Shown: piece after piece, positions 1 to 64,000 of the stretch
Layout: the number at the start of each line of letters is the position of its first letter
How positions within the stretch are numbered: the first letter of the stretch is position 1
Origin: Halorientalis persicus
GTDB taxonomy: Archaea; Halobacteriota; Halobacteria; Halobacteriales; Haloarculaceae
NCBI RefSeq assembly: GCF_900110215.1
Contig: NZ_FOCX01000013.1
Span: 62,001 to 126,000, forward strand
DNA length: 64,000 bases
Direction of reading: 5' to 3'
The notes under the pieces: generated by a model
Databases searched by the model: none
Seen by the model: only the letters and a program-made list of their open reading frames with translations
What the model was told of the DNA's origin: nothing
Made by a program: the position numbers and the translations under genes

Positions 1-496
1 GTTATCTCATCCCTGTCTTGCGCGACATACGCGAGGGAATAGTGAGAATCATCGGGATGATGGTAATAGACACGGGCAGTCATCCAATCAAGGTAGGCAA
101 CAGACCGAATTAAAACACACTACATCCAGTGGTGGTCGAACACGTTCAGCAGGACTACTGACACGCGCATTATCTATACTGTCCAAATGTATATGGCGGA
201 AGATGAGTATGAGAACCGGTGAATGACGCCTTAGACTGCTTAGAAATGGACGTTGAGATGTTCCCGGCACCCCCTCTTGTGCTGTTAGGGACCGCGCGCA
301 GCGACGCGAGCACGGTGGACCGCCGTGAGGCGCGCGATGCGCCGAGCGCAGCGCTCCGTCGTCCCCGCGAGTGACGCCTGGAGCGAGCGGGGGCTCGACA
401 GACGCCTGCGTCTGTCGGTGGCGCCGCGCGCTGTACGAGACGCCTGTCCAGCCGGCCAGCCACCACGGGTGACGGCAAAAAAAGGGCGGCGGGTCG
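1..496. other. Non-coding GC-rich stretch with hairpin
   Basis: No reading frame here looks like a protein. Bases 280-480 are very GC-rich with recurring gagcgag-type words, and contain a perfect 9-bp stem with a 2-base loop at 397-416 (gacagacgc/gcgtctgtc). It lies downstream of the OB-fold gene and could belong to its 3' end or to a structured RNA. The same composition recurs at 1690-2500. Confidence 0.5.
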
Positions 497-1603
497 TCAG
501 CCGTCGAACCGTTCAAGCGCTCGGTCGACGTCCACCGTTTCGACCCACGCGTGGGTGTCTGATTCGACATCCCAGGGTGCCACCGACGGATCGTCGCTTG
601 CCTGCCCCGTCCGGTGCATCGGCCCATCACCGCGTTCCTCGATGGTGATGTCCGTGTGCTGACCAGTGATGGCCAGGCAGGCCTTCCCGTTCCACTCGTT
701 GACCATCACCTCTTCCAGCCGGACTCGGTCACCCACGCGGAGGGTGGGCATCCCGTTGGACTGGTGGGACTTCGACCAGTAGACGAACTTCCGCCGTTCG
801 CCTTCGTCGTCTTCCAGGTATCCCGCCTGGAACTGGCCGACCGCCGGCGTCTCGAAGAGGTAGTCGACCTCGGCTTCGACCGTCGTCTTCCAGGTGGTGA
901 AGACGTCGATTTCATCGAACGTTTCTGCCACATCGAACAGCCGCTGGAGCGCCCGTTTGACCCCGAGTGCTCCGTCGAAGGCGTCAGCCCCATCGAGGAC
1001 GCGCTGTGCAACCAGCTTCGCGAGGCCAGCCCGCCCCAGCTGGATGTCGTCGCCCATCTCGTCTGCCAGTGAGGACGCCACCTGGTTGACCGCCGCGAGT
1101 TCGTCTTGTTGCAGCCACCCACGGGGATCGGCCTGCTCCTGGGGATCCACGTCGGGACGCTCGTCGGCCGTCGTCTGCTGGTAGGTCGTGTCAACCCCAC
1201 TCTGCACTCTGGAGGATGCCGCCCGCTCGAGGCCGGCCGCATCTGCATCACGAGCGACCTCGCGATGGCGCTCCATTTCGGCTTCCCGGCTGACCCGCCG
1301 TTCCTGCTGGGCGAGCGTTTCACCGTGTCGGCGATCCCGACCAACCGCCGGATCACGCGTCCAGTCGTAGTCGTTCTGACGCTCGTAGTAGTTTCCACGC
1401 GAGTCGATCCCTTTGTTCGGTCTGAAGTCCAGCTCGTCGCCAGCCTGCGTTTCGGCGACGTCTTCCAGAATGTGTTCCGGCCCACTGACCTTGTCGGCCA
1501 GCGACACCGTCATCTGTTCCTCACGCGGATCGCGCTCCTTCTCCGCCAGTGCGCCTTTTTCAGTCGTCGATGCCTTTTTGTGCGAATGGTTGTTACCGTA
1601 CAT
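497..1603 (-). CDS. OB-fold (RPA-like) DNA-binding protein
   Basis: About 368 aa. The C-terminal third (residues about 230-335) shows an RPA-type OB-fold pattern: a TVEAEVDYLFETP start strand, then a core with KFVYWSKS, LRVGDRVRLEEVMVNEWNGKACLAI and a closing strand. The N-terminal half is acidic, rich in Arg, Glu and Asp, with probable helices around 60-130. Such proteins accompany replication genes on haloarchaeal plasmids and are presumed to bind single-stranded DNA; the exact role here is inferred. An upstream in-frame ATG would add 8 residues; the start at MYGNNHSHKK is preferred because the extra residues look non-native. The gene is isolated, with structured non-coding DNA on both sides. 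Confidence 0.7.
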   Translation of the reverse strand: MYGNNHSHKKASTTEKGALAEKERDPREEQMTVSLADKVSGPEHILEDVAETQAGDELDFRPNKGIDSRGNYYERQNDYDWTRDPAVGRDRRHGETLAQQERRVSREAEMERHREVARDADAAGLERAASSRVQSGVDTTYQQTTADERPDVDPQEQADPRGWLQQDELAAVNQVASSLADEMGDDIQLGRAGLAKLVAQRVLDGADAFDGALGVKRALQRLFDVAETFDEIDVFTTWKTTVEAEVDYLFETPAVGQFQAGYLEDDEGERRKFVYWSKSHQSNGMPTLRVGDRVRLEEVMVNEWNGKACLAITGQHTDITIEERGDGPMHRTGQASDDPSVAPWDVESDTHAWVETVDVDRALERFDG

Positions 1604-1694
1604 TGTAGTAACCCTGAAGGCGCTCACGCGCCCGACACCGCGATGCTACTACATCGCGGATTTCCTCGACGTCACGTCCAACAGACCCATCTGT

Positions 1695-1745
1695 GCGCTC
1701 TCGCTCGCGCCTTCGCGAGCGCCCCCTGGGCGCGAGCGAGAGCGC
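1695..1745. repeat. 17-bp perfect inverted repeat
   Basis: Bases 1695-1711 and 1729-1745 are perfect reverse complements (gcgctctcgctcgcgcc and its complement) with a 17-base spacer. As RNA on either strand this forms a very stable hairpin. It lies about 90 bases upstream of the OB-fold gene start, so it could be a transcription barrier, a regulator-binding palindrome or an RNA element. Confidence 0.75.
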
Positions 1746-2109
1746 GCCTGAGAAGCGGACCCCTTTCCAGCACCGCGCGCCGTCCTGCCGAGCGGTGCGT
1801 GGCCGACCGTGGGGAGGCCACGGGCTAGCGAGCGGGGAGCACCGCGACCCGCGAGCAGCGAGGCAGGGCTCGGAAGACGAACGGAGTGAGTCTTCCGGCG
1901 ACCTGGCCGGAGCGAGCGTCCATCGGGATAAGCCCGCTCGTGTCCGGCCCGGACTGCAGGTCCGTGTCCAGTGTGACTGTCGTCGAGGCAAACTCGCGTC
2001 AGCGAGGACAACTCGGCGGCACAAAGCACTGGAACGCGAAAGCCTGCGAGGGGCGCAACCGACGGGCTTACCCGATGGCGTCGAGGGCACATTCATTTTA
2101 GCCCGGAAC

Positions 2110-2135
2110 GGGCGCTCGCGGTGCGGAGAGCGCCC
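2110..2135. repeat. 8-bp inverted repeat
   Basis: gggcgctc at 2110-2117 pairs with gagcgccc at 2128-2135 across a 10-base spacer, within the same GC-rich non-coding stretch. Confidence 0.55.
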
Positions 2136-2263
2136 GCACGCCCGGAATGGTCGGTCGCGAGCGACGCGGAGGCCGGTAAGCGGCGAGCGGGGCGAACCGT
2201 TGGGACACACCAGTCTTCTGAGTGAGTCTCCCGGCCGATCGAATCGGGCCCCTGGCGGACTGT

Positions 2264-2378
2264 GAGGGCGAGCCCGGGTCGCGTGGTGGCAGTAGTCTCT
2301 CTGCGGGCCCTATCTCGAGTGCTGGCGGCTGACCGAGAGATATCCCGTCAGAGAGACCGCGACCCGGGCGAGGGCTCA
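2264..2378. repeat. Long nested inverted repeat (stem-loop)
   Basis: Several arms nest around one centre: gtgag (about 2263) with ctcac (about 2375); cccgggtcgcg 2273-2283 with 2358-2368 (11 bp); gtctctctg 2295-2303 with 2349-2357 (9 bp); cggg 2304-2307 with 2344-2347; and tatctcg with cgagagata near the tip. The collinear pairing over about 115 bases suggests a long imperfect hairpin rather than chance. The 13-mer agtagtctctctg of its left arm recurs at 5160-5172, near the replication origin. Confidence 0.65.
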
Positions 2379-2567
2379 CGGAGTGTTCGACACCACCGAC
2401 GTTCACATCGGAATCGGAGTCCTCCCAGTGGGACTCCTTCCAGTGCCGTCTCCGGTCGGGGCAGGGTCTGTTGGTCACCAGTCCTCACGAGCGAGCGAGG
2501 GACAAGCTGGGAACGATCGAGAGCCAAAAGGAATCGAGCTACCGAAACATCATCAGACTGCAATTAG

Positions 2568-2921
2568 TCAGCTGTTACCGGCGACCAGGTCCTCAATGAA
2601 CCGGAACCCGTTCACGAACGTCACCGAGTCCCCGTACCCTTCACTCGCGAGCACGGTCTCGGCCCCCTCGCCGGCCGCGATATCGGTCGTGTAAATATAG
2701 ACCTCGGTTACCGTCCCCGCGCTGAGATGCTGGGCAGCGAGGGCGGCGAGGGCGGCGTCCGCACGCTCGACCTCGTCGGCAGGGCGCTCGTCTGCGTTCG
2801 CGATGTACCGCTGGACCCCGTCCATCACTCGCGAGACAACCGGTTCGGAGAACTCGAGCGGCGCCGCAACCGTCGCCCAGCCCTTGTCGATCGCGGCGTC
2901 GACGGTTCGGTGGAAATCCAA
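2568..2921 (-). pseudogene. 5'-truncated PIN-domain protein remnant
   Basis: The frame gives 117 residues from a TTG codon. Its sequence lines up end to end with the C-terminal two thirds of the PIN protein at 11185-11733: a region with VVSRVMDGVQRYIA matching EIMDRVHERLAKFE, then ALAALAAQHL matching LPAAAVMLLG, then VYIYTTDIAAGEGAE matching IGILIDDRNAERS, then a closing helix FRFIEDLV matching WDAIEYME. The N-terminal segment with the first catalytic Asp (LDTSF in the intact copy) is missing and no replacement start with it lies upstream. I infer a broken or domain-lost relative. It could still be expressed as a small protein. Confidence 0.55.
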
Positions 2922-3021
2922 CGGGTGACAGATTCTAGCGTGGATCGGTAAGTACAGACGAGCAACCGAACCCCTGAAAAGGGAAAAGTAGTAGCTTCAG
3001 ACTGAGAAAACGCGAGTGAGT

Positions 3022-3030
3022 CGTTTATAA
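3022..3030 (+). promoter_or_regulatory. TATA box of small membrane protein
   Basis: tttataac lies about 26-30 bases ahead of the ATG at 3052, the spacing expected for a leaderless haloarchaeal transcript. Confidence 0.5.
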
Positions 3031-3051
3031 CCAGATACCCAATCCAAAGGT

Positions 3052-3246
3052 ATGACTCGAAATGAGAGAGAAGAGTCGAGTCGGTTGGTGAGTACAGACA
3101 CAAAGATAACGGCAGTCTTTGTGGTTCTTGGATTAGCTCTCTGGTATGGCTCAACGACAGTGACTGAGAGCCGACCCATTCAGTTTGCTCTCCTTCTCGG
3201 AGTCGGTATTATTGTTCCGACCCTGATCAACGAACTGCGAGACTAG
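3052..3246 (+). CDS. Small two-helix membrane protein
   Basis: 64 aa: a charged N-terminus (residues 1-17), then two hydrophobic segments at about 19-34 (ITAVFVVLGLALWYG) and 42-58 (PIQFALLLGVGIIVPTL), ending in ELRD. A TATA-like box at the right distance supports a leaderless gene with this ATG. Lower GC than its neighbours. No family is recognised. It lies between the PIN remnant and the cdc6 gene; a role in the replication module is unproven. Confidence 0.55.
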   Translation: MTRNEREESSRLVSTDTKITAVFVVLGLALWYGSTTVTESRPIQFALLLGVGIIVPTLINELRD

Positions 3247-3405
3247 TAAACTAACTATGGTTTCTGAGTATGCAAATTACTGAAAAGGCAATACAGAGGT
3301 GTGCGTAGAAACACAGTAATTCGCTCAGACAAAGGAGCGAACAAGTTCGTACGCTGTTCTAGCATAAAGGGAGGATCTAACCACCAAGGCGGGCGGTCAA
3401 GGCAA

Positions 3406-3477
3406 GAACGCACAGCGAGTCGAATCTTATTGTGTCGAGCGGAGCGCTCTCGTTGCCGTGGAGTTCGCTGTGCGTTC
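3406..3477. repeat. 13-bp inverted repeat next to cdc6
   Basis: gaacgcacagcga (3406-3418) and its exact complement (3465-3477) flank 46 bases that contain the palindrome gagcgctc. It ends six bases before the first origin-box-like sequence. It may be a cdc6 terminator, a small RNA, or part of the origin. Confidence 0.65.
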
Positions 3478-3482
3478 GGACC

Positions 3483-3531
3483 TTCCACTGGACGCACCTC
3501 CGATGGAGCTTACATCGGACGTACCCCCGTC
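3483..3531 (+). repeat. Two tandem origin-recognition-box-like repeats
   Basis: A good copy at 3509-3531 (cttacatcggacgtaccccc followed by gtc) and a weaker copy at 3483-3502 (ttccactggacgcacctccg) share the pattern ttacattggacNtaccccCG with the three copies upstream of cdc6. The C-run (G-run on the other strand) is typical of haloarchaeal origin recognition boxes. They abut the cdc6 stop codon. Confidence 0.65.
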
Positions 3532-3533
3532 AC

Positions 3534-4799
3534 CTACTCCATTTTCGGTCGCAGCAGATCCTGGATTAAGTCCTTGATCCGACTCTCATCGGCAAGATTG
3601 TCGAGTACGGTCTCAGCTTTGATCTCCAGTTCGTAGCGGTTGGTCTTCCCAAGCCCCTGGCCACGGCCCTTCGTCGTCTTTGCCAAGATACCCGAATCAG
3701 CAAGATCGTTGAGCTTGTCGCGGAATCGGCGTTCAGAGATGTCCTTGGCGTCGATATGCTCACAGAACACTTCGTACAGCGAGTACAGATCCTTCGTCTC
3801 CGGCAACTTAGTGCCGGTTACTGTCGCGTGCGTCACGGTCAAAAGCGCCAGCGCACGTTGGAGCGGGAGTGACTTAATCCCGCGCTCGACGGCAGCCCGC
3901 TCAAGATACTCGTGGGCGTTGCGGACGTGCTGCTCGGTGACCTCAGATTCGCCCTCATCGTCGGCGAACCGACAGGCACGGAACAGCAGCTTGATTGCCT
4001 CACGAGCGTCACCGGAGTCCTGAGCGGCGAGCGCACTGGTGAGTGGGATGGCATCGTCAGTGAGCACGTCGCTCTCGAGTGTTTGCCACGGCTCGTCCTC
4101 ATCGTCGATGTCGGTGTCACGAAGGGCACCGGCCGCGCGCCGAGCCAAGATGTCTCTGAGTTGGTTGGCGTCGTATGGTGCGAACTCGATTTCGTCCTCG
4201 CCGAGCGAGGAGCGGACGTCGGCGTCTAGGCTCTCGCGGAACTGGAGGTCATTCGTGATGCCGATAATCGAGAGTCGGACGTCGTCGGGTTCGGCGCGAG
4301 GGAGCTCGTAGAGGATGTAGTCATCGGTGCCGATGGCGTCGATCTCGTCGAGGATGACGATCACCGTGCCGCCGATCGCCTCGAGTTCGTCGATAATCAT
4401 CGACAGCAGCGTCTTCTTCTGGTAGCCGCTTGGGAGTTCCTCGCCTGGCCCGTAGCGTTTTTCTCGGAGTGCCTTCAGGAGATGCGTCATTACGTGGTAG
4501 CTCTTGTCCATCCCCTTGCAGCGGACGTGGACGACGTGGAGGTCGAGGCCGTTGTCGTTCGCGAAGGACTGCAGTTGGTTCGTCTTTAGTTTGACGCCGA
4601 CGGTCTTTCCCTGGCCCGTCGGGCCGAACACAAACGCGTTCAGCGGCGTCGAACCCATCGCTGCCGGCTTCAGTGTCGAGTGGAGTTGGTTCAGTTCCCC
4701 TTCTCGCTCGGGGAGCGAGTCGGGTTGGTACGTCTGGGTGTTTGGGTTGAGTCGATCTAAGTCGACGAAGATCGAGTCTTCATCCCCGAACGAACGCAT
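3534..4799 (-). CDS. orc1/cdc6: Orc1/Cdc6 replication initiator
   Basis: 421 aa, the normal length for archaeal Orc1/Cdc6. It is an AAA+ ATPase that binds origin recognition boxes and starts replication. Visible: Walker A GPTGQGKT (residues 59-66), Walker B VIVILDEIDAIG (about 147-157), a sensor region with GITNDLQFRESLD, and a C-terminal winged-helix domain from about residue 310 (FCEHIDAKDISERRFRDKL, then LAKTTKGRGQGLGKTNRYEL). Origin-box-like repeats flank the gene on both sides, with the inverted pair and AT-richer DNA upstream, which is the usual haloarchaeal initiator-origin arrangement. It probably drives replication of this plasmid or element. The start MRSFGDED is the most natural one. 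Confidence 0.93.
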   Translation of the reverse strand: MRSFGDEDSIFVDLDRLNPNTQTYQPDSLPEREGELNQLHSTLKPAAMGSTPLNAFVFGPTGQGKTVGVKLKTNQLQSFANDNGLDLHVVHVRCKGMDKSYHVMTHLLKALREKRYGPGEELPSGYQKKTLLSMIIDELEAIGGTVIVILDEIDAIGTDDYILYELPRAEPDDVRLSIIGITNDLQFRESLDADVRSSLGEDEIEFAPYDANQLRDILARRAAGALRDTDIDDEDEPWQTLESDVLTDDAIPLTSALAAQDSGDAREAIKLLFRACRFADDEGESEVTEQHVRNAHEYLERAAVERGIKSLPLQRALALLTVTHATVTGTKLPETKDLYSLYEVFCEHIDAKDISERRFRDKLNDLADSGILAKTTKGRGQGLGKTNRYELEIKAETVLDNLADESRIKDLIQDLLRPKME

Positions 4800-4864
4800 T
4801 GAGGCAATGTGTGGGTTGGTGGGTCATAACCCTGTCGTCCGAGTGGTACGGTGACGTCCGCGTT

Positions 4865-5138
4865 ACGGGGGTGCGTCTAGTGTAAGCTGGTGGTGGTGTG
4901 GTATCAGATCAGATCGATCAGACCCGGGGGACGGGGGTGCGTCCAATGTAAGAGTGGAACGATAGGGACAGAGAATCCATCACACGTCAGATCTAACTTT
5001 GGCCAGGGGAAGGCTTATTACACCACTACTCAAACAATATCTGTACTCCGCAAGACTTTGCGGTGTAGGTAGGTGTTGGTTGCTGGTTGTGAAAGTCGGA
5101 CTAGAGCTTCGTGAGTTTACATTGGACATACCCCCGTC
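4865..5138. other. Candidate replication origin upstream of cdc6
   Basis: Two boxes in one orientation (4865-4886 and 4930-4952, acgggggtgcgtcNaNtgtaag) face one box in the other orientation (5116-5138, tttacattggacatacccccgtc). Between them, 4953-5115 is poorer in GC than the surroundings and contains a 6-bp hairpin with a four-base loop at 5048-5063 (ccgcaa/ttgcgg). Inverted G-run boxes around an unwinding element, next to a cdc6 gene, match known haloarchaeal origins. Function is inferred from architecture. Confidence 0.8.
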
Positions 5139-5423
5139 CCCCGGGAGGTAGCGGAAACAGTAGTCTCTCTGTTTAAGCCGAGAGCATCAACAGCCGTGTC
5201 CTCGATCAACTCTTCCAACACGGAAACCGTCACAGCCGGGGGACTCCTCGATGTAGCGCGTCCAGTATGTCGCGAGGTCAGCAGGGTTACAGCGTACGTA
5301 CAGTTGCACGGGCCTTACAGATGCTCGAGTTCGACCTGGAATCGCGGGAGCGCTGCAAGCGGGATTCCTCCAGAACGGTCACCCATGGTCAGGTATTCGT
5401 GCAAGACTGCCTCCAGTGTCCCG
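5139..5423. other. Non-coding, possibly decayed minus-strand frame
   Basis: No intact gene. On the minus strand two adjacent frames look partly protein-like: one ends near 5315 in RFQVELEHL, and another runs on through QLYVRCNPADLATYW toward 5200. They could be halves of a frameshifted gene, but neither has a start. The 13-mer agtagtctctctg at 5160-5172 repeats one arm of the stem-loop at 2264-2378. Confidence 0.3.
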
Positions 5424-5993
5424 TCAGTCGAGCTCGTCCGGATCCGGCAGATCGACCTCGACACCCTCTCCGGGGTGTTCGAACTCGTCGGGGTCGATGG
5501 CATCCCAGTCGGTCTGTTCGGCTGGGGTTTGCTCTTGCTCCATCGACGCCGTCCTTTCTTGCTGGTCGCGATCGAGTCGGTCCTCGATCCGATCCAGTTG
5601 AGCACTGATCTCGGTGACAGTCTGCATCCGTCGCTCGAGTGCGGTCAGCTGATCGGCGACGGTTGCCAGGTCGTTTTCGATTGTCTGGATTTCCTCCATG
5701 GAGGAGTCTGCGTTGAGAAGATGCGCAGCAGCCAAGCTAATCAGAATCCGGAGTGTCGTCGCTTTGTTCGTCGAGAAGGTATCCCCCACGGCGTCGACAA
5801 ACGTCTGTTCCGTTGGGGAGAGACGGGTTGCATAGGTTGTCCCCTCTCCAGTCTCGTTGCCAGTCGGTGACGATGGGGACTCGTACTGTTCTAGTATGTC
5901 CTCGGCAGCGGCGATGATCGCTTCGACATTCGCATCGCCGTCGCTAACACTATCGATGTCGCTGGTATACTGATCCATCGATATTCTTACCAT
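5424..5993 (-). CDS. Acidic coiled-coil protein of unknown function
   Basis: 189 aa, very acidic. Residues about 60-95 form a hydrophobic helical stretch (TEQTFVDAVGDTF, then ATTLRILISLAAAHLL), followed by a predicted coiled coil (about 100-145, with EIQTIENDLATVADQLTALERRMQ) and an acidic, Pro-containing tail ending DLPDPDELD. No family is recognised. Lying between the origin and the coupling protein, and with iteron-like repeats upstream, it could be a partition, accessory relaxosome or replication-control protein; this is inference only. The start could also be at the ATG 15 bases downstream (MDQYTSD). Confidence 0.6.
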   Translation of the reverse strand: MVRISMDQYTSDIDSVSDGDANVEAIIAAAEDILEQYESPSSPTGNETGEGTTYATRLSPTEQTFVDAVGDTFSTNKATTLRILISLAAAHLLNADSSMEEIQTIENDLATVADQLTALERRMQTVTEISAQLDRIEDRLDRDQQERTASMEQEQTPAEQTDWDAIDPDEFEHPGEGVEVDLPDPDELD

Positions 5994-6593
5994 CTCTGCC
6001 CGCCCTCAAATAAATTTCTCTCCACCTACACGAACCGTCAGCTCAACCTCTCTTGTTCCCTCCTTCCTCCCACGCTATGACGGGAACCCTGTTCTCTCTC
6101 AGCCGTCTGATATGCCAGATCGCTGGCTGCTCTCTGAACCCCCTGTTTCGTCTGGTTCTCCTCCAGTTCTACCGCCTATATCACTCTATACCATCGAACA
6201 GTCGAGGCAATCCAGCAGAGAAGGAGGAATCTGCAGAGGGTCGCTAATAGATGTTACATCCGTAACCGGCAGTCCAAGCTATATTTACAGAACCGGGATA
6301 TATGCCCGAATACGTAGAGCCGTATTGCGGTTTTTGCTGTAAACAGCATTTTCGAGCGAAAATAGAGGCTGTTTTCGAAATGAGGAGGATAGAGCGAAAA
6401 CCACACTAAGGGATGGGGGTAGAATTGTTTACAGTGGTGTAAACAATCTCCCTTTCAGAAGGGTGTTGAAATCACCGTTGTCTTGCGGTTCTATCGTGTT
6501 TACGTCTGGATTTCATATCATAATACTGTGGGAAATGTGGAGTCAGGCGGAGCGAAAAGAGAACAGCTGCGGTTTGAAATTGATTTGGCTAGG
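5994..6593. other. 600-bp intergenic region with iteron-like repeats
   Basis: No convincing gene. The part next to 5993 should hold the promoter of the coiled-coil gene. Bases 6336-6558 hold repeated tgtaaaca and agcgaaaa words and two palindromes, annotated separately. GC is lower than in the flanking genes. Confidence 0.6.
6336..6558. repeat. Iteron-like cluster tgtaaaca / agcgaaaa
   Basis: tgtaaac-type words occur at 6339, 6427 (inverted), 6438 and 6497 (inverted). agcgaaaa occurs at 6355, 6393 and 6551. Two palindromes lie inside: attttcg-ag-cgaaaat at 6348-6363 and attgtttaca-gtgg-tgtaaacaat at 6424-6447, plus gctgtaaacagc at 6336-6347. The density suggests a protein-binding array such as a centromere, oriT or operator. 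Confidence 0.6.
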
Positions 6594-9500
6594 CTACTGG
6601 TCGGACGTTGAATCGGGATTGTTGAACCGGCTATTCCCGACCGTCCTATCAAGGATGATACCAAATCCAGTAACCGAATCTAATCCTGAACCGGTCACGG
6701 ATTGCTCGGTGATGCCCTCGTAACTCTGGACATCCCGTGCCGGGCGGTCGTCGACATGACCTTCTTCTTCAAGAATATCCAAGAGATGGTGAGCCGCTTT
6801 TTGACTCTCGAGAACCCAGATTGCTTTTGCGTCGTTTGTCCCACAGAACTCCGCGAGTTTCTCGTAGTCATCAATGACATCGCCACGCCGAAGTGGCGTT
6901 TCCGGCCGATCCGGAATCGATGTTTCAACCTCCATCACACGGTGCTCCTTCTGAGGATGAGTCGCGATGAGATCGAAGGTACCAGCTGTGTCATCGCCAC
7001 CAATGTACGTCTTCACGGAGAAGCCGCGATTCGAGTAGATTCGCTCAAGAAGTGAGACTACCACCTTGTGGCGAGGACTTTCACGCGGATCACCCTGTTC
7101 TGTCCCCCAGACGATCTCGTAGTCGTCGAACACCGCTAGGGCTTTGTTCGTCGGCCAGTAGTACGTGTAGCGGTTCGCCAGTTGCACCTCTCGCAGATAC
7201 TCGTCGTCGACGAGGTCATCAGCGATCCCCCGTCGATCAAACTCACGGGTTGCCATCGGCTCTCCACGCTGGTAGAATGACAGATCATCGTTCCAGTAGT
7301 CGACCACATCCTGCAAGAATGTCAGCTCCTGGTTGGTTAATGCGTCTGGGGACCGCTCTTCTGGATTTTCTCCGTTACTATCGCTCTTATTAGCCGTCGA
7401 CGATCCATTGTCGGTCACATCCGCAGACGACCCATTGCCGAGGTTGTTCAGCTGCGTGAGCCGATTCGCCGTCTGCTCGGGCGAGATACAGTACTTCTGC
7501 CGAGTCTTAGCCCGGGTTGCCTCAGACATCGGTCGAATCGCCGAGTCCGTTTCAGCATGTCCCGGTGGTAGCGGCAGCGGTTCCAGCGTCATGATCTCTG
7601 GCTGTTGTTCCTGGAAGCCAGTCGGTGGCAACTGAGCGATGAACTGTCCCTCGGGAAGCCCCTGGATGAAGTCACGGATCTCATCTCTGTCCAGCCCACC
7701 GTGGAAGAGACTGTCCGGCAGGTCATCGTCGGTCGAGACGTTGCCGATGATCTTGGTGTTGATGTTGTTCAGGACCTCCGTGTACACCGACCGGTTCTTG
7801 TGCGGATCGTCGCCGAGGACCTGGGCGGGATACTGCATGACCAGCCCCAGACTCAGGTCGAACTCACGGCCTTCCGGGAGTAGCTTGTTGTGGACGATGT
7901 TGCTCCGGGCCAACGGCGCGCTCTCTTCGATGAGACAGTTGACGACGTAGTCGTCCCGATTCGGTGTCTGGAGGCTCTTGATCGCAGTCCACAGATGGCT
8001 CAGGAACAGCACGTTGAACATCTGGGAGGCATCGTCACGAAGCTCCCCAGTGTCGATCACCACCACCTTGTTGCTGTGGAGAATCTCTCGCAGATCGAGA
8101 ACGTTCTCGTCCTCGGCGTACCAACCGCGATTGTGGTCCCACTCGGGCTTGTAATCGAGCATCCGCCAGATGAAGTCCCGGTCGTTCAGCTTCGAGATCC
8201 GGTTCGTGACGGCGCCGGCTGTCTTCTTGAACTGGCGATCGTTCTTCTCGGTGTGGCGTTGCAGTGATGCCGCCACCGTAGGCGATGAGGTCTCTGGAAC
8301 ACTCTTGTGCATCTCGTACTCCAGAGCCATGTCGTAGAGATCCGAGATAGGGAACGCATCACCGCCCACACGGGTTTCCTCGAGGCGAGCCTGATCCGGG
8401 TCGGGATACTCGGCCCGCTCCTCCTCGAACAGCGTTCGGATGAACGCTTTCAGCACGTCGTTCCCGACCCACGCCTGCTCGACTTTCTCCTCACCGACGG
8501 CGAACCTGAGGACTTCGTAGAAGTGGTCGATCGTATCCTGGATTGCAGATTCACGGGAGCGGCCAGCCTGATAGATCAGCGGCCGGAGGTCGAAGAACGG
8601 TAGGCCCGGGACCTCCTGGTCATCTTCGGGGATCTTGATGTACTCGACGTCGTCGAGGTCGTCGAAGATGTACCGATGACTTCGCAGGTAGTTGTCGCAC
8701 ATATCTCCGCCCTTGGAATCGAGCAGGAACGTCGGACCAGAGAGCTCATCGTGGGCGGTCAGCAGATCGTTGATGCCGGCGACGGTTTTCCCGCTCCCCG
8801 TGGAGCCGGCCCGGAGGTAGTGCCGAGTGAGTGTCTCAGCATCGAGATGGATCGCCTCACGCTGAGTGACTTGATTCCGCCATTCAGCCACGGATTCGAG
8901 TGCTTCCTGGCCTGTGGACTCGTTGGGACTGTCGACGACAGTGGCGGCTTTCCCGATACACATCCCCTTGTCGAAGGCCTGGAAGACCTCCTCGTCGGGC
9001 GTCGTCAGCGGGGAGTGAGCAGCCGGCCCACCGCCCGAAGCACCTCGGGAGGCTTTGGGGAGTGAGTCGATCGTCGGGACCGTCACGAAATTCGCGAGTT
9101 CGTTCGCGTTCGCGACGAGCATGGGCTTGCTCTTCCAGAACGCCTCGAAGTGGGTCGGCCGAGTCAACTCGTGGTTGAGCAGGCGCTGGTACTCACTATC
9201 ATCTTGTCCCAGGTACTCACCTTCAACTTGGTAGAATGACCCAGACAGCTGGCTGAAGGAAGACTCCGCATCCCGGATCACCTTCTCATCACTCGAGGCA
9301 CACCGGATCGAGACGTTGAAACTCGTCTGCGGGTCCTTGTTGTTGAGCTGGGCCATCCGCGTCGCTTTGTGCCGGGACTGATCCTCTGGCCCTTGTTCGG
9401 CAGAGCCGACTTCTTCGGCCGGCGTGTCGTTGCGGTGGCGGCTCCGCTGTTCGTGTTCAGAGACGCCGACCAGCCGGTCAAGGAAAGTCTGGATGAAAAA

Positions 9501-10394
9501 GCCGAACCCGGAGGTGACGCCCATCTTGAGGTTCCGTTTCTGGCTTTCAGCCTTTCGTGTCCAGTCGACACGGGGCTCGAACACCGCCTGGAACAACCAC
9601 TCTTCCTCGGTCGTGATCGCGGTTTCGAGCAGATCCGACAGTGGGGACCGGTCGGTGCTGTCGTCGTCGAACTCGGACAGCAGCATCATCCAGTCGTGGC
9701 GTTTCTGCTCTTTGCCGACCCACCGACAGAGGTGGGGCGTCTCCTCGAAACACTCTGAGAGAGCAACATCGTCGGTGTCGAAGCGGTAGTTCGACGGGTA
9801 CTGGCTGGTCGTCTTGCTGTGGAGTTGATCGAGGTCGTCCTCTTGATCGATCCCGAGATAGAATTGGAATCGCTGGTGGCCGGCGGGCTTGTGAATCAGG
9901 AACTCGAAAGAGTTGACCGGCTCGACGAAGTCGAGATGGTTTTCGAGGCCGAGCGGGAGTTCGCGACCGTCACCCATCGCGTGCAGTCCGCGGAGCTGGC
10001 TGGTGATGGTCTGCGGGGAGAGTTCACTCCGGACGGGTGTGATCTCGATATACTCACGGGCCTGGGTTTCTGCGGTGGCTTCAATCGCGTCACTCCCAGT
10101 CTGTGTATCGACACTCGGGTCCTGCGTCTGTGAGTCGTCGGAACTGGTGTCTGAGGAGGTGCTGTCGTTTTCGTCCTCAGACTGGGACTCACCAGTTGGC
10201 TCGAACGGGATCGAGTCCGACCCTGACGGAGAGCGGTCCTGAAGCGGTGAGGAATTGAGCGAACTGCCAGGTCGAGAGAGACGAGAGGCTGCTAACTCGG
10301 TCCGATCCGTGTCGTCGACCGGATCTGGACGCTGATCAGTGTTCTGAGAATCTCGAGACGGCTTACTGTCTGGAGAGTCGTCGCTATCGGACAT
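6594..10394 (-). CDS. VirD4/TraG-type coupling ATPase with nuclease-like tail
   Basis: 1266 aa, much longer than bacterial VirD4. Residues 1-115 are a low-complexity Ser/Asp/Gln-rich leader. The central P-loop ATPase has Walker A AGSTGSGKT near residue 530 and a Walker B-like strand VVNCLIEESAP near 820, followed by LGLVMQYPAQVLG and a domain ending in FIQGLPEGQFIAQLPPTGF, as in DNA-translocating coupling ATPases. After a linker (about 985-1035) there is a winged-helix-like part and then AGTFDLIATHP plus HRVMEVETS (about 1138-1156), resembling the D...ExE/K core of PD-(D/E)XK nucleases. It probably moves DNA to the transfer channel encoded at 12.5-24.7 kb. No transmembrane segments are obvious. 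Substrate processing by the tail is inferred. Confidence 0.8.
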   Translation of the reverse strand: MSDSDDSPDSKPSRDSQNTDQRPDPVDDTDRTELAASRLSRPGSSLNSSPLQDRSPSGSDSIPFEPTGESQSEDENDSTSSDTSSDDSQTQDPSVDTQTGSDAIEATAETQAREYIEITPVRSELSPQTITSQLRGLHAMGDGRELPLGLENHLDFVEPVNSFEFLIHKPAGHQRFQFYLGIDQEDDLDQLHSKTTSQYPSNYRFDTDDVALSECFEETPHLCRWVGKEQKRHDWMMLLSEFDDDSTDRSPLSDLLETAITTEEEWLFQAVFEPRVDWTRKAESQKRNLKMGVTSGFGFFIQTFLDRLVGVSEHEQRSRHRNDTPAEEVGSAEQGPEDQSRHKATRMAQLNNKDPQTSFNVSIRCASSDEKVIRDAESSFSQLSGSFYQVEGEYLGQDDSEYQRLLNHELTRPTHFEAFWKSKPMLVANANELANFVTVPTIDSLPKASRGASGGGPAAHSPLTTPDEEVFQAFDKGMCIGKAATVVDSPNESTGQEALESVAEWRNQVTQREAIHLDAETLTRHYLRAGSTGSGKTVAGINDLLTAHDELSGPTFLLDSKGGDMCDNYLRSHRYIFDDLDDVEYIKIPEDDQEVPGLPFFDLRPLIYQAGRSRESAIQDTIDHFYEVLRFAVGEEKVEQAWVGNDVLKAFIRTLFEEERAEYPDPDQARLEETRVGGDAFPISDLYDMALEYEMHKSVPETSSPTVAASLQRHTEKNDRQFKKTAGAVTNRISKLNDRDFIWRMLDYKPEWDHNRGWYAEDENVLDLREILHSNKVVVIDTGELRDDASQMFNVLFLSHLWTAIKSLQTPNRDDYVVNCLIEESAPLARSNIVHNKLLPEGREFDLSLGLVMQYPAQVLGDDPHKNRSVYTEVLNNINTKIIGNVSTDDDLPDSLFHGGLDRDEIRDFIQGLPEGQFIAQLPPTGFQEQQPEIMTLEPLPLPPGHAETDSAIRPMSEATRAKTRQKYCISPEQTANRLTQLNNLGNGSSADVTDNGSSTANKSDSNGENPEERSPDALTNQELTFLQDVVDYWNDDLSFYQRGEPMATREFDRRGIADDLVDDEYLREVQLANRYTYYWPTNKALAVFDDYEIVWGTEQGDPRESPRHKVVVSLLERIYSNRGFSVKTYIGGDDTAGTFDLIATHPQKEHRVMEVETSIPDRPETPLRRGDVIDDYEKLAEFCGTNDAKAIWVLESQKAAHHLLDILEEEGHVDDRPARDVQSYEGITEQSVTGSGLDSVTGFGIILDRTVGNSRFNNPDSTSDQ

Positions 10395-10540
10395 CTGCAG
10401 CTATCGGTTGCAGCGCCAACAGGTTATTATTTTTGACTGGATATTCCAAGAATGAAAGATGCCACTGGACGACTGTGGTCAATCATACCCATCAGAGAGA
10501 TGCCGGATTGGACTACCTCTGATCCCCAAACACTTTAGAC

Positions 10541-10558
10541 CATAGTTCGCGTACTATG
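10541..10558. promoter_or_regulatory. Palindrome at the promoter of the winged-helix/PIN pair
   Basis: catagt (10541-10546) and actatg (10553-10558) form an inverted repeat directly before the ATG at 10563, just downstream of a TATA-like actttaga (10531-10538). Its position at the transcription start suggests an autoregulatory operator for the HTH protein. Confidence 0.45.
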
Positions 10559-10562
10559 CACT

Positions 10563-11192
10563 ATGTCAAACGCTTCAACACCCATCCAACCGCCGGACGC
10601 AGGACACACTGCTCACCGGTTTTTCGTCATCCAAGAGCTACTGGGCACACCTGAACTCGCACGTTTCTACACTGATCTCCTGATTCATTCCCCATCGACG
10701 GTCACCGCAGTCCGTGACCGCCAGGGATTCTCCAAGAGTACCGCCTACAAATACGCGAATACACTTGCCGAGATGGGTATAGCGGACGAACTGGACAAGT
10801 ATGAAAACGGCTCCACACTCTGGCGTGCCGACCCTGTGAGTGGCGACTGGACAGACGAAACGACCCTCGAACTCGGCCCTGCCATCATTGCAGTCTACGG
10901 TGCGACCAGTGTTGATGATGACCTCGAGCTATTCGTCGACCGCCACGGGAAAGCCGCACTCGCACCCGCGATCATGGCTACGATCACCTATCTCCAGGGA
11001 GAGACAACGCGCCGTGGTGTCGCGGACGAACTAGGTGTGCCTGCTGTAGAGGCTATCGCGGTCACACAGGCAATCGAGCGAATACTTGCGGTGGTGAAAC
11101 CCTATGACCCAACCCTAAGCGAGGTCACGTTCGCGGTGGACGTTCACGACCGTGCGATCGATCAGGGACCATACCAGCGAACCGATGAGTGA
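10563..11192 (+). CDS. Winged-helix DNA-binding protein (PIN partner)
   Basis: 209 aa. The N-terminal half (about 30-95) reads as a winged helix: FYTDLLIHSPSTVTAVRDR, then a recognition-helix-like GFSKSTAYKYANTLAEMGIADELD and a wing NGSTLWRADP. A second helical region (about 125-175) with RRGVADELGVPAVEAIAVTQAIERI may be a second helix-turn-helix. It overlaps the PIN gene by 8 bases, so the two are translationally coupled. By analogy with DNA-binding/PIN pairs I infer a toxin-antitoxin-like or regulatory module with this protein as the regulator. Confidence 0.75.
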   Translation: MSNASTPIQPPDAGHTAHRFFVIQELLGTPELARFYTDLLIHSPSTVTAVRDRQGFSKSTAYKYANTLAEMGIADELDKYENGSTLWRADPVSGDWTDETTLELGPAIIAVYGATSVDDDLELFVDRHGKAALAPAIMATITYLQGETTRRGVADELGVPAVEAIAVTQAIERILAVVKPYDPTLSEVTFAVDVHDRAIDQGPYQRTDE

Positions 11193-11733
11193 GGAGCATC
11201 CCTCGCCATTCCCGACAGCCTTTATTCTGGATACGAGTTTTCTCCGGACGGTTGGTGGGACAGAGACCGACCCATATCAAACATTCATTCAGCACGTCAA
11301 ATCGAAGCATGTTGACCTGTATCTGACGCCGGGTGTCGTGGAAGAACTCGCGGAGCAACGTGGATACATCAGCATCGACTGGGTCGACCGAGCAGACACG
11401 ACCGAGTGGATCACTCTTATCGACTCTGTAGAGCCAGGGGTCCGGGTTCACGATGGGCCGCGTGCTGGCGAGATTATGGATCGTGTCCACGAGCGGCTGG
11501 CGAAGTTTGAGCAAACAGACCCTGACAAATTGCGTAAGACTGATTCAGAACTTCCAGCAGCGGCTGTAATGCTTTTGGGATCAACAGCGCATGATTCAAT
11601 TGGGATACTGATCGACGATCGGAATGCTGAGCGGTCGATTTCAGGTGTGCTTGACAATACGTACTATGAGGGGCGAATTCGAGTGTTCAGTATCTGGGAT
11701 GCGATAGAGTACATGGAACAGGATACTGCATAG
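11185..11733 (+). CDS. PIN-domain ribonuclease-like protein
   Basis: 182 aa from the ATG that overlaps the upstream stop codon. A PIN-domain start FILDTSFLRT places the first catalytic Asp at residue 16; an acidic residue pair follows in PGVVEELAEQ (about 51-55), and IGILIDDRNAERS (about 145-157) gives the late acidic cluster. The C-terminal helix FSIWDAIEYME is typical of the family. PIN proteins are metal-dependent RNases, often toxins. It pairs with the winged-helix protein upstream. A truncated relative lies at 2568-2921. A start 33 bases upstream exists but lies inside the partner gene. Confidence 0.8.
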   Translation: MSEEHPSPFPTAFILDTSFLRTVGGTETDPYQTFIQHVKSKHVDLYLTPGVVEELAEQRGYISIDWVDRADTTEWITLIDSVEPGVRVHDGPRAGEIMDRVHERLAKFEQTDPDKLRKTDSELPAAAVMLLGSTAHDSIGILIDDRNAERSISGVLDNTYYEGRIRVFSIWDAIEYMEQDTA

Positions 11734-11836
11734 GATGTACTGATCAGTTGGGTACGATAAGTATAGAGCGTGAAGTCAGCACACCGTTACTACTTCTCAC
11801 AGAAAGCCTATCCCTATTTGAGAACGACCGTGAATC

Positions 11837-12268
11837 GTGCAACTCGGTCCGACCCTCGTTGAACATCCACTGCTCGGTGTTACTTTCGCGTTGACGGTAG
11901 TCATCTTTGTCGGGAATCTTTTCGCACTGGGTTACTGGGCCCGTGCGGAGGCTACGGCACGTGACGGGTCGGTACTCGGGACGTTCATGTACCTCGCTAC
12001 AGGTATCGGGTTGGTCAACTACGTCTGGGTCCGCTACGTCCAGAACAACTGGGAACCACGCACACAGCCAGCCGACCGACGCGAACGGTTGGTCACCGCC
12101 TACTCGATGGCCCTCCTCCTAGCGTTCGTGGTCGGCGCGCTCGTCACGCCACCAGACCCGTTCACACAGGTCCTTGCTCTTCCGCCGCTGTTTGCGGGCT
12201 CGTTCGTCATCTCATACCTGTTCGTCATGCGAGAATCGGTCAGCAAGAGTGACGATACCGCTGATTAA
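11837..12268 (+). CDS. Four-helix membrane protein, unknown function
   Basis: 143 aa from a GTG. Four hydrophobic segments are visible: about 11-33 (LLGVTFALTVVIFVGNLFALGYW), 46-65 (LGTFMYLATGIGLVNYVWV), 88-106 (AYSMALLLAFVVGALVTP) and 113-131 (VLALPPLFAGSFVISYLFV), with a charged tail. A TATA-like tatttgag lies about 20-25 bases upstream, consistent with a leaderless start. No family is recognised. It stands alone after the PIN gene and is convergent with the surface-protein gene. Confidence 0.6.
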   Translation: MQLGPTLVEHPLLGVTFALTVVIFVGNLFALGYWARAEATARDGSVLGTFMYLATGIGLVNYVWVRYVQNNWEPRTQPADRRERLVTAYSMALLLAFVVGALVTPPDPFTQVLALPPLFAGSFVISYLFVMRESVSKSDDTAD

Positions 12269-12496
12269 ACGTGTGGAGTTCTTGCGGCGTAGAGCTATTT
12301 CAGTCGTAAATTGGGAGATGCGATACTTGCGACTGAATTTTTCAGTTTCTGAATATATACAGTTCGACGTAATACAGCGGTCGTCTGTACTGACCAATCC
12401 GATTGCGCCAAATCTGAGCGAATTCTTCTGCAAGATACGCAGGCCCATTCTATCGGGTAGTTCAATTGCAAGCCCACGAAAACAGCGCCCCCTATA

Positions 12497-14737
12497 TCAG
12501 GCCTGCCCCGATTTCCGGTTCGGCTTGAACATGAGCTTGTACCACATCAGGAACAGCAGTAGTGCGGCCCACTCAACGACCAGCAACACCTGGTGGATCA
12601 TCCCAGAGATCCAGCGATACAGATCGCCCGACCGCTCCAACATGAAGATCCGGACGTAGTGGCTGGTGTAGGCCTTTTCGTAGAACGTACTGGCTCCGGA
12701 CATCGGGTCAGTGCCCTCGAACCCAACGGTCACGAGCGCGGTCGTCGATTGCACAGTCGCCCATCCACTCGCGTTCGTCGTGACAGTACTCGTTTTCGCC
12801 CCGTCGACGGCGAGTTTTGCCCCACTAATCCCAGTCGACGTATCGGGATCGAACAGTCGGACGTGGACGGTTTTCCCGTCGTTTTGCATCTTGATCTTGG
12901 ATTCCTGGTAGGTGATATGCTTGACCGTCGTCTGGATACTGTTCCCAAAGATGTCCTCAGCGTTGGCCTGCAGGTTCTGCAGCTGGGCATCCGTCATGTA
13001 GGTCTTGCCAGCGTAGCGGGTGTAGAGCGGCGTCTCCCCCTTCCGGTTCACAACCCCCGGTGGAAGCGAGCGATCTGAGATGTTCGTCGACGACGTGCGC
13101 TTGTCGACTTGGTATCGGAGGCGACCGCGCTTCGACCAGTTCCCCAGCGCCGCGTAGTCCCGGTACAGATGGGCTGCCTCTTTCTTTCCCACTGGATGAC
13201 CGAAGGTCGTCGGAACTGTCTTCTTGCGATCTCCGACAAACTTCGTAATCGAGTCGTACAACGACACGGGGTAGAATCGCCAGGGACCATATATCGTCTC
13301 GGATTTCTTCGATCCACTCGGTGAGAGTCGAATCTGACCGAGTGGCTGTCCGGACAAATCCTGCGTCCCATTGATCGTGATGTAGAGTTCATTCGTCGGT
13401 TCCCGATCAATCGCATGGACAGTCACCGACAATTCATCGGGCTGTGCGACCGAGACCCCAGTGCTATCGGCAACAATCGATTTGGTGCCAATCGTCTCGC
13501 TATAGCTCTCTGAGACACAGTCCGGGTGCTCTCCGTCTTTCCCCCATCGCCGTTGGAGCGTCACCTCGACCCGGTGGGATACCTGCAGCGTACCGCTCTG
13601 TGGATTGCCAAAGTTGAACGTCGCTCTCCTGCCCCGCCGTTCATCGCCACCCAGTGAGACACGCTTGGTTACCTTCGTGTCGACGATGGACAGCTGCTCC
13701 CATTTGCGGACATCGTAATACTCGGTCCTGGTCGTGGTGTTGTTTGTTCCTGGGAGAGAAACTCGTTTTGTGACCTTGCATTCGTCCTCGAGTGTCGTTT
13801 CCCAATTTGATGGGTTGATCAGTCGGAAATCCGACGGTGCCAAAACCGTAACATCGTCTGGGCTGACGATGAATTGTCCGTCCAGAAATGCCCCTGGCGA
13901 CGTTCGGGCGATGCCAGCCCATTGGTTTTTCAGGACGGTAATATTCCGCTCTGAGAAATTACTGTGGAACTTGATCTTTCCACCGCCGTCGAACCAATTC
14001 GTCCCAATCGAATTGCCAGCTGGGCGTTTGGCGATTCGCGGCTTCGTGTCGAACTCGGACACGGCCTTGCTGTTGCGACTCTCGTAAGAGACCGTCTTCC
14101 CCTTGTTCACCTCGACCGCCCACGGGTTCACGATCCGCGGATCGGAGCCGCCCGTAATCAGGGCGTTCCGAGTCGGGAGCCACCCGTTCCGTGGCTCAGA
14201 TTTCCCCAGCGCATAATAGCCGTTCACTACCTCATGATTCACACCGGCTGTCCTGACCGTCTTGTTCGTCATGTTCCTCGCCGAGACGATGGCAGTCTCG
14301 TCAGGCTTGACCCACTTATCTTCATAGGGGATGTGGATATCCGTCGAGAGCTGTTTCCGAAAGCCGTCTGTCCGGGGCGCGAGCGCGTTGATCTTCCCGT
14401 TCGGCAACCCCGTTGTCTCGAACGAGAACGGTGGGATCCCGGCGGAGACATTGTAGGTGTTGGCTCCATTCGGGCCGTAGTCGGTGAACGGGATCATCGT
14501 CTCATTCCGCGCTGGATCGCTGTCAGCCGACGCGAGGATCTTGAACGGCCCCGAAGAGCTGGCCGAAGCAGCAGTGTTAGTTGTACTATTCGAGGAGTCC
14601 GTGTTGATCGCGGGCTGTGGGGGCGTCGTCAGCGCTGTTGCCGGCACGGTCGCGACGAACGTCTGGAGGACGAGGCAGGATACGACTGCAACGATGATGA
14701 GGCTACGAGCGACGGATCGACGAGCATATTGTGTCAT
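12497..14737 (-). CDS. Large membrane-anchored surface protein of the transfer operon
   Basis: 746 aa. An N-terminal signal or anchor helix (about 12-36, SLIIVAVVSCLVLQTFVATV) is followed by a Thr/Ser/Asn-rich extracellular region with many N-glycosylation sequons (for example NSTT, NTTT, NGT). Residues about 625-675 (VHVRLFDPDTSTGISGAKL, then VTTNASGWATVQST) look like an Ig-like or carboxypeptidase-regulatory beta sandwich. A C-terminal helix (about 711-733, HQVLLVVEWAALLLFLMWYK) precedes a basic tail. Last gene of the pilin-containing minus-strand operon, so probably the exposed part of the transfer apparatus, perhaps for cell contact. No named family is recognised. Confidence 0.65.
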   Translation of the reverse strand: MTQYARRSVARSLIIVAVVSCLVLQTFVATVPATALTTPPQPAINTDSSNSTTNTAASASSSGPFKILASADSDPARNETMIPFTDYGPNGANTYNVSAGIPPFSFETTGLPNGKINALAPRTDGFRKQLSTDIHIPYEDKWVKPDETAIVSARNMTNKTVRTAGVNHEVVNGYYALGKSEPRNGWLPTRNALITGGSDPRIVNPWAVEVNKGKTVSYESRNSKAVSEFDTKPRIAKRPAGNSIGTNWFDGGGKIKFHSNFSERNITVLKNQWAGIARTSPGAFLDGQFIVSPDDVTVLAPSDFRLINPSNWETTLEDECKVTKRVSLPGTNNTTTRTEYYDVRKWEQLSIVDTKVTKRVSLGGDERRGRRATFNFGNPQSGTLQVSHRVEVTLQRRWGKDGEHPDCVSESYSETIGTKSIVADSTGVSVAQPDELSVTVHAIDREPTNELYITINGTQDLSGQPLGQIRLSPSGSKKSETIYGPWRFYPVSLYDSITKFVGDRKKTVPTTFGHPVGKKEAAHLYRDYAALGNWSKRGRLRYQVDKRTSSTNISDRSLPPGVVNRKGETPLYTRYAGKTYMTDAQLQNLQANAEDIFGNSIQTTVKHITYQESKIKMQNDGKTVHVRLFDPDTSTGISGAKLAVDGAKTSTVTTNASGWATVQSTTALVTVGFEGTDPMSGASTFYEKAYTSHYVRIFMLERSGDLYRWISGMIHQVLLVVEWAALLLFLMWYKLMFKPNRKSGQA

Positions 14738-14805
14738 TGGGAGAGTGTTCTCGGAAGCGGCTGGCTACGTGCGGACGGTCATGCTCTGTACTCCGGACTG
14801 TTGCA

Positions 14806-15072
14806 TCAGGGGATCATGTAGTAGATTATCGACAGCAGGGTTCCTGGGGCCAGACCAATGATAGCCATGATCGACCCGGTGAACGCGAGCCACTTGCCCC
14901 ACCCGCGTTTCTGACTGCCATGGTGGCTGGTGAAATACGCGATCACACCCAGAATCACACAGGTGAATCCGAACAGTTTGAAGATAGTTGCCAGCTGGGC
15001 GGGGAATCGGACGGCCTCTTCGATCGCCTTCACTCCGGACGCGAGTATCAAAGTAAGTCTCGGCGGGATCAT
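14806..15072 (-). CDS. Small two-helix membrane protein of the transfer operon
   Basis: 88 aa from the ATG at 15072; longer in-frame extensions upstream give Arg/Trp-rich, non-native sequence and overlap the pilin gene, so they are rejected. A polar N-terminus precedes two transmembrane segments (about 26-44, ATIFKLFGFTCVILGVIAYF; and 58-82, WLAFTGSIMAIIGLAPGTLLSIIYY). The two-helix layout parallels the pilin-like neighbour at 15138-15521. Probably a small structural subunit of the transfer machine (VirB2- or VirB3-like); the role is inferred. Confidence 0.55.
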   Translation of the reverse strand: MIPPRLTLILASGVKAIEEAVRFPAQLATIFKLFGFTCVILGVIAYFTSHHGSQKRGWGKWLAFTGSIMAIIGLAPGTLLSIIYYMIP

Positions 15073-15137
15073 CGTACTGGAAGAGAGTGAAAGAGTCTGT
15101 TTTCGTGGAGAGAGAAATTGGATGGTGAGTTCGCCTC

Positions 15138-15521
15138 TCAGGGACCACCGACGTTGGTGATGAACTTCAGGACGGAGATGAAGATCCCGAACCCGAAGTA
15201 GAAGACGATCATTCCAGCACCACCGCCGAAGAGCCACATTCCATACTGGGCGCGGGAAGAACTCTTCCGAGCACTCCACCAGAGAACGGCCCCCGCAACA
15301 ATCGCGATGAATCCGACGTACTTCAGCACCATCATGGCGAGCGAGTGGACGTTCGAGAGCATCGATGAGAGACCGTCCTTGCCCGCATCACAGTTGTCCG
15401 TATTACTCGGGTCGCAGTTAGACTGTGCTGCACCTGGCTGAACGAAGATTGTACTCAGTAGTGCCACGGCTAGCACTACAAGCAGGGCTTTCTTACCGAA
15501 TGACATCGGCAGATTAGACAA
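15138..15521 (-). CDS. VirB2/TrbC-like pilin candidate
   Basis: 127 aa. A cleavable signal peptide (residues 8-32, KKALLVVLAVALLSTIFVQPGAAQ) is followed by a short Cys-containing loop (CDPSNTDNC) and two transmembrane segments (about 62-81, MMVLKYVGFIAIVAGAVLWW; and 93-119, MWLFGGGAGMIVFYFGFGIFISVL) separated by a short basic turn RKSSSR. Signal peptide plus two helices joined by a basic loop is the VirB2/TrbC pilin layout. It lies in the operon with VirB4- and VirB6-like genes, which supports the call. The two-Cys loop may form a disulfide. Confidence 0.65.
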   Translation of the reverse strand: MSNLPMSFGKKALLVVLAVALLSTIFVQPGAAQSNCDPSNTDNCDAGKDGLSSMLSNVHSLAMMVLKYVGFIAIVAGAVLWWSARKSSSRAQYGMWLFGGGAGMIVFYFGFGIFISVLKFITNVGGP

Positions 15522-15583
15522 CCATTCGAAGGGTCTTAATTATTGTCTTTTTCAGGCCGAATGCAACCGAACTCGGTAGTCTG

Positions 15584-17266
15584 TTACAACCCGAGGAAGC
15601 CAAACCGTCCGGAGTCGTCATCGTCATCAGCTGGTTGCTCGGACTCACTGAACGGTTGCTCGTGAGCAGTGTCCTCGACATCGAGGGCAGCCTCCAGCCG
15701 GTCGATCCGTTGCTGAAGGCGCGTAATCTCCTCTTCTTGCTGTTCGGCTTTCTTTTTCCAGTGTTTCATGAGCTGTTCGTTGCGATCAACCTCACCCTCG
15801 AGTTCCTGGATCCGGCCGGCGATCTGCTCGACCCATGGCGGGACACTCCCCTGGAAGTCGAGGATCTGGGTATACCAGTCCTCGAAGTACTGGGTTGTGG
15901 TGGTACGGGAAGCACCAGTGTCGTCACGCCGTCGGGACTCCGACGTCGATTGGTTCGTGTCGGTGGGGTCCCGATCTTGGGTGTGATCGCGTGACTCTGC
16001 TTGCGATCCTCGGACCACCGGATCACGACGGTTGCTCTCCGTAGGTGGCGTTTGGTCCGGTTCTGTCTGGTTAGATTGTGTCGTCGACGAGGAACGGTCT
16101 TCCGCAGGGCTGTCCTGGTGTCCACCTGCCGACCGAACGGGCGAACTGCCGTCGACAGACTGCGATTCCGACCGGTGGCTCTGTGACTGTGCGTTTTGCT
16201 CCTGTTCATCGTCCAGATCGAGATTTGAGTGGTCGAAGGTATCGGTCACGTGGCCGAGGGCTTTGCTGATCGTCTTCTGGCCGTAGGTCTCGGTCCCACG
16301 GTCTGCATCCCATTTGTCGCGCATCAATCCGGACTGGCGGAAGATCGTATCCATCCGGTGGGGATCTTTGTCTGTCCAGAACGCGAGCATCGAGCAAAAT
16401 GCCATATCGGCCTCGGACTGACTCTCGTACCGGCCTTTCCAGTTCCCCTCCCAGAGTTGTTGGAACTTCTCTCCATTGGCTGCGTTCAGGGCATGCTGGA
16501 CGAGAGCCGCGTTCGTCCGGGAAAGCCCTGGTACCGATGCTGATTCGTTGCTGGTGTCCGCTGTTGATGCTGGTTCACCGTTTTGTGCAGACGCTTTCCC
16601 GTTCCCACTGGGTCCCGTTGGGGTGTCACCGTTGGACGAGAGGACTGCGCCACCGGCCTTCGCCTTGGGGCCGTTCCCCTTACCGTTGGTACTGGCCTCG
16701 TCCTCGAGCCAGCATGTGTCCATCGTGGTTTTCTCACCGATGTACTCGTCATAGACCGATTCGAGCGCTCGTTGACGCTCCTCGATGTCGCCGGCCCGAT
16801 CTGGAAATGGAGCGCCGGAGACAGTGAAGTACCGCCCAGTTTCGTAGATCTCGATGTCATCCTTCCGATTTCGGTCACCCGGTATGTCCGCTTTGATCAA
16901 GACGTGCGCCCCGGTCCCCGACGGGCTAACCTCAGTATAGCTGTCGAGTGTCTGGATCACATCCGTCGCCCACGCGTCCGTCTCTCCTGATTCGGGTTCC
17001 CGGCAGTCATCGAGGTCAACGCCAACGTACGGATCCTCGTCTGTAAACACGAAGCCGATACCGTCGACGGCGTCACCCTGCATCGAGAACTGCAGAGCTT
17101 CTCGAAAACTAGTCCAGGTCGTGGGGTCGTCCGTCGATGCATGGCCCCCGGTTCCTGGTTCGACTGGGATTTTCGTTTCTTTGCCGTCCCGCGTTTTCGT
17201 CCGCCAGCAGATCCACTGATCGGTCTGGCGGAGTTCTGCGGGGACGTTCTCAGGGTTCCCCATCAT
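15584..17266 (-). CDS. AEP-type primase-polymerase
   Basis: 560 aa. The N-terminal archaeo-eukaryotic primase domain (about 10-170) shows WICWRTKTRDGKETKIPV, the catalytic acidic motif VGVDLDDC (Asp84/Asp86), SYTEVSPSGTGAHVLI with His121, and GRYFTVSG (about 144-151), as in NrS-1-type plasmid and phage primase-polymerases. Residues about 250-345 (ADMAFCSMLAFWTDKD, then MDTIFRQSGL) match the helical domain that follows in that family. A Ser/Gln/Asp-rich linker and a coiled coil (about 480-530) lead to a C-terminal GRFGFLGL motif. The helicase half found in bacterial relatives is absent. It sits inside the transfer operon, so it may prime the transferred strand or the element's own replication. 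Confidence 0.8.
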   Translation of the reverse strand: MMGNPENVPAELRQTDQWICWRTKTRDGKETKIPVEPGTGGHASTDDPTTWTSFREALQFSMQGDAVDGIGFVFTDEDPYVGVDLDDCREPESGETDAWATDVIQTLDSYTEVSPSGTGAHVLIKADIPGDRNRKDDIEIYETGRYFTVSGAPFPDRAGDIEERQRALESVYDEYIGEKTTMDTCWLEDEASTNGKGNGPKAKAGGAVLSSNGDTPTGPSGNGKASAQNGEPASTADTSNESASVPGLSRTNAALVQHALNAANGEKFQQLWEGNWKGRYESQSEADMAFCSMLAFWTDKDPHRMDTIFRQSGLMRDKWDADRGTETYGQKTISKALGHVTDTFDHSNLDLDDEQEQNAQSQSHRSESQSVDGSSPVRSAGGHQDSPAEDRSSSTTQSNQTEPDQTPPTESNRRDPVVRGSQAESRDHTQDRDPTDTNQSTSESRRRDDTGASRTTTTQYFEDWYTQILDFQGSVPPWVEQIAGRIQELEGEVDRNEQLMKHWKKKAEQQEEEITRLQQRIDRLEAALDVEDTAHEQPFSESEQPADDDDDSGRFGFLGL

Positions 17267-17330
17267 ACACTGTCAGAGGTGTTGAATAAACAGAGAGTCC
17301 CCGAGCACAAAGAGGTATGGGAACCGCGTC

Positions 17331-18920
17331 TCAGGTCTCGGTAATAACACTCAGATCGAAGTGCTCGCGTGTGAGCGCGTCGGCATTCTCCTTGGCCGCA
17401 CTCCGCCGTGCATCGGCCACTAACTGCTCGAGGTCTGCGCCAGACACAGCCTCAAGCTCCTCGACCATCTCCCGCAATTCTGAGTCACGAAGGGCAGTGG
17501 GGACGTCTTCCAGCTGGGTTCGGAGAATCTGGAAACGCGCCTCGGCATCGGGCAGTGAAATCTCGACGTGCTTGTCGATCCGGCCGGGCCGCAGGACTGC
17601 CTCGTCCATCTGCTCTTTCCGGTTGGTCGTGAGCACGACGAAGAACTGCTGGTCGTCCTGGGAGAGCTTGTTCAGGAACGTGTTGGTCGTCTTCGCATCC
17701 TCACGATTCGTGGAGAGGCCATCGTCTCGACTCCCCAATAGCGACTCGGCCTCGTCGATGAACACGACGCCTTCCAGTTGCTGTGCTTCCTCAAACAGTC
17801 GGTTGACGAGGTCGGGCCCTTCGTTGATCCACTTGCTCGTCAGCTGGGACTGGCTCAGTTCGACGTAGGGCCGCTGGAGAGCGTTCGCGAGCGCCCGGGC
17901 GAACAGTGTCTTCCCCGTCCCCGGCGGACCGTGGAACAGAACGCCCTGATCGGGCGTGACACCGAAACGGTCGTAGCCAGCGCTGTCGTTGACGTATGGG
18001 GAAACCACGTCCTCTCGAAGTTCCTCTTTGACGGACTCGTAGCCGCCGACGTCGTCGAAGGTGGTTTCGGGTGGCTCTTGCCAGTCGAACTCGAGGTTTT
18101 CAGGGATCATCTGGGTCTTTTGTTCGTGGGTAGCGGTCGATTCGTCCGGGTGCTGATTCTCAACTCCGCCGTCGTGCATCTGTGGTGACAGCGTAGCCTG
18201 TGTGGACTCTGTAGTTCGGGTCGGCGACGAATCTGGCCGGGCCGAGGACGTTTCAGCACCGGGTGAAGCCGGTACTCGCTTTTTGTCTTTGACACCCTCA
18301 GCGGCCTGTGATCGCTGTAAGAACTCCGGTGGATAAGCAGCGATCAGCCATATCACTCCCCCGGGGTAAAGACTCAGCAGGAGGAGTTTTTCGTGGCTTA
18401 GCTGACCGATCAGCGGTAGGCTGCTAATTCCAGCGTAGCTGAAACTAGCGAAAGAGAAGAGGACTAATAATGACGCAAGGACCCCCACGTGAAACGGATT
18501 CCAGTTTGTGCTTGATTCAGGGATGTTAAGGGAGATAACTGAAACGAGAATGAAAATTACTGTAATAGCTTCTATAACAACTCCACCTTCCATCCAGATA
18601 CTCTCAGCGCCTGATATCAAGAACCCAGCTATTGGGTACGATACTGCATAAACAAAAGCGGATTTCGTAGTATTGAGTATACCCTCCCAGAAGTCACTCG
18701 CCGTAGAGGGGATCTCGGGAGACAGCCATTGATCCAATCTCCATGTATCCCTACGGGCTTGAATCCAAACCAGTGACAAGACACAGAACCAGATCACGAA
18801 CCACGCAAAGCCAACGGATTCATCCCACGTGATCGAGATACCAAGAATTCCCGGCATAAGAGACAGTGTCATAACAATCGTTTTGTGCTGTTCTTGTTCG
18901 AATATTTTTGTGAGGCCCAA
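17331..18920 (-). CDS. Membrane-anchored AAA+ ATPase
   Basis: 529 aa. Residues about 15-215 contain five to six hydrophobic segments; a Ser/Thr/Gln-rich linker follows. The AAA+ module starts with TTFDDVGGYESVKEEL (about 287), Walker A GPPGTGKT (about 329), Walker B VVFIDEAESLLG (about 385), sensor VLTTNRKEQMDEAVLRPGRID and a C-terminal helical lid (LEAVSGADLEQLVADARRSA). The AAA part resembles FtsH/Cdc48/PAN-type unfoldases, but there is no HExxH protease domain. It lies 7 bases from the VirB6-like gene, so it may remodel or assemble the transfer channel. Its membrane part has lower GC than the ATPase part, suggesting a recent fusion. Confidence 0.8.
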   Translation of the reverse strand: MGLTKIFEQEQHKTIVMTLSLMPGILGISITWDESVGFAWFVIWFCVLSLVWIQARRDTWRLDQWLSPEIPSTASDFWEGILNTTKSAFVYAVSYPIAGFLISGAESIWMEGGVVIEAITVIFILVSVISLNIPESSTNWNPFHVGVLASLLVLFSFASFSYAGISSLPLIGQLSHEKLLLLSLYPGGVIWLIAAYPPEFLQRSQAAEGVKDKKRVPASPGAETSSARPDSSPTRTTESTQATLSPQMHDGGVENQHPDESTATHEQKTQMIPENLEFDWQEPPETTFDDVGGYESVKEELREDVVSPYVNDSAGYDRFGVTPDQGVLFHGPPGTGKTLFARALANALQRPYVELSQSQLTSKWINEGPDLVNRLFEEAQQLEGVVFIDEAESLLGSRDDGLSTNREDAKTTNTFLNKLSQDDQQFFVVLTTNRKEQMDEAVLRPGRIDKHVEISLPDAEARFQILRTQLEDVPTALRDSELREMVEELEAVSGADLEQLVADARRSAAKENADALTREHFDLSVITET

Positions 18921-18927
18921 TTAAATA

Positions 18928-20841
18928 TTAGGCTCCATCGGCCCCGCCGGCGTCCCCTGCGTCAGTGCCGTTCGTGGTGCTTTGGGTCCCGCTGTTTTGA
19001 GGCGAACCGGCACCGGCTCCATTTTGTTGGGTTTGCTTGCGGGTGTCCTTAGCGGTCGCCGCTTTCTCGACATCGCCCCGTGAGGCGGCCTGCCCATCAT
19101 CACTGTGCTTCTGCTTCGCCCGATCGTGAGCCATGACGGGTGCATAACCGCCCATTCCATAGGCGCCTGCTCGGAGAGTGGCGGCTCCGGTTTTGGCGGT
19201 TGCCTTTCCGCCTTTCTTTCCGGCTTTCATGGACACCGCTGTCGCCGCTGCGGCCTTTTCAGCCGAGTGACTCCTCGTAGCTGCGATTTTGAAGTTTTTG
19301 ACCAGCGCCTCGTGTCTATCTTCCATGTTCTCTTTTTTCCAGTCTCCATCACGGGTTTGATAGCGTATCTCGCCCGACGGTCTAACCTCAGCTTCCTTGT
19401 CGTATTTCGGTTCCTCGTCAAGAAGCCCGCGCTCATGGGCTTCACCGAGATCCACAGATTGGTCATCGACCTGCCCTTTCAGCCAGTCTGCATCTTCTTT
19501 GTACGATTGGGCAACGTTACTCGGGCGGCGGTTTTGGACTCTCTCGCCCATATCAGTTAGCACACTCTTGGCCGAACTAGCTCCACTGTAATCAGCGATT
19601 GTTGATTTCGCGCTTTCCTTCGCCCCAGCGGCCTGCACTGCAGCGTCGTCGAAGTAACTTGGCGGCCGACCTTTCCCCGCACTCTGGACGTCACCATCCA
19701 TCTGATCGCCGAGATTACCGTTGTCGATAGCTGCACGGGGTGTCCCGCCACTCGAGGAGCCGCCGTTACTCGATCCGGATTTCCGCCGTGATCCACTCCC
19801 GCCGTTGCCACCACCGCCAGAGGCGCTCACAGCGCCGGCAGCAGAGCCACCGGCGTCCGCACCGGCAACCGCACCCTTTCCAGCGGCTGCGCCGGCGGCC
19901 GCGCCACCGGCAGCCATGGCGGCTGTCGTCGCCATGCCGACAGCCTTCCCGATGCCCATCGGCTGGCCGGCCCAGCTGATCGCTTTGAACACGATCGCGA
20001 CGAGTACGAACGGAACCAGAACGACTAGCACCAGTTGTGTCCAATACCGCGTCGCACCACCACCAGCGCCAGCCTGGACGACGCCACCAGCCATGATGAC
20101 CTTCATCGCTCGGAGCGCCACGGCAAGAAGCGGGCCTGCCAACAATGCGTATACTCCCATCCGGCCGACCTTGGCAGCGAATTTGTGGATATGGATGCCA
20201 AAGCCCCAGTCGGGGTACCACATGACTGCCCAGATCGGCGCTCCGAGGAACACAATATAGACGATGTACGTTCGCAAGGCGAGCGCGAAAATCGACAGCG
20301 GGGTCGCGATCATCATCAGGACCGCCGCCTGGAAGTAGGCCGCGATCAGCGCCATCGACCCGAACGTCGATTCGATGTTGAACTGGTTACTCCCCGGATT
20401 GAAATTCAGCTGAAACTGCTCCGGCGCGATCTGCATCGTCACTGCGTTCATCGCGTCAACGCCGAGACCGATCAGCGGTTTCGAGAGCGCGATGATCAAC
20501 ACGACGGAGGCAATCCGGAACCCCTGCCGCCAGAGGTGTGCTTTCTGTCGGTCTGCCCACGGCATGGACAGCAGGCCTACGACAATCATCAACGGGAACA
20601 GCGCCACGGCCAGTTTGAACGATGCTTGCCATGCGGCCACTGCCTTTGTGGAGGTGGCTGGGTTCACGATCTTCAGCAGCGGTGTGAGAGCAACCCCTGT
20701 CAGCTGGAAGAATCCCTCGAGAATCGATCTGATGAATCCCTGGAACGCCCCGAAGATCGCATCAGCAATATCGCCCGGGCCGGGAATCCCGATCAAAATG
20801 ACGTAGTTGGCGGCGGTCACCAGCGGATTGGTCTCAATCAT
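18928..20841 (-). CDS. VirB6/TrbL-like transfer membrane protein
   Basis: 637 aa from the ATG that overlaps the virB4-like stop (ATGATTGA). The first 300 residues carry about six transmembrane helices with VirB6/TrbL-like spacing, including a central SIFALALRTYIVYIVFLGAP and a helix LVLVVLVPFVLVAIVFKA. A Gly/Ala-rich segment (about 310-370) follows, then a long hydrophilic, Lys/Asp-rich cytoplasmic tail with helices. VirB6 and TrbL proteins form part of the inner-membrane translocation channel. Coupling to the VirB4-like gene and the pilin in the same operon supports the assignment; sequence identity to bacterial members would be low. Confidence 0.7.
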   Translation of the reverse strand: MIETNPLVTAANYVILIGIPGPGDIADAIFGAFQGFIRSILEGFFQLTGVALTPLLKIVNPATSTKAVAAWQASFKLAVALFPLMIVVGLLSMPWADRQKAHLWRQGFRIASVVLIIALSKPLIGLGVDAMNAVTMQIAPEQFQLNFNPGSNQFNIESTFGSMALIAAYFQAAVLMMIATPLSIFALALRTYIVYIVFLGAPIWAVMWYPDWGFGIHIHKFAAKVGRMGVYALLAGPLLAVALRAMKVIMAGGVVQAGAGGGATRYWTQLVLVVLVPFVLVAIVFKAISWAGQPMGIGKAVGMATTAAMAAGGAAAGAAAGKGAVAGADAGGSAAGAVSASGGGGNGGSGSRRKSGSSNGGSSSGGTPRAAIDNGNLGDQMDGDVQSAGKGRPPSYFDDAAVQAAGAKESAKSTIADYSGASSAKSVLTDMGERVQNRRPSNVAQSYKEDADWLKGQVDDQSVDLGEAHERGLLDEEPKYDKEAEVRPSGEIRYQTRDGDWKKENMEDRHEALVKNFKIAATRSHSAEKAAAATAVSMKAGKKGGKATAKTGAATLRAGAYGMGGYAPVMAHDRAKQKHSDDGQAASRGDVEKAATAKDTRKQTQQNGAGAGSPQNSGTQSTTNGTDAGDAGGADGA

Positions 20842-23545
20842 CGCTCTCACCCCCTTGGGTCTGCGATTCCAGATTTGCAGGCATCACATCAGCCTCGTTG
20901 GGTGACTCCGGCTCTGGATCGATCCCGTCCAACAGCGCTTCGTCGTCGACGGCCGACTGTGGCTGCACCGAGCCGGGATATCCGTTGTTCTCCATCCACC
21001 GCCGATCGCGTTCGCTGAGCATCCCCTCGTTCTGGAGGTACGTCCACGGGTCACGGTCGTCGTCGAGGATGTGGTGCTCGAACTCGCCGGAGTAGACGTC
21101 CAGCCACCGACGCCCGTGCTGGGACGTACTCAACAGACATTCGGAGTAGTCGGCATCCTCGCCACGAGTAGCGCGCTGAATATCGCGCACCTCGTCTTCG
21201 GAGAGCTCGAAGTAGTCGACGACCTCCGGTCCGACGTTCTCCTGATAGAACAGCTGCTTCACGTCGCAGTTGTCGTAGATTTCTCGCGTAGCGTCGTTTT
21301 TCAGGAACTCCTCGGCAGTCTGGCTGATGAGCGTCAGGCCGGCGCTGAAGTGGCGGCTGTGCCGGATGAACAGGTTGATCAGATCCCGCGCACCGTCCCG
21401 GCGGAGCAGGTAGTGCGCTTCCTCGAAGGTCACGTCAGTCTTCTTGTCCGACCGGCGAGCCTCGTCGTAGGCCCAATTCAGCATCGCGTGCATGATGATC
21501 GGCATCTCGCCCGTGTCTGCGAACGAACTCATGTCGAACACGACGAGGTCGTCGTCGAGGTCGATATTACTCGGGCCGTTGAGGTTGCTGTTGATATTCC
21601 ACTGCTTGAGTGATTCGAGTTTGGGCTCTAACTGCCGGGCGATGGTCTGATAGCGTTCCGGCGGTGTCTGGAGGTTCGTCACTGCATCCAGCACCTCGCT
21701 CTCGACATCGTCGGCGTCGGTGTCGACCGTCAGCCCATCATCGTCGAACGTGACACCGAGCCTGTTCGGGATGATCTCCTTGAGTTCCTCGTCGGAAAGG
21801 CCACCGTTCGCGATGATCCCAACGCCTTCGATCACGTCGTCGATGATCGGGCTCTCCCGGTCGAACGTCTCGGGATCCGGCGTGATGCCTTGCTTGAGGT
21901 AGGCGTAGTAGATCGCATTCGAGATGACTCCCTCGTCGCCAGACGTCATCCCGTCGGTGTCTTTCTCGTCCAGATACGTGCCGAACAGTCTGACGACGTT
22001 CCGGAGTTTCAGCTTGAACGCACTCTCCTGCGTGGTCGCATCGTGAGCGGCCCGATCGATATCGAGCGGGTTGATCCGGTAGTCGCCACCGAATTTGATC
22101 ACCGTGCCACCCAGCTGTTCCACGAAGTCGACGAAGTCATCGCCGAGCGGGTCGAAGATGATCGTCTTGAGGTCGTCGTCGACGAGGATCCGCCGCCAGA
22201 GCGCCATCTTCGTCGCGTAAGTCTTCCCCGATCCGACCTTGCCGCTGATGGCTTTCGAGTGGCCCGACAGCCCGTACCGATTGATGATCACTGGGCGGTT
22301 CGTGTTGTCGAAACCCAGCAGGATCCCGTTCTCGTCGTCGACGGCGGGCTCAACGAAATTGAAACACTGTGTCAGTGCCTCCAGTTGGACTGTGTTGTGG
22401 TTCTCGATCTCCGGGCTGGCCAGCGGGGCGACCGACGCCTGGGCGGCGTCTTGCTCGGCCTGAATCGGAGTCAGATCGAGCCCTTGCTGGCGGGCGCGGC
22501 GCTGGATCCGCTTGCTCGCTTCCTGCATCTCTTCGAGGGTCTGCCCACGAATCTCCACAAAGACCGAGACGTCAAAGAGCTTGGTCGTCCCCTTGACGAG
22601 TTCTCCGAGCAGGCGGTCGAGTTCCTCGGCTTCGTGCTCTTGTTCGTGCGTGTCCGTGCGGTTGCGGCGTTTCTTCCGCTGGATCGCGCTTTTCATCTGA
22701 GTCAGCCGCTTCTGGAGGCGCGATTTCACGTCCTCCGTCTCCCGTGGGTTGATCTGCATCGACAGGCGCACGTCCTCTGACGCGAGTGTCAGCGGCAAGA
22801 GCCACCCCGACGAGAGAAATCGCGGGAGTGATGATGCGGTAAGGATCTGGTAGAAGTCCCCATCTCGGGAGTGCCAGTTCGCCTCCTCGTCGATGACCTC
22901 TGGCGCGAGGACCGACCGATCGATCCGGCCCTTCTCCTCGTCGGTGGTGAACGTCGTGGCCAGCGTCGTCTCGTCCGTCGAGGCCAGCTGGTACGCGGCT
23001 TTTTCGATGGCGTCCTTATCGGGCTCCTGGCCGACGGCCTCGAGATACTCGATGGCCTCCTGCATCTCCTCGCCCGAGAGGTCGTCGATGGGGATGCGGC
23101 CGTCTTCGTCATCTCCGCCGTCCTCACCGCTGGGAGTCAGGAGTCGGTCGGTGAGCGAGGATGATGTCTGTGGGTCTGCAGTGGTATCGGCCGAGTCATC
23201 GTCACTTGGGCTTCGCCACGGGAGGACGACCTCAACGAACAGCGGCGTGCGCCAGACAAGTGCGGCGACAATACACGCCGAGACGACCGCAGCGATCGCA
23301 CCGGCGAACAGCCCAGCGCGATACGCGGGCCACGAGGCGGTGATGAGGCGGGCCCCAGCATAGCGCTGGATGACGATACCGCTGATACCGACCACCATCC
23401 CAGCGACGCCGGCGCGGACTTTCGAGTGGCGGTACTGCCAGCTGGTCACGGCGACCATCAGCGCGGCGATGAGTGCGTTAGCCCCGACACCGAGGGCGAT
23501 CAGTTCGGGTCGTGAGAGAGTGTATGGACCAATCATCGTAATCAC
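20834..23545 (-). CDS. virB4: VirB4/TraC-type transfer ATPase
   Basis: 903 aa from a GTG overlapping the upstream stop; an ATG 9 bases on is an alternative. Residues 10-105 hold three to four hydrophobic helices, an unusual membrane addition. The VirB4 core shows a proximal domain (about 230-400), Walker A SGKVGSGKT (about 434-442), IIFDPLGDDFVDF, a Walker B-like DLVVFDMSSF (about 668), an FEEAHYLLRRDGARD motif and the typical FIRHSRHFSAGLTLISQTAEEFL box. A C-terminal acidic tail follows. VirB4 ATPases power pilus assembly and substrate transfer. It is overlapped by a VirB3/VirB4-N-like gene upstream and a VirB6-like gene downstream. Confidence 0.88.
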   Translation of the reverse strand: MITMIGPYTLSRPELIALGVGANALIAALMVAVTSWQYRHSKVRAGVAGMVVGISGIVIQRYAGARLITASWPAYRAGLFAGAIAAVVSACIVAALVWRTPLFVEVVLPWRSPSDDDSADTTADPQTSSSLTDRLLTPSGEDGGDDEDGRIPIDDLSGEEMQEAIEYLEAVGQEPDKDAIEKAAYQLASTDETTLATTFTTDEEKGRIDRSVLAPEVIDEEANWHSRDGDFYQILTASSLPRFLSSGWLLPLTLASEDVRLSMQINPRETEDVKSRLQKRLTQMKSAIQRKKRRNRTDTHEQEHEAEELDRLLGELVKGTTKLFDVSVFVEIRGQTLEEMQEASKRIQRRARQQGLDLTPIQAEQDAAQASVAPLASPEIENHNTVQLEALTQCFNFVEPAVDDENGILLGFDNTNRPVIINRYGLSGHSKAISGKVGSGKTYATKMALWRRILVDDDLKTIIFDPLGDDFVDFVEQLGGTVIKFGGDYRINPLDIDRAAHDATTQESAFKLKLRNVVRLFGTYLDEKDTDGMTSGDEGVISNAIYYAYLKQGITPDPETFDRESPIIDDVIEGVGIIANGGLSDEELKEIIPNRLGVTFDDDGLTVDTDADDVESEVLDAVTNLQTPPERYQTIARQLEPKLESLKQWNINSNLNGPSNIDLDDDLVVFDMSSFADTGEMPIIMHAMLNWAYDEARRSDKKTDVTFEEAHYLLRRDGARDLINLFIRHSRHFSAGLTLISQTAEEFLKNDATREIYDNCDVKQLFYQENVGPEVVDYFELSEDEVRDIQRATRGEDADYSECLLSTSQHGRRWLDVYSGEFEHHILDDDRDPWTYLQNEGMLSERDRRWMENNGYPGSVQPQSAVDDEALLDGIDPEPESPNEADVMPANLESQTQGGESDD

Positions 23546-24663
23546 TCGCTCGACTGGTGGGTGTTGACCTGATTGGGGCGTTGTGCCCCGTCTTTCTCGA
23601 CATCCTCTGGCGGGGCGTGTTCTGTGAGCCAGCCATGATCCAGATTCTCTGGTGGCTCGTCACCCTTGTAGTAGTAATAGAGAATTTGCTTGATCTCGTT
23701 GGGGTCGTCTCGAATCTCCGGATCGACACCCGTTGGGGGGAGTGACGATGCCATGTTCTCTGCGCGCGAGCGGACCTCGCGAGCCAGCATATCGTGGTCA
23801 ATTTCCTCTTCGTCCCCAGCTGGTCGGAGGCGACTCAGGAACCCACCGTCATCTTCGTCGGTGTCCTCAGCCATCGATTTCCTGACGGTGACGACGATGA
23901 AGTGCTGGCGGTCGCGGATATCAGCCATGGAGACGACGTTGTCGATCCAGTGGCGGTGCTGGGCGCGCCCATGACTCATCAGCGGGTGTTCGTCAGGGTC
24001 ACGCGTCCGGTTGGCTTCTTCGAGGCGGTGGGTGTACTCGGAAGCGTCGTACGGCGTGGGCAGCGTGAGAATCTGGAAGGTTGACTGGGTGCCCATCAAG
24101 ATGTCACTCCACGCTTCCAGGACTGCTTCTTTCTGGTCGTTGTCGAGAATGAGCCACGGGCGCGGGCCGATCTCGATAATCATCGAGACACTGTCCTCGG
24201 TGACGATGACGCCGTCGTCGCGGATGTACTCGAAGTCGAGATGGTCAGCAGTGTCGTCACTGCCGAGAAGGCGTTCGACCTGGGTTTCCTCCTCTGGCGT
24301 GTCGTCGCCGTCGGTGCGGGTTTTCCCCTCGTCGGTCGAGTGGAAGTAGCTTTCGTAGGTCACAGTATTTGATTCAGGGTGTGTCGGTTGCCAATGGTAC
24401 GTTGCATCAGTATAGCGGATTTTGCACATCCCGAGGAGCCATCGGTGCGGGCGCTGGCAGGCAGGGGTTTTCACGAACACCAGGCCGCCGATGACGAACC
24501 CGGCGACGCCGAGCGGGCCATAGAATTGTACGGGGAGATTAAGCAGTAGCGTCGTGGTCGCTGGCGCAATCGGAATCGCAAAGGATTGAAGGAGTCGCTT
24601 GACGCTGAAGCCGCGAAATTTGCTCGTGAGGAGACTATCGGCAACTGGAACGCGTTCAGGCAT
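23542..24663 (-). CDS. VirB3 / VirB4-N-like transfer protein
   Basis: 373 aa. Residues about 22-66 form a VirB3/PrgI-like pair of hydrophobic segments (LLQSFAIPIAPATTTLLLNL and PLGVAGFVIGGLVFV). The rest is a soluble domain with the fold signature of VirB4/TraC N-termini (DGVIVTEDSVSMIIEIGPRPW, then LEAWSDILMGTQSTFQILTLPTP and HFIVVTVRKSM). No P-loop is present. Its stop overlaps the start of the VirB4-like ATPase (GTGA), so the two are made together. I infer that the N-terminal part of a VirB3-VirB4 chain is encoded separately here. First gene of the main transfer operon. Confidence 0.65.
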   Translation of the reverse strand: MPERVPVADSLLTSKFRGFSVKRLLQSFAIPIAPATTTLLLNLPVQFYGPLGVAGFVIGGLVFVKTPACQRPHRWLLGMCKIRYTDATYHWQPTHPESNTVTYESYFHSTDEGKTRTDGDDTPEEETQVERLLGSDDTADHLDFEYIRDDGVIVTEDSVSMIIEIGPRPWLILDNDQKEAVLEAWSDILMGTQSTFQILTLPTPYDASEYTHRLEEANRTRDPDEHPLMSHGRAQHRHWIDNVVSMADIRDRQHFIVVTVRKSMAEDTDEDDGGFLSRLRPAGDEEEIDHDMLAREVRSRAENMASSLPPTGVDPEIRDDPNEIKQILYYYYKGDEPPENLDHGWLTEHAPPEDVEKDGAQRPNQVNTHQSSE

Positions 24664-24902
24664 TGTCGCTGATCATAGATTGAGTTGTGAACTGGTTTCG
24701 CGCGATCGGTAGACCTGCTCACGGCGTGGACAGCAGTCGTCGGGCAGCGGGTTGTGGCGCTGTCGTTCCGTTCGCAGTCTGGCGGTTTGCGGGGTTGACT
24801 GCCCGAATATGGTATCTCCACTACAGGTTTTCACCCCACCCCACTTTTATTTTTCTCTCTGAATGGACGTGTATCCAACTAGTCTACTAGTCCAACAGTC
24901 AG

Positions 24903-25439
24903 CTACAGCAGTGAGGGAAAGACAGCTGGCAGAAAGGCGAGTATGATCCCGCTCATCGAGCCGAGAATTAGTCCCACACCAGTCTTGAGACTGGTACGGG
25001 CGCTTCGGCTGACTCTACCCGTCGACGGTGAGATGCCGTAGAGTGCAGCGCCCCAGGCGATGAGTGCCTGCCCAGCGATGGCGGCGACCTTCGAGAGAAC
25101 ATCCGCCGCCTGGTAGAGCGACTGCTCGGCCCCTTGGCTAGCAACCTGCGTCCCGCGGATGCCAGGAGCGAACATCGCCTGTGATGTCGACGGGATCGGC
25201 CCCGAACCGGCGACGATGAAGCCAAGGACCGCGTAAACCGTCCCCAGCGCAAAGTACACGACAAGCGCGCCAGCACCGCCACAGAGTATTCCTAACCCTC
25301 GACGGCGCCGTCGGGTGTTTGTTCCTGTTCCCCAGTAGATCGCACCGGCAATGAGTGTGATAACGGCGAGGTATCGGCTCGAAGCAAGGACTATCGAGGT
25401 GAATCGGCTGATCGACTCAACCATGGCGCTGCCGACCAT
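24903..25439 (-). CDS. Multi-helix membrane protein upstream of transfer operon
   Basis: 178 aa with four to five hydrophobic segments: about 16-36 (IVLASSRYLAVITLIAGAIYW), 48-75 (LGILCGGAGALVVYFALGTVYAVLGFIV), 115-135 (VAAIAGQALIAWGAALYGI) and 152-175. A basic turn RRRRRG follows the first helix. The first half (helix, basic turn, Gly-rich helix) parallels the pilin-like protein at 15138-15521, so it may be a second pilin or channel subunit. No named family is recognised. Orientation and position tie it to the transfer genes. Confidence 0.55.
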   Translation of the reverse strand: MVGSAMVESISRFTSIVLASSRYLAVITLIAGAIYWGTGTNTRRRRRGLGILCGGAGALVVYFALGTVYAVLGFIVAGSGPIPSTSQAMFAPGIRGTQVASQGAEQSLYQAADVLSKVAAIAGQALIAWGAALYGISPSTGRVSRSARTSLKTGVGLILGSMSGIILAFLPAVFPSLL

Positions 25440-25633
25440 CGATATGGATAGTTCAGATGGGTGGGTTACAAGACTTCCGTCTACTACTCCAACAATTCTT
25501 GGAATCGGGAAGCATATTCTGTTTCAATATATGAAATTGGTCTAGCTCATTTTTTGGCCAGCCTAGACACCATACTGAAGGTTTTCTCGTAGCCTCATAT
25601 ATGATTTTCTAATTTGATTACAAGGAATCATTT

Positions 25634-26044
25634 TTAGCTATTCTTGCTGGGACTCACTGGGGCGATGTATTGACTTCGGACTTTATCGCCCTCGCGCCAT
25701 TGCAAATAGTAGTAGTCGTTGCCGCTGATCGTTTTGGTAGTGATCGTTCCCTTTGTAGGGGCGATTTCAGCTTTGTCAATAGCTTCCTCTTTGACCTCTT
25801 CCCAGTCATCTTCGTCCCATTCGTCGGGTACGTCATCTGGCTCCTGCTCAGCTTGTTCTGATACCTCCTGCTCCGTCTGTCGCTCTTTCCACCCTGCGAG
25901 CGACAGTGCGTAGTTCGATACGAGGCGAAGCCGGTCAGGACCCTGTCGTTCGATAGCATCAACGAGATAGGCCGGCAGTTCGTCGGGTGCTGCTGGCGGC
26001 GTGTCGAGATTGCCAGTGAGATCGTCGGAATTGTCATCGGACAT
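25634..26044 (-). CDS. DUF6788-like protein
   Basis: 136 aa. The acidic middle (PDDVPDEWDEDDWEEVKEE) is flanked by an N-terminal helical part (LPAYLVDAIERQGPDRLRLVSNYALSLAGW) and a C-terminal beta unit with GTITTKTISGNDYYYLQWREG, DKVRSQYIAPV. That C-terminal motif, a G-x-Y-Y-Y-x-Q-W-R-x-G-D-K-V-x-S-x-Y pattern, is a common small domain of unknown function (DUF6788-like) on archaeal mobile elements. It is probably nucleic-acid related, but function is unknown. Confidence 0.7.
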   Translation of the reverse strand: MSDDNSDDLTGNLDTPPAAPDELPAYLVDAIERQGPDRLRLVSNYALSLAGWKERQTEQEVSEQAEQEPDDVPDEWDEDDWEEVKEEAIDKAEIAPTKGTITTKTISGNDYYYLQWREGDKVRSQYIAPVSPSKNS

Positions 26045-26160
26045 GGGTCGTGGATCGTGTCCTAACCAACGATCGAATTTGTATTAGATGTGTTGGTTAG
26101 GTGTGGCTCTCATCAGACTTCTCGACAGTAGCCTGGAATTCGTTGATCTGTCGTGCTCAG

Positions 26161-27555
26161 TCAGTATGTGCTGAATACTGTCGCCAGCTGCTCGCGCATC
26201 GAATCACGCCGTATTTCTCGCAGTGTATCGGCTTCGAGGTAGTTCTGTTTCAGCACGTCGACGGACGCTGATCCCTGCGCGGCGGCAACCTCGTCGAGCC
26301 ACTCGTCGGCGTCGTTCATCACGGCTGTGTACGCATTATACCAGTAGCGCCGGCAGTACTTCGGTGTAATCGTGCTACCGTCGATTTCGACGTCTGCCCG
26401 CTTGGCCACCGTCTGGAATCGATTGTAGACCGTTGTCCCAGAGATGTGGCCGCTCTCGGACCGCGTCGAGGGGAACAGATAGCCGGACGTGTAGTCGGTC
26501 CATTCCTCGGTCACGGCCGCCAAGCGTTCCCGAACTACGTCGTCTCCATAGAGGAGTGCCACCGTCCCCGGCCCGTTCTTTCGCTGCCCGAACTCAATGT
26601 ACGGTCCCGGTGCATCAGCAGGATCGAGCGTGAACTGTCGGCGATGGAGTGCGGCCACCTCGCCCCTTCGAAGTCCCCACGCGCCAAGGGCGACTAGTAA
26701 CAGCCGTTCCTCGAGGGTTTCGGTCGCACGCGCGAGCTCGCGCATCTGTTCATCTGACGGCGCCGTGGTTTCCTTGCTGTCGGCACTGGTCCAGCCATAC
26801 CGGTTCGCGAGCCCGTCAACCGGGTTGAACGCTGCCCGGCCGGTATTCACAAGATACTCGTACCATGACGAGATAGTTCGGTGGTACTTGTGGCGAGTCT
26901 GTGTCGTTTCAAGCCGGTCCTGTAGCTGGTCATAGACCGTTTCCACCATGTCGTTGGCGTCGCGACGTTGATTCTCGTCCTGGACCGCAGCCAGTAAATC
27001 GTCACCCCACTCGTCGACATAGATCTCGACGTAGGTTTTGAGCCGCGAGTACAGCGTCCGCACGGTGTTCTCGGATTCGATGGATTCACTCCGGTCGCGT
27101 TTCTCGGCGAGCCAGGCGTTCAGTCGCTCACGGGTCGCGTCGTTCTCAGTCGGCCACTCTGCCCTGTCGTCCGCCGCGTCAGGGTCAACGCCGACGTGTT
27201 CGGTGCAAAACCGGCGGAGCGTCGTGTCGTGATACTCGCGCAGGGCATACTCGAGATTCCGGTGGCCCTGGTCGACGAGCCATTGGCGAGTTGGGACGGT
27301 TGTTTCGGGGTCATACCCCTCAGTGGCCAACCGCGGCCAGATGACGGCTCGGTAACCGACCAGTAGTTCCTCGAAAGAGAGATTCGACCATTTCTCCCGG
27401 CCCTCACGGAGCCGCACAGCCAGTTCTTCGGGATCGCCCTCTGCTGGGTGCATCTTGCCTGTGGAGTGGGTTATATCGCCAGAGTCTCCGGGGTTCGCGT
27501 CGGAATCTCGGGGGAGAACAGTGGCTGTCTCCGATTCTGAATCTGAGTCGTCCAT
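26161..27555 (-). CDS. Tyrosine recombinase/integrase
   Basis: 464 aa from the ATG at 27555; a longer frame begins at a TTG 75 bases upstream. The N-terminal SAM-like core-binding domain (about 60-250) precedes the catalytic domain with Arg in LGAWGLRRGEVAALHRR (about 294), Lys in FGQRKNGPGTVALL (about 324), KYCRRYW in place of the usual HxxR (about 400) and the Tyr nucleophile in LKQNYLEAD (about 442). It cuts and joins DNA at attachment sites and would integrate this element or resolve multimers. No tRNA gene or duplicated att core is visible nearby. It lies at the boundary between the transfer module and the insertion sequence. Confidence 0.85.
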   Translation of the reverse strand: MDDSDSESETATVLPRDSDANPGDSGDITHSTGKMHPAEGDPEELAVRLREGREKWSNLSFEELLVGYRAVIWPRLATEGYDPETTVPTRQWLVDQGHRNLEYALREYHDTTLRRFCTEHVGVDPDAADDRAEWPTENDATRERLNAWLAEKRDRSESIESENTVRTLYSRLKTYVEIYVDEWGDDLLAAVQDENQRRDANDMVETVYDQLQDRLETTQTRHKYHRTISSWYEYLVNTGRAAFNPVDGLANRYGWTSADSKETTAPSDEQMRELARATETLEERLLLVALGAWGLRRGEVAALHRRQFTLDPADAPGPYIEFGQRKNGPGTVALLYGDDVVRERLAAVTEEWTDYTSGYLFPSTRSESGHISGTTVYNRFQTVAKRADVEIDGSTITPKYCRRYWYNAYTAVMNDADEWLDEVAAAQGSASVDVLKQNYLEADTLREIRRDSMREQLATVFSTY

Positions 27556-27827
27556 ATTCGGCCTATTCAGGCCAACGGTTTCGTATCTGGTAGTTCTTGC
27601 GGCTGTTGCGTCCGTGGTGAGACACAACAAATGTCGAATATACGCCCCAAATATTACTTAGAAGAATCAATCATATATCGCTATATCCATTCTCGCCGGT
27701 GTCTTGTTCCACAGTTTCGGAGGATACCAATCTCACGGCCAGATTTCGCCGGTGAGTGATGGAATAGGGACGCGAAGATATCTAAAACCAACCATAATTT
27801 GAGCTAATATCGCCACTTCGTCTCAAC

Positions 27828-29550
27828 ACAGGTGTTTGAGACGCGCTCAGCAGAGCGTTGCCACTCACTCCCGAACGCCAACCGATCGGGTGGTGTCGGC
27901 GCTAATCCGCGGGAATAAGGCCTGAGGATACCAATTCAACGCATTCGCCGGCAGTCAGCACGGGTGCGTAGTCCATCTCTCTGTCTACGGCTGCCTTCAG
28001 CAGAAAGTCCGTGAGCCGCCAGATATTGTGGAGCAGCACCGCGAACACGAAGTAGAACAACCGAACCCGATAGTCTTTCGAGGACGTGCTCGCGAGGAAA
28101 TCGTTCTTGATGGACTTGTATTCGTTTTCGATCTGCCACCGCCGGCTGTACCGCCGACAGAACGATTCGGCTTCGTCTGGACCAACGGAGAGATTCGTCG
28201 CGAAGACTGCTGTCCCATCGCCGTTCGTCGACGGGACGTAAAGAAATCGCATCGCGTGCGTGCCCGATTCAACATCGATAGACGCCTTCTCAACGGCCAC
28301 ATTACGTCCATCTTCGTCCATTATCTCGATCGCCTCCCGTTCAGTGCTGGAGATCCGTGTGGGAATCAGATAATTTACGTTAAGGTTGGTGAGGGCCTGA
28401 AACACGCCTGCTGAATCAAATTCGCGGTCACAGAGGACGGTCTCAATCGGTACGTGCTTCTTCGCACGTTGGACGAGTCGTCGGACGGTCTGATGAACCT
28501 GATTTGACCGATTCTTGTCCCACGCTGAACTCTCTCGGACTGGTTCGATCGCCAGAACGAACGGAATATTCTCGCCGACGATTGACAGCGTCGCAAATTT
28601 GAACGCGCGTTTCTCTTCCCCTCGCATGCCGTTGACCATCGGCATCTCCTCGACCTCACCGTAGTATGGGACGGTCGTAATGTCGATCGCTACGGTCACC
28701 GGCCGCCGGAATGAGGTTTCCTCGGCGATTACCGAGAGCAGGCGGTCGCTGGCTGCGTCAAATCCGTCGATCAGACTATCCGACTCGAATTGTTTGACCG
28801 ATCGGAGGTGAGTATCGCCGTGGGGGCCGTACTCCTCACCGCGCCGGTACTGGAAGCGGGCCGCGCCTTGGGCAGTGCCACAGCCAACCATCCCCATGAA
28901 CGTCTGCAACTCGAAAAACTGAGTGTCTCCGTAGGATGTGTTGTGTGCTCGGCCGGAATCGAACCCATCGAAGCCGTGGTTACGGGCGAGGCGTGTCGTC
29001 CGGTGAATCTGCTCGTCTGTGAACTTTCGTTCCGTTTTGGAATCGTCTTCTCCAGATTCAGTCTCGTGGTCAACAACCTCATCTTTCGGGCGGACAGCCG
29101 GGATGGCCGGCCCGCGATCGTGGACTTCTTTGACGACGAAGTGGGCACCGATAGTGATGAATTCGCGGACCTCATCGTTGAAGCGATTACGCCACGTTCG
29201 GGAGAGCACTGATTCGTCGGGGATGTGATGCAGTCCAAACGCGTCGGCCAGCTCTTGGCACTGAGCCAAGGAGCGGTAGCTATCGCCCGTGATCTCTCGG
29301 TAGATGAACAGTCGGAGCATCCCACGAAACGAGTCCGGCGCAGGGTGCCAGTCAGGATACGCGTCGTCGAGTGTCCTAGTCCGCATTGGTGCGTCGCTTA
29401 CGGCACCAGAAAGCGACTCGCCATCCCGAAGGTCATCGTGTATCGCGATGCCAGTCGTGTAGGCATCAGTCATCCGACTATCGCGGGCAGAGTACGGGTC
29501 CGTTGTACACTCCATTACGTAGAACCTGAAATCATCTCAAAATACACTGT
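27828..29550. mobile_element. IS4-type insertion sequence (ends tentative)
   Basis: Element of about 1.7 kb carrying one transposase. Ends were placed from a weak inverted similarity: acaggtgtttgagacg beginning at 27828 versus the complement of catctcaaaatacactgt ending at 29550. The left end is also part of a near-perfect local palindrome (27818-27843, cgtctca ... tgagacg). No target-site duplication could be confirmed, so the boundaries may be off by tens of bases. Confidence 0.5.
27902..29515 (-). CDS. IS4-superfamily DDE transposase
   Basis: 537 aa. The catalytic DDE set is visible: first Asp in VTVAIDITTVPYYG (about 278), second Asp in ETVLCDREFDSAGVF (about 365), and the Glu within a complete YREK signature, YSRRWQIENEYKSIK (about 463-477). 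An N-terminal helical region (DSFRGMLRLFIYREITGDSYRSLAQCQELADAFGL in outline, about 62-97) is likely DNA-binding. A central Asp/Glu-rich linker precedes the catalytic core. The frame is intact, so the element may still be active. It inserts between the integrase and ctaA. Confidence 0.88.
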   Translation of the reverse strand: MECTTDPYSARDSRMTDAYTTGIAIHDDLRDGESLSGAVSDAPMRTRTLDDAYPDWHPAPDSFRGMLRLFIYREITGDSYRSLAQCQELADAFGLHHIPDESVLSRTWRNRFNDEVREFITIGAHFVVKEVHDRGPAIPAVRPKDEVVDHETESGEDDSKTERKFTDEQIHRTTRLARNHGFDGFDSGRAHNTSYGDTQFFELQTFMGMVGCGTAQGAARFQYRRGEEYGPHGDTHLRSVKQFESDSLIDGFDAASDRLLSVIAEETSFRRPVTVAIDITTVPYYGEVEEMPMVNGMRGEEKRAFKFATLSIVGENIPFVLAIEPVRESSAWDKNRSNQVHQTVRRLVQRAKKHVPIETVLCDREFDSAGVFQALTNLNVNYLIPTRISSTEREAIEIMDEDGRNVAVEKASIDVESGTHAMRFLYVPSTNGDGTAVFATNLSVGPDEAESFCRRYSRRWQIENEYKSIKNDFLASTSSKDYRVRLFYFVFAVLLHNIWRLTDFLLKAAVDREMDYAPVLTAGECVELVSSGLIPAD

Positions 29551-30068
29551 CAGTGAGTGATAACAATCGAGGGCCAACTTGCAACTGTCGTCGCTGTCAG
29601 TGCAATCAGTATCAATGTCGCTGTCGCGAGATGGGATGTCACGACGATGGGTGCCAACGATGCTGTGACAGTAAGTCCGCCCAGAATAACCTGGAATGGT
29701 AACAATAGGGCAGCGAATACAGCAGGCCCCCTTACGAGGGCACTGTCACGTGTATACCAGGCAGTGAATGCTGTCGAGATAATTAACAGTCCGATGATTA
29801 CAGCCAGGGTACGGTGGGCCCATTCGGCGAAGATCTGGAGTCCCGAATACGGTGAACTCGCGATAATTTCTGGATGCAAGAACGGAACGAGAGTGCCATA
29901 ACAGGCCGGCCAGTCAGGACACGCCAGACCGGCCCCAATCGCGCTCGTGTAAGCTCCGAGAATCATGAGGAGGTATGTTCCGATCAGTGTAGTCAGAGCC
30001 AGTTGGTGATAGCTGATTCCGCGAACGATTGCCCTCCGAGATGACGAAAACAACTGTGCCTGTTTCAT
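29550..30068 (-). CDS. ctaA: Compact heme A synthase (CtaA/COX15)
   Basis: 172 aa with four transmembrane helices, half the bacterial length. It shows a CtaA first-helix pattern ending GAYTSAIGAGLACPDWPAC (paired Cys), EWAHRTLAVIIG with a heme-ligand His, a third helix with PFQVILGGLTVTA, and VVTSHLATATLIL with a second His. Half-size archaeal heme A synthases of about this length are known (for example in Aeropyrum), so the gene can be complete. The stop codon lies at the edge of the insertion sequence, so a few C-terminal residues may derive from the IS or be lost. It converts heme O to heme A for terminal oxidases; no oxidase genes are in the window. Confidence 0.75.
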   Translation of the reverse strand: MKQAQLFSSSRRAIVRGISYHQLALTTLIGTYLLMILGAYTSAIGAGLACPDWPACYGTLVPFLHPEIIASSPYSGLQIFAEWAHRTLAVIIGLLIISTAFTAWYTRDSALVRGPAVFAALLLPFQVILGGLTVTASLAPIVVTSHLATATLILIALTATTVASWPSIVITH

Positions 30069-30293
30069 ACCACAACTCGAAGTGTGAGCTCCGATAACAA
30101 AGCGGATTCTGGTCCACCCATCGAATTGTAATCACTGGCCACTTGGTAGACTGGAACGATACGTTCGACGGCTATATCCTCGGAATCGGGATCGGCAGAT
30201 TCGTTCGACTTTCGGTTGTGCAGCCGATTTTACGGACCCCTATCACTCAGAATTCGAGTGTGGTGCCGGTGAGACGAATGAACACACACCAGA

Positions 30294-30833
30294 TTACTGG
30301 TCTTCCGCAGGCGGGTTGGCGCCACCGTCAAGGAGTCCGTCGACTAATCGCGTGAACCGATCGACCAGCCGGTCTGCGACCGATGGCTCGACCAGTCCTA
30401 GGAGCTCGGCTGTCTCTTTCGGATGTGAGACGACCAACGTGACATGATTCCGATGGTCGCGCTCCTTTTCGACGAGGTCCTGTTCGACGAGGTGATCGAG
30501 ATGCCACTCGAGCGTACTTCGTGCAATCCCCACGCCGTCCGCGACGGTGGCTGGACTTGTCTGGCCGTTGGTCAGCAGGTACACCAGAATATCGCGGGCC
30601 GTCTCCCTCCGTAATACGGCCAGCGCCCCTCGCTCCCACGATCCATAGTTTGCCGGATAGTAGTGAGTCCGTCCGTACAGGGATTCTTCGACGACTTCGT
30701 CGGTCCCGGTGAGCTTCTTGAGATGGTACTGGACCTGTCCCGGTGCGAGATCGAGGGCCCGGGTAAGTTCGTTGAAGTGAATCCCCGGCGTTCGGCGAAT
30801 CTCGGACGCGATACTCGTTCTTGTATCAGACAT
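30294..30833 (-). CDS. Tandem winged-helix transcriptional regulator
   Basis: 179 aa with two winged-helix domains. The first (about 7-60) reads ASEIRRTPGIHFNELTRAL, DLAPGQVQYHLKKL, with wing EESLYGRTHYYPANYG. The second (about 75-135) reads ETARDILVYLLTNGQ, ATVADGVGIARSTLEWHLDHLVEQDLVEKE. This twin arrangement is common among haloarchaeal regulators. It faces away from the Tat-protein gene at 31140 across a 306-base gap and may regulate itself and the neighbouring iron-type cluster; the effector is unknown. Confidence 0.8.
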   Translation of the reverse strand: MSDTRTSIASEIRRTPGIHFNELTRALDLAPGQVQYHLKKLTGTDEVVEESLYGRTHYYPANYGSWERGALAVLRRETARDILVYLLTNGQTSPATVADGVGIARSTLEWHLDHLVEQDLVEKERDHRNHVTLVVSHPKETAELLGLVEPSVADRLVDRFTRLVDGLLDGGANPPAEDQ

Positions 30834-31139
30834 CTATGGACTATTGGTGTAGCAGTGATCCGGTCCGTGTGCTTCTTGCCCACAATATAGCGGGAGCCCC
30901 TTCTATACCTCACGATCCGTCGACCGGTTTCGGTGACCGAACCAGATGCGACCGGTGTCGTATCTGGAAGCGTCCGACAACGGACGAAACTAGCGGACGT
31001 GGTGTAGCTCTCGAACGGCGTTCACCTGCCTCAAACGATCCCGCAGTTGAGGTCTCCCATCCAGTCGGCTGGTCTCAAATGAATTCGGTGATCGCGCCAG
31101 AACCGCTATGCGGCAAACGGATCGATTTAAGAATGTAGT
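30834..31139. other. Divergent promoter region
   Basis: 306 bases between the winged-helix regulator (minus strand) and the Tat-exported protein (plus strand). No coding frame is convincing. It holds a TATA-like gatttaaga at 31123-31131. No clear palindrome was found. Confidence 0.4.
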
Positions 31140-31727
31140 ATGAACGACCGGACACAGCGGGCGGCCATGGACGTATCGACGAAGACTACTACCCGAAGAC
31201 GGCTGCTCGGGAATGCCGTCGGTATCGGAGTGGGAGCCGCGGCCATCCCGGCCGTGAGCGGTGTCGCGGCTGCACACTTTCCGACGCAGTTGGATATCGA
31301 TATCCAGCCCCAGAACGAAGACAATTTCATCGATCTGGCGGAACACGACTCCGTGTCCGTGGCCGTCCATCCGACCGAGTACTTGAACGGTGACGGCGAG
31401 CGAGAGACCTTCGACCCGACTGAAGAGGCGGTGCGGTATCGGTTCGGCTCACGGTTCGATCTGCAAGATGGAGGTGGTGCGCGACCGGCGGGTGATGGAG
31501 ACGTGACCGAAATCGAGAGCGGACACGGCGAGAGTGACGAGGCACTCGTTCTGGAGTTCCCAGTCGAGGACACGGGACTCGACGGGAGCGAGGAAGCGGC
31601 ATGGCTGTACTGGGAGCGTGACGATTCCGGGGAACACGGGCTCGCGGGTGTCGATTCCCTCAGAGTATACGGCGGAGAACAGTCCAACACCGCTCTACTT
31701 CGCCTCTTCAGGAGATTCCTGGAGTAA
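31140..31727 (+). CDS. Tat-exported protein of unknown function
   Basis: 195 aa. A twin-arginine signal (TTRRRLLGNAVGIGVGAAAI, about 17-36) ends in AAAH. The mature part is acidic: DIQPQNEDNFIDLAEHDSVSVAVHPTEYLNGDG, in outline a beta-rich segment resembling the metal-free exported calcium-type haloarchaeal proteins, with RYRFGSRFDL and ALVLEFPVEDTGLDGSEE. No family is named with confidence. The TATA-like box at 31123-31131 fits better with a start at the in-frame ATG at 31170 (MDVSTKT). Adjacent to the iron-type cluster but on the opposite strand from the lipoprotein gene. Confidence 0.55.
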   Translation: MNDRTQRAAMDVSTKTTTRRRLLGNAVGIGVGAAAIPAVSGVAAAHFPTQLDIDIQPQNEDNFIDLAEHDSVSVAVHPTEYLNGDGERETFDPTEEAVRYRFGSRFDLQDGGGARPAGDGDVTEIESGHGESDEALVLEFPVEDTGLDGSEEAAWLYWERDDSGEHGLAGVDSLRVYGGEQSNTALLRLFRRFLE

Positions 31728-31763
31728 CGAAACCTCCGCGAAGATGAATATTCCGTCGATATG

Positions 31764-32834
31764 CTAGCCCTCGACCGTTAGCTCCATCTCCGACATGTCG
31801 AGAAACGCCATCTCGTACCCCTCGTGGCGTGCGACCTGTGGGACGGACTGGGGTGTGATCGTGATGGTATCGCCGGACTCGATCCCGTCGACGACTGCCC
31901 CGTAGTGGTACTTCAGGTTGGGGTCGAGTGTGCTGGTCAGTGGTCCGTCGAACTTCGACTCGTCGCCCCCGGAGACAGTGGCCGTCATCGACATCATCGG
32001 AATCGGGAACCGATTGTGCGGCGTCCGCGCCGACACGGCGAGATACGAGCCCGATCCCTCGACGCCGGCCGGCGGCGAATCGAGTACCGTCGCGACGAAT
32101 TTCGCGTCACCGCTGGTCCCAGTCCCGAGGATCGATCCTGGCATCCCGTCCGGCTTCGGGAGTTGTGGAATCGGCATCATCTCCATGTCCATCGGGGCTA
32201 CCGCGCCGCGGTTCCCCTCGCGATCACTGAGTCGCTCGAACATGAGCGCTTCCAGTTTCGACTGGCTGAATTCCATCGTGAACGCGGGTGTTGCCTGTTC
32301 ACCGAACTGATCCCGGAATGCACCGGTCCGACGCGTCCCGACGGGACCGAACCGAACGTTGACCTCGTAGGTGCCGTCGCCATCCAGCTGGACGTTGTCA
32401 CCGTAGTGAAAGCCCATGTTCTGAGAGAGCATCGGCCACATATCCTTCTGTGTGACCGTACTCCCGTTCTGTGTGACCGTTACCGACGCGTTCGATGTGG
32501 GAATTACCGTATTCGTCTCACCATCCCAGACGCTCACCATCAGGTGAGCCGAGTCGTCGGACTGGACCGACACCTGATTCGTCCGGTCGATGTCGACAGT
32601 CCAGAACCGGTGCGGGAAACTGTAGGAGAGCGCGAGTCGAAGCCGGCTTGCTTCCTTCATCCCCGCCATCTCCATCCCCTCGACGTGGGTCGGGATGTAC
32701 ACTGCCGACGGTCGGTTGTCAACCAGCGGCGGCATGCGTACCGATCGCTGCTCCGTCTCCAGCAACCCCATACACCCCGCGACACTCGCGACGCTCCCCG
32801 TCCCGAGAACGGCGAGATACTGTCTGCGTTTCAT
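31764..32834 (-). CDS. Tp34/P19-like iron-transport lipoprotein
   Basis: 356 aa. Lipoprotein signal with lipobox SVASVAGCMG (Cys21). The N-terminal domain has PTHVEGMEMAGMKEASRLRLALSYSFPHRFW in outline (about 49-80): the His/Met-containing strand pair typical of Tp34/P19 periplasmic Fe(II)/Cu-binding proteins. Met-rich segment MDMEMMPIPQLPKPDGMPG lies near 218-236. A second immunoglobulin-like region follows. Family members bind divalent iron, sometimes with copper, for uptake. The neighbours (polytopic membrane protein and a DyP-like Tat protein) recall an EfeUOB-like iron system. Confidence 0.75.
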   Translation of the reverse strand: MKRRQYLAVLGTGSVASVAGCMGLLETEQRSVRMPPLVDNRPSAVYIPTHVEGMEMAGMKEASRLRLALSYSFPHRFWTVDIDRTNQVSVQSDDSAHLMVSVWDGETNTVIPTSNASVTVTQNGSTVTQKDMWPMLSQNMGFHYGDNVQLDGDGTYEVNVRFGPVGTRRTGAFRDQFGEQATPAFTMEFSQSKLEALMFERLSDREGNRGAVAPMDMEMMPIPQLPKPDGMPGSILGTGTSGDAKFVATVLDSPPAGVEGSGSYLAVSARTPHNRFPIPMMSMTATVSGGDESKFDGPLTSTLDPNLKYHYGAVVDGIESGDTITITPQSVPQVARHEGYEMAFLDMSEMELTVEG

Positions 32835-32947
32835 TACCGTTCGTTCGGGGGTCCCCTGGAAAAGAAATTCTGGTACGACCGTCGAATCGACGGATTTCGA
32901 GAGGTGGACCAGAATCCTCTTGATCCGGACTCGGGAACGAACACGAA

Positions 32948-34132
32948 ATGGCAGGGATGCAGACGACGGGAGAAACCGGCGGTCGGGCGCGTTGGATTCG
33001 GCGGTCGATCCCCGCTGCTATCGTCGCCTTCGTCACGCTCCAGATCGTCCCGGGCGTCCAGGCCCATACCGGCACCACACATGCTGGCACGCCCCATTGG
33101 GTCCTTCTCGTTTTCGTCGTGGTCGGACTCGCTGCCGGCGGGCTGAGTGTCCGGTTGCTCCGGGCCGACCGAGCCAGATACTACTCGCTGCCCGTCCTCG
33201 TGGTCGGACTCGTGTTGGTACTGTTCGGGAGCATCGGCCTCGTCGAGATTCAGGTGACACCGCCGACGGCTCCCGACTGGACCGGCTGGTTCGAGGTGCT
33301 GAACCTGCTCGCCGGGACGGGGATGGTCGTCGGCAGTCTGCTGTTGGGGATTCGCTACTGGCCTCGCCGACCTCGCTACACCGCGCTAGGCGTCCTGCTG
33401 GCCGCGTGGGTCGTCTATCCCGCACTCCTTCCCGCCGGCGGGCTCACGAATCCCGTCGGGTATTTGATCGCGGCCGCTGTGCCCGCGACGATCGGCTACG
33501 TCCTCTGGACGGAGCGCCGCGAGCGGGTTCGCCTCCTCCTGGGGCGGCGGTGGCCCCGTCGGGTCGGCGGACTCGCACTCCTGGCCTTCGCCGGCTTTTT
33601 CGCGTTCTCGGCGGGGTCGCTGACCCTGAACCCCGACCTCGGCGTCGGGATGAGCGGAGAGGGGTTCGTCCGACTGTTCCGAGTCGGGAGCCCGCTGGTC
33701 TACTGGCCGGCTCTGGAGTTCTACGTCCCCGCTATCCCGTTGGCGGGGTACGTGTCTATCGGGACGGTCCTGTTGACCCTGATCCTGGGCGGTCTGATCG
33801 CGCTGAACGCGGCGTCGATCACCCAGCAGTGGCAGGTGACCCGCGAGGTCGACTCCGGCGGAGCGTCCGTGGGTGCCGTCGTCTCCTCGGGCGCGACTGC
33901 CTGCTGTTGCTGCGCCCCGGCGATGTACGGTGTCGTGGGCGCGGCCTTCGGCACCGCGGCCAGCCCGGTCTACTGGGCGTTCATGGACCCCACTTCACCG
34001 GTCGGCGGCCTCTTTTTCGCTGGTGCAGTGTCGATGCTACTCTGGAGTTTCCTCCGGTCGACTGATCCCGTCGGCGAGACCGACGACGATGCCAGTACAG
34101 GCGGTGGCACCTGTGCGGCCCCGACGGCCTGA
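32948..34132 (+). CDS. Polytopic membrane protein with CCCC motif
   Basis: 394 aa with about nine transmembrane segments. N-terminal hydrophobic helix (about 20-40) precedes a short loop with HTGTTHAGTPHW (three His). The later part has a four-Cys run ATACCCCAPAMYGVVGAAFG (about 317-336) in a membrane segment, and a Cys-containing C-terminus. The His loop and Cys cluster suggest metal handling. It is found between the Tp34-like lipoprotein and the DyP-like gene, so I infer a permease or electron-transfer partner. No functional family is recognised. Confidence 0.6.
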   Translation: MAGMQTTGETGGRARWIRRSIPAAIVAFVTLQIVPGVQAHTGTTHAGTPHWVLLVFVVVGLAAGGLSVRLLRADRARYYSLPVLVVGLVLVLFGSIGLVEIQVTPPTAPDWTGWFEVLNLLAGTGMVVGSLLLGIRYWPRRPRYTALGVLLAAWVVYPALLPAGGLTNPVGYLIAAAVPATIGYVLWTERRERVRLLLGRRWPRRVGGLALLAFAGFFAFSAGSLTLNPDLGVGMSGEGFVRLFRVGSPLVYWPALEFYVPAIPLAGYVSIGTVLLTLILGGLIALNAASITQQWQVTREVDSGGASVGAVVSSGATACCCCAPAMYGVVGAAFGTAASPVYWAFMDPTSPVGGLFFAGAVSMLLWSFLRSTDPVGETDDDASTGGGTCAAPTA

Positions 34133-34145
34133 GCCGCCGCGAACC

Positions 34146-35429
34146 TCACTTCGGGTTTGGGGTCGGTAGCGAGCGGTGCTGTCGGGGCGGGAGTAGGTAG
34201 TTCCCGCGGCGTTCGACGGTCATGTACTGGAGGATGCCGTTGTTCGTGCGCTGGCCGACGGCCGATTCGTCGGCCACGTCGGTGCCGTTCATCGCCTCAC
34301 GAGTCTGTACGAAGTCGCCGATCCCGCGCTGGAGCGAGAGGAAGTGCAGCGACGCCCGGTCGCCGATGGTCGAGTCGAAGTCCCGGCGGAGGATGATCGG
34401 CGAGTCGTCCTCGCGAGCGCGTGCGGTCTTCTGTGAGTGGCCCACGACGCCTTTCTCCCGTGCGTCCTCGGTCGTGTGTGCGGGACACCCCGTCTCGGTC
34501 ATCTTGCTCGAATCCCCGAGGTTGTCGCCGACGCCCTCGACCGTGTCGTTCTGGGCGTGAGCGGGGCAGAACATCGTGGCCACCCGATGGAAGCGACTGT
34601 CCTGTTCGTACCACTGCTGGAGATGGAGTCGGATGAGCGAGAGGTGCTGTGTCGTGCCGCCGGCGAATGGGCCCTCCCGAATCGTCACCCGGTCCTCGCT
34701 GGCCTGGTTCTTCTCGAAGCCCGATTTGAAGCCCATGTACAGCGGCGACTCCTCGGGCACCTCGCCCTCGGGCACGCCGTCCACGTCGTCGTGTTCGGCC
34801 GGCAGTCCCTCGCCGATGAACCCCGTCCGCCGATCCGCGACGGAGAAGACGCCGTCGAAGGAGCCGTTCATCTCGACACCGTTGAGTTCCGATTGGTTGC
34901 CCTTCAGCGCTTCCTCGGCGGCGAGGACGACCTGCGAGTAGTCGCTGGCGAGGTGGACAATAGCGTCGGGCGTGTCGAAGTCGGGGTCCTCGAAGGGAGC
35001 CATCGCCGCTGGTGCCGGCAGGTCGACGGCATCGGGGAGCGACCCGTCGAACCGCTCGAAGTACGACGGCGTATATCCCACCGTAAAGAGGAGACCGTCG
35101 TTCCCGCGCCGATAGGCGTGTTCGAGACTTCGGAACGCCCGTTCGATCTGTTCGCGGTCGCCGTCGGACGGCCGACCGCTGCCGTCGTAATTCACCAGAA
35201 GCAGGACGTGGTGGCGCGGCGTGACCACGTTGCCGTGCTGGTCGGTCGAGAGGGCGTCGTTCCAGGCGTGCTGACGGGTCGGGAGCGTCGACAGATCCGA
35301 CGGCCCCTGTGGTACGTCCGGGCCACCGAACCAGTCCAGACAGGCCGAGAGCGCGGCCGTCCCCCCGATCGCCACGGCGGACTTGGCGAACGCCCGCCGC
35401 GAAATCCCACGGTCGCGGTCTTCTGACAT
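34146..35429 (-). CDS. Tat-exported DyP-peroxidase-like protein
   Basis: 427 aa. Twin-arginine signal SRRAFAKSAVAIGGTAALSAC (about 10-30), with Cys30 a possible lipid anchor. The body resembles dye-decolorizing peroxidases/EfeB: VNYDGSGRPSDGDREQIERAFR, VGYTPSYFERFDGSLPDAV, a GHSQKTARARED site with the likely heme-ligand His, and the family C-terminus IILRRDFDSTIGDRASLHFLSL. The normal GxxDG motif reads MGFKSG (about 230), lacking the catalytic Asp. So it may bind heme with altered chemistry. It probably acts outside the membrane with the Tp34-like lipoprotein in iron oxidation or heme-iron release. Confidence 0.65.
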   Translation of the reverse strand: MSEDRDRGISRRAFAKSAVAIGGTAALSACLDWFGGPDVPQGPSDLSTLPTRQHAWNDALSTDQHGNVVTPRHHVLLLVNYDGSGRPSDGDREQIERAFRSLEHAYRRGNDGLLFTVGYTPSYFERFDGSLPDAVDLPAPAAMAPFEDPDFDTPDAIVHLASDYSQVVLAAEEALKGNQSELNGVEMNGSFDGVFSVADRRTGFIGEGLPAEHDDVDGVPEGEVPEESPLYMGFKSGFEKNQASEDRVTIREGPFAGGTTQHLSLIRLHLQQWYEQDSRFHRVATMFCPAHAQNDTVEGVGDNLGDSSKMTETGCPAHTTEDAREKGVVGHSQKTARAREDDSPIILRRDFDSTIGDRASLHFLSLQRGIGDFVQTREAMNGTDVADESAVGQRTNNGILQYMTVERRGNYLLPPRQHRSLPTPNPK

Positions 35430-35540
35430 CGGGTGGGCTAGGGACGAACGCGGAATGTGCGTTCTGGTGCGACCGTCGAATCCCGTCCTGGACCACCGTG
35501 TGGCTCAATACGCCAACCCTGTAACGACGAGGCGAGACAG

Positions 35541-35891
35541 ATGGCACTGGATATACTCGCAGTCGATTTCCCTGCGGACTGGGTCACGCCGGAATTCGTC
35601 CCGCTACTCGTCGCTGGACTGCTCCTCGCTGGACTCGGAACGCTATCACTGTTCGTCCTCTCGGTCGTCGCTTATACCAGACGCCTCCAGCGGCGATACC
35701 TGCTGATCTGCCTGGCGCTGGGGGCACTCGCGACCCGGACCGTCGTCGGCTGGGGCACTGTCTTCGGCGTCGTCCCGATGACCGTTCATCACGTCATCGC
35801 ACACTTGCTCGATTTCCTCATTGCGCTCCTGGTTCTGTACGCTGTGTACCGGAGCGGTTCGGGATCGTCCGCACCTGAGGAGACGGTGTGA
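35541..35891 (+). CDS. Small His-containing membrane protein (copy 1)
   Basis: 116 aa from the ATG at 35541; upstream in-frame residues look non-native. Three transmembrane segments: about 17-42, 52-73 (YLLICLALGALATRTVVGWGTVFG) and 82-106 (HHVIAHLLDFLIALLVLYAVY). The HHVIAH cluster at the start of the third helix suggests metal or heme binding. It is paralogous to the protein at 38738-39076. Matches a haloarchaeal family of unknown function (DUF7471-like). Confidence 0.65.
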   Translation: MALDILAVDFPADWVTPEFVPLLVAGLLLAGLGTLSLFVLSVVAYTRRLQRRYLLICLALGALATRTVVGWGTVFGVVPMTVHHVIAHLLDFLIALLVLYAVYRSGSGSSAPEETV

Positions 35892-35953
35892 TCGATATGG
35901 ACGTACGGCAGTCCCTTCCGATTCAGGCCGGCGAAGCGTCGGCTCGACCGGGT

Positions 35954-37339
35954 CTACGACGCGAACGGACGAGAGACGATCCACAGCGAGAGGACGGTGT
36001 ACCCGACCATCACGACGACGAGCGGAAGGTGCCCCCGGCGCGCCAGTGTGAGCGTCTCGTAGCGGTCGACGGCGACGCGGTGGGCGGCGACGACGGCGAC
36101 GACGTGGCCACCGACGATGAGGAGGACCTGTGAAGCCCAGAACACCGGAACTGACAGCCATCCCAGCAGGGAAATCGTCGTCCCGCTCGCCGCGACAAAC
36201 TCGATTGCGATAGTCAGCAATTGGCCGACGTTCCGGAGGACGAACGGGTAGTTGTGCGCGACTTCGTACGCCGCAGCGATGGGAACGACGGTCGGGGCGA
36301 ACGCGCGGGCGGTGGCGATCCAGTTGCTCGCGTCGCCGGTCGCCAGTGCCTCGACGGCGACGGCGGCCAGCGCGAAACTCCCGACGAACGCGAGCAGTCC
36401 CGTGAGGTAGACGAGAAGGCTGACGAGCGGGCCAATGCCGAGCAGCTCCCGCGTCCCGAACAGGAGGGTCTGATAGGCGGTCGACTCGCTAAAGCCGTCG
36501 AAGCTGACGGTGTAGACGGCCGCGATCACGAAGATGACGAGCGAGACGCCGGCCACGGGCGTCGTACACCCCGACCAGGGCGTTCGGAACCGAACGCGAT
36601 ACCCGCCGGTGTCGGTTTGCTGGAACAGAATCGGTGCAACGCGAGCGAACAGCTCGTAGAGCACCGTCAGCGTGTCTGCACGCTCGAACCACTCGCGGCC
36701 GAACGCGACGGCCCCGATCAGCATGACGAGTGTGTAGCTAGCGACCAGCAGGACCGTCATCCGTGGCGAGCGAATGATGACGGTCAGGTTTTCGACGACT
36801 CCGATCCCGACGACGAATCCGACGACAGCCGGCCATGCACCGAGCCACGATGGCAAACTACCGACTACCGCCAACTCTTCACCTTCGAGAGCGACGAGCA
36901 GGTCGTATAGCGACTCCCAGGGCGAGAGGACACGCCACGGCGAGCCAAAGAGAATCGCCAGCAAGCCCACACCTTTGAGCCAGATCGGCCACACGAACAC
37001 CGTCGCCAGGTTCTCCGCAGCGACCTGCCGTCCAGCGAAGCCGTGCCCGAGTGCGGCAACGAACAGTGCGAGGAAGGAGACTCGTGCGACGCCTCTGAGG
37101 ACTGTCCCAGCCGACGGTGAAAGTGCGCCCACGGTTTGAGGATGCGCGTGGGTCGTCTCGCCGTCGGTAACCCCGAGCCAGACGGCGGTGAGGACGACCG
37201 TTCCACCAGCCCCTGCGTAGAGCAACTCCAGAGGAAGCGGCGCGCCGAACCGGGAGCGGCCGATGGTATGTGCACTTGCGGCCCCGACAAGGGCGTAGTA
37301 CCCACACCAGACGACAAGCCAGCGCGTCCAACGGCCCAT
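35954..37339 (-). CDS. Polytopic membrane protein, about 12 helices
   Basis: 461 aa, almost wholly hydrophobic, with about twelve predicted helices. Notable spots: SAHTIGRSRFGAPLPLELLYAG after the first helix, a conserved FGSPWRVLSPWESLYDLLVALEG loop (about 129-151), and a VAHNYPFVLRNVGQLL segment with His in a late helix (about 365-380). No transporter family is recognised, though His/Trp-rich loops suggest electron-transfer or metal context. It is flanked by the two DUF7471-like paralogues and may work with them. Confidence 0.6.
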   Translation of the reverse strand: MGRWTRWLVVWCGYYALVGAASAHTIGRSRFGAPLPLELLYAGAGGTVVLTAVWLGVTDGETTHAHPQTVGALSPSAGTVLRGVARVSFLALFVAALGHGFAGRQVAAENLATVFVWPIWLKGVGLLAILFGSPWRVLSPWESLYDLLVALEGEELAVVGSLPSWLGAWPAVVGFVVGIGVVENLTVIIRSPRMTVLLVASYTLVMLIGAVAFGREWFERADTLTVLYELFARVAPILFQQTDTGGYRVRFRTPWSGCTTPVAGVSLVIFVIAAVYTVSFDGFSESTAYQTLLFGTRELLGIGPLVSLLVYLTGLLAFVGSFALAAVAVEALATGDASNWIATARAFAPTVVPIAAAYEVAHNYPFVLRNVGQLLTIAIEFVAASGTTISLLGWLSVPVFWASQVLLIVGGHVVAVVAAHRVAVDRYETLTLARRGHLPLVVVMVGYTVLSLWIVSRPFAS

Positions 37340-37440
37340 ACCGGCTATCGGGAACTCCGCGTGAAAGGTCCGGTGGTCCGATTCTCGAAACCCGTCTCCG
37401 GGACAAAGTGTTTTCCCGTTCTCCGGACGGGGTTCCGGGT

Positions 37441-38691
37441 ATGCGACCCGTGACCGGTGTCGTCCTCACAGGGCTGGTGGTCGTTCTAGCGGGCATCGCC
37501 ATTCTCACGCTCGGAGGGGGCGGGACACCAGACGGGCAACTCACCGAACGCTGGATCAGCGACACAGACCGTAACAACACGGTCAACCACCATGCAGTCG
37601 GGATCGGGCCTGACGGCGACGTGATAGTCGCGCCGGTCGCGACCATCGCGGCCGACAACTCGCGTCTCTCGCCGACTTCATGTTCCCTCAATCGCCTCGC
37701 GCCAGGCGACGGCGGGGTGGGCTGGCAGACGACCACACCGCCCGCGGACTGTTTCATGCACGCACTGACCGAGCCCGCGATTGCGGACGTGGACGGCGAC
37801 GGGACGACCGAGGTCGTCGCGGCCACGATCCGGAACGCCACCATCGCCTATTCGGCTGCCGACGGGTCCGAGGAGTTTCGTATCCCACTGTCCACGTACG
37901 GGTACTCGAAGCCAACTGTTGGGAACGTCACGGCCGCGTCCGGACCGGAAATCGTCACAAGCGACATCGACGGTCACGTCGTCGTGGCCGGCGGCGACGG
38001 TGAGGTGTACTGGACGCGCTCGCTGAACGAGACGGTCTGGGCCGCGCCAGCCGTCGCCGATATCGATGCGGACGGAGAGCGGGAAGTCGTCGTCGGGACC
38101 AACGAGCGCACCGTGGCACTGAACGCTGATGGATCGCTGGCCTGGACGACCGACAGAGCCGCCGAAGAACTCGATGTCGGCCAGGTCGACGACGACGAGG
38201 CCATCGAAGTCATCACGGCGTCCGACGCGGGCGTCACCGCGCTGGATGGTGTGGACGGCAGCGTGGACTGGACACACGAGGTCCGTGGCGGCGCGTCGCT
38301 CTCGCCCCACGCAATCGGTGCGGCAGGCAGAGACGGTCCGCTGCGAGTGTACTTCAGCGAGCCGGGCAACGTCGTCGGAGCGCTTAACGCGACCTCAGGC
38401 GAGCAGGCCTGGTCGACCAGACTCGGCCCCGAGGAGAACACGATGACTCCGGCACCGGTTGTTGGTGATCTCACTGGTGACGGCACCGCCGAGCTGGTGA
38501 CGGTCACGAACGGCGGTACCGTCACGGTTCTGAGTACCGACTCGGGAAGCCAGCTGGCGGTCTATCGACGTGACGTGCCAGTCTGGACGTTCCCGACGGT
38601 CGCAGACGTGACCGAAGACCCAGGCGCGGAAGTGTTCGTGATCTACGGCGACGGCCGGATCACGTCGCTGGATTACACGGAGGGATCGTGA
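37441..38691 (+). CDS. Membrane-anchored FG-GAP/PQQ-type beta-propeller
   Basis: 416 aa from the ATG at 37441; the longer frame upstream lies over the neighbouring gene and looks non-native. One N-terminal helix (about 5-24, TGVVLTGLVVVLAGIAILTL) anchors a repeat region with calcium-loop-like motifs: DVDGDGTTEVVAATI, DIDADGEREVVVGTN, DLTGDGTAELVTVTN and DVTEDPGAEVFVIYGDG. This is a FG-GAP/VCBS-type propeller exposed outside the membrane, probably for protein or ligand binding. Asp-rich loops suit high salt. It is divergent from the 461-aa membrane protein, with 100 bases between. Confidence 0.7.
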   Translation: MRPVTGVVLTGLVVVLAGIAILTLGGGGTPDGQLTERWISDTDRNNTVNHHAVGIGPDGDVIVAPVATIAADNSRLSPTSCSLNRLAPGDGGVGWQTTTPPADCFMHALTEPAIADVDGDGTTEVVAATIRNATIAYSAADGSEEFRIPLSTYGYSKPTVGNVTAASGPEIVTSDIDGHVVVAGGDGEVYWTRSLNETVWAAPAVADIDADGEREVVVGTNERTVALNADGSLAWTTDRAAEELDVGQVDDDEAIEVITASDAGVTALDGVDGSVDWTHEVRGGASLSPHAIGAAGRDGPLRVYFSEPGNVVGALNATSGEQAWSTRLGPEENTMTPAPVVGDLTGDGTAELVTVTNGGTVTVLSTDSGSQLAVYRRDVPVWTFPTVADVTEDPGAEVFVIYGDGRITSLDYTEGS

Positions 38692-38737
38692 CAGCGCAAG
38701 CCGACGCGGACAGGTGGACGGCTCTAAATGGGGCGTT

Positions 38738-39076
38738 ATGATTCAGTGGCATCTACTCCACTTCGGTACCGCTACTGGTCCGTCGTTGCCATTCATAACG
38801 ATACTTACTGTTGCTGCTGCCGCAACTGCCCTGCTGCTCGGCTTAGCACTCGCTGCATTCTTGCAACGGCGTTCCCGGTCATATTTGTTGATCGTCGGCG
38901 CGTTCGCTGCGCTGTTCGCCCGATCTGCTGTTGCAGGTTTGTCGACGATGGGATATCTCTCGCCTGCGAACCATCATTTGCTAGAACACGGGCTCGACGT
39001 GGTGTTGGTCGCGCTCGTCGTCGCAGCGGTCTATTTAGCGCGATCGGATGATAGCACGCCAGAGTACGAATCGTGA
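38738..39076 (+). CDS. Small His-containing membrane protein (copy 2)
   Basis: 112 aa from the ATG at 38738 (a start 24 bases earlier is possible). Three transmembrane segments: about 19-41, 48-71 and 81-104. It aligns with the protein at 35541-35891: RRSRSYLLIVGAFAALFARS matches RRYLLICLALGALATRT, and NHHLLEHGLDVVLVALVV matches HHVIAHLLDFLIALLVL, keeping the HH...H pattern at the last helix. This paralogue suggests a paired role with the polytopic protein between them. Confidence 0.6.
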   Translation: MIQWHLLHFGTATGPSLPFITILTVAAAATALLLGLALAAFLQRRSRSYLLIVGAFAALFARSAVAGLSTMGYLSPANHHLLEHGLDVVLVALVVAAVYLARSDDSTPEYES

Positions 39077-39290
39077 CCGAAGTACACTACATCGAAACGA
39101 TGAATATCGTTGGATCAAACTGAACAGTTCGATGTTCCGTAGGTGTGGAAATCCCGGTCTGAATACTTTCAGTGGTGCCTCAAACCGTCAACCTACGGTT
39201 CGGATGCCCTCCTGAATAGATGTCACCTCACGAGGCCACGTTCGCAGTTTTATTCCAATGAGATATGCGTTCGTTAGGCGGATCGATCCC

Positions 39291-40016
39291 TCAGTCAGTA
39301 CTCGTTTGACCGCTCATCTGATGGATCACCACTGTCAACACCGTCGCCAGCATGGTTAGTACAACTGCACCAGCCGCCGCAATCTCGTGGGCTGGTGAGA
39401 CGTGCTGCACTGTTCCGTCCACGATTGGCTCAACTGGGAGCAGCGTATGATGTGGTGTCCCGACGATTGGGACGAAATAATCCACGAGATCGTTGAAACC
39501 GTACCACACGACAGCGACGAGAATCGCACGGGACGGGAATGCACTGTACCTGCGGACGAGGAACGCCTCGGCAGCCATCCCGAGATGAGACACGAACAAG
39601 AAGCCGTACATCGCCTTCGACGAGAGTGCCTGGCCCAGCAACGGGACGATCTGCGGGGGTGCCATGACTGTGGCGAGAAATGCATCCGCGAACACCGTCA
39701 GGACGTACGGCGTCCAGAGGCCGAGTTTGAGACAGCCGAAAAACGCGAGCACGTTCAGGTATTCGTTCGGCCGCTCGAGTTTGTAGAGTGCCAGTGAGAG
39801 CGCGATAAACAACGTTGCCATCGGGCTGTCCGGAACGACTGGCCACGCGGCGAGTGGCTCGAGACGGAACTGAGGAATGTAGTACCAGAAGCCGAAGACT
39901 GTCCCGAGCAGATTGATGCCGACGATGACCCACGCGTACTCCAGTGCCACATTCTCGACACGCCTGATAGGTGGCCCGAGAAACCGGGACCAGCCGTCAG
40001 TCTGTTCTGTGTCCAT
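39291..40016 (-). CDS. DUF1405-like membrane protein
   Basis: 241 aa from the ATG at 40016, which overlaps the end of the cbiO-like gene by 20 bases. Six transmembrane segments. The signature VIVGINLLGTVFGFWYYIPQ (about 34-53), a Pro/Trp-rich loop LEPLAAWPVVPDSPMATLF and LVAVVWYGFNDLVDYFVP (about 175-192) match DUF1405 family proteins. Longer in-frame starts give non-native sequence. Function unknown; placement at the end of the cbi operon suggests a link to cobalt/nickel uptake. Confidence 0.7.
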   Translation of the reverse strand: MDTEQTDGWSRFLGPPIRRVENVALEYAWVIVGINLLGTVFGFWYYIPQFRLEPLAAWPVVPDSPMATLFIALSLALYKLERPNEYLNVLAFFGCLKLGLWTPYVLTVFADAFLATVMAPPQIVPLLGQALSSKAMYGFLFVSHLGMAAEAFLVRRYSAFPSRAILVAVVWYGFNDLVDYFVPIVGTPHHTLLPVEPIVDGTVQHVSPAHEIAAAGAVVLTMLATVLTVVIHQMSGQTSTD

Positions 40017-40875
40017 CGAGTTGCGACGTGGCAGTCCGTCCTGATTCACTCCCAGTAAGGAGTTCGACGAGTTCAGCCTCCGTGACCGGTTGCGTTTCGG
40101 TGTCGAGTCCCGCGTCACGGGCAACGCGGACGGCACTGGGTGGGTGAAGGTTCGCTTTGGCGAGCAATTCGGGGTCGTAGAACACCTCACGTGGTGTGCC
40201 GTCCCCGATGACGTTCCCGTCGTGCATCACACATACCCTGTCTGCGATCTCGGCTGCGAACTCGATGTCGTGCGTCGAGAGGACGACGCTGATGCCTTCT
40301 TCGTGAATCGTCCGCACGCGGTCGGCGACCAAACGAGAGCGCTCTGGGTCGAGGCCAGCAAGCGGTTCGTCGAGGACGATCACGCTGGGTTCGAGGACGA
40401 GCACGCCAGCGAGTCCCACCAGACGTTTTTCCCCACCACTCAGGTAGTGGGGAATCCGGTCGTCGAGATGGCTCGCGTCGACAGTTGCCAACGCTTCTCG
40501 CGCACGTTCCTGTGCTTCGTCGGCTGGAACACCATAGTTCTGGAGGCCGAACAGCACGTCGTCCAGCACGGTCGGCGCGACGAGTTGTGTATCGGCATCC
40601 TGGAAGACGAAGCCGACTTCCTTCCGTGCGTGCGCTTTATTACCCTCTGTGATCGGCGTACCATCGACGACGAGTTCGCCGTCGTCGGGGACGAGCGTCG
40701 CGTTCAGGTGCTCCATCAGCGTCGATTTGCCTGCGCCGTTCCCGCCGACGAGTGCGACAACCTCGTCCGGGTAGACCTGGAAGTCGACCTCGTGCATCCC
40801 GACGGTCCCGTCGGGGTAGGTGTGGGCCTCACAGTGGAGGTCCACGAGTGGGTCCGTCGTCTCGTCGCTACTCAT
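39997..40875 (-). CDS. cbiO: Cobalt/nickel ECF transporter ATPase CbiO
   Basis: 292 aa from the ATG at 40875, overlapping the cbiQ stop. ABC ATPase with Walker A GGNGAGKST (about 42-50), Q-loop GFVFQDADTQLVAPTV, signature YLSGGEKRLVGLAGVL (about 138), Walker B PSVIVLDEPLAGLD and switch STHDIEFAAEIADRV. The QDADTQL sequence is characteristic of ECF-type ATPases, which power metal or vitamin uptake. The C-terminal 60 residues form an acidic helical extension. It works with CbiQ, CbiM and the CbiN-like subunit. Confidence 0.92.
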   Translation of the reverse strand: MSSDETTDPLVDLHCEAHTYPDGTVGMHEVDFQVYPDEVVALVGGNGAGKSTLMEHLNATLVPDDGELVVDGTPITEGNKAHARKEVGFVFQDADTQLVAPTVLDDVLFGLQNYGVPADEAQERAREALATVDASHLDDRIPHYLSGGEKRLVGLAGVLVLEPSVIVLDEPLAGLDPERSRLVADRVRTIHEEGISVVLSTHDIEFAAEIADRVCVMHDGNVIGDGTPREVFYDPELLAKANLHPPSAVRVARDAGLDTETQPVTEAELVELLTGSESGRTATSQLDGHRTD

Positions 40876-41687
40876 AGCGACACCACCCCATAGACGGCGA
40901 CCAGCGCGTAGCCGACGACGGCGACGTAACACGCGACGACCGCGACGAGTTCACGGAGGGGCGGGCGCGGAACGTCACCGTAGAGCGTGATGTCGCCGTC
41001 GTAGCCGCGGGCCTCCATCGACTTGACGAGCCGCTCGGACCGCTCGATGGCCGTCAACAGCGTCATGCCGAGGATGCGTGCGTAGGTGCGCCGGTTCGCC
41101 CAGAACTCCGAGAGACTCGCCCCGCGTGCGAGAACGGCCTTGACGAGGTCTTCGAGCGTCTCGATCATGACGAACGTGAACCGGTAGGTCAGCAGCGCGA
41201 CCTGGTCGATCGGACTCGGAAGCGTCCGCCCGAGCAGGTACGCGATGTCGGCGTACCGGGTCGTCATCGTCGCGGTGAGCGCGAACGTCACGACGGTCAG
41301 CGACCGGCAGGACAGCTCCGCGAAGAGGATTGCACCCTCCCACGTGACCGATAGTTCTCCGAGCGGCGTCCCGAGCGCACCGCCGATTGGTGTCCCAGGT
41401 TCGAGAAAGGCGAGCGGGCCCGCGACGGAGACGATGAACAGCAACGGCAGCGTGTACCAGAGCGCCAGGCGTTTGTACGGCAGGCCGGCGACGCCGTACA
41501 CGACCAGCGTCGCGGCGTACACGCCCACCAGGATCGCCAGCGCGTCTGCCACCGTCACCGTTAGCACGAGCGCGCCGACGATGCCGAACTTCGTCCACGG
41601 GTTGACGCGATGCAGTGGGCTATCGCGGTGTTCCGCGTAGGCCGTGATGAGTCGCGGGTCCGGAACGTGGTTCGAGAGCGTCGTCAT
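40872..41687 (-). CDS. cbiQ: ECF transporter transmembrane subunit CbiQ
   Basis: 271 aa. Starts with a soluble part containing HRVNPWTKFGIV (family hallmark near residue 28-39), then five transmembrane helices. The ATPase-coupling helices show VLARGASLSEFWANRRTY and SERLVKSMEARGYDG, the two Ala-Arg-Gly boxes of EcfT/CbiQ proteins. CbiQ links the ATPase to the metal-binding CbiM. It overlaps cbiO by 4 bases and follows the CbiN-like gene by 6 bases. Confidence 0.92.
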   Translation of the reverse strand: MTTLSNHVPDPRLITAYAEHRDSPLHRVNPWTKFGIVGALVLTVTVADALAILVGVYAATLVVYGVAGLPYKRLALWYTLPLLFIVSVAGPLAFLEPGTPIGGALGTPLGELSVTWEGAILFAELSCRSLTVVTFALTATMTTRYADIAYLLGRTLPSPIDQVALLTYRFTFVMIETLEDLVKAVLARGASLSEFWANRRTYARILGMTLLTAIERSERLVKSMEARGYDGDITLYGDVPRPPLRELVAVVACYVAVVGYALVAVYGVVSL

Positions 41688-41693
41688 CAGCTG

Positions 41694-42008
41694 TCAGGCC
41701 GCCTTATTGTTCCGGCCGCGATACCGGTCGGCGTAGATGTAGAGAGCGACGCCCACGACGACCAGCAGGACGACCAGCCCGACGAACTCCAGAACCATGC
41801 CGCCCTTGCGAATCGGGCCGGCGATGATGACGCCCCGGCCGAGATCGACGAGCGAGCCGCCCCCTTCTTTCACGCCGCGTTGGAGCGCCTTGGCAGACCG
41901 CTTGGCCCAGGGCAGCGCACCGCCAGTCGCTCTGAAGCCCCACAACCCAGCCGCAACGGCGACCGCGAACAGCGCTGCGAGACTGCCGTACTGTTTCCAG
42001 CGCTGCAT
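41694..42008 (-). CDS. cbiN: CbiN-like small transporter subunit
   Basis: 104 aa with two transmembrane segments, about 7-25 (YGSLAALFAVAVAAGLWGF) and 70-91 (MVLEFVGLVVLLVVVGVALYIY), joined by a roughly 45-residue polar loop and ending in a basic tail. Two helices with an outside loop, located between cbiM and cbiQ, is the CbiN arrangement; CbiN helps load metal into CbiM. Sequence identity to bacterial CbiN is not evident, so the name rests on size, topology and context. Confidence 0.6.
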   Translation of the reverse strand: MQRWKQYGSLAALFAVAVAAGLWGFRATGGALPWAKRSAKALQRGVKEGGGSLVDLGRGVIIAGPIRKGGMVLEFVGLVVLLVVVGVALYIYADRYRGRNNKAA

Positions 42009-42691
42009 CAGGCGGTCACCCCTGCGGGTTCGTCCTCACCGCGCTGGCGGTCGGTCAGTCCCACGAGGTCGGGTCGAACCGACGCGAGGAACTGGACGAT
42101 GAAGCCGGTCAGGATACCCTCGATGACGGCGACGCCGAGGTTGAGGCCGACGAGGCCAGCCACAGCGACCGTCAGGTCCGCGCGTGGGAGTGCGCTGCCG
42201 TTGACGCCGCTGATGACGATGATCGCACCCATCAGGATAGCGCCGGCCGAGAGACCGATGGTTGCGGCACCGGCACTCGCGGGGAAGACGTCCCAGTCCA
42301 TCCCCAGCAGCGTCTTGAAGATGTAGTAGGCGACGATGGCTTCCGTGGCGTTCACGAGCGTGTTCGCCCCGAGCAGGCCGACCGCACCGTGGCCGAGTGC
42401 GGCCGAGAAGATGTTGACGACGAGTGCAACGAGTGCCCCGAGGGTCGGACCTGCGAGGATGCCGACCAGCCCGGTGAGGTTCATGTGGATGCCGCCCCAC
42501 ACGGGCAGGTTGAGTTGGAAGACCGCGAAACTCGCGGCCGCGCCGATGCCCGCGAGCGCGATGTGCTGAGTTTTGATGCCGCCTTTCCGGACGCGATAGA
42601 CGACGATACTGATCAGTCCGACGCCGACGGCCGTCCAGAGGGCCAGCGCCCACAACGGGAACGACCCCTCGCCGAGATGAATGTGTGCCAT
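42008..42691 (-). CDS. cbiM: Cobalt/nickel-binding ECF subunit CbiM
   Basis: 227 aa, seven to eight hydrophobic segments. The N-terminus MAHIHLGEGSFPLW is the metal-binding start of CbiM/NikM (Met-His motif; here an Ala is inserted after Met). Further signatures are PVWGGIHMNLTGLVGILAGP (about 63-82) with a conserved His, and GHGAVGLLGANTLVNA (about 99-114). CbiM captures Co(II) or Ni(II) outside the cell. First gene of cbiM-cbiN-cbiQ-cbiO-DUF1405; the promoter contains a spaced inverted repeat around the TATA box. Cobalt fits the cobalamin gene at 59.9 kb, but nickel cannot be excluded. Confidence 0.92.
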   Translation of the reverse strand: MAHIHLGEGSFPLWALALWTAVGVGLISIVVYRVRKGGIKTQHIALAGIGAAASFAVFQLNLPVWGGIHMNLTGLVGILAGPTLGALVALVVNIFSAALGHGAVGLLGANTLVNATEAIVAYYIFKTLLGMDWDVFPASAGAATIGLSAGAILMGAIIVISGVNGSALPRADLTVAVAGLVGLNLGVAVIEGILTGFIVQFLASVRPDLVGLTDRQRGEDEPAGVTA

Positions 42692-42704
42692 GTGTAGTTA
42701 GCAA

Positions 42705-42739
42705 TCTAGAGTACAGATATAATAAATCTACGCTCTAGA
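42705..42739 (-). promoter_or_regulatory. cbiM promoter with flanking inverted repeat
   Basis: tctagag (42705-42711) and ctctaga (42733-42739) flank 21 bases that contain the minus-strand TATA-like box atttattata, about 30 bases before the cbiM start. A repressor bound to the two arms would cover the TATA box. The metal regulator is unknown. Confidence 0.6.
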
Positions 42740-42969
42740 GCCATAGTAGTTATTATTGATTCCAGATTTTGGTTATAGATTTGTTACTGCCAGCGTCTAC
42801 ATTCCCATGTCAGGCATTATCGAATCAGTCCGGAATCGGCCCAAAATATCCCGCTAACCGGATCAAGAAGACTGAAGCCCTGGGTAGAGACTCGGAAATT
42901 GCAAATATAAAACCTTAGTGATATTAAAAGCGTATATAAAATAGCCAATTTTAAATAAAATAGTCGCTA

Positions 42970-42982
42970 GCGTTAATAACGC
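42970..42982 (+). promoter_or_regulatory. Palindrome overlapping COG0523 gene start
   Basis: gcgtta-a-taacgc is a perfect inverted repeat ending two bases before the ATG at 42984. The upstream 90 bases are strongly AT-rich with TATA-like gtatataaaa at 42931-42940. The palindrome sits where the transcription start would be, so it is a candidate operator for a metal regulator. Confidence 0.5.
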
Positions 42983-42983
42983 A

Positions 42984-44243
42984 ATGAGTCGAGACTCAAT
43001 CCCGGTCACCGTCTTGAGCGGTAACCTCGGTGCGGGGAAGACGACCACGCTGAATCACCTGCTTACCGAACAGCGAGCCGCAGACATCGCGGTGCTCGTC
43101 AACGACATGGGTGAAGTGAACGTCGACGCCGACCGCGTCGCGGAACACTCGGACATCTCCGAAGACGATGAGGAACTCGTCGAACTGTCGAACGGCTGCA
43201 TCTGCTGTGAACTTCGTGGTGACCTGCTTGACGCGCTCGCAAAACTCGCGCAGGCGCACGACTTCGATTACCTTGTCATCGAGTCGACGGGCGTCGCCGA
43301 ACCGCTGCCCGTGGCGCAGACGCTCACGATGGGATTCGACCAGGCCGATCTGGACCCCACGGAGTTCTACGAGGAGACGGGTATCGAGGTGATGGACTAC
43401 TACGACCTCGACACGACAGTCACTGTCGTCGACGCCCACCAGTTCTGGACGACGTTCGACTCCGAGGAGTCGCTCATGGATGGCGACACCGAGAAGGACC
43501 TCGGGAATCTCCTCGTCGAGCAAATCGAGTTCTGTGATGTCCTGTTGCTCAACAAGTGTGACCTCGTCGACGAGGACACCCTCGACAAAATCGAAGCGAT
43601 GATCGAGACCCTGCAGCCACGGGCGAAGATCATCCGGACGGAACACGGTCGTGTCGATCCCGACGATATCGTCGACACGGGCCGGTTCGACTTCGAGGCA
43701 GCGAGCCAGTCGGCCGGTTGGATGCAGGAACTCGAAGAGCCACACGAGTCCGCCGAGGAAGAACACGGCGTTACCTCGTTCGTCTTCGAGTCACGGCGGC
43801 CGTTCCACCCGGAGCGCTTCGCTGAGGTGTTGAACGAGTTCCCTCCGAACGTCGTGCGCTCGAAGGGTCGCTTCTGGCTCGCCGGCCGTGAAGAGATGGG
43901 GCTCGGGCTGAACGTCGCCGGCCAGTCGATCCGCATCGAACCAGCCGGCCAGTGGATCGCGGCTCTCTCGGAGAAAGAACAACAGGAGTATCTCGACACG
44001 TATCCCGAACTCGAAGCGAACTGGCATCCCGAGTACGGTGACCGCTCGTCACGGCTGGTGCTCATCGGGACCGACATGGACCACGACACAGTGCGCGAAT
44101 CACTGACCGATGCGCTGCTCACAGAGGCCGAAATGGACGCCGACTGGACGGCGTTCGACGACCTGTTCCCAGTCTTCACGACCGACGACGAGGACGAACC
44201 GGCCGACGACGAGAGCGCCGAGGAAGTGGGGCTGGCAGACTAA
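42984..44243 (+). CDS. COG0523 metallochaperone GTPase (paralogue 1)
   Basis: 419 aa. G3E GTPase with Walker A GNLGAGKT (13-20), the family metal site GCICC (Cys72, Cys74, Cys75), VIESTGVAEPLPV, and base-recognition motif NKCD (about 190). The C-terminal CobW_C-like domain contains FVFESRRPFHPERF and KGRFWLAGREE. Such GTPases deliver Zn, Co or Ni and are often expressed in zinc starvation. First gene of a three-gene run with the HEAT-like and P-loop proteins, divergent from cbiMNQO. The AT-rich leader with a palindrome suggests tight regulation. It lacks the long His loop of paralogue 2. Confidence 0.9.
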   Translation: MSRDSIPVTVLSGNLGAGKTTTLNHLLTEQRAADIAVLVNDMGEVNVDADRVAEHSDISEDDEELVELSNGCICCELRGDLLDALAKLAQAHDFDYLVIESTGVAEPLPVAQTLTMGFDQADLDPTEFYEETGIEVMDYYDLDTTVTVVDAHQFWTTFDSEESLMDGDTEKDLGNLLVEQIEFCDVLLLNKCDLVDEDTLDKIEAMIETLQPRAKIIRTEHGRVDPDDIVDTGRFDFEAASQSAGWMQELEEPHESAEEEHGVTSFVFESRRPFHPERFAEVLNEFPPNVVRSKGRFWLAGREEMGLGLNVAGQSIRIEPAGQWIAALSEKEQQEYLDTYPELEANWHPEYGDRSSRLVLIGTDMDHDTVRESLTDALLTEAEMDADWTAFDDLFPVFTTDDEDEPADDESAEEVGLAD

Positions 44244-44244
44244 G

Positions 44245-44505
44245 ATGCCCAGTGCAAGTACCTGCTTCCAACGAGCCGTCACGAAGTCCGCACCGCGTGA
44301 GACGCGTCGTGAGGCGATTCGTGAACTCGGACGCCTCGATGCAGTCAGACAACTCAAAACGATCACGCGAACGAACGGCCTCCACGGTGTCTTTCGCCGA
44401 GATGCCGTCGCGGAGTTGGAGGCCCTGGGTGCGACCGACGCTCTGGAAACGATCGCCGCCGATCGAGCGGTCGATCCCGCCATCAGAAAGCAAGCTCGAC
44501 GATGA
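44245..44505 (+). CDS. Small HEAT-repeat-like protein
   Basis: 86 aa, starting one base after the upstream stop codon and overlapping the next gene by 4 bases. It is Ala/Arg-rich and helical: ETRREAIRELGRLDAVRQL, then FRRDAVAELEALGATDALETIAADRAVDPAIRKQARR in outline (about 50-86), which has the spacing of HEAT-like repeats. Probably a protein-binding adaptor for the GTPase or P-loop partner; function is inferred from position only. Confidence 0.6.
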   Translation: MPSASTCFQRAVTKSAPRETRREAIRELGRLDAVRQLKTITRTNGLHGVFRRDAVAELEALGATDALETIAADRAVDPAIRKQARR

Positions 44506-45269
44506 GTTTGGGACTTGAATCGGGACGTATGGTCGTTGTAGGTGGACAGCAACAGTTCGATCACGATCACAAGCGGATCGGATTCGTCGGTCCCGAAGGC
44601 GTCGGCAAGACGACAGTCGCTACGCTAGCGGCAGATCGGCTCACTGAGCGAACAGCGGTCGAGATTACCGGTGAGGCAGCAGGCTTCTTCGATCAGCCAC
44701 AGGTCTCGACGATGGACAGCGGTACGCTCGGTATCAGCTGGGCGATCCTCGACTACGACGCTGGTGTGGACGTACTTGCGACCGCGGCCGACGCGCTCGA
44801 TACAGCATTTGTCGTCGCGACGCCCGAGACGTTAGATCAGGTGGCCCCGTACGGAACGGTCGCAGACCGTCATGCTCTGGACACGTTCCTCGTGGTCAAC
44901 CGGTTCGAAGAGGATGATCGAGATCGGCTTGGGGCCTTCGACGGTCTCGAACTCGCGGAATACCTCTATGAAAACGAGATAATAGAGACGGCGATGTCGG
45001 CTGGAGAGATTCCCACGCTCAACGGATGGACGATAGAGACGATATTGCTCGAGGCCCTCCAGAGTGAGCGCCTGCCGGTGAGAGAAGCGAAAGCAGCACT
45101 CGATAGCGGTCGGCGATCCGTCGTCAACGTCGAAGTCGAAAGCGTCGCGTCTGGCATCGGCATTGTTCGTAGCTTTCGGCGAAACGGCTATGCAGCCGAT
45201 TTCTTCCGGTGTAACTGCCGCTGTCACGAGGGTCACGTCATCGCACGCACTGGAACGTTCGATACCTGA
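44502..45269 (+). CDS. P-loop ATPase/GTPase with CxCxCH tail
   Basis: 255 aa. SIMIBI-type P-loop GPEGVGKT (30-37) near the N-terminus, with FVVATPETLDQVAPYG (about 103-118) and TFLVVNRFEEDD (about 127-138; Asn-Arg-Phe in the NKxD position). An HDH run (20-23) precedes the P-loop. The C-terminus FFRCNCRCHEGH (Cys237, Cys239, Cys241, His242, His245) is a candidate metal site. It resembles CooC/HypB-like metal-insertion NTPases in layout. It follows COG0523 and the HEAT-like protein in one operon, so I infer metal delivery. No exact family is recognised. Confidence 0.6.
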   Translation: MSLGLESGRMVVVGGQQQFDHDHKRIGFVGPEGVGKTTVATLAADRLTERTAVEITGEAAGFFDQPQVSTMDSGTLGISWAILDYDAGVDVLATAADALDTAFVVATPETLDQVAPYGTVADRHALDTFLVVNRFEEDDRDRLGAFDGLELAEYLYENEIIETAMSAGEIPTLNGWTIETILLEALQSERLPVREAKAALDSGRRSVVNVEVESVASGIGIVRSFRRNGYAADFFRCNCRCHEGHVIARTGTFDT

Positions 45270-45765
45270 AATACCGTCGTTTCCGAGCTTCAGGATCTAT
45301 CATAGGATATTCCCTTCTTGTTCGCCGTTCATCGGTCGTTCTCAAAGCGAGACACATCCGTTCTCGAGTCACCAGTGTAATAAAGTAGTAGTAATTATTA
45401 ACAACTCTTATTAGAAAAGAGTATAAAGATAATAACCGCGATGCAGCAGGATATGACCACTCAGCAGTCGAAGGAGAAGGCGATGGACGGTGTAATGGAG
45501 ATATCTGGTACCGGCCTATCGGCCGCGATGCGCAATCCAGTGGAAGATCACCCACGGTATTCCATCTCCGTCGTGCGCCAACGGCCGACCTTTTACAAAT
45601 ATAATTTAGTTAATCAAACCAAAATTGATTACCTGAGGGGGCGTGGTGGCACTCATGTGATACTAAACGAGACAGAAGGAGATGTATGGAAAAATCGCGC
45701 GGAGTCACGCGCGTCTTCCGGTTCAGTACGGGCAGTCTCCAGGTCCAATCGGTCGGTGATCGTCG
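45270..45765. other. Intergenic region upstream of ABC operon
   Basis: About 500 bases. A 110-residue frame (45441-45773) exists but is Arg/Ser-rich at its end, lacks any known motif and overlaps the lipoprotein signal, so it is not called. AT-rich runs occur at 45370-45425 and 45590-45635, the latter with TATA-like aaatataattta and an operator-like palindrome. Confidence 0.5.
45611..45631. promoter_or_regulatory. AT-rich palindrome upstream of ABC operon
   Basis: taatcaa (45611-45617) and ttgatta (45625-45631) form a perfect 7-bp inverted repeat with a 7-base spacer, just downstream of the TATA-like aaatataattta (45596-45607). This is where a repressor would block transcription of the transport operon that starts at 45766. 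Confidence 0.55.
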
Positions 45766-47292
45766 ATGCGTAGAGCCTGTTCCAGACGACAACTGCTCGG
45801 CAGTGCCGCGGCTGGGGCTGCCGGACTTGTTGCGGGCTGTAGTGGTTCGGAAGCCAATTCGGATAGGTCGTATACAGTGGCGCTCGCCCGGGACCCGACA
45901 CAGGAGAAGTGGGATATGTTCCACGGTGTTTCTCCGTATTACACCCACGTCTTCGAACCACTCGTGGAGACCACCGATGAGATGGAGACGGCACCGTTAC
46001 TGGCCACCGACTGGAAAGCCGTCGACGAGACGACGTGGGACTTCTCGCTTCGGGAGGACGTCACCTTCCACAACGGCAAACCGCTGACAGCCGACGCTGT
46101 TGTCCACTCGTTCGACAGGGTCTTCAAACAGTTGTCGTGGGTTCCTGGATGGATCGGCGTCGAGCCTAATGGCGTTTCCGCAGTGGATGAAACCACTGTC
46201 CGGTTCCAGACGACGGAGCCGTTTCCTGCCTTTCCGGGTACAATCTCGCATAATTACTTTGGCATCCAGCACCCGGATGCGACCGAACCACCGGCCGGTA
46301 CTGGTCCCTTCCGGGTCGAAAATGTCGAAGAAGAACAGTCGATCACACTCACGCCGTACGAGGGCTACAGGAATGAGACGGCAAAGCCGAGCGAACTCAC
46401 GTTCGAGTGGATCCAAGACCCGAATACACGAGCGCTGTCCCTCAAGAAAGGGTCGGTCGACGTCACACAGAAAATCCCGAAGAGCCGTGCCACCTCCCTG
46501 CGTGAGGCCCCCGGAACGGCGATCGAAACCCAACTCACGCCTGAAGCAGGACTGGTCGCGGTTAACCTCTACTCGTCACCGACCGACGAAGAGCGACTTC
46601 GACAGGCGCTCAACTGGGCCGTCGATCAGCGCCAGATCGTCGAGAGCGTCCTGAACGGAATTGGCCAGCCAGCCACCGGTCCGATTTCTTCGGTCATTCC
46701 CTGGGCAGCTCACGACGACCTTCCAACGTACGGACCCGACAGACAACGGGCCCGGGAACTGGTCGCACAGTCCAGCTATAGCGGCGAAACACTCTCCATC
46801 CTGATCAACAGTCAAAATACCGACGACAGGACTATCGCACAGATCCTCTCAGGTTGGTTCGATGAAATCAACGTCGCGAGCGAGATCCGACAGGTCGGTC
46901 CGGCGTCGTTCTACGACACGTTCACGTCTGGCGAGGCGAACCTAACACTCGTCGGGTTCGGCTCGAACAGTGCGGCCAGTGATTACCTCATCCGGGCGAT
47001 GTTCCACTCCGAAGGGAGTGACAATCGGAAACTCTACGAGCAAAACGGAACTGGCGTCTACAATCCTGGCGGCGAAGTCGACCGGTTGATCGAGCAGGGG
47101 TACCGGGCCGAGACGATGGCCGAAAAGCGCGACTACTACGGAGAGGTCCAACAACGGGTCGTCGAGACCGGTGCAGTCATTCCCCTGTACTACAACGAGT
47201 ACGTCTTCGGCCGACAGGCTGATATCACCGGGATCGACTGGCACCCAGTCGACAACATGGTCGGCTGGTCCGGCCTCACACAGAGTGAGTGA
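45766..47292 (+). CDS. ABC transporter substrate-binding lipoprotein (NikA/DppA family)
   Basis: 508 aa. Tat-type lipoprotein signal: SRRQLLGSAAAGAAGLVAGCSG with lipobox Cys near residue 25. SBP family 5 features: LATDWKAVDETTWDFSLREDVTFHNGKPLTADAVVHS in outline (about 79-115), GTGPFRV (about 177) and LRQALNWAVDQRQIVESVLNG. These proteins bind peptides, nickel or metal-ligand complexes outside the cell. The next genes encode an amidohydrolase, a second binding protein, two permeases and two ATPases. The ligand cannot be told from sequence; proximity to metal genes suggests a chelated metal. Confidence 0.88.
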   Translation: MRRACSRRQLLGSAAAGAAGLVAGCSGSEANSDRSYTVALARDPTQEKWDMFHGVSPYYTHVFEPLVETTDEMETAPLLATDWKAVDETTWDFSLREDVTFHNGKPLTADAVVHSFDRVFKQLSWVPGWIGVEPNGVSAVDETTVRFQTTEPFPAFPGTISHNYFGIQHPDATEPPAGTGPFRVENVEEEQSITLTPYEGYRNETAKPSELTFEWIQDPNTRALSLKKGSVDVTQKIPKSRATSLREAPGTAIETQLTPEAGLVAVNLYSSPTDEERLRQALNWAVDQRQIVESVLNGIGQPATGPISSVIPWAAHDDLPTYGPDRQRARELVAQSSYSGETLSILINSQNTDDRTIAQILSGWFDEINVASEIRQVGPASFYDTFTSGEANLTLVGFGSNSAASDYLIRAMFHSEGSDNRKLYEQNGTGVYNPGGEVDRLIEQGYRAETMAEKRDYYGEVQQRVVETGAVIPLYYNEYVFGRQADITGIDWHPVDNMVGWSGLTQSE

Positions 47293-47293
47293 C

Positions 47294-48103
47294 ATGGCGG
47301 GGAATGATCTCCCGGAGGAGTGGTCCGTCGATCCGAGTGAGAGGCACAGAGCGTGGGACGCCGTGAAGGTCCGACAGCAGTCGTGGACCGACATAGCGGA
47401 GTCCGATATCGACGTGTGCCTGCTTCCGGTCGGGAGCATCGAACAGCACGGGCCACACGGCCCGCTCGGGACTGATGTCCTCATCGCCGAGGCCATCGCG
47501 GAGGCAACAGCGGGGCGGGTGGAAGCCCTCACTCTTCCGGCCGTGCAGGCTGGTATCGCACCGTATCATGGCAACTTCCCTGGAACGCTGGATATCCCAG
47601 CCGACGTGTTTCGGGACTACACCTTCCACGTCCTCGAATCGACGGAAGCGTGGGGCATCGAGACAGTTGTCACTGTAAACGGCCACGGCGGAAACCGGAC
47701 CGCGCTGAAAGCGGTCTGTCGTCAATTGCGACGAGAGACCGCGCTCGATGCCCAGTACTGGGCATGGACAGACGCGGTCGACGAAGACGTGAGCCATGCC
47801 GGCGAAGCCGAGACGAGCGTCCTGCGCTACCTCGTGCCGGAACTGGTCGGCACACCCCAGAAAGGCGACACCGAGAGTTGGGGCGAGTGGATCCACGGGG
47901 CACAGGTGGCGGGGCTCACCGACGAATTTAGCGAGAACGGTGTCGTCGGTGATCCGACGAGTGCGTCGGCGGCGAAGGGACAGCGCCTGTTCGAAACGGC
48001 CGTCGACGAACTCACTGCTCTCATCGAGTGGCTTCGGGAGAACGAGCAGCGTAGTACCGACGTGAAATCTGGGGATGTATCTGCCGATAGAGGAACACGA
48101 TGA
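47294..48103 (+). CDS. Creatininase-family amidohydrolase
   Basis: 269 aa from the ATG one base after the preceding stop. The metal-binding signature VGSIEQHGPHGPLGTD gives Glu50, His52 and Asp61; TVNGHGGN (about 124-131) gives a further His, and VSHAGEAETS (about 168-177) the last His and Glu ligands. These are the Zn/Mn sites of the creatininase family, whose members cleave cyclic amides, formamides or peptides (MftE). Being inside an ABC uptake operon between two binding proteins, it probably hydrolyses an imported amide-containing compound. The natural substrate is unknown. Confidence 0.85.
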   Translation: MAGNDLPEEWSVDPSERHRAWDAVKVRQQSWTDIAESDIDVCLLPVGSIEQHGPHGPLGTDVLIAEAIAEATAGRVEALTLPAVQAGIAPYHGNFPGTLDIPADVFRDYTFHVLESTEAWGIETVVTVNGHGGNRTALKAVCRQLRRETALDAQYWAWTDAVDEDVSHAGEAETSVLRYLVPELVGTPQKGDTESWGEWIHGAQVAGLTDEFSENGVVGDPTSASAAKGQRLFETAVDELTALIEWLRENEQRSTDVKSGDVSADRGTR

Positions 48104-49635
48104 TCGAACTCACCAGACGACAGAAACTGTCCGGACTCGGGGCCGGGATTACCGGCCTCGGTGGCTACTGGGCAATCAGCGGTACCGGTGGAAAAGAAGA
48201 CGTGTTCACGGTTGGCTCTCCATGGACGCCGGATTCGCGAGACCCGGTCGTGAACGGGTGGCTCTGGCGACGTATAAGTGTACTCGAACCGCTGTTGACC
48301 GTCGATTACGATGCGACCGTGGCTCCGGGTCTAGCCACGGACTGGCGCATGGTCGACGACGAGACGTGGGAATTTGACCTCCGTGAGGGCGTCACGTTCC
48401 ACGACGGAACCGAGTTGACAGCGAAAACAGTACTCCCATCGCTCAGGCGAGCCTTTGACTCGAGTTCGCTGGCTTCCGTGCCGGTCAAATCGATCGAAAC
48501 AGCTGATAATCGGACGCTGACGATGAAGACGGACGAGCCGTTTTCGCCACTACCGGCACACTGCACCCGAGGATCGACCTGTCTCGTTTCCCCCACTGCA
48601 ATCGCAGACGATAGGTCTGTCAGCGAACCGATCGGGACCGGCCCGTTCCAGTTCGAAAGCTGGAATCAGGGTTCCAGTATCACAGCGAGTGCAAATTCGG
48701 ACTACCACGGTGAGAACGCGAGCATCGAGACGCTGGTCTACGAAGGAATTACCGACGACCAGACCCGTCGGCTGAAACTCGAAAACGACGAACTGGACAT
48801 GGCCCGGATCCTTCCGAACGAGACGGTCGATTCGCTCGAATTACGCGACGACATCACCGCTCACACGTACCAGATTCCACGGGCGCGGTACCTCGTATTC
48901 GATCTAGATTCCTCACCGTTCGCAGATAGACGAGTTCGAAGAGCGGTCATGCACGCAGTCGACCGCGAGACGATCGTCGAAAATCTGCTGAATGGGCTTG
49001 GGTCGCCAGCCGTCGGTCCATTTCCGTCGGATGTGACAGATTGGGCCGCCGACAACCTCGAACCGTACGAGCACGATCCAGGCCGGGCGCGCGATCTCCT
49101 GGCCGAGGCTGGCTGGGAACCGAACGGTACTGGTCGCACCCGAGATGGCGACCCCCTCTCCGTGTCGATCTGGACGTACGACACTCGCCCACTGCTCCCT
49201 ACCATCGCACAGGTGATACAGACACAGCTCGGCGAGGTCGGGTTCGAAGTCGACATCGAAGTAATGGAATCGTCGACGATCAAAGAACGAGCCACGAACG
49301 GATCGTTCGACGCCGTTCTCTGGTCGAATTCGGTGTTGTGGTATCCCGACCCGGACCGGTTGTCAGACTTCGTTCACTCGGAGACTGCGACTATGTTCAG
49401 CGGCTACGAGAACGAGACGGTCGATCGACTCCTCGAAGAAGCCAGACGGACGACCGATCGAGACGAGCGGTTCGGGCGGTACGCTGAAGTACAGCACATC
49501 CTTCAGCGAGACCTCCCTATTGGCTGGCTCACCTACTACACCAACGTGGTCGCAACGCGTGCTGGCGTCGAGGCCTATCGACCCCATCCGATCGAGTCCT
49601 GCTATCACTTGGAGAACGTCACGGACCAGCAATGA
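48100..49635 (+). CDS. Second ABC substrate-binding protein (NikA/DppA family)
   Basis: 511 aa, overlapping the amidohydrolase by 4 bases. An N-terminal Arg-Arg-containing signal (TRRQKLSGLGAGITGLGGYW, about 5-24) lacks a lipobox Cys. SBP-5 core features: LATDWRMVDDETWEFDLREG, IGTGPFQFESW (about 183-193), RRAVMHAVDRETIVENLLNGLGSPAVG in outline, and DAVLWSNSVLWYPDPDRL. It is paralogous to the first binding protein but clearly diverged, so the operon may take up two ligands or forms of one ligand. Confidence 0.87.
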   Translation: MIELTRRQKLSGLGAGITGLGGYWAISGTGGKEDVFTVGSPWTPDSRDPVVNGWLWRRISVLEPLLTVDYDATVAPGLATDWRMVDDETWEFDLREGVTFHDGTELTAKTVLPSLRRAFDSSSLASVPVKSIETADNRTLTMKTDEPFSPLPAHCTRGSTCLVSPTAIADDRSVSEPIGTGPFQFESWNQGSSITASANSDYHGENASIETLVYEGITDDQTRRLKLENDELDMARILPNETVDSLELRDDITAHTYQIPRARYLVFDLDSSPFADRRVRRAVMHAVDRETIVENLLNGLGSPAVGPFPSDVTDWAADNLEPYEHDPGRARDLLAEAGWEPNGTGRTRDGDPLSVSIWTYDTRPLLPTIAQVIQTQLGEVGFEVDIEVMESSTIKERATNGSFDAVLWSNSVLWYPDPDRLSDFVHSETATMFSGYENETVDRLLEEARRTTDRDERFGRYAEVQHILQRDLPIGWLTYYTNVVATRAGVEAYRPHPIESCYHLENVTDQQ

Positions 49636-50582
49636 ATGGGTGGCACCTGTCGAAGCGGTTGCTGACGATGGGGGTCGTCCTGTTCGCCGTGTCACTTCTC
49701 ACGTACGGATTGATCTTCGTCACGCCCGGCGATCCGGCGCGAACGATTCTCACCCAGCAGATGGGAGGACAAAGCCCCTCTCAAGCGGCGGTCGAACAGT
49801 TCCGTGTCGCCAACGGTCTCGACGATCCGTTCCCGGTGCAGTACGCCCGCTGGATGGGTGATGTACTCCGTGGCGATCTCGGACAGTCGTACTACAGCGA
49901 CCAGGCGGTCAGTGCGATGATCGCCCAGCGACTTCCGAACACGATCGCACTGGCCGTGGCGTCAATGCTTGTCGCGATTGTCATCGCTATTCCGGCTGGG
50001 ATAGCAAGCGCGGTGGAGCCGGGAAGTCGGACCGACTACGCCGCACAACTCGGCGCGCTCGTCGGCATCTCCATGCCGAACTTCTGGCTCGGGTACCTGC
50101 TCATTATCGTCTGCTCGCTCTGGCTCGACCTGTTCCCGGTCGCCGGTGCGGAGGGCCCCGAATATCTGGTTCTCCCTGCACTGACGCTCGGATCTGGGAT
50201 GGCCGCGGTGATCGCGCGCCTGGTTCGGACGGCGATGCTGGACGTACTCGACGACGCGTATATCCGCACCGCCCGGTCGAAGGGGTTGCGAGAGCGGATC
50301 GTGGTCTACAAGCATGCGCTCCGGAACGCGCTCGTGCCTGTCGTCACGATCGTCGGGTTGCAGTTGAGTTACGTCCTCAACGGCGCGGTCGTCGTCGAAG
50401 TCGTGTTCCAGCGACCAGGACTTGGAACGCTTCTGGTCGATGCGATCTTCGCACGCGACTATCCGGTCGTACAGGGCGTGACGCTACTCATCGGCGTCGT
50501 CTTCGTTGTAACAAACTTCGTGGTCGATCTGACCTACAGTCGGCTCGATCCGCGGATCGAACTCGAGGGTGAACCAACGTGA
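49632..50582 (+). CDS. ABC permease, NikB/DppB family
   Basis: 316 aa, six transmembrane helices. It starts with the DppB-type [28 protein letters not shown] in outline and contains the large extracytoplasmic loop [21 protein letters not shown] (about 64-84), and the ATPase-contact EAA-type loop [28 protein letters not shown] in outline (about 213-240). It forms the pore with the NikC/DppC-type permease. Start and stop overlap its neighbours by 4 bases. Confidence 0.92.
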   Translation: [316 protein letters not shown]

Positions 50583-51472
50583 GTGGACCTGCAGCCGATA
50601 CGGGAGTACGGCAAGAGAGTGACCAGCGCGATGAGTGGACCGAGGTGATTCCGGCGGATCGCCTCGCGCAGGTCGGTCTCGGAATTATACTTATATTGCT
50701 CGTCCTCGCGGTGTTCGGACCGATCGTGTCGCCATACGATCCGGCCACTCAGGACTTAAGTAGCCGGCTCGAAGCTCCGTCGCTGACGCATCCGCTCGGG
50801 ACCGATCAGCTCGGTCGCGACGTGCTCACTCGACTCCTTCACGGTGCCAGACTGTCGCTGGGAATCGCCCTCGCGGTGACCAGTGTCCGACTCGTCGTCG
50901 GCACGGCGGTGGGTCTCGTCGCTGGCTACGCCGGGGGGTGGATCGACGAGGCCTTGATGCGGCTCGTCGACACGCTGCTGGCGTTCCCCGGAATCGTCCT
51001 CGCGCTCGTCATCGCCGGCATACTCGGGCCGAGTCTGGTGAACGTGATGCTTGCACTGTCCGTCGTGGGCTGGGCCTCTTACGCCAGGCTCGTACGGAGT
51101 AGCGTCCTCTCGGTCCGAGAACGGGAGTTCGTGACGGTCGCCAGGCTGCTCGGGCACACCCGGACCCACGTTACCGCCCGGCACCTGATACCGAACGTCG
51201 TCGCACCGGTTGTCGTCCTCGCGACTCTCGATATTGGTGGCGTCATTCTCGGGACTGCGGGCCTGTCGTTTCTGGGCCTCGGCGCACAGCCACCGACGCC
51301 CGAGTGGGGAACGATGCTCGCGTCGGGCCGCACTTACCTGCGCCAGGCGTGGTGGCTCGTCAACGCCCCGGGCGTCTGTATCATGTTCACCGTCTTCGGG
51401 TTCAACCTGCTCGGAGATAGTCTCCGAGACACACTCTCACCGACACAGTCGGCACAGATGGAACAACTATGA
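50579..51472 (+). CDS. ABC permease, NikC/DppC family
   Basis: 297 aa from a GTG overlapping the upstream stop. An N-terminal helix (about 35-52) and RLEAPSLTHPLGTDQLGRDVLTRLLHGAR in outline (about 61-89) mark the DppC family. The ATPase-contact loop is VREREFVTVARLLGHTRTHVTARHLIPN in outline (about 180-207). C-terminal GLSFLGLGAQPPTPEWGTML is also typical. Six helices in total. Pairs with the upstream permease. Confidence 0.92.
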   Translation: MSGPAADTGVRQESDQRDEWTEVIPADRLAQVGLGIILILLVLAVFGPIVSPYDPATQDLSSRLEAPSLTHPLGTDQLGRDVLTRLLHGARLSLGIALAVTSVRLVVGTAVGLVAGYAGGWIDEALMRLVDTLLAFPGIVLALVIAGILGPSLVNVMLALSVVGWASYARLVRSSVLSVREREFVTVARLLGHTRTHVTARHLIPNVVAPVVVLATLDIGGVILGTAGLSFLGLGAQPPTPEWGTMLASGRTYLRQAWWLVNAPGVCIMFTVFGFNLLGDSLRDTLSPTQSAQMEQL

Positions 51473-52551
51473 GCAAACCACTGCTTCGCGTCGAAGACCT
51501 CCATACTCGCTTCGACACCGATCGCGGAACCGTTCACGCGGTCGACGGCACATCGTTTACCGTCGACCGTGGCGAGATCGTCGGCGTCCTCGGCGAGAGC
51601 GGCAGCGGCAAGTCCGTCACCGCCCGATCTATCTGCAGACTAGAAGACCCAGGACGGATCGCCGGCGGGACGATCGAATTCGAAGGTATCGAACTGACCA
51701 CTGCCGAAGAATCCACGCTGCGACGACTTCGCGGCAACGAGATCTCGATGGTCTTCCAGGATCCGACCGAGACACTGAATCCGGTGTTCCCGGTCGGTGA
51801 GCAGATCGCCGAGGCGGTGCGGATCCACGAGACGAACGACCGCCAGCGTCTCCTCGATTTCCTCGGCGTGCCGCCGTTCCGGGACCGGTCAGCCTGGGCG
51901 GACGCGCGAGAGCGTGCCGTCGAATTACTGGGCCAAATGGACATCCCGAGTCCCAAGTCGCGCTCGACGGCATTCCCACACGAGTTTTCGGGTGGGCTCC
52001 GTCAGCGTGCAGTCCTCGCGGTTGCTCTGGCGAGTGAACCCTCCTTGCTGATCGCCGATGAGCCCACTACTGCACTCGACACGACGACACAGGCCGACAT
52101 TCTGCGACGGCTGCGCTCCCTGCGAGACGAGCGAGACGTTGGGATACTCCTCATCACCCACGATATCGGTGTCATCGCGCAAACGTGTGATCGCGTGATC
52201 GTCCTGTATGGCGGTCAGGTGATGGAGGCTGGCCCGGTCGAGCGGGTGTTGACCGATCCGGCCCACCCATACACCCGATCGCTGCTCGCTTGTTCTGTCC
52301 GGAACACAGACTCTGGTGAGCGGATTCACTCGGCGCAGGGCCGGCCGGCGGATCCCGTCGACGGCCACGAGGGGTGTCCGTTTGCAGATCGATGCCGTCA
52401 CGCGACCGCGGCGTGTCGCGAGGGTCCCATCCCGACCACCGAACGCAGTTCCGAACACCGACTGAGCTGCCTCGAGGCGCCACTACCCGCCACTCGAGAG
52501 TCGTCTCCACAGCGAGTGTCACCGACGCCAGACGGGGGAACGACAGAATGA
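51469..52551 (+). CDS. ABC ATPase, NikD/DppD family
   Basis: 360 aa. Walker A GESGSGKS (42-49), Q-loop MVFQDPTETLNPVFPVG, signature FSGGLRQRAVLAVAL, Walker B SLLIADEPTTALD and switch LLITHDIGVIAQTCD. The C-terminal oligopeptide/dipeptide domain includes HPYTRSLLAC and the Cys cluster GCPFADRCRHATAAC near 303-317, which binds an iron-sulfur cluster in related proteins. Overlaps neighbours by 4 bases, so it is translated with them. Confidence 0.93.
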   Translation: MSKPLLRVEDLHTRFDTDRGTVHAVDGTSFTVDRGEIVGVLGESGSGKSVTARSICRLEDPGRIAGGTIEFEGIELTTAEESTLRRLRGNEISMVFQDPTETLNPVFPVGEQIAEAVRIHETNDRQRLLDFLGVPPFRDRSAWADARERAVELLGQMDIPSPKSRSTAFPHEFSGGLRQRAVLAVALASEPSLLIADEPTTALDTTTQADILRRLRSLRDERDVGILLITHDIGVIAQTCDRVIVLYGGQVMEAGPVERVLTDPAHPYTRSLLACSVRNTDSGERIHSAQGRPADPVDGHEGCPFADRCRHATAACREGPIPTTERSSEHRLSCLEAPLPATRESSPQRVSPTPDGGTTE

Positions 52552-53630
52552 TAGAACCTGATCGGGACGCGTTCGAACCCCCCTCGGACACCCCCGTGGT
52601 CGAGTTACGTGGGGTCTCCAAGTCGTTCTCGGTACGCAATTCGGTTCTGGAACGGCTCTCTGGCAGCGACTCGTCAGCAAAAGCGGTCTGTGACGTATCG
52701 CTGGTTGTTCACCCATGTGAGACCGTCGGCCTCGTCGGTGAGAGCGGCTGCGGGAAATCGACGCTCGCGAAGCTCGTCACCGGCCAGCTCACGCCGGATC
52801 GCGGACAGGTCCGTCTCGACGGCACTCGCGTCGGCGGGGTATCGGATCGCTCCGCCGGGCAGTGTCGACGAATCGGTGTCGTCTTTCAACACGCCGGAGA
52901 AAGTTTCGATCCGCGGTGGCCGGTCGGCCGGTCGCTCTCCGAGGCCAGACATGACGCCGACATGGGTTCGGAAAACGAACGCGGTCTCGGAGACATCGAG
53001 CAATTGTTGTGCAGCGTCGATCTCGGCCCGGAGATCGCCGACCGGTACCCTCGCGAGTTATCGGGTGGGCAAATCCAGCGCGTCGCGTTGGCCCGAGCTC
53101 TGGCACACAACCCTGACGTGATCGTCCTTGACGAACCGGTATCGGGGCTGGACGTGGCGACACAGGCGACGATCCTCGACCTGCTCGCCGACCTGCAGCA
53201 GAGGTTCGGTATCGGATATCTATTTATCTCTCACGACCTGGCTGTTGTACAGTATCTCGCAGATAGGATCGCTGTCATGTACGCCGGCGAAGTCGTCGAA
53301 GTCGGGCCAGCAGACGGACTGTTCGGGGATCCGAATCATCCATACACCGAAGCGTTACTTCAGGCGATTCCGAGTCCGGATCCGGGGGTGGCACCCCCGA
53401 CACCGCTCGACGGCGATCCACCCGATCCGACGGACAGACCGACCGGGTGTCCGTTCCACCCCCGCTGTCCCGCGGCGACGACAGAGTGTGCCGAGAGGCA
53501 TCCCGAGTTCGAGACAGTCGAGGGCACGCGAGTCCGGTGCTTTCACGCTCCGGAAGCCACGGGCGAGTGCGAGGAGGACCGATCGTACCAACCGAACCGC
53601 AGTACTCGATCATCACGAATTCATGACTGA
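52548..53630 (+). CDS. ABC ATPase, NikE/DppF family
   Basis: 360 aa from the ATG at 52548 that overlaps the upstream stop; the longer frame is non-native. Walker A GESGCGKST (about 64-72), Q-loop GVVFQHAGESFDPRWPVG, signature LSGGQIQRVALARAL, Walker B DVIVLDEPVSGLD, switch LFISHDLAVVQYLAD. C-terminal HPYTEALLQAIP and GCPFHPRCPAATTEC are the typical tail. It is the second ATPase of the importer. Its stop overlaps the start of the flavoprotein gene by 8 bases. Confidence 0.93.
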   Translation: MIEPDRDAFEPPSDTPVVELRGVSKSFSVRNSVLERLSGSDSSAKAVCDVSLVVHPCETVGLVGESGCGKSTLAKLVTGQLTPDRGQVRLDGTRVGGVSDRSAGQCRRIGVVFQHAGESFDPRWPVGRSLSEARHDADMGSENERGLGDIEQLLCSVDLGPEIADRYPRELSGGQIQRVALARALAHNPDVIVLDEPVSGLDVATQATILDLLADLQQRFGIGYLFISHDLAVVQYLADRIAVMYAGEVVEVGPADGLFGDPNHPYTEALLQAIPSPDPGVAPPTPLDGDPPDPTDRPTGCPFHPRCPAATTECAERHPEFETVEGTRVRCFHAPEATGECEEDRSYQPNRSTRSSRIHD

Positions 53631-54324
53631 GAGTTACGACATCGCAATCGTCGGCGGCGGTCCTGCAGGCTGTTCGGCTGGTGTGTTCTGTAGCCGGGCC
53701 GGACTCGACACCGTCGTCGTCACGAACGACCGATCGACGCTTCGAAAATCCGCCTTCGTCGAGAATTACCTGGGCTTTCCGCTCGGTATTGAACCGCGAG
53801 CGTTGCTCGAACTAGTCGAGACACACGCCCGAGAGGCGGGCTGTAGTCTCGTCAACGGCACAGTCAAATCTGCGGAGACCGACGGTAATGGAATCGTTCT
53901 CCACCTCGGCGAGCGCTCAATCTTGGCTGAGCGAATTCTCGCTGCCTCGTGGTCGGACAGCACATATCTCAACGAATTAGGGGTACGAACCGAAACGGAG
54001 TCGTCTGGTTCCGTTTCCGTGGTCCAGACCGACGAACGCGGGGAGACGAACGTCGACGATGTATACGCCGCTGGTCGGCTCACAGACACCCATCATCAGG
54101 CAATCGTCAACGCAGGGGACGGTGCCCGTGTCGCACTCGAAATCATCGAAGAACTGGACACGGAGTTCTACAACGACTGGATCGCTCTAGAGGGCTACTA
54201 CGAGTCCTACGACCGCGAGGTCCCGGTGGGTGTCAAGGAGATTGACCACGACGAACGGCGAAACCGTATCGAGCGTGCGACCGACTTCATGTCGTCCTTT
54301 TTCGAAACTGATCGATCGGAGTAG
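53623..54324 (+). CDS. FAD-only thioredoxin-reductase-like flavoprotein
   Basis: 233 aa, about 80 residues shorter than thioredoxin reductases. The FAD-binding start is DIAIVGGGPAGCSAGVFCSRAGL (6-28 in outline) and the C-terminal FAD motif is TNVDDVYAAGRLTDTHHQAIVNAGDGA in outline (about 145-171). The NADPH-binding domain and its CxxC are missing; the chain passes directly from the first FAD half (about residue 105) to the second. So it cannot use NADPH like the normal enzyme. It overlaps the last ABC ATPase gene, suggesting a role in reducing or modifying the imported ligand; inferred. Confidence 0.7.
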   Translation: MTESYDIAIVGGGPAGCSAGVFCSRAGLDTVVVTNDRSTLRKSAFVENYLGFPLGIEPRALLELVETHAREAGCSLVNGTVKSAETDGNGIVLHLGERSILAERILAASWSDSTYLNELGVRTETESSGSVSVVQTDERGETNVDDVYAAGRLTDTHHQAIVNAGDGARVALEIIEELDTEFYNDWIALEGYYESYDREVPVGVKEIDHDERRNRIERATDFMSSFFETDRSE

Positions 54325-54401
54325 CGGTCCGAGACCGATGCCGCCGTCATCGATCTTTCCGTCAGGGTTTCGCAGGAGGATCGCTCACCGCTCGTCGTTG
54401 A

Positions 54402-55679
54402 TCAGTCGTCTGCGAGCGACCGTCCGGGCGTCGATCGACCGTACTCATCCCCTTTCCCGCCATCGAATGTGGTGGCGATCCGCTCGCCAGCGCGCTTCGC
54501 GCCGACGACGTTGCGCGCGAGCGGACCGACTGTTCCCTCAGCGAGGGCACCGGTCACGTAGACCTGGGAACCTTCTCCCTCCCGACGTTGCCAGGCCAGC
54601 GTCTCGTCGTTGAGGACCGGCACGTTGCAATAGCCACGTTCGAGATCAAGCCAAGAGGCGATACGGGCAGCCATCGGTGAGTCGAACGGCGACTCGAATC
54701 CGGTCGCGAGGAGGATGCGTGCGACAGTTCGACTGGTCCCATCGCCGAACCGCACGAGCAGTCCGTCAGTGACCGGTGCGACCGTTTCGATAGTGCCATG
54801 TCGGCAGTCGAGGTGGGTATGCCGTTCGAGATCCTTGATCTCGTCGAACAGATACGGCGGTATCGTGCCGTCGTTCCGTGCCTGCTGTACGGTTCGGTAG
54901 CGTCGTTCAGAGCCGGGTGGATAACAGTGCAGCTCACGTTCGACGTGTCGCCAGTTGATCCAGCACGGATTTGCTTCCGATTCGGCTGTCTCGATCGGCG
55001 TTCGATGACAGAGCGTTACGGAACCGCCCCGCTCGGCGAGCGTAGCCACGACCTGCCCTGCTGTAATCCCACCACCGACGACGAGTGACTCTCCGGATGC
55101 CGTAGTTTCTGTGGGTGAGAACGACTCGTTCCAGACGTGCTGGATTCGTTCGTTGTCCGAGATTGGGTCGGCCCACGTCGGCCAGGTATACTCGCCCCCC
55201 ATCCCGATAGCCAAGACCAAAGACCCAGCGTCGAAGGAACCGCCCGTCGTCTCGACCGTGACGCCGTCATCCCGTCGAGTCACGTTCGTCATCCGCGCTT
55301 CGACGACCGACTCCGTGAGATTGTGCTGATCCACGACAAACTGTGCGTGGTCGAGGAACAGTGACAGCGTCGGTCGTGGCGGGTAGTTCCTGGTCGGGAC
55401 GAGTTCGTGTTCTCGGTCGCGCCCCTCGGCGAACGACTCGAGACTGAACGGTTCCGGTGAGACGTGCTGGACGAACGTCGAACGTAGTGTTTCCATCCCG
55501 CACCGTCGAGCCTTCGCCTCGAAGGCTGCGAGCGGTTCCCCGTGTTCGTCGACGATGCGGATGTCGTCCGTCGTCAGGTCAGTCTCGGCGAGCAGGCGGA
55601 CGGCGAGGGTCGTCCCGTGGATGCCACAGCCGACAATGACGACAGCAGTGTCGCGGTGGGTCTCACCGTCGTTCGTCAT
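54402..55679 (-). CDS. SidA/lysine-N-hydroxylase-like FAD oxidoreductase
   Basis: 425 aa from the ATG at 55679, which overlaps the permease gene. FAD-binding VVIVGCGIHGTTLAVRLL (about 14-31), the family region CGMETLRSTFVQHVSPEPFSLESF, a second dinucleotide motif LVVGGGITAGQVVATLAERG (about 200-219), and C-terminal RILLATGFESPFDSP. This looks like the flavin monooxygenase superfamily of SidA/IucD/PvdA N-hydroxylases and related FAD/NAD(P)-binding proteins. The substrate is unknown. It ends the zinc-transport operon, so a function in metallophore or metal-related chemistry is a reasonable but untested inference. Confidence 0.65.
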   Translation of the reverse strand: MTNDGETHRDTAVVIVGCGIHGTTLAVRLLAETDLTTDDIRIVDEHGEPLAAFEAKARRCGMETLRSTFVQHVSPEPFSLESFAEGRDREHELVPTRNYPPRPTLSLFLDHAQFVVDQHNLTESVVEARMTNVTRRDDGVTVETTGGSFDAGSLVLAIGMGGEYTWPTWADPISDNERIQHVWNESFSPTETTASGESLVVGGGITAGQVVATLAERGGSVTLCHRTPIETAESEANPCWINWRHVERELHCYPPGSERRYRTVQQARNDGTIPPYLFDEIKDLERHTHLDCRHGTIETVAPVTDGLLVRFGDGTSRTVARILLATGFESPFDSPMAARIASWLDLERGYCNVPVLNDETLAWQRREGEGSQVYVTGALAEGTVGPLARNVVGAKRAGERIATTFDGGKGDEYGRSTPGRSLADD

Positions 55680-56706
55680 CGGACCCTCCATCGGCTTTCG
55701 GTTCGCCAGTGGCGTCGCCGTGAGTCCGGTCGGACAGCTTGTTGAGACGCCACCGGCCGGTTCTGTGCTGCATTCGCGTCGGAACTCCGAGCCGCCGATA
55801 CACCAGAGACAGCACGTAGAGCCCGATTCCGGTGAGGACGATAGTGCCGCCCGCTGCGAGTCCGTACTGATAGGAGAGCGTCACGCCCGTGACGACGGTG
55901 ATTTCGGCCACGAGGACGCCCGCGAGAAGGGAGCGCTTGAAACTGCGCGACCCGTCGGCAGTCGCGACTGGAATGACGAGCAGTGCGGCGACGAGGATGA
56001 CACCCATGACCTGCATCGCGCTGACGACGACGAGCGCGGTCAGGACGACCATCAATCGGTTGTACCAGGTGACGCTGATACCCGCTGCCCGTGCTGCTGT
56101 GGCGTCGAAGGTGACGTACAGCAGCGGTCGGTAGGCGACCGCAACCGCGGCCGACACGAGTCCGGTCATGAAGACCAGGAGACCGACGCTGGCTTTGGAG
56201 ACCGTTGCGAGCGAGCCGAAGAGGTACGCGTCGATACCGACTGCAATGCCACCGTCGGTCGCCGTGATGAGCACGCTCCCCAGCGCGAAGCCGCCGGTCA
56301 GCACCATCGCTAGCGAGGTGTCCGTCGAGACGTCGCCGTACTGGACGAGCAGTTCCACGAGCAACGCCGTGCCGACGGCAACGACGAGCGCGCTGTGAAT
56401 CGGTGCGAGCGACAGCGAGAGGGCGTTGTTGACGAACAGCCCCACGGCAACGCCGGCGAAGGCCGTGTGCGCGAGTGTGTCCGCGATCATCGACATCTCT
56501 CGGTGGACGAGGAACGTGCCGACGAGCGGACCGATGATCCCGATACAGATTGCGGCCAGATAGGCACGCTGCATGAAGGCGAACTCGAGTGCCGGCATCC
56601 CGAGCACTCTCGCAAGCACTTCCATGAACGCACCGTAGAGATCATCGAGGAACCAGTCGAACGGGGCGAACGCGAACAGCGTCAGCGGAGCGGTAGTTCC
56701 GAACAT
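55663..56706 (-). CDS. znuB: Zinc/manganese ABC permease (ZnuB family)
   Basis: 347 aa from the ATG at 56706; the longer frame lies antisense to the ATPase and is rejected. About nine transmembrane helices of the ABC-3 family: FMQRAYLAAICIGIIGPLVGTFLVHREMSMIADTLAHTAFAGVA in outline (about 41-85, with the conserved HREMSMIADTLAH region), and DATAARAAGISVTWYNRLM plus VMGVILVAALLVIPVATA. The 60-residue C-terminal tail is hydrophilic. Forms the pore of the zinc importer with ZnuA and ZnuC; manganese or iron cannot be excluded. Confidence 0.9.
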   Translation of the reverse strand: MFGTTAPLTLFAFAPFDWFLDDLYGAFMEVLARVLGMPALEFAFMQRAYLAAICIGIIGPLVGTFLVHREMSMIADTLAHTAFAGVAVGLFVNNALSLSLAPIHSALVVAVGTALLVELLVQYGDVSTDTSLAMVLTGGFALGSVLITATDGGIAVGIDAYLFGSLATVSKASVGLLVFMTGLVSAAVAVAYRPLLYVTFDATAARAAGISVTWYNRLMVVLTALVVVSAMQVMGVILVAALLVIPVATADGSRSFKRSLLAGVLVAEITVVTGVTLSYQYGLAAGGTIVLTGIGLYVLSLVYRRLGVPTRMQHRTGRWRLNKLSDRTHGDATGEPKADGGSDDERR

Positions 56707-56707
56707 A

Positions 56708-57475
56708 TCAGTGATCGTGTTCCAGCACGGCCTGTTCGGCCCCATAGGCGTCGGCCAGGGCGTTCGTCTCGACGAACGTCTCGGGGTCGCCATCGAAGTA
56801 CAGCTCCCGATTGATGCAGACGATCTCAGTCGCGTGGTTGGTGACGACACCGATGTCGTGCTCGATGAGGATGATGGTGATCCCAGTCGCGTTCAGGTCG
56901 TGCAGGAGGTCGTAGAAGGCTTCACGTGACTCGGCGTCGACGCCGACCGTCGGCTCGTCGAGGACGAGCAGGTCCGCCTCTGCAGCCAGCGCGCGAGCGA
57001 TGAACACCCGCTGTCGCTGCCCACCGGACAGCCGGCTCACTCGGCGATCTATCAGTTCGGTTAGATCAACGCGTTCGAGCGCGTTGTCGATCGCTCGTCG
57101 GTCCGTCTCCGAGAAGCGACCGACGAGCCGGTGGGGGTACCGACCCATCGTGACAGCTTCGCGGACAGTGACTGGCATACGACCGGCCGCTTTCGTCGCG
57201 TGCTGGGCAACGTAGGCGACCCGTTCGCCGTCGTCGAACGCGTGTGCCGGCTCGCCGAACAGCCGAACCGCTCCGCTGTCTGGACGGCGCAGTCCGAGCA
57301 TGAGTTCGACCAGCGTCGTCTTTCCCGACCCGTTCGGGCCGACGAGGCCGAGAAACGCGCCCGGCTCGATTTCGAGAGAGACGTCGTCGACCACGGGACG
57401 GTCGGCGAAGGCAAAGGACGCGTTCTCGACGGTCACGACTGCCTCCGAAACCGTCTCGACCGTTGTACCGTTCAT
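56708..57475 (-). CDS. znuC: Zinc/manganese ABC ATPase (ZnuC family)
   Basis: 255 aa from the ATG at 57475. Walker A GPNGSGKT (about 46-53), Q-loop VAYVAQHATKAAGRMPVTV, signature LSGGQRQRVFIARALA, Walker B DLLVLDEPTVGVD and switch ILIEHDIGVVTNHATEIVCINRELYF in outline. The ALERVDLTELIDRRV region is typical of metal ABC ATPases. Lies one base from znuB and overlaps the small DUF7511-like gene, so all are in one operon. Confidence 0.92.
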   Translation of the reverse strand: MNGTTVETVSEAVVTVENASFAFADRPVVDDVSLEIEPGAFLGLVGPNGSGKTTLVELMLGLRRPDSGAVRLFGEPAHAFDDGERVAYVAQHATKAAGRMPVTVREAVTMGRYPHRLVGRFSETDRRAIDNALERVDLTELIDRRVSRLSGGQRQRVFIARALAAEADLLVLDEPTVGVDAESREAFYDLLHDLNATGITIILIEHDIGVVTNHATEIVCINRELYFDGDPETFVETNALADAYGAEQAVLEHDH

Positions 57476-57693
57476 CGCCACTCCCCGAGGTCGGCGAAAT
57501 CCGTCACGTCGGCCGTCAGCCACTGCGCCAGCAACGAAATCTCGTCCACGTCCGACGGATAGATCGTTCTCCGGGGTGGCCCGTCTTTGGAATCGACGAC
57601 AGCCGACGCCAGTTGCGGTGGCTGGTCACAGTCACGACTGACGACCCAGTCCGGGTCAGTCTCACGTCGATGCGACTCGCACTCACTCGTCAT
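57472..57693 (-). CDS. DUF7511-like small protein
   Basis: 73 aa, overlapping znuA by 4 bases and znuC by 4. Pattern RRTIYPSDVDEISLLAQWLTADVTDFADLGEWR in outline (about 41-73): a Tyr-Pro-x-Asp start, TAD and a closing FADL-x-x-WR. This matches a small haloarchaeal domain of unknown function (DUF7511-like). It is usually a stand-alone protein; here it is wedged between the binding protein and the ATPase of the zinc importer, so it may tune their expression or assembly. Confidence 0.65.
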   Translation of the reverse strand: MTSECESHRRETDPDWVVSRDCDQPPQLASAVVDSKDGPPRRTIYPSDVDEISLLAQWLTADVTDFADLGEWR

Positions 57694-59189
57694 CGTGCGT
57701 CGAGTGCCTGCTCCAGGGTGGGGAGGTTGACGTTCTCCATGACCTCGACGTACCCCCAGCCTTCGTCAGCCCACTCCTGGGTCTGTCCTGGAATCGGGGT
57801 CAGCGGGAGTACCTCTTGGGCGTCCGTTTCTGCGACGAGTTGGTTGGCAGCCGTCTGACTTTCCAGCGGGTCCGCACAGACGTACTGGAGATCGTGCTCG
57901 TCGATGAGTTGCTGTGCCTGCTCGATGTCCTCCAGCGTCGGCTCGTCGTCCGGCGAGACGCTCGTCAGCGTCTTGGCCTCGAACCCGTAGCGAGCGCCGA
58001 GATAGCCGAAGGCGTTGTGCCCTGCGACGAAGACGACGTCCTTCGAGGCCCCGTCGAGACTGCTCTGCATCGAACTGTGTAGGTCGTCGAGTTCCTGCTT
58101 GTACGCGCTGGCGTTGCTCTCGTACGTGGACGAGTTCCCGCTATCGACGTTCGCAAAGCCCTGCTGAATGTTGTCGACGGCCGTCTTCGCCCGAACCGGG
58201 TCGATCCAGAAGTGCGGATCCATCCCGCCCGAGTGGTCGTGGCCGTGTTCGCCGTCGTGGTCGCCCTCACTCTCGTGTTCTCCTTCGGTTTCGTGGCCGC
58301 CTTCGCCTTCGTGGCCGTGGTCGCCCTCGTGCTCGTGTCCACCAGCTATTTCAGTCACTTCTGGCGAGACCGACGTGCCACTCTCGTTTGACAGCGTCGC
58401 GCTGAACTCCGAGGGAACGTGCTGGGCGAACAGCACGTAGTGTCCGTCTGACTCGATCTGGAGACGGTAGTTCGTCGTCCCGCTCTCGGCGAACTGGAGC
58501 GTGTAGAGCGACTCCGAGGACGGCGTGAGTGTCCCTTCAGCTTCGACCGGCGTGTGTGCGTCGTGACCGCTCTCGTACAGCGAGTGTGCAGTTTCTTCGA
58601 CGTGGTGGATGCCGTGGTCGCCACCCTCATCGGTCGCGAGGACGGCAAGGTGCATCCGTGGATCCGGCCCCTGCTCGAACTCGTAGGTGTACGTTCCGGC
58701 GTCCAGGTGATACAGGCCAGCCCACTCCCACGGGGGCGAGCCGCCGTGTCCGCTCTCGTCACTGTGTTCGTCTTCGCCTTCGTGGCCGTGCTCTTCTTCG
58801 TGAGCGTGCCCGGCCTCGCGAAGGTCGACACCGGCACTGGCGTTCACGAGGGCGACGTCGGCGTCGTCGGATTTGATCGTCTCGACGATGTCGTCGGCCC
58901 ACGGCTGGAAGCCCTCCATCCCGTGAACGAACAGGTCCGATTTCAGGACGGTCTGTTGCACTTTCGGCCCCGGTTCCCAGCCGTGGCCGTGCTGGCCCAC
59001 CGGAACGAGCGTCTCGCCAGTCGCTGTGTCGCCTGCGACCTTCGAGGCGAAATCACCGAAGACGAAAAACGACGCCTGGGCAGTCGTCCCGCTGGATTCG
59101 TTGCCGCCCCCCAGACAGCCAGCGAGGGCACTTGCAGCGACTGCTCCGATTCCACCAGTAACGAATCGTCGGCGTGTATGTTCTGCCAT
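57690..59189 (-). CDS. znuA: Zinc ABC binding lipoprotein (ZnuA) with inserted domain
   Basis: 499 aa from the ATG at 59189, far longer than the usual 300. Tat-lipoprotein signal TRRRFVTGGIGAVAASALAGCLGG with lipobox Cys25. The ZnuA core gives GWEPGPKVQQTVLKSDLFVHG, MDPHFWIDPVRAKTAVDNIQ (about 323-342), VFVAGHNAFGYLGARYG and LPLTPIPGQTQE. Two His/Glu/Gly-rich stretches (about 128-149 and 285-320) surround an inserted beta-rich domain (about 150-283; WEWAGLYHLDAGTYTYEF, GGDHGIHHVEETAHSLYE, SDGHYVLFAQHVPSEF). The His runs would buffer Zn(II). Operator-like palindrome immediately upstream. Confidence 0.9.
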   Translation of the reverse strand: MAEHTRRRFVTGGIGAVAASALAGCLGGGNESSGTTAQASFFVFGDFASKVAGDTATGETLVPVGQHGHGWEPGPKVQQTVLKSDLFVHGMEGFQPWADDIVETIKSDDADVALVNASAGVDLREAGHAHEEEHGHEGEDEHSDESGHGGSPPWEWAGLYHLDAGTYTYEFEQGPDPRMHLAVLATDEGGDHGIHHVEETAHSLYESGHDAHTPVEAEGTLTPSSESLYTLQFAESGTTNYRLQIESDGHYVLFAQHVPSEFSATLSNESGTSVSPEVTEIAGGHEHEGDHGHEGEGGHETEGEHESEGDHDGEHGHDHSGGMDPHFWIDPVRAKTAVDNIQQGFANVDSGNSSTYESNASAYKQELDDLHSSMQSSLDGASKDVVFVAGHNAFGYLGARYGFEAKTLTSVSPDDEPTLEDIEQAQQLIDEHDLQYVCADPLESQTAANQLVAETDAQEVLPLTPIPGQTQEWADEGWGYVEVMENVNLPTLEQALDAR

Positions 59190-59192
59190 CAA

Positions 59193-59220
59193 TTATTACC
59201 GATAGTCGACTAGGTAATAA
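59193..59220 (-). promoter_or_regulatory. Candidate operator of the znu operon
   Basis: ttattacc (59193-59200) and ggtaataa (59213-59220) make a perfect 8-bp inverted repeat, 12-base spacer, ending 4 bases from the znuA start. A regulator here would block transcription start. Further AT-rich sequence with ttaataac follows at 59246. Confidence 0.6.
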
Positions 59221-59491
59221 GAGCTATGATTTTTAGAAGCAATCTTAATAACAATATTTTTACTACATGGTGAGATCGATCAGAGAGTCTCGCCTGCACC
59301 AGTGAAACAGCTAAAAATCAGCTGCTATTGGCACTCACCATTGTACTAGGTGCAGAGGATGGCGTCAGTACACTCAGTTCGGTTCTTCCAGCTATTCGCT
59401 AGTCACCGTCTCCGAAATATGAATAGAGATATCCCGGTCGTTGTGGCTCTGTGACGGAACTTGGTGGACTACTCTTCTCCCCCCGCTGAGC
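59221..59491. other. znuA upstream region
   Basis: About 270 bases with no coding frame that looks real. AT-rich at 59221-59270, which should contain the znuA promoter (minus strand). Confidence 0.4.
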
Positions 59492-59722
59492 TTAGTCTTC
59501 CAGTCCGAAATCTGCGAGCGAATGTGTATGATGCCAGAAAGCCACTACCTCATCAACATCGAACGTGAGGACACCGTCAGTCAACTGGATTGTAATGACA
59601 CCGTCCTCAATCGCCGTATCGTGGAGGTGCATCTCCAATGGTTCATCGAATTCCGAGACTGCGATCATCAGTTCACCTTTCGCTTCGAGTTCCGATTGGA
59701 GTTCTGCTGTTTCTACTACCAT
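59492..59722 (-). CDS. Small acidic haloarchaeal protein
   Basis: 76 aa: MVVETAELQSELEAKGEL, MIAVSEFDEPLEMHLHDTAIEDG, VITIQLTDGVLTFDVDEVVAFWHHTHSL, ADFGLED in outline. It reads as a compact mixed beta protein with a central Leu/His patch; the HHTH segment (about 64-67) could bind a metal. A TATA-like attttta/ttattcgg lies about 30 bases upstream. The 224 bases to the next operon hold no gene. No family is recognised. Confidence 0.55.
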   Translation of the reverse strand: MVVETAELQSELEAKGELMIAVSEFDEPLEMHLHDTAIEDGVITIQLTDGVLTFDVDEVVAFWHHTHSLADFGLED

Positions 59723-59946
59723 CGCATATAGGAATACGATTTACCGAATAATAAAAATATGTTTTTCTTCCCAGAGTCCTGTTTTCGTCAAAACAATTTA
59801 GTCCGTGGAATACGCTTTGATCCCAACGAACAATATTCAATGCACTGAATAAATACCTCATTTTCGCCATCTTTGGCAAGGGCTACTTCGAGAAATACTC
59901 GATAACACTCGCTGCAAGGCCGAAAACAAGCGACTCGATACGCCGG

Positions 59947-60639
59947 TTAGGCCAATTCGGAAAACGGTGAGTCGTCGGCTGTCTGGTCTGCGTCGGATCG
60001 AACCGCGTACGCAAGCGTGTAGTAATCTCGTTCGCCGAGTTCGTCCGGATCGTCAGTGATGAGTGGGTCCTCATCGTCCATGAACAGTCGCCGTCCGAAC
60101 GTCACGTCGTAGCCCGCGGCGGTGAGTTTCTCGTGGGTCGTCGGCACGTCGGTGACTTTGAACAGGATCATGCGTTCGGGACCAGTCGGCGCAGCGCCGT
60201 CAGCAGCCTCACGCAGACAGAGTTCCTCGCCGGCCTCGATATCGACGCCGAAGACCGAGGCGAACGCCGTCACCGAACTGACGCCCGGAACGACTTCGAC
60301 ATCGACATCCGAATGCTTGCGTTCCAGCGTCCGGCGAAGGTGCCCAAACGTCGAGTAGATACAGGGGTCACCGAGCGTCACGAACGCCGCATCGGCGTCG
60401 AGCGCAGTCGGCGCGACAGCGTCAGCCGCCTCTCGCCATGCACGCCGGAGTTCCTCGGGATCGCGCGTCATAGGGAAGTCCAGATCACCGAGTTTGGATT
60501 CTGCGACGTACTCCCGAGCGACTCGCCGGGAGAGTCGTCCGGGCGTGTACACGACCGCGACATCTTCGAGCACGCGCTTGCCCCGAACGGTGAGCAGGTC
60601 CGCTGCACCGGGACCGAGGCCGATACCGTACAGCGTCAT
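59947..60639 (-). CDS. cbiL: Precorrin-2 C20-methyltransferase
   Basis: 230 aa. SAM-dependent tetrapyrrole methylase: MTLYGIGLGPGAADLLTVRG (1-20), VVYTPGRLSR, VTLGDPCIYSTFGHL (about 87-101, the family GDPxxYS motif), VVPGVSSVTAFAS and ILFKVTDVPTTHEKL. This step adds the C20 methyl in anaerobic cobalamin synthesis. It is the last gene of a five-gene run with an IscU-like scaffold, MoaB-like protein and two COG0523 GTPases. Finding it beside cobalt uptake genes supports cobalamin formation; other cob genes are not in the window. Confidence 0.88.
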   Translation of the reverse strand: MTLYGIGLGPGAADLLTVRGKRVLEDVAVVYTPGRLSRRVAREYVAESKLGDLDFPMTRDPEELRRAWREAADAVAPTALDADAAFVTLGDPCIYSTFGHLRRTLERKHSDVDVEVVPGVSSVTAFASVFGVDIEAGEELCLREAADGAAPTGPERMILFKVTDVPTTHEKLTAAGYDVTFGRRLFMDDEDPLITDDPDELGERDYYTLAYAVRSDADQTADDSPFSELA

Positions 60640-60642
60640 CGG

Positions 60643-61032
60643 TTACGTGCCCTCATCGTAGCTCTCGACGCCGTCCTGAACCACTTTCTCCGCGAGTACA
60701 GCACACGGGACGCGCATCGGCGTCAGCTCGATTCCCAAGAGATCGAGGGCGTCCTCACGGTCGAGGTCACGAACCTCCGAGAGCGTCATTCCCGGGAGCT
60801 CTTCGGCAAGCAGGCTCGCGCTCGCGATGCTGATCGCACAGCCCTCTCCAGTAAACGTGACCTCTTCGATCGTTTCACCGTCCTCCGTGAGTCTGAGGTC
60901 GAACGTGAGTTCGTCGCCACAGGAAGCGTTCTCGCCAGTGTGAGAGACGGTAGCTGGCGAGAGGCGCCCCCACCTTCGAGGATTGCGGTAGTGATCCAGG
61001 ATTACCTCCTGATACATTTTCGAACCCTGCAT
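60643..61032 (-). CDS. IscU/SufU-type iron-sulfur scaffold
   Basis: 129 aa. Start with MYQEVILDHYRNPRRWG, then the three conserved Cys positions: NASCGDELTFDL (Cys38), FTGEGCAISIASASLLAEEL (Cys65) and MRVPCAVLAEK (Cys110). The Cys/Asp/Cys/Cys arrangement is that of SufU/IscU assembly scaffolds, which build Fe-S clusters or, in SufU, bind zinc to transfer sulfur. No cysteine desulfurase is nearby. Sits 3 bases from cbiL and next to moaB. An internal ATG (MYQE) 15 bases downstream is an alternative start. Confidence 0.85.
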   Translation of the reverse strand: MQGSKMYQEVILDHYRNPRRWGRLSPATVSHTGENASCGDELTFDLRLTEDGETIEEVTFTGEGCAISIASASLLAEELPGMTLSEVRDLDREDALDLLGIELTPMRVPCAVLAEKVVQDGVESYDEGT

Positions 61033-61605
61033 CTACGCTACCTCGTGTCGGGTTGCGAGTCCGGCGAGATGCGGTGCTTCCGGGACGATGATGTCGCGTG
61101 ACGCCAGCCGAACCGCGTTGACGCTTCCCGGGAGAACGAACACGGGCACGTTCTGGACGATGCCAGCGGTCGCCCGCGTGGCGATGGCACGGGTTCCGAC
61201 CTCGTCCCACGACAGTCGATGAAACGCTTCCGCGAAGCCGCCCAGCTCTCTGTCGAACAGGTCGGCCGCGGCAGTGGGTGTCACGTCGTCGATGGTCACG
61301 CCGGTGCCACCGGTCGTCACGACGACATCCACCTCGTCGCGACCGACGAACTCGCCGAGTGTCGCCTGCACCGCCGCATACTCGTCGGGAATCAGCGTGC
61401 GGGCCGTCACGATGTGGTCTGCTCGCTGAAACACGTCCGCGAGACAGTCACCGCTTGGATCCGTCGGTCTCTTGCTGACCGTCGGGTCTCGCGAGGAAGA
61501 GACTGTCACGACGCCCACGCCGAGCGGGTCGACGATGTCGTGGTCATCTGCGTCGGTACCTCGCCGGTCGTCTTGCGCCGGCAGCGTCCTGTTCTGAAGA
61601 CTCAT
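61033..61605 (-). CDS. moaB: MoaB/MogA-type molybdenum cofactor protein
   Basis: 190 aa from the ATG at 61605; the longer frame lies over the GTPase gene and is non-native. GVGVVTVSSSR, then TLIPDEYAAVQATLGEFV and VVTTGGTGVTIDDVTPTA (the family hallmark), PVFVLPGSVNAVRLA and a C-terminal HLAGLA. MoaB/MogA proteins adenylylate molybdopterin. The start overlaps the upstream COG0523 stop by 4 bases. In this operon of metal-cofactor genes it could serve molybdenum cofactor synthesis or be a paralogue with another role. Confidence 0.85.
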   Translation of the reverse strand: MSLQNRTLPAQDDRRGTDADDHDIVDPLGVGVVTVSSSRDPTVSKRPTDPSGDCLADVFQRADHIVTARTLIPDEYAAVQATLGEFVGRDEVDVVVTTGGTGVTIDDVTPTAAADLFDRELGGFAEAFHRLSWDEVGTRAIATRATAGIVQNVPVFVLPGSVNAVRLASRDIIVPEAPHLAGLATRHEVA

Positions 61606-62918
61606 ACGGTCGCCACACCCCATTTGTCGACATCGGCATCGAAGACGAGTTCTTCCTCGGCACGGCCAGGGAACGGGTTCTCGTAGCGCTCCCAGTCCTC
61701 GTCCATCTCGGCATCGGTCAGCAGACAATCGTCGAGCGAGTTCTGGATCGCGGTTTCGTCGAGGTCGTGGCCGATGAACACGAGGTCGATCTCGCGGTCA
61801 CCCCACTCTTCGTCCCAGTCGAGGTCGGGTCTGGCTTCTCGGTACGCCTTCCGTTGAAATTCAGGCATGGTCGCGGCCCACTGGCCGTTGACGTCCACTT
61901 GAACCTGTGTGCCGGCGAGGTTACAATTGAGCGCGTGTCGCTCTCTGCCGGCGACCCACATGAGTCCCTTCGCGCGGACCACGTCGGCAGGAACGTCTGC
62001 GAGCCAGTCGACAAGCCGCTCGGGGTGGAACGGTCGCGGCCGACGGTAGTTACACGAGGTCAGCCCGAACTCTTCGGGCGGGTGGAGGTGATCATCGTGG
62101 TCGTGTCCCTCGTGGCTGTGTCCTTCGTTGTCGTGACTGTCCTCGTGGTCGTGATCGTCTGAATCGTGACCCTCCCCGTCCTCGTCGTCCGTCGCTTCCT
62201 GGTGATACTTGTGTGCCTGTTTCCAGCCAGCGCCGCCACTCACCCGGTCGAGGTCGAATCGTCCCACGTCGAGGAGGACACACGGGTCGACCCGTCCGCG
62301 TTCGGCTGTCTCGATGTCTGCCTGTGGCTGCAAGGCTCGGATCAGGGACTCGACCTCAGCTAACTCCTCGTCCGTGACGAGATCCGTCTTGTTGAGCAGG
62401 ACCAGATCACAGAATTCGACCTGTTCGGCCAGGAGATCCGAGAGAGGTTTCGCGTCCTCGGTCACCTCGTTGACTTCCGCACCGGCGATGAACACGTCGT
62501 GGAACAGCGCGGCATCGACGACGGTGACGATGGTGTCGAGGTTGTAGTGAAACGCTGCCTGGCGATTGCTCCGCACTGTCTGTGCGACTTCTGCGGGGTC
62601 GCTCATTCCAGAGGGTTCGACAACGAGCGCGTCGAACTCGACTGTCTTGGCCAACTCGACGATCGTCTGGCCGAACTCATTGGCGAGCCCACAGCAAATG
62701 CACCCGTTCGAGAGCTCTGTTACGGTGGTCTCGTCGTCGTCGAGCGTGACCTGCCGCTCGACGAGGGCAGCATCCACGTTCACCTCGCCCATGTCGTTGA
62801 CGAGCACCGCGATTTCCCGTTCTTCGGGCGCGTTTTCGAGCAGATGGTTCAGCGTCGTCGTCTTCCCGGCACCGAGCCCGCCGGAGAGGATCGAGACTGG
62901 AATATCGGAGGCCGACAT
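61602..62918 (-). CDS. COG0523 metallochaperone GTPase with His-rich loop (paralogue 2)
   Basis: 438 aa. Walker A GGLGAGKT (13-20), metal motif GCICC (Cys73, Cys75, Cys76), VVEPSGMSDPAEVAQ, base motif NKTD (about 181). A long His/Asp/Glu-rich loop (about 248-285; many HDHxHxH repeats such as EGHSHEGHDHDDHLH) lies between the GTPase and the C-terminal domain with SCNYRRPRPFHPERL and KGLMWVAGRE. His loops store or pass Zn, Ni or Co. In operon with another COG0523 gene upstream and moaB, iscU-like and cbiL downstream. Confidence 0.9.
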   Translation of the reverse strand: MSASDIPVSILSGGLGAGKTTTLNHLLENAPEEREIAVLVNDMGEVNVDAALVERQVTLDDDETTVTELSNGCICCGLANEFGQTIVELAKTVEFDALVVEPSGMSDPAEVAQTVRSNRQAAFHYNLDTIVTVVDAALFHDVFIAGAEVNEVTEDAKPLSDLLAEQVEFCDLVLLNKTDLVTDEELAEVESLIRALQPQADIETAERGRVDPCVLLDVGRFDLDRVSGGAGWKQAHKYHQEATDDEDGEGHDSDDHDHEDSHDNEGHSHEGHDHDDHLHPPEEFGLTSCNYRRPRPFHPERLVDWLADVPADVVRAKGLMWVAGRERHALNCNLAGTQVQVDVNGQWAATMPEFQRKAYREARPDLDWDEEWGDREIDLVFIGHDLDETAIQNSLDDCLLTDAEMDEDWERYENPFPGRAEEELVFDADVDKWGVATV

Positions 62919-62920
62919 GG

Positions 62921-64000
62921 CTACTGGTCTGCGAGGGCCAGTTCCTCCTGGAGGTCAGGTGCGAACGGGTCGACGTAGTTGCTCCAGTCCTCGTCCATCT
63001 CGGCGTCGGACAGCAGACACTCGTCGAGACGCTCAACCAGTTGCTCCTCGTCGACGTCACGGCCGATGAAGACGAGTTCGATGCCCCGGTCACCCCACTG
63101 GTCGTCCCACTCCTCTTTGATCTGGGGACGCGCAGCGAAGTACCGCTGCTGTTGGGGCTCGGGGAGCGTCGCGATCCACTGCCCTTTCGGCCCGGCGCGC
63201 ACGGACTGGCCGGCCTTGTCCAGTCCCATCGACACGTCTTCGCGACCGGCCGACCAAAAAAAGCCTTTGGCACGAATCACGCTATCCGGGAGCTCTGCAA
63301 GCGTCCGGGCGATTCGCTCGGGGTGGAACGGCCGCCGGCGCTCGTAGACGAACGAACTCACACCGTGTTCCTCGGCAGCGGCGTCGTGATGATGGCCGTG
63401 CTGGAGTTCCTGTTTCCACCCCGCGGATTGGCTCACCTGCTCGAAGTCGAAGCGTCCAGTCCCGAGGATCTGTTCGGGTGCGACTTCCCCGTGCTCGGTT
63501 CGGATGATCTCTGCCTGCGGTTGGAGCGTCTCGATGACGGCCTCGATCTCGTCCAGTTCGTCGTCAGGCACCAGATCGCACTTGTTCAATAGCAGCACGT
63601 CACAGAACTCGATCTGATCCATGAGGACCTCCTCCGGAACGCGGTTGTCGTCCGGTTCCAGATCGTCGTCGGTCAGTACTTGACCCGACTCGAAGCCCTG
63701 CCAGAAGCTGTGAGCGTCGACGACGCTCACCATCGTATCGAGTTCGTACACGCCCGTCGGGTCGAACGAGGCGTCCTCGAAGCCCTGTGCGAACGTCTGT
63801 GCGACCGGAATCGGTTCGCTGATTCCCGATGATTCGACGAGCAGGTAATCGAACTCACGGGTTTCAGCGAGCCGACCGACCTCGTCGAGCATGTCACCGC
63901 GTAGTCGACAGCAGATACACCCGTTCGACATCTCGATGACTTCTTTCTCTTCCTGGGTGAGATCGGATTCCTGTTCGACGAGGTCGGCGTCAACGTTCAC
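62921..64000 (-). CDS. COG0523 metallochaperone GTPase, partial (paralogue 3)
   Basis: At least 359 residues; the N-terminus with its Walker A lies beyond the window. It begins inside VNVDADLVEQE and shows GCICC, LVESSGISEPIPVAQ, base motif NKCD, a short GHHHDAAAEEH His patch and the C-terminal FVYERRRPFHPERI, KGFFWSAGRED domain. It is closer to paralogue 1 (42984-44243) than to paralogue 2, sharing for example DTMVSVVDAHSFW. Two bases separate it from the next gene, so it is upstream in the same operon. Confidence 0.88.
   Translation of the reverse strand: MNVDADLVEQESDLTQEEKEVIEMSNGCICCRLRGDMLDEVGRLAETREFDYLLVESSGISEPIPVAQTFAQGFEDASFDPTGVYELDTMVSVVDAHSFWQGFESGQVLTDDDLEPDDNRVPEEVLMDQIEFCDVLLLNKCDLVPDDELDEIEAVIETLQPQAEIIRTEHGEVAPEQILGTGRFDFEQVSQSAGWKQELQHGHHHDAAAEEHGVSSFVYERRRPFHPERIARTLAELPDSVIRAKGFFWSAGREDVSMGLDKAGQSVRAGPKGQWIATLPEPQQQRYFAARPQIKEEWDDQWGDRGIELVFIGRDVDEEQLVERLDECLLSDAEMDEDWSNYVDPFAPDLQEELALADQ

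Follow-up and report, generated by a model that had tools for sequence, protein, structure and literature searches.

The cdc6 Locus and Its Origin Boxes

The window analyzed here is a 64,000-nt stretch of Halorientalis persicus DNA that covers positions 62001 to 126000 of the 133,990-bp draft contig C71. Near its left end, on the minus strand, lies an orc1/cdc6 initiator gene (3534 to 4799) that encodes a 421-aa protein with an AAA+ domain, a Cdc6 lid, and a C-terminal winged helix. Pfam matches of this protein above the cut-off are Cdc6_lid, Cdc6_C, and AAA_22, and its structure matches include S. solfataricus Orc1-1 (2qby_A, E=5.6e-48) and A. pernix ORC1 (2v1u, E=2.6e-45). The reading frame is intact, and the protein is 97% identical to its counterpart at the PHS2 origin of Halobacterium salinarum R1. 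The initial annotation of this DNA had described five related copies of a box core around the gene, and all five are found: four have at most 3 mismatches to the core TTACATTGGACNTACCCCC, and the fifth is a weak copy with 4. At a threshold of 3 mismatches the core has 4 sites in the window, compared with 0.02 expected, and the whole 4.87-Mb genome contains only these same 4, all adjoining the cdc6 gene; a reversed control pattern of the core gave no match in the genome. The motif search that had been named as a check thus places the core at one locus and does not find it equally common elsewhere.

Three of the boxes lie upstream of cdc6. The outer one, box 1 (TTACATTGGACATACCCCCGTCCCCCGG, plus strand, 5117 to 5144, with its core at 5117 to 5135), has no mismatch and a run that faces outward, and is kept in the related loci L023 to L026. 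Box 2, the inner box (TTACATTGGACGCACCCCCGTCCCCCGG, minus strand, 4924 to 4951, core at 4933 to 4951), is inverted relative to box 1 and has 1 mismatch, while box 3 (TTACACTAGACGCACCCCC, minus strand, 4867 to 4885) has 3 mismatches and sits at a fixed distance from the cdc6 ATG. A core half-site (CGCGGACGTC, minus strand, 4853 to 4862), of which GGAC is kept in the alignment, lies between box 3 and the promoter. Neither this half-site nor the promoter element described below had been noted in the initial annotation. Two further boxes on the plus strand follow the gene: downstream box 1 (3510 to 3528, 1 mismatch), which is 6 bp beyond the stop codon, and the degenerate downstream box 2 (TTCCACTGGACGCACCTCC, 3483 to 3501, 4 mismatches). 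The PHS2 counterpart of the latter has 2 mismatches at an identical 27-bp spacing, and so the weak copy in the window is probably a decayed real box. Boxes 1 to 3 and downstream box 1 all end in a five-base G/C tract. Beside downstream box 2, where the cassette ends on its downstream side, there is also a perfect 13-bp inverted repeat (GAACGCACAGCGA at 3406 to 3418 and TCGCTGTGCGTTC at 3465 to 3477), a possible terminator or cassette-end feature.

The spacer between boxes 1 and 2 (4952 to 5116) is the presumed unwinding element. It is 52% AT compared with 40% window-wide, a level that only 5% of equal-sized windows reach, which bears out, at a modest level, the AT-richer segment described in the initial annotation. 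The hairpin noted there is present in the window (CCGCAAGACTTTGCGG, about 5048 to 5063) but is not conserved: the PHS2 origin, although otherwise close in sequence, has it disrupted, so a role for it is improbable and it was rejected as a functional element.

The criteria for an orc/cdc6-adjacent haloarchaeal origin, as set out in PMC3528665, were applied to the locus. The adjacent gene encodes an Orc1/Cdc6 longer than 300 aa that has both the AAA+ and the winged-helix domain; the intergenic region holds inverted ORB repeats in the form of boxes 1 and 2, plus box 3; a G/C tract (the "G-string", given there with no strand specified) is found at the box ends; and the element between the inverted boxes is AT-rich to the modest degree given above. 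The boxes fall outside the canonical G-string ORB class, which carries its G-run on the strand reading NNACA..GGA(A)C, as the run here is C. They also fall outside the oriC1 family, which is recognized by an oriC1-type Cdc6 of at least 80% identity and TTCCAC..GAAAC..GGGG boxes. Elsewhere in the same genome, a locus with TTCCACCTGAAACGAAGGGG boxes (contig C36, L008/L019) encodes a Cdc6 that is only 31% identical.

We assign the locus, with a probability of roughly 0.8, as an Orc1/Cdc6 replicator-initiator cassette with ORB-type boxes that belongs to a plasmid-borne haloarchaeal family. An ORB origin beside cdc6 is of a known kind, and the origins predicted in PMC3528665 may already include the PHS2 relative. 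In the mechanism we propose, the Cdc6 encoded at 3534 to 4799 would bind box 1 and box 2 in head-to-head orientation; its winged helix would read TTACAttGGAC while its initiator-specific motif (ISM) contacts the outward C:G tract, and two such complexes would then open up the AT-richer spacer and load MCM.

Conservation of the Layout in Related Loci

A comparison with relatives drawn from plasmids and genomes shows the box set and order to be unchanged where Cdc6 is 76 to 97% identical, namely in PHS2 (L025), Halorubrum laminariae (L024), and Halobaculum (L023 and L026). The layout therefore recurs in four relatives from three genera (Halobacterium, Halorubrum, and Halobaculum), and across loci the boxes and Cdc6 diverge together. 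With boxes that are unique to the locus, a layout kept across genera, and co-divergence of boxes and initiator, the origin-box reading of the initial annotation is well supported. The PHS2 origin (OE_RS11980) resembles the window in the number and order of its boxes as well as in sequence, with 89% DNA identity over 3372 to 5254, but differs from it in its neighboring genes, in the absence of the hairpin, and in a better preserved downstream box 2. The H. hispanica oriC1-cdc6A origin (Wu et al. 2014, PMC3936714) shares with the window the inverted boxes, an AT-richer spacer, a position beside cdc6, and tract ends that face outward. It differs in that the tract on the core strand is G there and C here, and in that the two Cdc6 families are distant; the G-rich inner repeat of oriC1 was not found at the window locus.

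Distances between the boxes are conserved to differing degrees. Boxes 1 and 2 are separated by a run-to-run distance of 193 to 195 bp in six loci (L005, L023 to L026, and L047), and box 3 lies 71 to 72 bp upstream of the cdc6 ATG in all five close relatives, while the distance from box 2 to box 3 varies among the relatives, as does that from boxes 1 and 2 to the promoter. Because the spacing of boxes 1 and 2 is kept while the promoter distance varies, we read these boxes as a unit of their own, so that the region would consist of an origin unit (boxes 1 and 2 with their spacer) and a promoter-linked box 3. This bears on a different account of the locus, in which the boxes are chiefly regulatory and serve, in place of an origin, as operators for control of cdc6 by Cdc6 or another regulator. 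The position of box 3, the half-site, and the promoter element, all adjoining the TATA-like stretch, is consistent with such a role, as is the general presence of ORB cores in cdc6 promoters described below. Against it stand the constant spacing of boxes 1 and 2 in the six loci and the fact that such an inverted pair defines working haloarchaeal origins (PMC3936714), and we regard a purely regulatory function as improbable.

Downstream of the gene, one or two boxes trail cdc6 in the relatives. The first of these occupies the same place in PHS2, 6 bp after the stop codon, and a similar place in Halobaculum, and the arrangement of one good and one weak box is kept in Halobacterium and Halobaculum. 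The H. hispanica oriC2-cdc6E locus with its titration cluster oriC2D (PMC3936714), a type of cluster defined by cognate ORBs that lower origin activity, likewise has extra boxes directly downstream of cdc6; there are eleven in oriC2D and two at the window locus. Boxes just downstream of cdc6 may bind surplus Cdc6 in the manner of the Haloarcula hispanica cluster, a putative titration function.

The Box Tract Lies on the Opposite Strand in One Cdc6 Clade

The boxes had been described initially as G-run boxes. When the core is read in the direction used for other haloarchaeal ORBs (TTACA..GGAC), however, the run is C, as seen in all three boxes upstream of the gene and in downstream box 1. Elsewhere in this genome, cdc6 loci have boxes that end in G-runs on the core strand, e.g., AACAGCGGACATGGTGGGG. 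Run-anchored inverted box pairs in 121 loci were called by a single polarity-symmetric rule with shuffled controls, and a Cdc6 tree was built. The window cdc6 falls in a 22-row clade (SH-aLRT 100) in which 19 rows were called C and none G; the remaining three uncalled rows have C-run boxes by pattern, and L036, the sister row of the clade, is also C. Outside the clade 39 rows were called G, and only L074 was called C. Joining L074, which has a long branch, to the C-run clade was not rejected (AU p = 0.46), and the C-run boxes of this distant Cdc6 are a possible, not a certain, second origin of the C-run. A further set of loci, which includes a few repeats of earlier species as well as L142, the same gene as L074, gave 13 clade members called C and none G, and 10 non-members called G and none C, with the rest uncalled. 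The tandem boxes of a single locus, L094, include G-rich as well as C-rich tails. In a sister group (L064 and L148 to L152) the boxes read GGAAACACCCGGGGG (ACACCCGGGGG, with the tract CCCGGGGG), and these look like intermediates. A 2-base difference in core-to-tract spacing between the C and G classes was considered and dropped because, once the interrupting T in GGTGGGG is allowed for, the G tract begins only about 1 base nearer.

The apparent strand flip could be an artefact of reading, in which a pseudo-palindromic core, taken backwards, makes an ordinary G-run ORB look reversed; ORB cores do have partial dyad symmetry. However, the caller handles both polarities alike, and four loci (L028, L032, L035, and L036) contain one core with both run polarities. 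At L028 the core in one orientation is followed by a C-run at the origin box (CACTGGACGCACCCCC) and by a G-run at the promoter (CATTGGACATGGGGG), and the other three loci are likewise. The similarity of the core to promoter sequence (see below) is also greater in the direct orientation than as the reverse complement. An artefact of this kind is accordingly quite unlikely, and we treat the difference in tract strand as real.

Two regions of the protein differ along with the tract. In the ISM region the clade has the insert GPGEE and the sequence PSGYQKK, compared with P.G.... in G-run Cdc6 proteins, and the wing of the clade reads GRGQGLGKTN or GRGRGRGMTN compared with N.G..GG.Y. The G-run ORB families of other plasmid Cdc6 proteins (TTATGCGGACAtGGTGGGG and similar) are like the window in their TTA..GGAC core orientation, layout, and promoter element, but differ from it in the strand of the tract, the ISM insert, and the wing sequence. 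The ISM of A. pernix ORC1 makes contact with the G-tract (PMC9738581), ORBs bind Orc1-1 with a defined polarity (PMC12141716), and the G-strings of H. hispanica oriC1 are essential (PMC3936714). We infer that the changed ISM may read the flipped tract. The other-strand tract together with the changed ISM and wing would probably separate this initiator-box pair from the other Orc1/Cdc6 pairs in the cell. Haloarchaea have ten or more Orc1/Cdc6-origin pairs per cell. A clade-wide flip of the ISM-touched tract with matching ISM and wing changes amounts to a natural swap experiment on origin specificity. In the literature covered we found no account of a flipped tract limited to a single Cdc6 clade.

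ORB Cores in cdc6 Promoters

The promoter element of the window cdc6 (CTCGGACGACAGGGTTATG, minus strand, 4825 to 4843) combines an ORB-like core, GGG, and a TATA-like stretch at positions -44 to -26. The motif GGTTWW occurs at -65 to -15 in 71 of 110 cdc6 genes compared with 10 of 125 other plasmid genes (p about 6e-21), and shuffles gave 9.9 on average. The 24 bases preceding the element match the ORB core of their own locus at 6.49 of 7 (n = 41), while permuted loci gave 5.40, with a maximum of 5.73 in 2000, and the reverse complement 4.85. Within the C-run clade, GGG or GTGG stands beside the TATA-like stretch in 19 of 23 promoters. Haloarchaeal cdc6 promoters at most of the surveyed loci have ORB-core repeats, often with 9-bp spacing, right before the G-run and TATA.

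The presence of the ORB core at cdc6 promoters suggests an autoregulatory operator. At the window locus, box 3, the half-site, and the promoter element could allow Cdc6 to bind its own promoter and so limit its own synthesis. A competing explanation for part of this pattern is that the promoter G-run is a BRE-like basal transcription element of cdc6 genes and no contact of Cdc6. The G-run directly abuts TATA and is also found in families whose origin boxes have C-runs, both of which fit a basal element; against it, the preceding 24 bases share the locus's own ORB core to a degree that exceeds every permutation, and few other plasmid genes (6 of 125) have the combination. We consider the basal element a possibility of some weight, if somewhat doubtful. 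Returning to an operator read by Cdc6, we tentatively propose that in one Orc1/Cdc6 branch the ORB tract of the origin boxes switched strands, whereas the initiator's own promoter retained the ancestral G-tract next to the same core; this would give the cell two physically distinct classes of site, origin and operator, for a single initiator, in addition to separation from other pairs. ORB cores in cdc6 promoters make archaeal initiator autoregulation directly testable. We found no description of such cores in the literature covered; the words "promoter" and "TATA" are absent from the text of PMC3528665, and PMC3936714 mentions autoregulation for bacterial DnaA only.

Activity of the Origin and Status of the Replicon

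The initial annotation had concluded that the left half of the window is probably a replicon and not an integrated island, but this does not follow from the presence of the cassette, since integrated elements also carry cdc6-origin cassettes, the ends of the 133,990-bp contig do not overlap, and no ParA-family gene (PF13614) was found on contig C71. GC skew, which had been named as a check on an origin near 5 kb, has no clear turn there and is uninformative. Matches to haloarchaeal plasmids, above all to Halorientalis marina plasmid 3, occur in the left as well as the right half of the window, and the gene content is of plasmid type; there is thus no sign of a replicon/chromosome boundary in the window, and a strict boundary at mid-window was discarded. 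Status of the left half as an autonomous replicon is plausible.

A second cdc6 (L006) lies on the same contig at 783 to 1895, outside the window, with its own G-run boxes, at least 8 of them in order (AACAGCGGACATGGTGGGG) upstream and downstream of the gene, and this may be the working origin of the contig. The window cassette could then be a dormant or dead origin that arrived with mobile DNA, with its boxes as intact remnants and replication driven by the other cdc6. Origins that are dormant despite perfect-looking ORBs have been documented (PMC4595724 and PMC3528665), and because two well-formed predicted origins of H. hispanica had no ARS activity (PMC3528665), the window origin may be dormant as well. 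On the other side stand the intact cdc6 frame, the 97% identity of its protein to that of PHS2, and the nearly perfect boxes 1 and 2, and we hold dormancy to be rather unlikely, though with an appreciable chance of being correct. Dormancy would in any case leave the identity of the locus as a replicator-initiator cassette unchanged. A circular 93.7-kb plasmid of Halobaculum rubrum yielded no Orc1/Cdc6 besides the homologous one and has no other annotated Rep, which supports the capacity of this Cdc6 family to serve an origin.

Mobility of the Cassette and Its Surroundings

The cassette at 3372 to 5254 is shared horizontally with H. salinarum R1 PHS2 as a single block of 88.7% nucleotide identity, with no similarity to PHS2 in the flanks beyond it and no match of comparable quality in 7 other genomes of the genus. 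Because it is so similar to PHS2 without matching neighbors, and is absent from these seven congeners, the 1.9-kb cassette is taken to have moved as a unit. Its boundaries show that an origin and initiator of roughly 1.9 kb can move between genera together. A virus source of this Cdc6 was rejected, as it has no relative in IMG/VR and phage matches reach only 25 to 28%.

Next to the cassette, about 20 kb of the window (5970 to 25999) is colinear with H. marina plasmid 3 (L073:11227-31859). That plasmid does not have this cassette at the corresponding place, and inside the block it has a different cdc6 (L073:21586-22812) that is absent here. Comparison of the two sequences points to a likely origin exchange, and the cassette difference fits the exchange of origin-initiator pairs described for Haloarcula (PMC4441112). 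The colinear block also carries a HerA/VirB4-like ATPase (20834 to 23545). A 560-aa protein encoded at 15584 to 17266 has an NrS-1 polymerase-type HBD domain (Pfam PF22763) and is a possible plasmid primase-polymerase. To the left of the cassette, the HalOD1 output-domain gene region at 1610 to 2905 is a widespread plasmid module, 85 to 90% identical to segments of many haloarchaeal plasmids.
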